24,555 bases of DNA from a virus. The notes below the pieces were generated by a model that made no database searches, had not been told where the DNA came from, and saw only the letters and a list, made by a program, of their open reading frames with translations. The position numbers and the translations under genes are program-made. The DNA lies in IMG/VR virus record IMGVR_UViG_3300044729_000109, positions 1 through 24,555 of that record; one strand, 5' to 3'. Positions 1-24,555 of the stretch are shown in pieces (position 1 is the first letter of the stretch; each line of letters begins with the position of its first letter).

Positions 1-511
1 TCAAGTCAAAGAATACCGAACTGTCGGCATCAAAGATTGGCTCGAACCTGATGCGCTGGCGCTCGTTCTCTGGGTCTTCTTCGTCTTCGTAGACAGTCCG
101 CAAACGCCATGCGCCAATACCACCGCCTACAGCTTCTTCAAATGCGTTGTCGTAAGCCTCATCAGCCACGGATGCCTGTTCATCAGCACGATAAAGACCA
201 TCGCAGACTTCGGCCAGTCTGTCGTTCTCTGTGCCATCCTTGCTTACATAGTCAACGGTGATGCGGTTATTGCGGTATTCATTGACGATGCGAATGACCG
301 CCAACATGATTTTGTTGACCTCAAACTTGGGTTTGTTTTCGTACTGGTCCCACAATGGGCCTTCCCACTGTGCGCCGCAGAGAGAATAAAACCGTCTGTC
401 TTGCAGGCATTGCAGGCGTTCATCCCGCAGCGCAGTTTGTATATCGTTGAACTGCCGCAGTGCTTCAGCGTGCAGATTGGCAAGGCGTTGGTCATTGGGT
501 ATTCGTGCCAT
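1..511 (-). CDS. P22-like portal protein, N-terminal part (cut by window edge)
   Basis: The portal forms the dodecameric ring at the capsid vertex through which DNA is packaged and ejected. Only the first 170 residues lie in the window; the frame is open to base 2. I translated it by hand from the ATG at 509-511. Motifs typical of the P22 gp1 family are visible: RFYSLCGAQWEG near residue 41, VNKIMLAVIRIVNEYRNNRITVDY around 65-90, LAEVCDGLYRADEQ and AYDNAFEEAVGGGIGAWRLR around 98-142, then FEPIFDADSSVFFDL at the edge. It starts 24 bases after the terminase stop, preceded by a purine-rich AAAAGGAC stretch. The order TerS-TerL-portal is standard. Identity is from recognised family motifs; the remainder of the protein is off-window. 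Confidence 0.93.
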   Translation of the reverse strand, partial: MARIPNDQRLANLHAEALRQFNDIQTALRDERLQCLQDRRFYSLCGAQWEGPLWDQYENKPKFEVNKIMLAVIRIVNEYRNNRITVDYVSKDGTENDRLAEVCDGLYRADEQASVADEAYDNAFEEAVGGGIGAWRLRTVYEDEEDPENERQRIRFEPIFDADSSVFFDL

Positions 512-534
512 ATTTGTCCTTTTGGGGCGATTAT

Positions 535-1761
535 CTACCAGCGTTTGACATTGGGCAATGGCGTAAATGTAGCTGGTTTTGTGACCGCTGACCGCCTGAT
601 GCCCTCACACGCATACCGCAAAGCATCAATCACATGATTCTTTTTGTCCTCAAGCTGGGGCAGGATTCGCCCCGTCAATGGGTCTGATTTATAACTGTAC
701 AGGCTCAATTCGTCAATGGTGTGAATACACCGCGGGTGAACAACGATGTCGTAGTTCTTCAAGAACTCGATGCCCTCTTCGACAGACTTTGGTCCTTTGA
801 CCGCTGTCATGATCTTGGGAAAGCCATTGCGCTTCATGTGGCTGATGGTCTCTGGTCGGGCTGAGTCGGCAACGATAGGCCACTTCTCGGCCTCTGGCAC
901 TTGCATGAACAGTTCAGGCGTGTTGACAATCTCACAGCCAACCATGTACGCCTCATAGTCAATGTATAGGGTCCGCCCAATAATGTGGCATCGCACCAAA
1001 ACTGTCGGGTCAACCGAGAATCCCCAGTCGGCGCCAAGTCGGTGGATCGCTTCTTGCGGAGCTTCAAAGTCGTCAATCTTCCAGTTCCTGAATACCCTGC
1101 TATTGCTGTTTCGCAGGTACTGACCCATCCAAACGTGCTGATACTTGTCAGGGTCACGCCGTTTGTCGTACTCCATCTCCTCCCGCAGAACATCAGGAAA
1201 CCACGGGTTTTCACCAAAGTTCACCTTGATGACCGTTGCGCTGGCCGGCGGCTCTGGCCCCCGCAGTAGAAAATCCACTGGGTCGGATTCCTGGCGAGGA
1301 TTCCATGTAAACCACAGCTCGCTGTTTGGTTTGCGGATTGTTGGCCTCAATAGGTCAAGACTGGTCTGGCTGAGTGATTGGGCTTCCTCAACCCAAGCGC
1401 AGTCGTACCCTTCCAGCGACTTAATACTGTCGGCGGTATGGTTCTGCATCCCTTGGAAAATAATCGCCCCATCGCCCTTTTTGGACTTGATGACCGAATC
1501 CTGGACTTCAAAGTAAGCCCCAGCATTCATGGCCTCAATCTTGGTTTCCAGCAGACGTTTGACCGATTGGTTAAGGGACTTCTGTATTTCACGGACGCAA
1601 ACGCTTCTTCGCTTGGGGTCGATGATGTGTTCCTCAATCATCAGCTCGGCAAAGGCATGAGACTTACCGCTGCCCCGACCACCCCATGCGCCCTTGTATC
1701 GGGCTGGCTCAAGCAATGGCAAGCACCATTCTGGAGTGTGGATTTGTAGGGTTTTACCCAT
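535..1761 (-). CDS. terL: Terminase large subunit (ATPase-nuclease packaging motor)
   Basis: This 408-residue protein is the DNA-packaging motor: an N-terminal ATPase docks on the portal and a C-terminal RNase H-like nuclease cuts the concatemer. Walker A is GGRGSGKS at residues 27-34 and Walker B with catalytic acids is YDCAWVEEA at 119-127. A coupling motif WFTWNP lies at 150-155. The nuclease half starts near LGADWGFSVDP (Asp245), with a second acidic site at VADSARPE (Asp299) and a third in the C-terminal KNHVIDALRY. Length and motif order fit the Terminase_3/PBSX-type family. Its ATG overlaps the end of the small subunit by 8 bases, implying translational coupling. Confidence 0.96.
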   Translation of the reverse strand: MGKTLQIHTPEWCLPLLEPARYKGAWGGRGSGKSHAFAELMIEEHIIDPKRRSVCVREIQKSLNQSVKRLLETKIEAMNAGAYFEVQDSVIKSKKGDGAIIFQGMQNHTADSIKSLEGYDCAWVEEAQSLSQTSLDLLRPTIRKPNSELWFTWNPRQESDPVDFLLRGPEPPASATVIKVNFGENPWFPDVLREEMEYDKRRDPDKYQHVWMGQYLRNSNSRVFRNWKIDDFEAPQEAIHRLGADWGFSVDPTVLVRCHIIGRTLYIDYEAYMVGCEIVNTPELFMQVPEAEKWPIVADSARPETISHMKRNGFPKIMTAVKGPKSVEEGIEFLKNYDIVVHPRCIHTIDELSLYSYKSDPLTGRILPQLEDKKNHVIDALRYACEGIRRSAVTKPATFTPLPNVKRW

Positions 1762-2191
1762 TTTTGACTACAACACGTTCAAGTTTTTCAAACAGTGGGT
1801 TTTCTGGGTCACTGGAAAGCTCTAACTTATCGCCCCATTTTTTCGGGGCTAACTTCGACAAAAGCCATTTTCTAGTATCAACCTGTAATCTCTGTTTTTG
1901 CACTGCGCCAGAATCGGTTGCGCCGCTGTCTGTACTTCCCACAGGGGTGTCAGCAATTTTTAAGGTCTCCGAGGCTATGTGCTCGATTAAGTCTTCCCTC
2001 GCGCGCGCGTACTCTGCCGCCATTTTAGAGTCATCATTAAGCCAGTGGTTAAATGTACTTTGAGGCAGGCCGATTTGTTTGCAGGCTTGGTGGGCGCTTA
2101 GACCGTTTCGCATACCCGCAAAGACCAAATCGGCTAGTTCTGTTCTGTCTGGGCTTTTTGGTTTAGTTTTGGGTTTGTTGACGGTTTTCAT
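1754..2191 (-). CDS. terS: Terminase small subunit
   Basis: A 145-residue protein that would recognise phage DNA and hand it to the large subunit. The N-terminus is basic. A helix-turn-helix follows at about residues 20-52 (GLSAHQACKQIGLPQSTFNHWL). A variable Gly/Ser/Thr-rich linker (DTPVGSTDSGATDSGA) comes next, then the characteristic oligomerisation segment with QVDTRKWLLSKLAPKKWGDK near 104-123. That last motif is widespread in small subunits partnered with this type of TerL. It lies directly upstream of terL with an 8-base overlap and starts one base after the stop of the HNH-type gene. Confidence 0.92.
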   Translation of the reverse strand: MKTVNKPKTKPKSPDRTELADLVFAGMRNGLSAHQACKQIGLPQSTFNHWLNDDSKMAAEYARAREDLIEHIASETLKIADTPVGSTDSGATDSGAVQKQRLQVDTRKWLLSKLAPKKWGDKLELSSDPENPLFEKLERVVVKNG

Positions 2192-2539
2192 TTAAGTCTC
2201 CATCGGTTTGGGAACATCCACAGGCCAATCTTCTGCGAGAGCAGCAATGGTTGCAATATGCGCCTTTTGCCATAAGTCTTGCCTTTCCTCTTTGCTAAGT
2301 GTTTTCCCTTGGTCAATCTCGTAATGGCATTTCAGGCATAAAGCCGCCACCAGATTGTCATCCGCTTTGATTCCTCTGCCCTTGCCGCCACCCCAGTTTG
2401 TGTGTGCGGCTTGGACCATGTGACCCGACCCGCAGGCTTGGCAGTCAAGACTTGCCACCATCTTCAGCAGTTTTTTGCTTCTGACGTATTGGTGTTTTTC
2501 TATCAACGATTGTCTCCAGTGTTGTAAACCTGTGCTCAT
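2192..2539 (-). CDS. YbcO-like (DUF1364) HNH-type nuclease
   Basis: A small zinc-binding nuclease-like protein. From the ATG at 2539 it has 115 residues with CQAC at 33-36, AAHTNW (His46), a Gly-rich GGGKGRGIKADDNL loop at 50-63 and CLKCHYEIDQG at 68-78. This spacing is typical of the YbcO/DUF1364 family found near RusA and replication genes in lambdoid phages. The start is uncertain: GTG 2545 and ATG 2539 make a long overlap with the upstream zinc-ribbon gene, while TTG 2506 has a GGAG seven bases upstream and would give the usual family N-terminus ahead of VRSKKLLK. A Holliday-junction or packaging-related role is inferred only from neighbours. Confidence 0.82.
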   Translation of the reverse strand: MSTGLQHWRQSLIEKHQYVRSKKLLKMVASLDCQACGSGHMVQAAHTNWGGGKGRGIKADDNLVAALCLKCHYEIDQGKTLSKEERQDLWQKAHIATIAALAEDWPVDVPKPMET

Positions 2540-2630
2540 TTGCACATTCCATGCGCCTGCGCCTCGTGTTGCCTGTTGATGTTCGGGTCTCTTTCACGAT
2601 TGTCCATGTCCCACATTCGGGGCATTTCAA
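2445..2630 (-). CDS. NrdR-like zinc-ribbon protein lacking the ATP cone
   Basis: This 61-residue protein looks like the free-standing N-terminal zinc ribbon of NrdR. It has CPEC at 3-6, the RRRR patch at 23-26, then C29 and H33, and the diagnostic RFTTLETI at 34-41. NrdR uses C-x2-C twice; here the last Cys is replaced by His. The ATP-cone domain that senses nucleotides in NrdR is absent, so it probably binds DNA without nucleotide control. The start is TTG at 2628-2630, which overlaps the methyltransferase stop as TTGA and is preceded by AGAGG seven bases upstream. This start choice is well supported because TTG immediately precedes KCPEC. Confidence 0.8.
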   Translation of the reverse strand: MKCPECGTWTIVKETRTSTGNTRRRRMECANEHRFTTLETIVDRKTPIRQKQKTAEDGGKS

Positions 2631-3322
2631 AACATTACCTCTTGAACCGCCTTGGGTTGTTCAACAAACATATCCACTTGTTTTGATGCTTGCTCTATAC
2701 GTTTGCAAGCAATATCAAAATATTTAGGCTCTCGCTCTATACCAATGAACTTCCTACCCATCTGGATGGCTGCTACACCAGTTGTGCCACTTCCCGTAAA
2801 TGGGTCAAGTATGGTTTCAGATTTAGGGCATAAGGTAATAACCCATTTCATAACCTCAAGTGGCTTTTGTGTTGGGTGATAGCGTTCCTCATTTCCTTGC
2901 CGAATCATGCCGTTCCAGCGCCATTGCAAGCGGCGTACAGCCTTAGGCCAGTTCGTCCAGCACAGTTCGCAATCAGCAAAGTCGTTGTCGCCATTCAGCT
3001 TGTCCCATACTAGCCAGCATGATGTAGGGGGTAATGTGAAATAGTTGCCACCAAAAAAGGCTTGGTGCTGTCCCTTTGTTCGTACTAAATTAATCAAATC
3101 ATTTGATGGTGCAAATTCATCCCAATTAAAATCCCCATAATCTCGTTGGTCTGCCAATGCCTTTGAATTGCTATTTTTTCTTTGTCTAGACGCAACTTTT
3201 TTACTGTTTTCGTTAATGCCATAAGGCGGGTCAGTAATCACGGCATCTACCTTGTCAAGTGTAGGCAGAATGTCCATGCAATCTCCTAAATATAACGTTG
3301 CGTTTTCAAATTCGATTTTCAT
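2627..3322 (-). CDS. DNA methyltransferase (N6-adenine/N4-cytosine type)
   Basis: A 231-residue amino-methyltransferase that would transfer a methyl group from SAM to an exocyclic amine in DNA. The catalytic motif IV is DPPY at residues 31-34. HPTQKP lies at 149-154 and the SAM-binding motif I DPFTGSGTTG at 173-182, followed by IGIERE. The order catalytic-then-SAM-binding is that of the beta class. The start at ATG 3322 gives a 4-base ATGA overlap with the upstream gene and an AGGG ribosome site; the frame is open 48 bases further upstream but without support. No restriction endonuclease gene is adjacent, so it is an orphan enzyme. Target sequence cannot be read from the protein. Confidence 0.93.
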   Translation of the reverse strand: MKIEFENATLYLGDCMDILPTLDKVDAVITDPPYGINENSKKVASRQRKNSNSKALADQRDYGDFNWDEFAPSNDLINLVRTKGQHQAFFGGNYFTLPPTSCWLVWDKLNGDNDFADCELCWTNWPKAVRRLQWRWNGMIRQGNEERYHPTQKPLEVMKWVITLCPKSETILDPFTGSGTTGVAAIQMGRKFIGIEREPKYFDIACKRIEQASKQVDMFVEQPKAVQEVMF

Positions 3323-3648
3323 TGGTGCGCCCTGTCTTGGTTTCTGTTGGTTGCTTCCCGTGAACGCCAAATCTCGATGTCCAGCCGTGCCGCCTCAATC
3401 TCCCATTTCAGCGTTTCCTCTTTTTCAATCGCTTCAGCCAGTCCACGAATAAGCTGTTGATAACTTGGGTGAGCATACGCTTCTCGTTCCTGTGCGTTTG
3501 CCGCTTCAATGCCCAATGTTAAGGCATCTTTCATCAAAAGGGCTTTTTTGGATTTGCGAAACTCCTCAAGGTAAACCCGTTGGGCTTTGGCCTCCCCAAA
3601 TGCTGGGGCTTTGTCTCTGATGGCTTGCGCCGCATCTTCTGGTCTCAT
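3319..3648 (-). CDS. Conserved-looking helical phage protein, unknown function
   Basis: A 109-residue, charged, mostly helical protein without recognised motif. It begins MRPEDAAQAIRDKAPAFGEAKAQR and has a heptad-like, possibly coiled-coil stretch around 63-92 (LIRGLAEAIEKEETLKWEIE). There is no signal peptide or membrane segment. It sits between the resolvase and the methyltransferase, joined to both by ATGA overlaps (3645-3648 and 3319-3322). It is therefore almost certainly translated as part of the same operon. I do not recognise a family and assign no function. Confidence 0.78.
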   Translation of the reverse strand: MRPEDAAQAIRDKAPAFGEAKAQRVYLEEFRKSKKALLMKDALTLGIEAANAQEREAYAHPSYQQLIRGLAEAIEKEETLKWEIEAARLDIEIWRSREATNRNQDRAHQ

Positions 3649-4064
3649 CTTGCCTCCATAATTGCTACATCCACCCCAGCCACCGCTGAATAGACCTTTT
3701 TGATGTTCAGCTCGACCACTTGGGTATCGTCAAGATAAACCGTGCCGTTCATGGCATCCAAAAATGCCTTCGCCACATTGTCAATGTCTGGTTTCTTTGC
3801 TGGGCGCTCAGAACCACTTAAACAAGCCTCTGTGCGCTTTTTCGAGTACGACTGGGGGATTGGTGTCCTGATGTACAAATAAACGCTCACAGGCGTTTCT
3901 AGGGGTTTGCTTGCCCCCATTGCTTTGCTTGCATACAGTTGGATTGCAGTTTCGTAATCAAGTGTTGCTTGGTCGGTGTAAACCTTGGTGAACTTTCCAT
4001 GTCGGGAAAACCTCGGCCTGCCTTTGCCCTTAGGTTCAAGCGGCACATCAAAGACGATTGACAT
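3645..4064 (-). CDS. rusA: RusA-type Holliday junction resolvase
   Basis: A 139-residue endonuclease that would cut four-way DNA junctions as homodimer, resolving branched replication or recombination intermediates before packaging. The N-terminal VPLEPKGKGRPRF at 7-19 is the family signature. The acidic catalytic cluster is visible as KPDIDN (Asp93, Asp95), LDAMNG (Asp103) and LDDTQV (Asp112, Asp113). The ATG at 4064 is preferred over the 24-base longer frame, because a GGAGAG lies eight bases upstream and the protein then starts at the conserved beta strand. It follows the upstream small gene with a 17-base overlap and overlaps the next one by ATGA. Confidence 0.93.
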   Translation of the reverse strand: MSIVFDVPLEPKGKGRPRFSRHGKFTKVYTDQATLDYETAIQLYASKAMGASKPLETPVSVYLYIRTPIPQSYSKKRTEACLSGSERPAKKPDIDNVAKAFLDAMNGTVYLDDTQVVELNIKKVYSAVAGVDVAIMEAR

Positions 4065-4323
4065 CACGTTGTCTCTCCATTTCTGCAATCAAGGTATCGA
4101 GACCATCCTGGCCACGCCGCTTCTTTAGGCTCATCTTGACATCCAGCCACCAAGCCTGTGCTTTCTGCTGCCCCAACTGCTTCGCTTTCAGTCGGTATCG
4201 GCGAATCCAGTCTCTCGCCTCGGTCTGGCGCAAGGTCTCCAGCATCTTGCAACGCTCGGTTGATGTCAGCAAGGCTAAATTCTTGGCCTTCCCGTCTTCT
4301 GTCCAGTAAGGATTTGTGGTCAT
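4048..4323 (-). CDS. Small basic phage protein upstream of rusA
   Basis: A 91-residue protein, rich in Lys/Arg, Trp and Leu. It begins MTTNPYWTEDGKAKNLALLT and contains TEARDWIRRYRLKAKQLGQQ near 34-53 and an AWWLDVKMSLKKRRG segment at 57-71. Proteins with an EARDWIRRY core and a KKRRG end are common next to RusA and replication genes in phages of Proteobacteria (from memory they include DUF7696-type entries, not verified). No catalytic motif is visible. The competing frame over the same bases (4064-4327) gives an unconvincing composition and was rejected. It starts four bases after the stop of the upstream Cys protein. Confidence 0.75.
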   Translation of the reverse strand: MTTNPYWTEDGKAKNLALLTSTERCKMLETLRQTEARDWIRRYRLKAKQLGQQKAQAWWLDVKMSLKKRRGQDGLDTLIAEMERQRDVNRL

Positions 4324-4326
4324 GCA

Positions 4327-4521
4327 TTAAAAAATCTCATCATCTTGCCAGTGCTGAACTGGTGGTTGCGTAAATGTTGCGACTGCAATATCCCGCTTGG
4401 TTGCAGGCTTTTTGTCCGACCATTGGTGCTCTGAACACATTGGCTTTTGCCCATTTATGTGGACAGACCAGCGTTTCTGGCAACCAGGCGCACTGCACAT
4501 TAATTTTTCTAATTCGTCCAT
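4327..4521 (-). CDS. Small putative zinc-binding protein
   Basis: A 64-residue protein with a compact possible metal site: C9 and C14 (MCSAPGCQKRW), then C29-x2-H32 (PMCSEHQW). Four ligands in about 25 residues suggest one zinc knuckle; the remaining C-terminal third is polar and likely disordered. Its start overlaps the end of the upstream P-like gene by 13 bases, with AGGTCAAG before the ATG. Family not recognised. Role in replication is suggested only by position between the replication genes and rusA. Confidence 0.7.
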   Translation of the reverse strand: MDELEKLMCSAPGCQKRWSVHINGQKPMCSEHQWSDKKPATKRDIAVATFTQPPVQHWQDDEIF

Positions 4522-4880
4522 CTTGACCTTAACTCAGCAAGTTTGCGTTTGGCCTCGGCAATAACTTCAGGGTCGACAGGCTTTGGGTTGTATTCAATCT
4601 GGGCTTGGTTTCGTGGAATGTTTGGGCCTGCATTGCAGAATTCTCGGAACTTAATTGCGCTTGGTGGGTAGTCAGCATGGCAACGGTCAATGGCGTAGTC
4701 CATGCTTGGTCGGTAAGTCAAAAAGTTGCCAAGCTGCCTTTGCCATTCTTGCCGCACCAGCTCGAGGTCAACGCCCTCCCAGTGCCGCAAAAATGCTGCC
4801 CCGTAAATTGCACTCATGCGGCCAAAAATGTAGTCCAGCCCTTCATCCTGAGTGCATTCGTTATTTGAGTAATTGGACAT
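4509..4880 (-). CDS. Replication protein P-like (helicase loader type) protein
   Basis: A 123-residue protein whose centre resembles the helicase-loader (lambda P) family: FGRMSAIYGAAFLRHWEG, then VRQEWQRQLGNFL, then the PPSAIKFREFC segment that parallels the P-family ending in Pro-x-x-x-x-F-x-x-(F/W)-C. It is shorter than lambda P and carries a charged C-terminal tail (VIAEAKRKLAELRSRW). It lies immediately downstream of the DUF1376 protein, overlapping it by 20 bases, as O-P pairs do. The ATG at 4880 is chosen because GGAGGG lies seven bases upstream. The assignment is by pattern and context, not by a catalytic residue. Confidence 0.72.
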   Translation of the reverse strand: MSNYSNNECTQDEGLDYIFGRMSAIYGAAFLRHWEGVDLELVRQEWQRQLGNFLTYRPSMDYAIDRCHADYPPSAIKFREFCNAGPNIPRNQAQIEYNPKPVDPEVIAEAKRKLAELRSRWTN

Positions 4881-5592
4881 TGCTTTGCCCTCCAAGTAAC
4901 CCACGAGTTAAGCCTTGCAGGACAGTGGCATTGCGCTGCCCTGTTTTTGTCAGGCCATTTTGTGTTTGTTTTTCAGTAATCCATTCAGCTTTTAAGCCTT
5001 GGCTACCTCTGGTACACCATTCAACCAAAAACCTTTCCAAATCCCAACCAAGTTTTGCGGCTTCCGAACGTGCGCCCTTAACAACAGTTTCTGTGACCGA
5101 TGCCTTTTTGGTTTTCCGCAGTTGCAACCAATCAGCCCAAACTTGTTGGCTTACATCGGGTGGGCAAGCAACGATAGTTGCTCTTTCTTTTATTGGTTTA
5201 TGGTTATTGGTTATTGGTTTATGGTTAGGTGGAGGTTCGTTTACGCTTTGTTCACGGTTCGTGCTTTTTTCCCTACGCTTCGTTTCTCTTTCAATGGCGA
5301 TACGTTTATTCGTGTCTGCTTTAGCATGGTATTCAAGCAACTCTTGCAGGATTCTGTCTTGCACATAGCAGCCATCTTTATCCAGCGTGAAAAACCTAGA
5401 TAAAACAAACTTTACAGCCTCGACCTCTGCTTCTGTCGATGCCCAAGTCCATTCAAGTGCCTGCTCTAATGTGGGGAATACTTCACGGTCATAGCACGAA
5501 TCAATAAGAAGCGTGTACGAACCGTGCTGAAGCATAGTTAGCCGACCAGCTTTCTTTGCATAGTCGCCAAGGTTTCGTTTGTAATAGTGCAT
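4861..5592 (-). CDS. DUF1376 (YdaU-like) phage replication protein
   Basis: This 243-residue protein begins HYYKRNLGDYAKKAGRLTML, the usual start of DUF1376, and the domain runs to about residue 105 (LEQALEWTWASTEAEVEAVKFVLSRFF, QDRILQELLEYHAKAD). A polar, Asn/Lys-rich linker follows (NHKPITNNHKPIKER). The C-terminal half has VWADWLQLRKTKKASVTETV and LERFLVEWCTRGSQGLKAEWI, which recurs in phage replication-initiation proteins. It occupies the position of lambda O ahead of a P-like gene. Notably its ATG has no clear ribosome site and directly follows a U8 tract and the hairpin AGCCC/GGGCT, so expression is probably controlled by the structured leader upstream. Confidence 0.88.
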   Translation of the reverse strand: MHYYKRNLGDYAKKAGRLTMLQHGSYTLLIDSCYDREVFPTLEQALEWTWASTEAEVEAVKFVLSRFFTLDKDGCYVQDRILQELLEYHAKADTNKRIAIERETKRREKSTNREQSVNEPPPNHKPITNNHKPIKERATIVACPPDVSQQVWADWLQLRKTKKASVTETVVKGARSEAAKLGWDLERFLVEWCTRGSQGLKAEWITEKQTQNGLTKTGQRNATVLQGLTRGLLGGQSNVQLLK

Positions 5593-5703
5593 AAAAGCCC
5601 AAAAAAAAGGGCTAACCCTGAGGTCTCACCCTTGCGGGTGTTGGCGGACTGGCACAGTACCAGCAGACATCAGGGGTAGCCCCACTGTGAAACGCCGCCA
5701 AGC
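5593..5703 (-). ncRNA. Double-pseudoknotted structured leader RNA, probable attenuator
   Basis: Hand-found complementary segments on the leftward strand are as follows. 5695-5701 pairs 5641-5647 (7 bp). 5684-5689 pairs 5653-5658 (6 bp). 5670-5682 pairs 5609-5621 (12 bp plus one mismatch). 5665-5668 pairs 5623-5626. 5660-5663 pairs 5649-5652. 5636-5640 pairs 5627-5631 and closes a GCAA tetraloop. The first helix crosses the third, and the second joins a hairpin loop to an outside strand, giving two pseudoknots. The GNRA loop exists only on the minus strand, supporting that sense. The 13-position stem runs straight into U8 (5608-5601) just ahead of the replication gene. I do not recognise it as a known riboswitch or ribozyme class. 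Confidence 0.7.
5601..5621 (-). terminator. Intrinsic terminator half with U8 tract before the replication gene
   Basis: On the leftward strand the 3' arm UCAGGGUUAGCCC (5621-5609) is followed with no gap by eight U residues (5608-5601). Its partner arm is 5682-5670. The same AGCCC can instead pair with GGGCT at 5600-5596 around the U8 loop, giving a mutually exclusive small hairpin abutting the start codon at 5592. Such a pair of alternatives is what transcriptional attenuators use. Termination itself is inferred. Confidence 0.6.
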
Positions 5704-5722
5704 GTCTTTTTTTTATTTTAAC

Positions 5723-5872
5723 TCAATAACAGTTTGTGTTGCAATTATTTCCATAACAGCAGGTGGTGCAGGTTACATACCTTCCATTGGCATAGTAGGT
5801 ATGAGTTGAACAAGCCGCCCAGACCGTTGTGGTTGATGCTGCAATCCAAATTGCAAACAGTGCTTTTTTCAT
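5723..5872 (-). CDS. Secreted Cys-rich small peptide
   Basis: A 49-residue ORF found by direct translation, starting MKKALFAIWIAASTTTVWAA. Residues 1-20 form a textbook Sec signal (two Lys, hydrophobic core, small residues before the predicted cut after WAA or AAC). The remaining about 29 residues carry six Cys (21, 35, 38, 39, 44, 48) plus Tyr, Asn and Thr, so the mature peptide is likely disulfide-bonded in the periplasm or outside. It overlaps the upstream regulator gene by ATGA (5869-5872), and GGAGG lies just upstream of its start. Being the second gene of the early leftward operon, a role in host exclusion or envelope modification is conceivable but only a guess. Confidence 0.72.
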   Translation of the reverse strand: MKKALFAIWIAASTTTVWAACSTHTYYANGRYVTCTTCCYGNNCNTNCY

Positions 5873-6036
5873 GTTTCCTCCGTTAAAAACCAATCAGGCT
5901 TCAAGTCCTTGAGCTGGCGCAAACGCAACTCAGGGATTTGTGCCTTCCACTGGCAGACCGCAGGCTTGCTGATGCCCAAAAGCCTTGCAAGCTCACTCTG
6001 TGACCCTGCCAATTTGATAAGCTGTTCTTTTGTCAT
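5869..6036 (-). CDS. Small Cro/YdaS-like helix-turn-helix regulator
   Basis: A 55-residue ORF read directly from the sequence. It begins MTKEQLIKLAGSQSELARLL and continues with GISKPAVCQWK. This is a classical helix-turn-helix: helix 2 SQSELARLL (12-20), turn GIS, recognition helix KPAVCQWK (24-31). The remainder IPELRLRQLKDLKPDWF resembles the C-terminal helix of YdaS/Cro-like phage regulators. It is the first leftward gene next to the divergent control region, the usual place for Cro or an antirepressor. No ribosome-binding site is visible ahead of its ATG, and a promoter -10 box ends about seven bases upstream, suggesting a leaderless message. Confidence 0.85.
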   Translation of the reverse strand: MTKEQLIKLAGSQSELARLLGISKPAVCQWKAQIPELRLRQLKDLKPDWFLTEET

Positions 6037-6042
6037 TGCGGC

Positions 6043-6070
6043 ATTGTAACTTGGATTAACTTAAAAGCAA
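6043..6070 (-). promoter_or_regulatory. Candidate leftward promoter (leaderless for the HTH gene)
   Basis: Read on the minus strand: TTGCTT (6070-6065), a 16-base spacer, then TACAAT (6048-6043). The expected start point falls at about 6036-6037, i.e. on or next to the A of the HTH gene's ATG. The -35 matches four and the -10 five of six consensus positions. Inference from sequence only. Confidence 0.5.
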
Positions 6071-6073
6071 CAC

Positions 6074-6088
6074 TAGGGAAAGTCCCTA
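6074..6088. promoter_or_regulatory. Inverted repeat, candidate operator
   Basis: TAGGGA-AAG-TCCCTA is a perfect 6+6 dyad in the middle of the divergent control region, between the leftward -35 (6065-6070) and the rightward -35 (6099-6104). Its 15-base size suits a small HTH dimer such as the protein encoded at 5869-6036. Only one clear copy is present. Related TTAACTT half-sites occur at 6055 and 6110. Confidence 0.5.
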
Positions 6089-6098
6089 TAAAAAACCC

Positions 6099-6126
6099 TT
6101 TACAGGCGGTTAACTTTACTTAATAA
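6099..6126 (+). promoter_or_regulatory. Candidate rightward early promoter
   Basis: TTTACA at 6099-6104, 16-base spacer, TAATAA at 6121-6126 (or AATAAT at 6122-6127 with a 17-base spacer). It would start near 6133-6135 and drive the plus-strand genes from 6174. A GTTAAC palindrome (6109-6114) lies in the spacer and may be part of an operator. Confidence 0.55.
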
Positions 6127-6173
6127 TGCACCCATGCCCCAGCAATTCCGCACAGGGTCTTTAAGGAACCAAA

Positions 6174-6374
6174 ATGAACACAATGCAACATACAGATGGC
6201 AAATTTTACAAAATTGCTTTATGTGAATGCTCTAATTTATATGGCTTAGACAAAGGCCGAGGCTTTGGAATTGAATTATTGCCAACTACTGGCATAACTT
6301 ACATCAGCAATGAACATATTTGGTTCTGGACTGCTGATGAACGCAACGAATACATCAAAACAATTTCTGCTTAA
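6174..6374 (+). CDS. Small unknown early protein
   Basis: A 66-residue protein, first in the rightward transcript, with AAGGA six bases before its ATG. Segments such as KFYKIALCECSNLYGLDK and HIWFWTADERNEYIKTI suggest a small mixed alpha/beta fold rich in aromatics. No membrane segment, signal or recognisable motif. Position directly after the early promoter is typical of host-takeover or accessory proteins. The family is not recognised. A GC-rich hairpin follows its stop codon by six bases. Confidence 0.68.
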   Translation: MNTMQHTDGKFYKIALCECSNLYGLDKGRGFGIELLPTTGITYISNEHIWFWTADERNEYIKTISA

Positions 6375-6380
6375 TTAACA

Positions 6381-6422
6381 GGGGCGCAAGCCCCATCTTT
6401 CAACCTAAAAGGAGAATTGAAA
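6381..6422 (+). repeat. Intergenic element: tetraloop hairpin plus SD-sequestering stem, copy 1
   Basis: GGGGC-GCAA-GCCCC (6381-6394) forms a stable GNRA hairpin just after the preceding stop. It is followed by TTTCAA (6398-6403) complementary to TTGAAA (6417-6422), with the ribosome site AGGAG in the enclosed loop; CCT inside the loop can pair with AGG. The start codon lies at the base of that stem. Nearly the same arrangement recurs at 6581-6623. Confidence 0.62.
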
Positions 6423-6571
6423 TGACCAAACGTGAAATTTATAGAGTTCGCAATCAAGTTCACAGTGCAATGACATTTGCGAACAACAACAAAGTTACAT
6501 ATAGCCCGCTGATTCGGATGGAGTGGAAAAAGTATGGCTATATACCAGTCTCAGCTAGGAATGCTACCTAA
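6422..6571 (+). CDS. Very small basic protein
   Basis: A 49-residue ORF read directly: MTKREIYRVRNQVHSAMTFA followed by a polar middle and MEWKKYGYIPVSARNAT at the end. It is basic (nine Lys/Arg) and predicted mostly helical at its N-terminus. AGGAG lies about eight bases before the ATG. It is flanked by the two copies of the intergenic SD-hairpin element, which supports that it is a real, separately controlled gene. Function unknown. Confidence 0.6.
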   Translation: MTKREIYRVRNQVHSAMTFANNNKVTYSPLIRMEWKKYGYIPVSARNAT

Positions 6572-6580
6572 TCAACCCAA

Positions 6581-6623
6581 GGAGGCCACGGCCTCCACTT
6601 TCAACCTAACAGGAGAATTGAAA
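6581..6623 (+). repeat. Intergenic element: hairpin plus SD-sequestering stem, copy 2
   Basis: GGAGGC-CACG-GCCTCC (6581-6596) is a perfect hairpin after the stop of the preceding gene. TTTCAA (6599-6604) and TTGAAA (6618-6623) then enclose CCTAACAGGAGAA, identical to copy 1 (6398-6422) apart from one base in the loop. The upstream hairpin sequence differs between copies while its pairing is kept, which points to selection on structure. Confidence 0.62.
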
Positions 6624-6896
6624 ATGACACGTTACACATTCACTAACAAACTTGAAGTCTTAGAGACAGTACGCCGAGCCATTCAGTTAGGTGTTAGCGA
6701 CATTCACATTGTTGATTGCAGTGGTGATGGAGTTGGCTTTTGGATTGATATGGACTTGTCTTGCATCATGACAAATCAAGAACAAAAGTGGGTCACCCAA
6801 TTTGCCGAGCGTAAGGCAACCCCATTTGTTTACTACTCACCCTATAACGGCGAGTTCTTAGGCGCACAACCCGCTAGGGTTGGTGAAGATTATTAA
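6624..6896 (+). CDS. Unknown early protein
   Basis: A 90-residue protein starting MTRYTFTNKLEVLETVRRAI. The frame is open 90 bases further upstream, but the ATG at 6624 is chosen because AGGAG lies nine bases before it and the upstream part overlaps the previous gene. The N-terminal half looks like alpha/beta (LEVLETVRRAIQLGVSDIHI then VDCSGDGVGFWIDMDL); the end is aromatic and Pro-rich. No known motif or membrane segment. An identical GGGGCGCAAGCCCC hairpin to that at 6381 follows the stop. Confidence 0.68.
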   Translation: MTRYTFTNKLEVLETVRRAIQLGVSDIHIVDCSGDGVGFWIDMDLSCIMTNQEQKWVTQFAERKATPFVYYSPYNGEFLGAQPARVGEDY

Positions 6897-6903
6897 ACCA
6901 AAC

Positions 6904-6917
6904 GGGGCGCAAGCCCC
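6904..6917 (+). repeat. GNRA hairpin, copy identical to 6381-6394
   Basis: GGGGC-GCAA-GCCCC with the following ATC is a 17-base exact repeat of the sequence at 6381-6397. Here it precedes AAAGGAAAAACC and the ATG of the small membrane protein. Lacking a U tract, it is more likely an mRNA-stability or translation-spacing element than a terminator. Confidence 0.6.
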
Positions 6918-6932
6918 ATCAAAGGAAAAACC

Positions 6933-7049
6933 ATGTTTGACATTGAACACTACAAAAAACCAACCAACTGGGCAAATGTTGCCCTCTGGTTTGTATCCGT
7001 TGCCGCCATCGTGGTGGTCATTCTTGATGTTCTGTACTGGAGACCTTAA
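6933..7049 (+). CDS. Single-pass small membrane protein
   Basis: A 38-residue ORF read directly: MFDIEHYKKPTNWANVALWF then VSVAAIVVVILDVLYWRP. Residues about 15-34 form one strongly hydrophobic helix flanked by Trp and Lys/Arg, so the protein should sit in the inner membrane. An AAAGGAAAAACC stretch precedes the ATG. It starts after the third hairpin element. Family unknown; early membrane miniproteins of phages often act on host envelope processes, but nothing here shows that. Confidence 0.6.
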   Translation: MFDIEHYKKPTNWANVALWFVSVAAIVVVILDVLYWRP

Positions 7050-7051
7050 TC

Positions 7052-7321
7052 ATGTATGACGAAGAAGAAGGCGAATTCACCACTTTCCTGATTTGGGATG
7101 AAGTCACAGTCAAGTGGACTTGGTATGAAGATGAAGATTGCTATGCCGATGGTCACTTTGACATCTTTGTTTTCAAAGATGGTGTCGACATCACTTACGA
7201 CCTGCCCAAGCTGCACTACCAATGGATTGAACAAGAAGTCAAAGAATACGCTGGTTACGAGCCTCCAAGTCGCCAGCGTGTAAGTCGGGCAATCAATGCA
7301 CATTTCAACAAATCTTTTTAA
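7052..7321 (+). CDS. Acidic unknown protein
   Basis: An 89-residue protein with a very acidic, aromatic N-terminal two thirds (YDEEEGEFTTFLIWDEVTVK, YEDEDCYADGHFDIFVFKDG) and a basic C-terminal third (PPSRQRVSRAINAHFNKSF). The strand-rich acidic part could mimic DNA or bind a basic partner; this is speculative. The ATG follows the previous stop by two bases, with GGAG about nine bases upstream inside the preceding gene. It is directly upstream of the ERF gene. Confidence 0.7.
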   Translation: MYDEEEGEFTTFLIWDEVTVKWTWYEDEDCYADGHFDIFVFKDGVDITYDLPKLHYQWIEQEVKEYAGYEPPSRQRVSRAINAHFNKSF

Positions 7322-7330
7322 GGGGTCAAC

Positions 7331-7918
7331 ATGAAACACATCGCAACCGCACTGGTCAAGGCACAAAAAGCCTTTGGCCCTGCCCTGAAATCTTCCACCA
7401 ACCCGCACTTCAAAAGCCGCTACGCTGACCTTGCCGCCTGCGTTGAGGCGGTCATCCAAGGGCTAAACGACAACGGGATTGCCTTGATTCAAAAGAATTA
7501 CGACTGCAACGATGGGGTTATGGTTGAGACCGTATTTCTGCACGAATCGGGCGAAATGCTCGAGTGCGGCATTCTCCATGTTCCAGCCGCCAAGCAAGAC
7601 CCGCAAGGGTTTGGCTCTGCCCTGACTTATGCCAGGCGGTACAGCCTAATGGCTGCCTGCGGTATTGCACCCGAGGATGACGATGGCAATGCAGGGTCAC
7701 GCCGCACCGAGGTTAAGTCCGAGGTTAACGAGAACCAAATGGCTGACCTGCTGGCGGCAATGGATGAAGTCACCACTATCGCAGAGTTGCAGAAAACCTA
7801 TAAATTGGCCTACACAGCCACCAAAGGCGAACAGGCATGGGTTAGCAAGGTCATTGCCAAAAAAGACGCTAAAAAGGCGCATTTGGAAGCAACATTGTCT
7901 AAGGAGTTAAACAAATGA
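7331..7918 (+). CDS. ERF-family single-strand annealing protein
   Basis: A 195-residue recombinase that would bind ssDNA ends and anneal complementary strands, as P22 Erf does. The N-terminal domain shows AQKAFGPALKSSTNPHFKSR (residues 11-30) with YADLAACVEAV, and the signature GFGSALTYARRYSLMAACGI near 96-116, followed by the acidic APEDDDGN. The C-terminal 70 residues are a variable, Lys-rich tail. AGGGG precedes the ATG by six bases. It is followed, with one small gene between, by the YqaJ exonuclease, its expected functional partner. Confidence 0.92.
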   Translation: MKHIATALVKAQKAFGPALKSSTNPHFKSRYADLAACVEAVIQGLNDNGIALIQKNYDCNDGVMVETVFLHESGEMLECGILHVPAAKQDPQGFGSALTYARRYSLMAACGIAPEDDDGNAGSRRTEVKSEVNENQMADLLAAMDEVTTIAELQKTYKLAYTATKGEQAWVSKVIAKKDAKKAHLEATLSKELNK

Positions 7919-8115
7919 ACAACCCACCAGCATTTCCAAAAACACCATTCATTGAACTTGGTACATCACAAAACGGCATGACATTACGGGACTATTTTGC
8001 GGCAAAGGCTATGCAAGGTTTGATTTCAATAGATGATTTGGATATGCATCAAGATGATTACGCACGAGTGGCTTACCTACAAGCAGACGCAATGATGAAA
8101 GCGAGGGAAGCATAA
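7915..8115 (+). CDS. Small GMTLRDYFAAKAM-type phage protein
   Basis: A 66-residue protein with the segment GMTLRDYFAAKAMQGLIS at about 22-39, a short motif that recurs in many small phage proteins of unknown role, then a helical YARVAYLQADAMMKAREA end. It overlaps the ERF gene by ATGA and its stop overlaps the exonuclease start by one base (TAATG). Being locked between annealing protein and exonuclease, it may assist recombination, but no activity can be read from it. Confidence 0.8.
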   Translation: MNNPPAFPKTPFIELGTSQNGMTLRDYFAAKAMQGLISIDDLDMHQDDYARVAYLQADAMMKAREA

Positions 8116-8720
8116 TGGACCAAGGCACAACAGAATGGTTTGCCGCCAGATGTGGCAAGGTCACCGCCAGCAGAGTGGCAGACATCATTGCCAAAACCAA
8201 GACTGGTTTCAGCACCAGCAGGGACAATTACATGGCGCAGCTTGTCTGCGAACGCATGACAGGCAAACCAGCAGAGTCTTTTAGCAACTCAGCCATGCAG
8301 TGGGGTACTGACACCGAACCTTTTGCGAGGGCTGCTTACGAGGCCAAGGCTGACATTTTGGTAACCGAGGTAGGGTTCATTACCCACCCACGCATTGAGA
8401 TGTCTGGTGCGTCTCCTGATGGTTTGGCAGACAAGGGATTGGTGGAAATCAAATGCCCCAACACTGCCACCCACATTGCAACCCTGCTTGACCAAAAAGT
8501 GCCAGAAAAGTACATCACGCAAATGATGTGGCAAATGGCCTGCACAGAACGCCCGTGGTGCGACTTTGTATCCTTTGACCCACGGATGCCAGAAAAATAC
8601 CAACTATTCATCAAACGCATCAACTTTGACAAACAACTGGTTGATTCGCTTGAGAATTCAGTCATCCAATTTCTGGGTGATGTAGACCTGAAAATTCAAC
8701 AACTTGAAAGCCTTGCATGA
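8115..8720 (+). CDS. YqaJ-type (lambda-Exo-like) exonuclease
   Basis: A 201-residue PD-(D/E)XK nuclease that would resect dsDNA ends for the ERF protein. It begins GTTEWFAARCGKVTASRVAD, the usual YqaJ start. The active site is visible as WGTDTEP (Glu68), GASPDGLAD (Asp102) and VEIKCP (Glu111 and Lys113); QMMWQMACTERPWCDFVSFD follows. The length fits the family. It shares one base with the previous stop and overlaps the next gene by ATGA. Confidence 0.94.
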   Translation: MDQGTTEWFAARCGKVTASRVADIIAKTKTGFSTSRDNYMAQLVCERMTGKPAESFSNSAMQWGTDTEPFARAAYEAKADILVTEVGFITHPRIEMSGASPDGLADKGLVEIKCPNTATHIATLLDQKVPEKYITQMMWQMACTERPWCDFVSFDPRMPEKYQLFIKRINFDKQLVDSLENSVIQFLGDVDLKIQQLESLA

Positions 8721-8962
8721 AAAAGATCAAAGACATCACCGTAGTTACTGGCTCATACGTCAACAAGATGGGCGAGGAAAAGAAACGCTATCAAAACATC
8801 GGCTCGGTGTTTGAAGATAACGGCAACCTTAAAATCAAGCTGGATGTGATACCCCTGCCCAAGGGCGGGTGGGATGGGTGGGCAAACTGTTACGACCTCA
8901 AGCCAACTGAACGCCAACAGCCACGGGAGTTTGACAATGACGATACAACAATCCCATTTTAA
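8717..8962 (+). CDS. Putative ssDNA-binding-type protein with SSB-like C-tail
   Basis: An 81-residue protein. The body (DITVVTGSYVNKMGEEKKRY, QNIGSVFEDNGNLKIKLDVI) reads like a series of beta strands with a KKRYQNIGSVFE hairpin that could form a minimal OB-like fold. The last nine residues are DNDDTTIPF, closely matching the bacterial SSB tip (acidic run ending in I-P-F) that recruits host repair and replication proteins. Position right after ERF and exonuclease fits a ssDNA-related role. The tail is directly seen; the binding fold is inferred. It overlaps YqaJ by ATGA. Confidence 0.78.
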   Translation: MKKIKDITVVTGSYVNKMGEEKKRYQNIGSVFEDNGNLKIKLDVIPLPKGGWDGWANCYDLKPTERQQPREFDNDDTTIPF

Positions 8963-9251
8963 TCGGGCAAGGTCTCTTGACCCAGCCACCAGTCATGCCG
9001 CCGCAGACCAAGCACAAGACTTGGCTCGGCAGCACTTTGACCTGATAGTGGGTTGCCTCCAGCGTTTTGGCGCACGGGGCAAAGATGGCATCGCTGAACT
9101 GACTGGGCTGGATGGCAATCAAGTCGCAAGGCGGTTGCCTGAACTTGCCAAAATTGGATTGGTCGAGTTGACTGGTCGGGTCACTAAGTCCAAGTCAGGC
9201 AGGGCAGAACGTGAATGGCGGTTTGTCCCTATACAACGGGAGTTGATATGA
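8937..9251 (+). CDS. Putative winged-helix DNA-binding protein
   Basis: A 104-residue protein starting at ATG 8937 with GGGAG seven bases upstream; the frame runs further back only as shadow of the previous gene. Residues about 44-72 (FGARGKDGIAELTGLDGNQVARRLPELAKI) form a clear helix-turn-helix and LVELTGRVTKSKSGRAEREW makes the wing, as in MarR-like winged helices. The N-terminal RARSLDPATSHAAADQA is a motif seen in other phage proteins of this type. It overlaps the SSB-tail gene by 26 bases. Likely a phage regulator or DNA-end accessory; target unknown. Confidence 0.78.
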   Translation: MTIQQSHFNRARSLDPATSHAAADQAQDLARQHFDLIVGCLQRFGARGKDGIAELTGLDGNQVARRLPELAKIGLVELTGRVTKSKSGRAEREWRFVPIQRELI

Positions 9252-9439
9252 CTGAAGATGAAGCATTTAACGAACTGGAACGCCAAAGCCTGTGGCGTAA
9301 ACGTGCCGTGCAAAACGTGTCAACCAACCCTTATCGAGACCAAGTTATTGAGGAGGTTGCACAGCATATCGAGAAAATGGAGGGTTTTGGTCAGGACACA
9401 CTGCACAGCTTTGCTATTTACATCAGGGGATTGAAATGA
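9248..9439 (+). CDS. Small unknown phage protein
   Basis: A 63-residue charged helical protein (TEDEAFNELERQSLWRKRAV, then NPYRDQVIEEVAQHIEKMEG). The ATG at 9248 overlaps the previous stop as ATGA and has GGGAG five bases upstream; an earlier in-frame ATG at 9215 lies inside the preceding gene. Its stop overlaps the next start as ATGA. No signal, membrane segment or known motif. Confidence 0.72.
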   Translation: MTEDEAFNELERQSLWRKRAVQNVSTNPYRDQVIEEVAQHIEKMEGFGQDTLHSFAIYIRGLK

Positions 9440-9846
9440 CACAAGATGAAATTATTGAAATGGCTGAACAGGCTGGCTTTGTTGAGTATGAACTAGATGA
9501 TGGAACTATCAATGCATTTGATAAACGCTATGAAGCCTTTGCCAAACTGGTAGCCGCCAAAGCCATTGCAGGGTTGGAAAGCCAAGAGCCTGTTGAGTGG
9601 GTTGACCTTCAAAAAGAAGCACAGCAAATTGTTGAATCAAAAATCTTGTGGAAAAGATTTATTGATGGAACACCATTGGCAAATGATATTGCCTGCTGGA
9701 TGGCTGACTTTGCTTTACAACACACCAACCCACCACAACGCACATGGGTAGGGCTGACGGATGAGGAAGTCGTGCAATGCCAGCAAGGAAACATCTACCA
9801 CTTCTATCGTTGCATTGAAGCCAAACTCAAGGAGAAGAACACATGA
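9436..9846 (+). CDS. Unknown phage protein with WVGLTDEEV segment
   Basis: A 136-residue, mostly helical and acidic protein. It begins with TQDEIIEMAEQAGFVEYELD, a module also seen at the start of other small phage proteins. Near the C-terminus it has QRTWVGLTDEEVVQCQQ, a short motif common in phage hypothetical proteins, ending YRCIEAKLKEKN. No enzymatic motif is visible. It is coupled on both sides by ATGA overlaps. Confidence 0.76.
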   Translation: MTQDEIIEMAEQAGFVEYELDDGTINAFDKRYEAFAKLVAAKAIAGLESQEPVEWVDLQKEAQQIVESKILWKRFIDGTPLANDIACWMADFALQHTNPPQRTWVGLTDEEVVQCQQGNIYHFYRCIEAKLKEKNT

Positions 9847-10055
9847 GCTGGCGCGAATCAACACTCAAGTACATCAAAGAGCTGACTAGACCCAAGACGA
9901 TCAACGAAATTATCGCCAAGGAACTGCGAGAGGCGGTTATCAAGAAGCTGGAGGCTGAGTCGGCAGTCGAGTATGCGGCCTCTATCGTTACATACAACGT
10001 AGAACGCATCGGTCGGTTACAGCGCAGGCTGAAAGAACATGAAGGCGAAGAATGA
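9843..10055 (+). CDS. Small coiled-coil protein
   Basis: A 70-residue protein that is helical throughout, with heptad-like spacing in IIAKELREAVIKKLEAESAV and a strongly basic-acidic end (RIGRLQRRLKEHEGEE). It resembles the short coiled-coil proteins found near the end of phage early operons. ATGA overlaps couple it to the genes before and after. No function can be assigned. Confidence 0.72.
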   Translation: MSWRESTLKYIKELTRPKTINEIIAKELREAVIKKLEAESAVEYAASIVTYNVERIGRLQRRLKEHEGEE

Positions 10056-10252
10056 TATTTGACCGCTTACTTGTTGCCGCTGTGTGCTGTTGGCTGGGCG
10101 TGGCGGGTTTATTGCCGAAAGACCCACCACTTCCACCAACTCCAGCACAAATGCAAATGCAGTACAAATTGAAACAACTCAGCAATATTTGCGACAAAAA
10201 GAAAAAGTCCCCCAAAGTACAGGAGATGTGCAAAAAATGGAAGTCCTCATAA
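10052..10252 (+). CDS. Small protein with N-terminal signal or anchor
   Basis: A 66-residue protein: residues 4-21 (DRLLVAAVCCWLGVAGLL) are hydrophobic, then a Pro-rich stretch KDPPLPPTPAQ and a basic tail with two Cys (NICDKKKKSPKVQEMCKKWK). This looks like an exported or membrane-anchored periplasmic peptide; no lipobox is evident. It overlaps the previous gene by ATGA and the next small membrane gene by 16 bases. Function not recognised. Confidence 0.66.
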   Translation: MIFDRLLVAAVCCWLGVAGLLPKDPPLPPTPAQMQMQYKLKQLSNICDKKKKSPKVQEMCKKWKSS

Positions 10253-10329
10253 CCATCGCAGTTCTATTTGCTGGCGCAATCATCGGCATTGGCGTTTTAT
10301 TGGCAATGCTGCATTTTTATTCCGATTAA
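10237..10329 (+). CDS. Thirty-residue single-pass membrane peptide
   Basis: A 30-residue ORF starting at ATG 10237 with AGGAG about eleven bases upstream. Nearly all of it (EVLITIAVLFAGAIIGIGVL) is a transmembrane helix, followed by LAMLHFYSD. The frame extends upstream to 10084 but only as shadow of the previous gene. It closes the rightward operon, and its stop codon overlaps the stop of the convergent endolysin gene at the palindrome TTAA. Could be a small regulator of membrane events; speculative. Confidence 0.55.
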   Translation: MEVLITIAVLFAGAIIGIGVLLAMLHFYSD

Positions 10330-10790
10330 GCAACTAGCCCGTTCAGGTATGTAGTTTTACCCGCAACTTTGGTGGCGGTAAGCTCTTGCTTCTTGAGGTT
10401 GTTCGGGTCATACGACACATGAACCCAGCCGCTGTCTGGAATTCCTGGCGTGTAAAACTCCAGAATCAACTGGGTGTAGTCGAGGTTATCCATAATCCAC
10501 TGAGCCAAGTCAGCATTTGCTACGCCGGGAATCTCTATATCGGCTGCTCGGCCAAGGCAATGGTCTGAGGACTTTGAGCCTCCGGTAGCTTGGTTGACGG
10601 CTGGAGCGCGGAACCCTGAGTTCACCTTGACGCCTTTGCCAAAGTGGTCACGCACGGGCTGGAGGACTTTCTCGCACAGCAGGCGCAGAGCTTCGGTTTC
10701 GGCTTCGCCGGGGGTGTTATCCAAATCCAAGCGCAGGGCTGTTTCGGACTTGGTCAGTTCATGGAGGGAAAAGTTAGCGGTCAGATTCAT
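10326..10790 (-). CDS. M15-family peptidase endolysin
   Basis: A 154-residue zinc peptidase that would cut peptidoglycan cross-links for host lysis. The Peptidase_M15 signature is visible: SGFRAPAVN at 58-66, SSDHCLGRAADIEI at 74-87 giving zinc ligands His77 and Asp84, and GWVHVSYD at 121-128 with His124. There is no signal peptide, so it needs a holin. The start overlaps the Rz stop by ATGA. It is the last gene of the leftward late operon, meeting the rightward operon head-on. Confidence 0.93.
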   Translation of the reverse strand: MNLTANFSLHELTKSETALRLDLDNTPGEAETEALRLLCEKVLQPVRDHFGKGVKVNSGFRAPAVNQATGGSKSSDHCLGRAADIEIPGVANADLAQWIMDNLDYTQLILEFYTPGIPDSGWVHVSYDPNNLKKQELTATKVAGKTTYLNGLVA

Positions 10791-11236
10791 TGGGTGCTCC
10801 TAGCGTTGTTGTAAAGGGTGATGCAGGCGTTGAGCTTTTCAATGGCTCGGTTGCCTTCGTCGGTTATGGCGATAAGAGCTTTAGCAGTCTCTCGGTCAAG
10901 TTCGGCTGATGGCGCTCCTCCACTATCTCCGGTGGCAACGGCGGTATCTGCGGCGGCTGGTACGGGGCAGGTCGTTTTGACGCGCAACCGCAAAGCGCCA
11001 GAATCAATAGCAGCATCGCGCTGCTTTGTAGCAAGTTTGGCTTTTTCATTGGTCTTCCTCAGTGCTTCAGCGGTGGTGGTTACGGCAGCGGCTAGAGCTT
11101 GTTCTTTGGCCCGTGCTTCGGTGTTCAAGCGGTCAACTTCCACCTGCTGGGCTTCCCTCTCAACATACTTGCCGTAAAAATACCCGCCACCAAAGGTCAG
11201 CAGCAGGGCAATCAACCCAGAGAGTAAACCCTTCAT
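10787..11236 (-). CDS. Rz: Rz-like inner-membrane spanin
   Basis: A 149-residue i-spanin. Residues 4-22 (LLSGLIALLLTFGGGYFYGK) form a single N-terminal membrane anchor. A periplasmic alanine-rich coiled coil follows (VDRLNTEARAKEQALAAAV through RKTNEKAKLATKQRDA), then a Cys-containing flexible region and a second helical stretch (DRETAKALIAITDEGNRAIE). Together with the lipoprotein encoded inside it at 10864-11049 it would fuse inner and outer membranes in the last step of lysis. ATGA overlaps link it to the holin-like gene and the endolysin. Confidence 0.88.
   Translation of the reverse strand: MKGLLSGLIALLLTFGGGYFYGKYVEREAQQVEVDRLNTEARAKEQALAAAVTTTAEALRKTNEKAKLATKQRDAAIDSGALRLRVKTTCPVPAAADTAVATGDSGGAPSAELDRETAKALIAITDEGNRAIEKLNACITLYNNARSTQ
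10864..11049 (-). CDS. Rz1: Rz1-like outer-membrane lipoprotein embedded in Rz
   Basis: A 61-residue o-spanin wholly nested in another frame of the Rz gene, as in lambda. The signal peptide (KKPNLLQSSAMLLLILAL) ends in the lipobox L-C-G-C with lipidated Cys22. The mature part begins ASKRPAPYQPPQIPPLPPEI, the proline-rich hallmark of Rz1, followed by a short amphipathic helix NLTERLLKLL. GGAAGACCA precedes the ATG. Confidence is high because lipobox, proline content and nesting all agree. Confidence 0.87.
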   Translation of the reverse strand: MKKPNLLQSSAMLLLILALCGCASKRPAPYQPPQIPPLPPEIVEERHQPNLTERLLKLLSP

Positions 11237-11559
11237 GGCTTGGGCGGCTCATCGTTATCAGTAGCTTCAGCCTTGGCAGTTGCATTGGCAATGGCTTTGA
11301 CACCAGAACGACCAGCAACGCCACCCAATACGCCAGTTATGAACACCATAATGGTGCTGATTTGTTGGGTGTAAACCTTGTCGATCGCCGCCATAGCACC
11401 ATTCATGGGCTGAGTGACAAATGAAACTGAGTACAGGAACATACCCATAGAGGCCAACAGAATGGTCACCAACACCACGATCACGAATGCCCATACCCTG
11501 ACTTCAATCTCGTCTGCGGTCAGGCGATTGGTTGTTTTGTAGGCAACAGTAGGCATCAT
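11233..11559 (-). CDS. Holin-like membrane protein
   Basis: A 108-residue protein with two predicted membrane helices, about residues 23-47 (WAFVIVVLVTILLASMGMFL) and 69-86 (TIMVFITGVLGGVAGRSG), separated by about 20 residues, and a charged C-terminal tail. Size, topology and position between Rz/endolysin and other envelope genes fit a class II holin; no family motif proves it. AGGAG lies about five bases ahead of the ATG, which overlaps the upstream lipoprotein stop by ATGA. Confidence 0.7.
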   Translation of the reverse strand: MMPTVAYKTTNRLTADEIEVRVWAFVIVVLVTILLASMGMFLYSVSFVTQPMNGAMAAIDKVYTQQISTIMVFITGVLGGVAGRSGVKAIANATAKAEATDNDEPPKP

Positions 11560-11738
11560 TTTTTCTCCTGTTCAGGTTTGATTAACTGGTCTGGGCAAGT
11601 TCCAGTGGCAGTGCAGATTGGAGGTTTGCAATCAGCAAGTTCCCAGTTTTTAGGGTCTTGGCATGGGTAGCGAAAACGGTCTTCGCACCCGATCAAATAC
11701 AGGCTTATCAGAAATAGTATCGCTAGGCTTCTTTTCAC
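11556..11738 (-). CDS. Cys-rich small lipoprotein overlapping a coiled-coil membrane gene
   Basis: From GTG 11738 (AGGG six bases upstream) this is a 60-residue protein: basic start, hydrophobic core SLAILFLISLYL, lipobox L-I-G-C with lipidated Cys18. The mature part, starting CEDRFRYPCQDPKNWELADC, has five Cys in all and ends Lys/Glu-rich. A longer start at GTG 11759 is possible. It begins inside the 3' half of the upstream coiled-coil gene in another frame, the arrangement of o-spanins, though it lacks the proline-rich Rz1 body. Its stop overlaps the holin-like start by ATGA. Confidence 0.75.
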   Translation of the reverse strand: MKRSLAILFLISLYLIGCEDRFRYPCQDPKNWELADCKPPICTATGTCPDQLIKPEQEKK

Positions 11739-11889
11739 GTCTTTCCCTTTCGATTTCACGCCTTAACCGTTCAACTTTTTCCAGTTGTATTTTGACCTCT
11801 TGCTTTGTCTCCAGTATGTCTACATACAGAAACCCAAGCAAAGGCAATAACAACCCGATCAGCACACAGCTAAAAATCCAGCCCATCAT
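11650..11889 (-). CDS. Anchored coiled-coil protein, i-spanin-like
   Basis: A 79-residue protein from ATG 11889, chosen because it overlaps the upstream stop as ATGA; the frame is open to 12009 but that extension lies over the previous gene. Residues 4-23 (WIFSCVLIGLLLPLLGFLYV) are a membrane anchor, then a continuous coiled coil to about 55 (LETKQEVKIQLEKVERLRRE) and a polar tail. With the overlapping lipoprotein at 11556-11738 it has the topology of a spanin pair. A true Rz/Rz1 pair exists 400 bases downstream, so its role may differ. Confidence 0.72.
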   Translation of the reverse strand: MMGWIFSCVLIGLLLPLLGFLYVDILETKQEVKIQLEKVERLRREIERERREKKPSDTISDKPVFDRVRRPFSLPMPRP

Positions 11890-12575
11890 ATCTGCCGCCA
11901 GCGACTTAACAGGAGGAGCCACAACCAGAGGTACAGGAGGAATATAGTAGTCGCTATTACTGCCGCCAGCTTTAGCTGGAGGTTTCTTTCCTCTTGCCGC
12001 CGTTGCCATCGCATTTGCCTCTCTTGCGCTTCTTTTGCAAGTCTAGCTTTTTCCTGTTCGCCTTGTATGACATCCCGCATCTTGTGGACTTCTGAGTACA
12101 GCGCACCCATTTCCTTGGGCGATTGATACACCATCGTCTCCCTAATTGTCACAACTAGCCTGTCCATCTCTTGCTGTGCCATGACCCGCTTAAGTGCCGC
12201 TTCCATCAAGTTTTGATCTGGGTCATAAACTGTCAGGCTCTTTTCTTCTTCTTCCCTGATGTGTGCCGCCAACTGCTCTTGCAGTCTGAAAAACTCGGTC
12301 AGGTTTTTGACAATGTCGATCTTGACCTGTGTCTCGTCAACTGCGACATAGGTTGACCTCTTTTTCGCCACAGGCTTAGACGCTTGGGGCTTGGGTCTGA
12401 AAAACGCAAATAATTGACCCCAAAAGCCATGCACTTCTTTGCCAATGGCGATAACCTCATCAGCAGTCTGTTTAATCTCAACGAAAGATTCTTTTGCCTG
12501 TTTGTACAGTTCGCACCCAGCTTGTATTTGCTTAACAAGTCCTGCGGCAAGCAGACAAATGCTGATCGGGTCAAT
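11886..12575 (-). CDS. Tail-anchored helical protein, apparently starting at ATT
   Basis: The frame reads without stop from ATT at 12575, directly behind the previous TAA, to 11886. It has no ATG, GTG or TTG before GTG 12434, yet residues 2-47 are clearly coding (DPISICLLAAGLVKQIQAGC, then ELYKQAKESFVEIKQTADEV). I therefore take ATT as the start, giving 229 residues; the conservative alternative is GTG 12434 (182 residues). The protein has an N-terminal hydrophobic patch, long charged helices (LTEFFRLQEQLAAHIREEEE, RLAKEAQERQMRWQRRQEER) and a C-terminal membrane helix (AAVIATTIFLLYLWLWLLLL). Function unknown; its position suggests an envelope or injection role. Confidence 0.7.
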   Translation of the reverse strand: MDPISICLLAAGLVKQIQAGCELYKQAKESFVEIKQTADEVIAIGKEVHGFWGQLFAFFRPKPQASKPVAKKRSTYVAVDETQVKIDIVKNLTEFFRLQEQLAAHIREEEEKSLTVYDPDQNLMEAALKRVMAQQEMDRLVVTIRETMVYQSPKEMGALYSEVHKMRDVIQGEQEKARLAKEAQERQMRWQRRQEERNLQLKLAAVIATTIFLLYLWLWLLLLSRWRQI

Positions 12576-12773
12576 TTACAGCCCCAGTATTTTTTTGACC
12601 AACTCACCAGCAAAGCCTGGACCAAGCAACACAGCCGCAATCACCACATAAAGCAAATACTCAATGCGGGTCATGCGCTGTGAACCTGAATCAAAAGACT
12701 TTTCAATGGCAGCATATCTTTCAGCGCAAACTGCTTCATGCACCGCCAGCCGTGTGTCAGTATCCTCGGCCAT
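12576..12773 (-). CDS. Small membrane protein
   Basis: A 65-residue protein with a charged N-terminal half (AEDTDTRLAVHEAVCAERYA) and one membrane helix at about 38-55 (EYLLYVVIAAVLLGPGFAGE). Proteins of this plan, a short helix then a single span, are frequent near lysis genes of environmental phages and might be pinholin-like. Its start shares one base with the previous stop (TGATG). Its own stop is immediately followed by the unusual ATT start of the next gene. Confidence 0.72.
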   Translation of the reverse strand: MAEDTDTRLAVHEAVCAERYAAIEKSFDSGSQRMTRIEYLLYVVIAAVLLGPGFAGELVKKILGL

Positions 12774-13126
12774 CAGATGCCCTCGCCCTGCACGATGTAA
12801 ACAGTCGAGGCGGCAGAGGCTAAACCACTGAAGAATGATGCACGCCCAAAGCGTAAGATCTCAACAGCGCCAGGCACTAGGACAATGGCCGATGATGGCG
12901 TACCAGCAACAGGCGCGACAGCGTTAGCCGTAGCAATTGCCGCAGTTGGACCATAACCCAAAAACACAGTGTTTGAGCTGGAGTTAATGATGCGGTATTG
13001 CCCTGTGCCTTGTGCATCAAAACGTGCGTCAACTAATGCTTGAACGCCCGTGGACGCACTAGCCGCCGCAGGGATAACAACGGTTTTGCCAAGTGGGGCA
13101 AATGCAATTTGTGAATTTGTAGCCAT
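12773..13126 (-). CDS. Small beta-rich, probably virion-associated protein
   Basis: A 117-residue Ala/Gly/Val/Ser-rich protein without charged clusters: ATNSQIAFAPLGKTVVIPAA, then YRIINSSSNTVFLGYGPTAA and SAIVLVPGAVEILRFGRASF, ending TVYIVQGEGI. The pattern of strands suggests an all-beta domain as in small capsid-decoration or tail-adhesion proteins. AGGAGCAATC precedes the ATG. It lies between the fibre-like genes and the lysis cassette. The family is familiar in type but I cannot name it. Confidence 0.72.
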   Translation of the reverse strand: MATNSQIAFAPLGKTVVIPAAASASTGVQALVDARFDAQGTGQYRIINSSSNTVFLGYGPTAAIATANAVAPVAGTPSSAIVLVPGAVEILRFGRASFFSGLASAASTVYIVQGEGI

Positions 13127-13135
13127 GATTGCTCC

Positions 13136-13309
13136 TTATGAATTTTGCAGTTTGTTCCCAGCCTCAACCCATGATTGAAACTGTTGAAAAAGATTGTTTT
13201 CGGGGTCGTGACCCTGACCAACCAAAAGCGTTACATAACAATTTCCATCATCGGAAATGCAATACACAACTTGTTTTGTGTCATCAACATATTTGTAGTC
13301 AACTATCAT
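13136..13309 (-). CDS. Small unknown protein downstream of fibre gene
   Basis: A 57-residue protein from ATG 13309, which overlaps the upstream stop as ATGA; the open frame upstream to 13360 is shadow. It begins MIVDYKYVDDTKQVVYCISD and continues with YVTLLVGQGHDPENNLFQQF. Small beta-strand start and helical end, as in short tail-fibre assembly or capping proteins; this is inferred from position alone. Confidence 0.68.
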   Translation of the reverse strand: MIVDYKYVDDTKQVVYCISDDGNCYVTLLVGQGHDPENNLFQQFQSWVEAGNKLQNS

Positions 13310-14034
13310 AATTCGGCACTCCATCCAAGGTACGCTTCTGCTGAAATAGCACGAAACCAACTGCCAGAGGCAGCGGTTAAACCAGAGCCAGTGGTAGCAT
13401 TTATAGCGGCAACAAAATTTGAGGTATTGCTGTTAAATGCTGGGACGCTACTCAAAGCAACAGATGCACCCGTACCTTGAATAATCCCATAATGTCCTGC
13501 AGTACCGCTTTGCTCCAATGTTGTTGGTCGCACTCTAAGTGGTACTAGAAATTGCACTTGAGCGTATCCAATGCTTGTTGCGCCGTTGTAAGACGGACCA
13601 AAAACACGAGAAGCACCAGGTTTAATTCTTAGGTAATACCGCTGACACAAAGCAAGAATGGTTTGATTCGATATGATTTCAAACGGGGTGACAATTGTTC
13701 CCTCTTCCACCTGAACATTGGTTGCGGTGTTTGGAACTGTAATTGTCCAGTTGCCAGACGCAGGCGATGTGATCTGAGCAGTTGTCACATTGTTGCCAGA
13801 AATTGTGTGAACAGTGCTTGGCTTGAAGTTGTTTTCTTCAATGATTTGAGTAATGTTGCTGGCATCCTCTCGCTTCCAGCGGTCATACCCATAGTCACCG
13901 TTAGACAAAGTTGACCAGTCACCACCAAACTCTCTTTGGTTGACCCTTGTTACCTCACCATTGATTAATTTGTTTCTAAAGGCAATTTGCCCAAGACCTG
14001 CTATCGAGGCAAGTGCCGAAAAATTTTTTAACAT
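13306..14034 (-). CDS. Fibre-like receptor-binding or carbohydrate-binding virion protein
   Basis: A 242-residue protein. The N-terminal AFRNKLINGEVTRVNQREFG with GDYGYDRWKREDASN matches the layout found at the start of jelly-roll domains in many phage fibre proteins (N-K-L-I-N-G ... Y-x-x-D-R-W). A central TPFEIISNQTILALCQRYYL segment, also typical, divides it from a C-terminal beta-rich domain ending GWSAEL. It lies directly after the tailspike, sharing one base of stop/start (TAATG). Likely a second host-recognition component, or a cap on the spike. Confidence 0.77.
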   Translation of the reverse strand: MLKNFSALASIAGLGQIAFRNKLINGEVTRVNQREFGGDWSTLSNGDYGYDRWKREDASNITQIIEENNFKPSTVHTISGNNVTTAQITSPASGNWTITVPNTATNVQVEEGTIVTPFEIISNQTILALCQRYYLRIKPGASRVFGPSYNGATSIGYAQVQFLVPLRVRPTTLEQSGTAGHYGIIQGTGASVALSSVPAFNSNTSNFVAAINATTGSGLTAASGSWFRAISAEAYLGWSAEL

Positions 14035-16379
14035 TACTGCGCTCCTTTAAGCATATCAATTTCCAACTTTAACTCTTTAATAGCCGCAACCAATGTTGCG
14101 ACTAGAAAGCTAGTATCTACACCTTGGTACTGTGGTTTTCCTTCATTGTCCAAAGCATCTTTTTCACCAGTTACAGCTTGTGGACAAACTTCAGCAAGTT
14201 CGTGAGCAATAAAGCCTTCACCTTGACCGCCATCAACTTTCCATTGATAAGTCACAGGCTTTAGCGCCATCACTCGGTCCAATCCACTTGTCATTGGTTG
14301 AACATTTTCTTTCAAGCGATAGTCTGAGGAAACGTTGTACGCCGTTGCGCTTCCGCTTGTCGTGATTGTTCCAACTGTTCCATTCGGATTAATAAACCGA
14401 ATTAAAGCATCACCTGCCGTTGTTGGAGAAGAAAAATAAGCATCAACTGAAGTGGAGCCATCGTAAAGAATTGCAACACCTGAAACGGTTGCGCTAGGCG
14501 TATCATCGCAGCCAAAATAAGCATTGCCAGAAAGTGGGTAGTAGTTAGGGTTCTCAGCAAAGAAACTAGTGTTTCTTGTAAAACGCATATTTGATGTTGA
14601 TGCCTGCGCGTCGTAGTCGTAAGTATCTGTGCTAGTCGGTGCAAATTTAATGGAGTTGTTTGAAATAACAGTATTCTGATTTCCAAAAAGTCTTAGGCCA
14701 ATTTGATTTGTAGCCGGTGTTGTTTGGCTGATTAGCACAGAGTTGTCTGCTATAACACAGTCAACATTTGATTCTGACCAAATTGACGAACCGCCAGCCA
14801 GCGTCAACGCAGTACCATTAAACGTCTCCGTATTGTTAAACATATCAATGTCGCGCTGAAAAAAGTTTCCTTTAATTGCAGACTTAACACACTGAAACAT
14901 CCACAAATCGCAGTTGTGGAATAAGTTGTTGGCGACCATGATTGGGCCGCGAGGACTGGCCAACAAACCACCATTGATTTGCATACCACTACCGTATGTG
15001 GTTGGCGTTGTGTTTAAGCCAGTCGATGCGTTGTAGTTACCACGAATGTAGTTGTTCGCAATAACCATGTCCACGGGGTCTGTCGTGGTGTGTGGGGAAA
15101 TGTAAATTGCCCTGTTTGTTTGGCAAACAACTACGTTGCCCGTAAAAGTGAGCTTGCTTGGGCCTTGGAAATAAACGCCTGCAAATGGGTTTGAGCTAAC
15201 CGTCTCAAAATAGTTGCCCGTCACCGTCACAAAGTTAGTGTCTTCTGACACTTTCATTGAAACACCAAGAACCTTTGCGGTGTTACCAGTAATTTCAATT
15301 TGATTGCTATACTTAACATGGATGCCGTTAATTTGTTGACCGGCAGATACGTTGCTAATGTTTACCAATTGACAATTACTGATTGAGCCGTTTTCTACAT
15401 ACAAAAAGTTTGCTCCACCGCCTTCAGCATCACCATCGACAATACAATTTGTAATAACGGCGTTGTCGCTGTAATTGATGCTTAGTGGTGGGGAATACCG
15501 AGATGTTTTAGTTATGCCAATATTTTTACAAACAATTCCGTCATAAACAATATTGTTAACGTGGCGAACCTGAACGCATTTGCTTTCTTGGTTTACATTT
15601 GCAACAACAAGGTTTGTAAACCTAGTGCCTGAAATGTAAAAACCATTCTTGTTATTATTTAATGCACCACCAGCGGTTACGCCTTGGCTTACGCAATCTT
15701 TAAAATGTCCGTTTAATACTCGGCCATTGTTGGCGTTAAAAAAGAATATTGGGTTGACAGTTTGACCTTGCAAAGCAAAAGTAGAGTTGGCAACCGTGTT
15801 AAGAATAACTGCGCCGCCAAGGTCTAGCGTAATGTCATCGGTAGTAGTTGTGATAGTGCCGTTAATTAAATACTCACCATCAGGAAAATACAAAACACTT
15901 CCAGAAGGCAAGGCATCAATGGCATTTTGAATAACTGCCGCATCGTTTGTCACCCCGTCACCCACAGCACCAAAGTCTTTGACACTAACTATTTGAGCTA
16001 GTTTTTCACAAACTGGATAGGATACTGAATTTGTAAATGGCGGGTCATACTCGACAGAACATGAGTCAAGAACTGCATCAATACCAGTGCCATCAAGAAA
16101 GTTGTAAACCATCGTGCCTTTGTTGTCCTGCACTAATATGCTGAAGTTCACTGCATCAACGTAAACCTGTGCTGGCGTGCCAGCGTTAGAGATAAAGCCA
16201 TTGATTGTGCGTAGCGGCTGGGTTGCTTGGATAGTCAACGCTTCGTCAAAATAAACCGCAATCGGGTTGGTTATGGGGTACAGATTTGCCGTGCCAATCC
16301 ACACATAACCATTGTCCAAAGGCAACCCATCCTGTCCTGAAAAGACTGGGTACGGTACGCTGATTGATAGTGCTGCCAT
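14034..16379 (-). CDS. P22-type tailspike: head-binding, pectate-lyase-like, S74 chaperone
   Basis: A 781-residue spike that would bind and probably cleave a surface glycan. Residues 1 to about 120 resemble the P22 head-binding domain (SVPYPVFSGQDGLPLDNGYV, ITQPL-like IQATQPLRTINGFISNAGTP). From about 130 a right-handed beta-helix begins with the Pectate_lyase_3 signature VKDFGAVGDGVTNDAAVIQN, with many Asn-rich rungs to about 600. The C-terminus is a Peptidase_S74 intramolecular chaperone: SDYRLKEN at 685-692 with the self-cleavage Ser685, then GFIAHELAEVCPQAV, finishing in a coiled coil. Release of about 97 residues is expected after trimer folding. Its start follows the ejection gene's stop by four bases. 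Confidence 0.93.
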   Translation of the reverse strand: MAALSISVPYPVFSGQDGLPLDNGYVWIGTANLYPITNPIAVYFDEALTIQATQPLRTINGFISNAGTPAQVYVDAVNFSILVQDNKGTMVYNFLDGTGIDAVLDSCSVEYDPPFTNSVSYPVCEKLAQIVSVKDFGAVGDGVTNDAAVIQNAIDALPSGSVLYFPDGEYLINGTITTTTDDITLDLGGAVILNTVANSTFALQGQTVNPIFFFNANNGRVLNGHFKDCVSQGVTAGGALNNNKNGFYISGTRFTNLVVANVNQESKCVQVRHVNNIVYDGIVCKNIGITKTSRYSPPLSINYSDNAVITNCIVDGDAEGGGANFLYVENGSISNCQLVNISNVSAGQQINGIHVKYSNQIEITGNTAKVLGVSMKVSEDTNFVTVTGNYFETVSSNPFAGVYFQGPSKLTFTGNVVVCQTNRAIYISPHTTTDPVDMVIANNYIRGNYNASTGLNTTPTTYGSGMQINGGLLASPRGPIMVANNLFHNCDLWMFQCVKSAIKGNFFQRDIDMFNNTETFNGTALTLAGGSSIWSESNVDCVIADNSVLISQTTPATNQIGLRLFGNQNTVISNNSIKFAPTSTDTYDYDAQASTSNMRFTRNTSFFAENPNYYPLSGNAYFGCDDTPSATVSGVAILYDGSTSVDAYFSSPTTAGDALIRFINPNGTVGTITTSGSATAYNVSSDYRLKENVQPMTSGLDRVMALKPVTYQWKVDGGQGEGFIAHELAEVCPQAVTGEKDALDNEGKPQYQGVDTSFLVATLVAAIKELKLEIDMLKGAQ

Positions 16380-16383
16380 TTAT

Positions 16384-18306
16384 TCATTCTCCCAAAGGTT
16401 GCAAAGACTGTCGAACCCTGTTTCTGACTTCACGATTTTTAAGGTATTTAGATGCTTCTCTCAAAGCTGTGACTGCAGGGGCTGGTATCCCAGTCAATCC
16501 AAAGGTCATGACCGAGTCTAAAGCAACTTGCAAAGCTGATGCTGTGTTTGAAAAATTTATTGCGCCTGGAGGCGCTGTGTAAATATCAATTGCAATTTCG
16601 CCAAGATCTCGAATTTGCTGTGCCTGTTTTTTACCATACAAGCCTTCTAGCTTGCCTTCCCTGTCCAAAGACCTAATGACGCTATTAAGCTTGTCAGGAG
16701 AAACCAGTGGCTGACCACGCTCATCCCTTTGGGCTGTTGACAAGGATTTATTGATAATATAACGAATTGTGTTGGACTTCAATTCATTCCAAGCCTGCTT
16801 ACCCTCTGGGCCTGCTGTGAGCAAAGTTTTCCTTACTTTGTTCATCTCTTCAAGTGGTGCATTAATTATGATCTTGTCAAAAATGTCATCAAAAGCGATG
16901 GTGCGCTCATCCGTGCCTCGCTTGGTTGACAAAAGTTTTGCTGTTAATCCTACGTTTTCAAACTCATTGGCAAAATCCTGACGAAGTTTACGGGCTGCTT
17001 TGTAAGATTCGCCACCTTTACCTTCAGTGCCAGTATCAATTGCTGAATTAATTTTTCTTGCCATCAAAGACTGTCTCTTGTCAGTCCAGTCAGTAACTTC
17101 GTTGGTAAATTGTCTTAATAATTCGGTGTCAGCAATAGGTTTTGCTTGTGCAATCAGGTTGCCATCAGCATCCTCTGTCAAGATGCCAAGTCGAATAGCT
17201 TCTTTACGGATTGGGGCCACATTTGGTGCAACGCCTTCAAAACGCTGTACGTCTACCGCAGTGGTTGCCAACTCATTTAAGGTGACAGGTTCAAGCATAG
17301 AGCCATCTCCTTCGGCTTTTGTATAAGCATTACGAACTTTTCTGCGTGAAACTTCAGCTTTAGTGACCACGGCTTTATCTACGGCTTTGCCAATGTCTCT
17401 TGCATCTACTAGCATCGGTTCAGTACGATCAACCATTGCATCAAATTGCTGAATTAAATTTGCCGTTTGATTACTGACCCGTTCCCGCAGAGGTGCGCCG
17501 ACTTCACCTAATTTGGCAGTCTCTTTTTCAAACTGAAGGTCTGCAAAATTCCTAGTCCTCTGTCCAGCAGTTAAGCCAGCAGGACCGACAAAACCCAATT
17601 GTTCGGCAGTCGTTACTCTTTGTAGGTCTGCTGGTGTTGCTGCCGCACCAACAGAAGCACGCCCACCAGTCGTTGTTGTGGTAGCGGGGGTCTCCATACC
17701 CAAAGCCTCACGAACGACTGTTGTAGCCGCTTGCACAGGCTTTGCAATGGCCTCTCCAGTCGCTTGTGCCGCTTGACGTGCTGCCGCTGTACCACGCTGG
17801 GCTGTGGCCTGCATAATTGGGGTTGCACTTCTAATTGCTTGCACGGTCGCAGTAGGTGATGCAATAACTGGCAAAACAGGTGGCAAAACTTCACCTAAAA
17901 ATTGACCTGTTGCCTGCACCATTTCTTGGCCAGCTTGACCTCTTGGTTGATAAGTCAATGCTTGAGCGCCTTCTACAGCAGCTTTTTCAATCTCACGCAC
18001 AGCCTCAGGCGTACCAAATTCACCAGATAAAATTTGCTGTGCCAAACCTTTACCAGTACCAACAATCGTCCCTAATGTCCCGCCTGTTAAGGCAGTGCCT
18101 AGCGTTAAGGCAGTTTCACCAGCCCCGATAAGTTGATCTAGCGCACTTGGGGGTTGAGGTGCAGGCGCAAGTTGTTGCTGAGTCCTAGCGGTGGTTTCTT
18201 CAGCTTTCGCAATTTCATAAGCCTGTGCCACCGTATCAAATTCAGGCGTACCCCGTTTGGCCGAGTTTTTTACAATCCAAGCTGCGTATTCGTCTGCGGT
18301 TGCCAT
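16384..18306 (-). CDS. Large ejection (internal virion) protein, P22 gp16-like position
   Basis: A 640-residue protein. It starts TADEYAAWIVKNSAKRGTPE, a short motif also seen in other phage internal proteins, and has a hydrophobic Gly/Ala/Leu segment at about 57-90 (GAGETALTLGTALTGGTLGT) able to insert in membrane, then Ala/Gln-rich helices and Thr repeats (ETPATTTTTGG). The rest is helical. Third in a row with the gp7- and gp20-like genes just before the tailspike, it most likely is packaged in the head and ejected to form the DNA conduit. No catalytic lysozyme motif is seen. Assignment is by size, composition and order. Confidence 0.78.
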   Translation of the reverse strand: MATADEYAAWIVKNSAKRGTPEFDTVAQAYEIAKAEETTARTQQQLAPAPQPPSALDQLIGAGETALTLGTALTGGTLGTIVGTGKGLAQQILSGEFGTPEAVREIEKAAVEGAQALTYQPRGQAGQEMVQATGQFLGEVLPPVLPVIASPTATVQAIRSATPIMQATAQRGTAAARQAAQATGEAIAKPVQAATTVVREALGMETPATTTTTGGRASVGAAATPADLQRVTTAEQLGFVGPAGLTAGQRTRNFADLQFEKETAKLGEVGAPLRERVSNQTANLIQQFDAMVDRTEPMLVDARDIGKAVDKAVVTKAEVSRRKVRNAYTKAEGDGSMLEPVTLNELATTAVDVQRFEGVAPNVAPIRKEAIRLGILTEDADGNLIAQAKPIADTELLRQFTNEVTDWTDKRQSLMARKINSAIDTGTEGKGGESYKAARKLRQDFANEFENVGLTAKLLSTKRGTDERTIAFDDIFDKIIINAPLEEMNKVRKTLLTAGPEGKQAWNELKSNTIRYIINKSLSTAQRDERGQPLVSPDKLNSVIRSLDREGKLEGLYGKKQAQQIRDLGEIAIDIYTAPPGAINFSNTASALQVALDSVMTFGLTGIPAPAVTALREASKYLKNREVRNRVRQSLQPLGE

Positions 18307-19860
18307 TTATTGGCCTCCACGCAAAATTGCATCTGCCGCTGACCGCACGTTATTTTGTGTCGCCATTGGCCTTGGGTTTCTATCAGTGGGTATCTGATCG
18401 ACTATTGACGATTGCGCCCTTGGGTCGTATTTCTTTGTCACATCATCAATGATTCGTGTTGAAAAATCATTGAAATTTTCACCTGCTTTTGCAGCGTAAT
18501 CACCTGCAATAAAAGTATTTTTTGCTCTAGCCAAAGACCCATTATTGTTGGTCAACCAATCTGTTTTGGCATTATTAATTGAAGCATCGATGTCTTGTAA
18601 CTTTGCCATGCCACGCAAAAAACTCGCCAAGTCTGATGCTGATGCGTTATCGCCTGGAAAGCCACGCAACGCCAACGCAATGTCTCTGTCTGTTGCTGGG
18701 CCTGGTGGTAATGATTTTATGGCCGCTGTGTTTCTCAGTCGTATGTATTCTTGGCGCAATTGAGTCATGCCGCCTTGGAAACCTACACCTTTTTTCAAGT
18801 AATCTGATGCGCTTGAAAAAACACCATAGCCTCCGCCCTCTGCTTCAAGACGTTTTGCCAAGTCATTAAATTGACCTGCAGATTGTTTAGATGTCGCCGC
18901 TGCAACAGCAGATTCATTTATAAGTTTTTTTGTATCCGCAGGGACTTCATTTAATTTTGCGCCTGCAGAGGCTAATTTTTCAGCAACAGTTGCGGCAACT
19001 TCTTGGCTTCTTAAATTAAGTTGTTGTGAACGGTCATTTATCTGGCTTTTCAGATTTTTGACATCCCAATTACTTTTCTCAAGCGCGGCAAGTTGTTGTC
19101 GTTCTTCGTATTTAGCTTTAACTGCCGCTTGTTGTGCATCAGCTGTGGCTTTTGCAGCATCAGCGGCAGCTTTTTCATCTGCGTTTTTGGCTGTGGCCTG
19201 TGCAATTTCAGCCTCAGCCACGGCTTTATCAGCATCAGCAATCGATTTTTGTAGCGCAGATGGCGCAAGGTCTTGTGCTCGTCTTTCAACACGAGCATCT
19301 TTCAAACCTGCATACCAGTCTTTTCCAAATATTGAAGCTGTATATGGTTCAATCAAATTTACTGCGGCGGCTGGGTTGACAGTTTGAGCAGTTCTTTTAA
19401 TTGTTTCCAATGCCGCTTTTTGAGCTGGGTCTTTTTCTGCCAAGATACGATCATCTAACAACTTGAATGCAACAGTTGGCTCTGATTCCAACCCAAGCAT
19501 GACTTGAGCATAAAAACGCTTGTCAGCATCAAGTCGTCTTTTATCCGTACCTTCAGCCATTAACTTCAAAGCATCTAGCTGTTCTTTGTTTCCTGCAAAT
19601 GCAAATAACTGCTCAATTTCCTCAAAGTTTCTTTCCTCTGGTTTTTTGTCATAAAAACTTTTGAGTCTTGTACCGAGTTCAGCTTGCCGTGCTTGTGTTT
19701 GTTGCGCCGCTTGCTGTTCAAGCAAACGCTTCTGCTGTGCAGCTTGAATTGTTGCTACATCTGAACCTAATTTAAAGCCTTCCAAAGAGGCTTCAAACGG
19801 CATTTTTACGTCAATAGAATAATCTATTGGTTGTGGTAGGTTTGGGCTAATTGTTGCCAT
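18307..19860 (-). CDS. Coiled-coil ejection protein, P22 gp20-like position
   Basis: A 517-residue, Ala/Gln/Lys-rich helical protein. Coiled coils are evident at about 38-75 (AAQQKRLLEQQAAQQTQARQ) and 205-300 (ADADKAVAEAEIAQATAKNA and following). The N-terminus is Pro-rich (ATISPNLPQPIDYSIDVKMP). Its ATG directly joins the previous gene by a one-base TAATG overlap, and its stop abuts the next start. Composition and place fit the gp20 class of injected proteins that cross the periplasm; sequence identity to a named family was not established. Confidence 0.78.
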   Translation of the reverse strand: MATISPNLPQPIDYSIDVKMPFEASLEGFKLGSDVATIQAAQQKRLLEQQAAQQTQARQAELGTRLKSFYDKKPEERNFEEIEQLFAFAGNKEQLDALKLMAEGTDKRRLDADKRFYAQVMLGLESEPTVAFKLLDDRILAEKDPAQKAALETIKRTAQTVNPAAAVNLIEPYTASIFGKDWYAGLKDARVERRAQDLAPSALQKSIADADKAVAEAEIAQATAKNADEKAAADAAKATADAQQAAVKAKYEERQQLAALEKSNWDVKNLKSQINDRSQQLNLRSQEVAATVAEKLASAGAKLNEVPADTKKLINESAVAAATSKQSAGQFNDLAKRLEAEGGGYGVFSSASDYLKKGVGFQGGMTQLRQEYIRLRNTAAIKSLPPGPATDRDIALALRGFPGDNASASDLASFLRGMAKLQDIDASINNAKTDWLTNNNGSLARAKNTFIAGDYAAKAGENFNDFSTRIIDDVTKKYDPRAQSSIVDQIPTDRNPRPMATQNNVRSAADAILRGGQ

Positions 19861-20612
19861 TAGAAAAACATCCCCCCACCAAGTTGATTGAACGGATCAA
19901 AATTCATTGGGCCACTTAAACCACCGCCCGACTGAAATCCAGCCAATTGAAAAGGTGCATTCAATAATTTGCCATAAGAAGTAGCTTCGCCACGAATACC
20001 GCCAGCTCTTGCCGCACCCTGTTGCCCAAGCAAGTTGGCAATATTTGTTCCTGACTCCATACCGCCAGCACCAACGCCTGCGGCTGATGATTGACCAATT
20101 TTTGCCAAGTTCTGCTGGGTTGTAAGTCCAACATTTGCCAAGCCACCCAAACGCCCGTATTGCTCTTCAATTAAGCTGGACAGAAGTTGTGGCCTGAATT
20201 GACTTAATGCACCTTGAATATTGCCGCCCCTTAAACCACCAGTGGCTGATGCTCTCTGAAGTAATGCTTCCTCTCCCTGCTTTGCAAGGGATTGAAAAGT
20301 CTCACCGCCGCTAATTCGCTCAATGGCCGCTTGTTCTTCCTCTGGCCCAAGTAAACCAAGCAATGCTTGTTGCTGTTTTAGTGCTGGTGCGCCTGCCGCA
20401 GCAAAAGGCTGCATCCCAGCAAGACCTCCAGCACCAACGTCAACATACGGCTTGAGCAATTTTTGCATTGCATTAAACTGCCTACGCTGTTCTTCTACGC
20501 CTGCTTGTGCTGCACCAGCTTGTGTTTCAGCCGCACCAGAGGCCGCATCTGCTTGCATTTTGCTGCCAAGCAGGGATGCCCCAATGGATAGACCTGTAAT
20601 TGGATCAGGCAT
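19860..20612 (-). CDS. DNA-transfer / ejection protein, P22 gp7-like
   Basis: A 250-residue protein starting PDPITGLSIGASLLGSKMQA, the hallmark opening of gp7/p32-type DNA-transfer proteins (P-D-P-(I/V)-T-G-L followed by a Gly/Ala hydrophobic stretch). It continues with AASGAAETQAGAAQAGVEEQRRQFN and a Gly-, Gln- and Leu-rich helical body (GGLRGGNIQGALSQFRPQLL) and a Gly/Phe-rich end (FDPFNQLGGGMFF). In P22 gp7 is processed and ejected before DNA. It overlaps the upstream gene by 8 bases. Confidence 0.84.
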   Translation of the reverse strand: MPDPITGLSIGASLLGSKMQADAASGAAETQAGAAQAGVEEQRRQFNAMQKLLKPYVDVGAGGLAGMQPFAAAGAPALKQQQALLGLLGPEEEQAAIERISGGETFQSLAKQGEEALLQRASATGGLRGGNIQGALSQFRPQLLSSLIEEQYGRLGGLANVGLTTQQNLAKIGQSSAAGVGAGGMESGTNIANLLGQQGAARAGGIRGEATSYGKLLNAPFQLAGFQSGGGLSGPMNFDPFNQLGGGMFF

Positions 20613-21048
20613 CGCCGAACTCCTTTAAATAATCTTCTAGCGTTTCGCCATATAAAGCCATCACATGATGACCGTGCTTGGTAGCAAAACCAGCCCCATG
20701 CACCAGCGAGACCGCCATCAAAATCAAATCGTAATACCCAGCTCGCCACATGAACGACTTGGCATCCGCTTGTTTATTGCGCTCTGCCGTGTCCGAGGCT
20801 TGCCACTTGAGAATCATTGTCGCCAGCAAGGGCGTTAAATGGGTGCTGTTGCCGATAAAAAATGCGTTCTGGTGCATACCCACCAGCGTGTTCCAAATGG
20901 TTGCATTTAGGTCTTCTCGTGCTACTGGGTCGCCATCTGCTACGTCATCAAAGACTTGGATTGCGTCATAGACCATTACCAGCCACTCAACGGCTGGTTG
21001 GGGCAGCATAAAAACCTTGGTCAGGTTCTCTCGCAGTCCATCGGTCAT
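20605..21048 (-). CDS. Virion-module helical protein with DDVADGD motif
   Basis: A 147-residue, largely helical protein. The ATG at 21048 is chosen as AGGAG lies six bases upstream. Conspicuous segments are WLVMVYDAIQVFDDVADGDP (residues 22-41), NATIWNTLVGMHQNAFFIG, and SFMWRAGYYDLILMAVSLVH. Proteins with this pattern recur beside structural genes in diverse podoviruses. The acidic DDVADGD on a helix superficially recalls metal-binding motifs of isoprenoid synthases, but there is no second such motif, so no enzyme is claimed. Function unknown; probably virion or assembly related. Confidence 0.75.
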   Translation of the reverse strand: MTDGLRENLTKVFMLPQPAVEWLVMVYDAIQVFDDVADGDPVAREDLNATIWNTLVGMHQNAFFIGNSTHLTPLLATMILKWQASDTAERNKQADAKSFMWRAGYYDLILMAVSLVHGAGFATKHGHHVMALYGETLEDYLKEFGDA

Positions 21049-21123
21049 GCACAACTCCTATACAGGGCAGGCCGCTGGATGCCAGAACTCAGCGACTGAA
21101 TTTTCGCACAAATTGACAAAAGG

Positions 21124-21519
21124 TCAATCCTCATAATCTTCATCTTCCCAAGCCTGACAAACCCGCATATCGTTGCAGATAAAGTCCAGCTTTTCGCAGT
21201 GACCCCTGAACCCTGCGCCCTTGTCATAAGCCGCCATCGGGATGCGCTCAATCCGAACTTGGGTCATGAAGCTGTTGTCGTAATACTCACAGTTTGAGCA
21301 ATGTTTGCGCCGTGCGTCTTTTTCATCGCACTGCATAGCCTCTGCCAGCCCTGCATAGAACTCTTTGTTTGCGCCAGCCTCATTGGTGGGCATTTCAGGA
21401 CCATAGTTCCAGTCAGCAACCGCAACCGCATAGTTCTTTTTGTTTTGGGCATTGGTCAAAAACTCCTCTTCCATCGGAAGGCCATTAAAGCCTCGCGGGA
21501 TAACCATAAATTCTTTCAT
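21124..21519 (-). CDS. Cys-rich protein with two CxxC-like clusters
   Basis: A 131-residue protein. The central and C-terminal part carries a likely metal site: HCSNCEYYDN (Cys-x2-Cys near residues 75-78), then GHCEKLDFICNDMRVCQAWE with three further Cys and a His. The layout resembles high-potential iron-sulfur-like or zinc-binding small phage proteins, but the metal cannot be decided. AAGGAG precedes the ATG by seven bases. The 75 bases downstream (21049-21123) hold only the next gene's ribosome site. Its place inside the late operon suggests a virion or assembly role. Confidence 0.76.
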   Translation of the reverse strand: MKEFMVIPRGFNGLPMEEEFLTNAQNKKNYAVAVADWNYGPEMPTNEAGANKEFYAGLAEAMQCDEKDARRKHCSNCEYYDNSFMTQVRIERIPMAAYDKGAGFRGHCEKLDFICNDMRVCQAWEDEDYED

Positions 21520-21529
21520 GCTGTTCTCC

Positions 21530-21865
21530 TTAACTGATTTCTCGACCTGATGCTCGGATGGTCAGGGATGTCCCTGCCCCTGCGATTGTGGAAATAAACC
21601 CGCCCGACTCCAATGCTTGCCCTACCAATTCAGGGCAGGTATAAGTCTCATCTGGCACGATGGTGCGTGTGTCAATAATCAAATTCGATGCCCCTGCCGA
21701 ACCGCCACTCGTCACCAAGTTGCAACTGAAAGTCACATTGTTGCCGCTGGTGTTGGTCACCGTGAACTTGTCAATAATCGCCTTAACATTGCTGGCGGTG
21801 TATTGGGTGGTTTGGCTGTTCTCTGCTTGTTTTGCAGGGATTAACACTTTTACTGTAACTGTCAT
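21530..21865 (-). CDS. Small beta-rich virion-module protein
   Basis: A 111-residue protein made of strand-forming, Thr/Ser/Val/Gly-rich sequence: TVTVKVLIPAKQAENSQTTQ, KAIIDKFTVTNTSGNNVTFS, and SGGFISTIAGAGTSLTIRAS. No signal or membrane segment. GGAGGTGTCC precedes the ATG, which overlaps the previous stop as ATGA. It is likely an all-beta structural accessory (decoration or tail). Family name not recognised. Confidence 0.74.
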   Translation of the reverse strand: MTVTVKVLIPAKQAENSQTTQYTASNVKAIIDKFTVTNTSGNNVTFSCNLVTSGGSAGASNLIIDTRTIVPDETYTCPELVGQALESGGFISTIAGAGTSLTIRASGREIS

Positions 21866-22656
21866 TGGACACCTCCGATATTGTTTGAAACTGTCAGGAT
21901 TATGGACGGAATAGCTGGAACTGGTGGCGTTGCGACAACAGAAAGTAATTCAACACTGAGGTCGCTCACCGAAAACATCAGTTCGACATAATCATTGGCC
22001 TTTAGGTCAAAAAAGTAATTCAGCGACGAGAAAATTTCACCGTTATTGCCTTGAACCCTAATCTGGCTTGCACTGTCTGGCACATCTGTTCCATTGAGCC
22101 TAAACCAAAAATAAAACTCTTCCGTGCCGCCACTGGTTTTATCCAACTGAAACGATGTATCAAAGTTGTAAATGCCTTCACTATCCACCACAATTCTTGA
22201 TGTCGGGCTGCCAATAAATACCCCATTACTCAAGTCTGTCGTGTTGAATGTGATGGCTTTGGCTGTATTGATAACTGTTGCTGTCTGGGTGGTTGTATCG
22301 TAAAACGACCCATACCTCGCTCGTTTGAACTCCCTTGGTGGTGGGGTCATCTGCAAACCCTCAACCGCTTTATTCAGTTTATCCACCAACGCCAAAGCCT
22401 GATTTGCTTTGTTTTCTGCCAATACACAGTTGACCGCCAACTCTTGTGCAATGTAGGCAAGTTGCGCCAACGCATCATTTGCTGTTGATTGGGCTGTCCC
22501 AGCGGCAATATTTATCTCAAGCACCACATCAGGCGCAATCGCATCAACAGTCGAAAACAATAATTCAAACTGCCTGATTTGCTGTTGGTCAGTCAGGAAT
22601 GTGGCAAGCTGGTCGCGGGTCAGATTCAGCTTGCGGGAGACTGGTGCGGTTGCCAT
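21862..22656 (-). CDS. Trimeric-type virion protein: coiled coil plus C1q/TNF-like jelly roll
   Basis: A 264-residue protein in three parts. Residues 1-110 are helical (LTRDQLATFLTDQQQIRQFE, NDALAQLAYIAQELAVNCVL, ENKANQALALVDKLNKAVEG), probably a coiled coil. Residues 115-250 look like a jelly roll: RYGSFYDTTTQTATVINTAK, SRIVVDSEGIYNFDTSFQLD, FYFWFRLNGTDVPDSASQIR, LKANDYVELMFSVSD. These match the strand pattern of C1q/TNF-type domains in phage fibres and knobs. It lies between gp10-like and ejection genes, sharing one base with the former's stop. It may be a tail-needle or knob analogue like P22 gp26; inferred. Confidence 0.76.
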   Translation of the reverse strand: MATAPVSRKLNLTRDQLATFLTDQQQIRQFELLFSTVDAIAPDVVLEINIAAGTAQSTANDALAQLAYIAQELAVNCVLAENKANQALALVDKLNKAVEGLQMTPPPREFKRARYGSFYDTTTQTATVINTAKAITFNTTDLSNGVFIGSPTSRIVVDSEGIYNFDTSFQLDKTSGGTEEFYFWFRLNGTDVPDSASQIRVQGNNGEIFSSLNYFFDLKANDYVELMFSVSDLSVELLSVVATPPVPAIPSIILTVSNNIGGVQ

Positions 22657-24062
22657 CAGTACGCCAATGCTTCAATCTGCGCCTCTAAGCGCACAAAAGA
22701 CACATGGGCATCACTGTCCCCACGGAAACGCTGGATGCGCCAGTTCCTCATGTGCCCTTGCTGAAACCAAGCTAAACGCTTCTTTCGGTTGCCAATTGTG
22801 CCAACAGAGATGAATTTTTCCTGCGAATAACTTTGTCCATCCAGCGAGTAACTGGTGCTAATTTGAGGGTTATCGCCAAGCGCAATGCTTCCCGTCAAGC
22901 TGACCAGTTCCATCTCGTTAAAGATCGCCCCATTGCTTTCGTTGTAAACAATCAAAGTGCCAAACTCCCATCGTACCTGTTGCCCCCAGTGGTGGCCTGT
23001 GTCCTGCACCAAGTAGCCGATGCTGGTGCTTTGCGGGTCACCCACCATCCACTTGTCGTAAACCCAAACCATGTTTCTGGCTCGGTATTGTGCAAACTCA
23101 ACCAAAGTCGTTGTCAGAGTAAACCAAACAGCCGTTTCTAAGGCTTTGGATGCAGAGGCATCAAAGACTATCGTGCGGTCAGGTAAGTGGACATAAAGAT
23201 GCTCATGGTTCTTGTCGTTCCTTGCTTCTAGCTTGACCAAGGCCAACTGAGTCTCGGTGTACTCCAGTAGGAGATTGTCAATTTCCTGTGTGCTGATTTT
23301 TTCAGTCACGGCGGCTGCGCCAACATAAATGCCTGGCGCTTCATTTCTTGCGCTACCCAAAAAAGCAATGCGGTCAATAAACACACAGCACCCTTGAGTG
23401 CCAATCACGCCCTTTTGTATCTGTGCGCCATCAATTCGTGCGAATGGAAACAAATCCCCACCGACGTTGTCGAATACTTCAATCGTGTTGCGGTTCAACG
23501 CATAGATTTCGTTTCGCAGCTTAAGCAAAGCTACCACTGGGTCAGGGTCAACCTCTGAACTGCCGTATTTGAGCGGATTAACTTGGGTCGGGTCTGATAA
23601 CTCAGTCACCACCAAAAACTCGCCATCTGTGGTCATAAAGTACCCATCGACCCACACCACATCTAGCACCAGACCCAAGTCAGGGTCGGTCACTTGCGTC
23701 AGGGTCGAGCCATCCCAGTAAAACAACCGCCCACCAGATGCAATCGCCAGTTCGTCAAAGCTGTAATCAAAGGTCACTAGTTGGTTGGTTGGGCCACCCA
23801 CATCGCCCAGCACGGTCACTGCGCCTGCACTGTTGATCTCCACCAGCTTCGTACCCATCACCCGATACAGGTCTCCTTGCCAGTTCACGCCGCCACGATC
23901 AATGCCTGGCCCTGTGCCGTTGGACACAATCCCATCGCCTGGTCGCAAAAACCCATTACTGATGCCTGATTGCTTTGGCACAGGCACAAGATTGACTGGG
24001 TAACTTGTACGCAGTTCAGGGGTGCTGTCGGTGTAGATACCGTTAAGAATAGGTATTTGCAT
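22656..24062 (-). CDS. P22 gp10-like packaged-DNA stabilisation (tail hub) protein
   Basis: A 468-residue protein of the Phage_stabilise (gp10) family, whose hexamer plugs the portal-gp4 ring and bridges to the needle. It opens QIPILNGIYTDSTPELRTSY PVNLVPVP in the family style, followed by a beta-propeller-like repeat region (RGGVNWQGDLYRVMGTKLVE, YSFDELAIASGGRLFYWDGS, LRNEIYALNRNTIEVFDNVG). The end has FQQGHMRNWRIQRFRGDSDA, a recognisable terminal motif. ATG 24062 gives a TGATG junction with the upstream gene; GTG 24065 is an alternative. Confidence 0.93.
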   Translation of the reverse strand: MQIPILNGIYTDSTPELRTSYPVNLVPVPKQSGISNGFLRPGDGIVSNGTGPGIDRGGVNWQGDLYRVMGTKLVEINSAGAVTVLGDVGGPTNQLVTFDYSFDELAIASGGRLFYWDGSTLTQVTDPDLGLVLDVVWVDGYFMTTDGEFLVVTELSDPTQVNPLKYGSSEVDPDPVVALLKLRNEIYALNRNTIEVFDNVGGDLFPFARIDGAQIQKGVIGTQGCCVFIDRIAFLGSARNEAPGIYVGAAAVTEKISTQEIDNLLLEYTETQLALVKLEARNDKNHEHLYVHLPDRTIVFDASASKALETAVWFTLTTTLVEFAQYRARNMVWVYDKWMVGDPQSTSIGYLVQDTGHHWGQQVRWEFGTLIVYNESNGAIFNEMELVSLTGSIALGDNPQISTSYSLDGQSYSQEKFISVGTIGNRKKRLAWFQQGHMRNWRIQRFRGDSDAHVSFVRLEAQIEALAY

Positions 24063-24355
24063 CACTTAGCCTTGTTGCGTTCAGAGATGCGCTTCGCCTT
24101 AGCCTTGGCATCTGCCTTTGATGATGCACCCCAAGCCCTCAAACTCAACAGCAAGCGGGTAGGCTCACCGTCTTTGTACTCAGGGCCAGCATTGCCACCC
24201 ATGCGAGCCAAGAACGATGCTCTGCGGGGGTTATCGCCTGACTTGACTGGTGGCTTGAGGTTCATGCCTTCAGCCTTTGCCGCCGCCCTGCCCTTGGCGT
24301 TCAAGCCGCCTTTAGGGTTCTGGCCTTCCTTGCGTGCATAAGCTGGCGTTTTCAT
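24062..24355 (-). CDS. DUF6321-like small basic virion-module protein
   Basis: A 97-residue, strongly basic protein. It has the characteristic opening TPAYARKEGQNPKGGLNAKG followed by a PPVKSGDNPRRASFLARMGG core and a SLRAWGAS segment, ending in a Lys/Ala-rich helix. This R-K-E-G-Q-(N/S)-P-x-G-G-L-N pattern is widespread in phages next to structural genes (from memory, DUF6321). DNA-binding is plausible from charge. Its start overlaps the preceding stop as ATGA. Confidence 0.84.
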   Translation of the reverse strand: MKTPAYARKEGQNPKGGLNAKGRAAAKAEGMNLKPPVKSGDNPRRASFLARMGGNAGPEYKDGEPTRLLLSLRAWGASSKADAKAKAKRISERNKAK

Positions 24356-24555
24356 CTGAACCCCTTGATCTTTTCAGCAATCTTTTTAGGCTGCTTGGCA
24401 AACTGTTTACCCTTGGCAGTAGCCTCACGCTTTGCCCTTGTGGTTGCCGCATACTCAGCCGCGGTCAGAGCTTTGATGGCCTTCTCAGGCAGATACCTTT
24501 CGCCAGTCTCAGACGATGGCTTTCCCGACTTGGTGCGCCATTTCTGAGCCCCCCA
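24352..24555 (-). CDS. Basic unknown protein, C-terminal 67 residues (cut by window edge)
   Basis: The frame is open from the right edge and ends with TGA at 24352-24354. The visible part reads W-G-A-Q-K, then WRTKSGKPSSETGERYLPEK, AIKALTAAEYAATTRAKREA and TAKGKQFAKQPKKIAEKIKG. It is very rich in Lys and Ala and resembles small Lys-rich proteins encoded beside phage head genes. The start lies outside the window. It couples to the DUF6321-like gene by an ATGA overlap. Function unknown. Confidence 0.78.
   Translation of the reverse strand, partial: WGAQKWRTKSGKPSSETGERYLPEKAIKALTAAEYAATTRAKREATAKGKQFAKQPKKIAEKIKGFR

Follow-up and report, generated by a model that had tools for sequence, protein, structure and literature searches.

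What kind of RNA stands immediately upstream of the replication gene in this phage genome, and what might it do there? The stretch of DNA analyzed (the window; 24,555 nt, positions 1 to 24,555 of IMG/VR record IMGVR_UViG_3300044729_000109) encodes on its minus strand a DUF1376 protein, primosomal or replication initiation O-like (4861..5592; PF07120, 1.7e-17; phrog_6451 primosomal protein, 4e-33; phrog_678 replication initiation O-like, 2e-15). The original prediction, drawn from the letters of the window, placed directly in front of this gene a double-pseudoknotted leader that ends in a run of U. A structured, cis-acting phage RNA immediately 5′ of a replication gene, with the anatomy of a terminator, is supported by the comparison with relatives presented here. 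As to function, the reading that best suits the sequences, and one that we hold with somewhat more belief than doubt, is that of a pseudoknot-gated attenuator with a translational back-up, carried by an uncatalogued cis-acting phage 5′ leader of about 105 nt.

Architecture of the leader RNA

On the minus strand, positions 5707-5601 of the window contain six helices, two of which are pseudoknots, within an RNA of about 105 nt. The first is a small hairpin, S1 (span 5692..5705), in which ACGC 5705-5702 pairs with GCGU 5695-5692 around a loop of six, UUGGCG; in an alignment of 101 sequences, 99.3% of its cells are paired and two-sided changes occur at 3/4 pairs. The entire S1 loop is in turn the 5′ strand of the pseudoknot P1 (5641..5701), formed by UUGGCG 5701-5696 with CGCCAA 5646-5641, the latter lying 3′ of P3 (100% paired, with two-sided changes at 3/6 pairs, in the same 101 sequences). 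Helix P2 (5609..5682) joins 5682-5665 to 5626-5609 over 18 positions, with two mismatches in the window, and abuts the U tract; across the 101 sequences 95.3% of its cells are paired and 17/18 pairs show two-sided changes. Two further helices lie inside P2: P3 (5649..5663), which pairs CUGG 5663-5660 with CCAG 5652-5649 (99.8% paired, two-sided changes at 4/4 pairs in the 101 sequences), and the hairpin P4 (5627..5640), CACCC-GCAA-GGGUG (94.8% paired, 4/5 pairs, again in the 101).

The second pseudoknot, PK2 (5653..5689), pairs the P3 loop, ACUGUG 5658-5653, with CACAGU 5689-5684 in the stretch preceding P2, and both P1 and PK2 cross P2. In the smaller alignment A1 (33 sequences), 91% of PK2 cells are paired and 5/6 pairs show two-sided changes; in the 101-sequence alignment A2, where PK2 is partly misregistered, its halves are 63% and 89% paired. 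Gapless 3′ of P2 follows the U8 tract (5601..5608), and at least five consecutive U occupy this site in 94/101 relatives. The pairings first proposed (5701-5695 with 5647-5641, 5689-5684 with 5658-5653, and 5682-5670 with 5621-5609) are all there on the minus strand, as are the GCAA hairpin at 5640-5627 and the U8 at 5608-5601; that description overlooked two helices, S1 and P3, and gave P2 less than its full length.

The order of the helices (5′ P1, 5′ P2, P3, 3′ P1, P4, 3′ P2) matches the nested double pseudoknot of HDV-like ribozymes, and a self-cleaving RNA of this topology can be envisioned. The details do not bear it out: P4 abuts P2 (alignment columns 142 and 143), leaving no unpaired J4/2 strand for the catalytic C; the P3 loop is taken up by J1/2 in an extra pseudoknot; a U tract follows; and no Rfam ribozyme matches even at E 10. 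An HDV-like ribozyme is rejected on anatomy and Rfam, and we give self-cleavage next to no credence.

Conservation of pairing and identity of the strand

Folding of the single window sequence without pseudoknots gives z = -3.1; the convincing part of the case for the leader is the comparative evidence. In homologues the pairing is conserved and carries compensatory changes. Among the 33 aligned members of A1, paired cells make up 95.1%, compared with 36-42% in slid controls, with two-sided changes at 29/43 pairs; among the 101 highly diverse members of A2, 94.5% form standard pairs, against 37-46% in shifted controls, with two-sided changes at 37/43 pairs. None of 500 shuffles of A2 equals the observed value by any measure, although kinship among sequences inflates permutation tests of this kind. 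The letters of S1, P2, P3, and P4 vary widely while pairing is retained; those of P1 are constant, in A2 partly through selection, as the scans required the P1 hexamers. At loci collected by protein, the 5′ strand of P1 reads UUGGCG, UUGACG, or UUGGUG. Covariation of this extent shows the predicted double-pseudoknot fold S1-P1-PK2-P2-P3-P4.

The same data identify the strand. The fourth pair of P2 is U-G in 18/33 A1 sequences, the commonest form of that pair; clear covariance-model matches fall on the sense strand, with antisense matches only at noise level (11 bits); and it is in that sense that the tract is one of U. The molecule is therefore the minus-strand RNA. A plus-strand or single-stranded DNA structure was also considered and is rejected on the G-U pairs and the sense-strand covariance matches.

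Distribution among phages

At least 119 viral contigs match the core pattern, and 97 further ones are confirmed by the covariance model (94 from a second pattern, which fixes the S1/P1 letters only, and 3 from a third). The model separates its matches well: clear ones score above 50 bits, apart from one at a truncated contig end with 35, and everything else reaches about 20 bits at most. Matches to the pattern CTTGGTGG...CCACCAAC are mostly due to chance, with 3 clear ones among 100 contigs tested. When loci of DUF1376 relatives were gathered without using the RNA, the same architecture was found upstream in 13/79 inspected, twelve by a simple pattern and one, L067, by confirmation with the model. 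It also occurs in divergent letters, as in L069 (ATCACTTGACGGTGA...CCGTCAAC) and L080 (TTGCTTGGTGGCAA...CCACCAAC).

Named carriers include Burkholderia phages BcepIL02, CSP3, and DC1, Pseudomonas phage AH02, and Leptolyngbya phage Lbo-JY16, all of which offer culturable material, together with Manatee Spring phage MW202462; Burkholderia phage JC1 gave no match within the stretch searched. Among 15 records searched whole, 14 hold one copy and one short contig holds two. In the 4-kb contig L381, copies lie at 114-225 and 2443-2561, both on the minus strand, the second with an altered P1 (TTGGTCG/CGACCAA).

Among cellular genomes, a collection of 84,980 species contains no instance of the exact core pattern. 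Of the loci brought in by a looser pattern, 100 were put to the covariance model and none passed; whole-genome model searches scored just 10-12 candidates per genome and carry no weight; and when 399 genomes were scanned with a pattern, two matches appeared, both chance-like. BLAST of plasmids with divergent members returned no match. Two weak model matches at about 20 bits, L432:3433-3551 and L274:11397-11507 (both minus strand), resemble a more remote P1-crossing-P2 pseudoknot that includes a U tract; their P1 letters are entirely different (in L432, the 12-bp GGATCGACGGCT/AGCCGTCGATCC), and the P1-crossing-P2 architecture may extend beyond the leader family.

The original prediction knew of no class with this pairing, and Rfam has no family for the leader: a search of the window with Rfam 15 gave no gathering-level match (best E 0.68 in 5560-5740, on the opposite strand and far under the cut-off), and in relatives nothing matches the leader RNA. 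No paper describing it was found in a literature search that covered sources other than the 2017 survey of 224 RNA motifs. The leader represents an uncatalogued phage-borne RNA family and is probably an undescribed switch for early-gene control. It is common (more than 200 viral contigs, from a few scans capped in size), topologically unusual, and usually placed where phage replication begins; large structured RNA classes confined to phages seem few in the catalogs.

Position ahead of replication genes

The window has the gene order cro-like regulator, small Cys-rich ORF, leader RNA, DUF1376/primosomal gene that includes an O-like part, and a gene with a weak P-like loader match, all on the minus strand. 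The Cro-like HTH regulator lies upstream at 5869..6036 (phrog_409 transcriptional regulator, 2e-13), and the Cys-rich protein, with a signal-like N-terminus (MKKALFAIWIAAS...CCYGNNCNTNCY) and no PHROG match, at 5723-5872; the gene next after DUF1376, at 4509..4880, weakly matches a P-like helicase loader (phrog_109, E 3.5e-4). Look-alikes of the Cys-rich protein precede both leader types, the present RNA and the int-alpA-like ones discussed below.

A consensus scan places a sigma-70-like promoter-like site at 5715..5744 on the minus strand (TTGCAA 5744-5739, 18 nt, then a TAAAAT -10 box at 5720-5715). Measured from the final base of the S1 5′ strand, -10-like hexamers in 100 relatives are most frequent 10-13 nt upstream; among the divergent members, some have the box farther away in that direction or show none. 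Because a -10 box lies upstream in relatives as in the window, we infer that the leader RNA is probably the 5′ end of its transcript.

At the other end, the DUF1376 start codon in the window falls 8 nt past U8, and in 85/90 close relatives the start codon is 8-14 nt past the U tract, and the interval usually contains GGG or GGAG. The start codon was first described as lacking a ribosome site; a weak one, GGG 5600-5598, is present, as GGG or GGAG is in relatives. The gene served by this site varies. DUF1376, O-like, DnaD-like, and Lin1244-like replication proteins follow the leader, as do homing nucleases (HNH, GIY-YIG), small ORFs, and a ParB-like protein; where a nuclease or small ORF intervenes, a replication gene usually comes next. 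Since the start-codon spacing is kept whichever gene follows, the RNA is best understood as a cis-acting 5′ leader. Autoregulation by the downstream protein had been suggested; it is not supported, and for DUF1376 it is rejected, as many unrelated genes follow the leader RNA.

In L043, L045, L088, L108, L125, L146, L293, L214, and L419, HNH or GIY-YIG-type nuclease genes have been inserted precisely at the junction of the leader RNA with the following gene and have taken the leader's ribosome site for themselves. In L005 (of the L005-L011 group), a gene whose DUF1376 product is 96% identical to that of the window lacks the RNA and adjoins an upstream ORF instead; the leader is a module that is gained or lost.

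A promoter-like box and a terminator-like end that bound a neat 105-nt unit, followed by many unrelated genes, could also be those of a free-standing small RNA that works in trans, perhaps on a factor of the host, with the gene behind it only a neighbor. The constant 8-14 nt to the start codon, even with inserted genes, is hard to explain without cis action, and there is no room for a second promoter; a small RNA of this kind is unlikely.

Proposed attenuation with a translational back-up

Pseudoknot-gated attenuation, which we prefer, would proceed in a few steps. Transcription would start just 5′ of S1, and the 5′ domain would fold first. If P2 then closed during a pause of RNA polymerase at the U tract, intrinsic termination would follow, with the timing of closure set by the pseudoknot core, either through its folding speed or through a bound ligand or protein. 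In read-through transcripts of part of the family, the 3′ strand of P2 could pair with the ribosome site and so provide a second, translational brake. The predicted effect is to limit or time expression of any gene placed behind the leader, in most cases an early operon's replication initiator.

Several features bear on this scheme. The anatomy of an intrinsic terminator is present, with a stable stem, P2 (-26.3 kcal/mol as a duplex), followed by the U tract, and with a loop far larger than usual. The leader site goes unmarked in a simple terminator scan, whose rule does not allow for so large a loop. The U tract is absent in L353 and L382 and interrupted in the Burkholderia phages. Pairing of the P2 5′ strand with internal and 5′ regions, as expected of a conserved antiterminator, does not rise above permutation. 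With no classical antiterminator found, control would lie in the folding or stabilization of the pseudoknot core.

The back-up would depend on an alternative hairpin, P5 (5596..5613 on the minus strand), in which AGCCC 5613-5609 pairs with GGGCU 5600-5596 around U8 (-8.7 kcal/mol) and which overlaps the ribosome site. This alternative was proposed from the window, where it is indeed present; only part of the family has it. In that part P5 recurs with different letters (ACAAACC/GGUUUGU in L067, UAAGUCU/AGACUUA in L360, and UAGAACC/GGUUCUA in L353), at a level that 11/500 permutations reach after grouping by P2 end. It is kept in L353 and L382 despite their having no U tract, it is absent from the whole large AGGGC group (mean score 0.7), and it is weaker than P2 by 17-18 kcal/mol. 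The most fitting view of P5 is that of an additional brake, acting on translation, in some members.

It could also be more than a back-up. Under purely translational control, the U tract would serve as a flexible P5 loop on which ribosomal protein S1 could land, rather than as a working terminator; formation of P2 would leave the ribosome site free (ON), and formation of P5 would hide it (OFF). Covariation of P5 in many members, including L353 with its missing U tract, and the tight start-codon spacing suit this account; the AGGGC group without P5, the large deficit in stability relative to P2, and the long U tract that most members retain do not, and we regard it as doubtful.

Returning to attenuation, what might the core respond to? 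A tentative extension, in which we place appreciable confidence but less than in attenuation itself, and which falls short of an even chance, is that the leader is a putative phage-specific switch class with a new double-pseudoknot fold, sensing either a small molecule or a protein, of the phage or of its host, in infection and timing the early replication operon in phages whose hosts are Burkholderia, Pseudomonas, and cyanobacteria. As a sensor, it would let phages begin replication in response to a signal; as nothing more than a pseudoknotted terminator, it would represent a type that escapes a simple terminator scan.

Relation to known systems

Transcription-attenuating riboswitches offer one parallel to such a scheme: they share with the leader a 5′ position, a compact pseudoknot, and a terminator-like helix and U tract preceding a ribosome site. 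The phage leader differs in having no conserved antiterminator and downstream genes that are not a metabolic set, and its ligand sensing is putative.

Lambda offers a parallel of position. The gene order in the window is like that of cro-O-P, and the terminator-like site lies between cro-like and O/P-like genes, as tR1 lies between cro and O. Lambda tR1 is Rho-dependent and located with nutR; the window, in contrast, has a structured RNA with its own promoter-like box, set against the start codon.

Plasmid replication control offers a parallel in sequence. In ColIb-P9 the repZ loop 5′-UUGGCG-3′ pairs with a distant CGCCAA that precedes the replication initiator gene, and this UUGGCG loop with its CGCCAA partner, found in repZ/repA leaders (IncI, IncB, IncL/M; ColIb-P9), recurs at 5701-5696/5646-5641 of the window. 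The title of a reference cited in PMC10724649 names a UUGGCG loop motif for plasmid ColIb-P9. Countertranscript control in the style of the IncI plasmids would have a plus-strand antisense RNA compete for the UUGGCG loop, and besides the identical loop and target, the plus strand of the window has, by inspection, S1 and then T8, a terminator-like end. The relatives listed do not conserve that run, at which the antisense RNA would have to stop, and an antisense promoter would fall within unrelated downstream genes. A conserved antisense RNA is unlikely on inspection of relatives, and countertranscript control of this kind seems very improbable. The phage RNA further differs from the plasmid leaders in having five more helices and a U tract, in a CGCCAA that is not adjacent to the ribosome site, and in the unrelated genes that follow; the likeness is probably convergence.

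The int-alpA RNA (RF02996) shares the genomic slot itself, as a structured phage RNA that leads DUF1376 replication genes. The two differ in sequence and fold: RF02996 gives no match at E 10 to 5560-5740 of the window, and in the int-alpA examples inspected the ribosome site is not immediately preceded by a U tract. By a crude pattern, int-alpA-like RNAs occupy the DUF1376 slot in about 40/79 loci, with matches at or below the Rfam cut-off (35.8 bits; L054 scores 36.5 and L078 34.9). The int-alpA RNA or diverged relatives stand as DUF1376 leaders at L054:1908-1976, L078:77-151, and L031:1612-1688, and in L015, L063, L021, and L066. The slot that it shares with the phage leader suggests a role for the int-alpA RNA.
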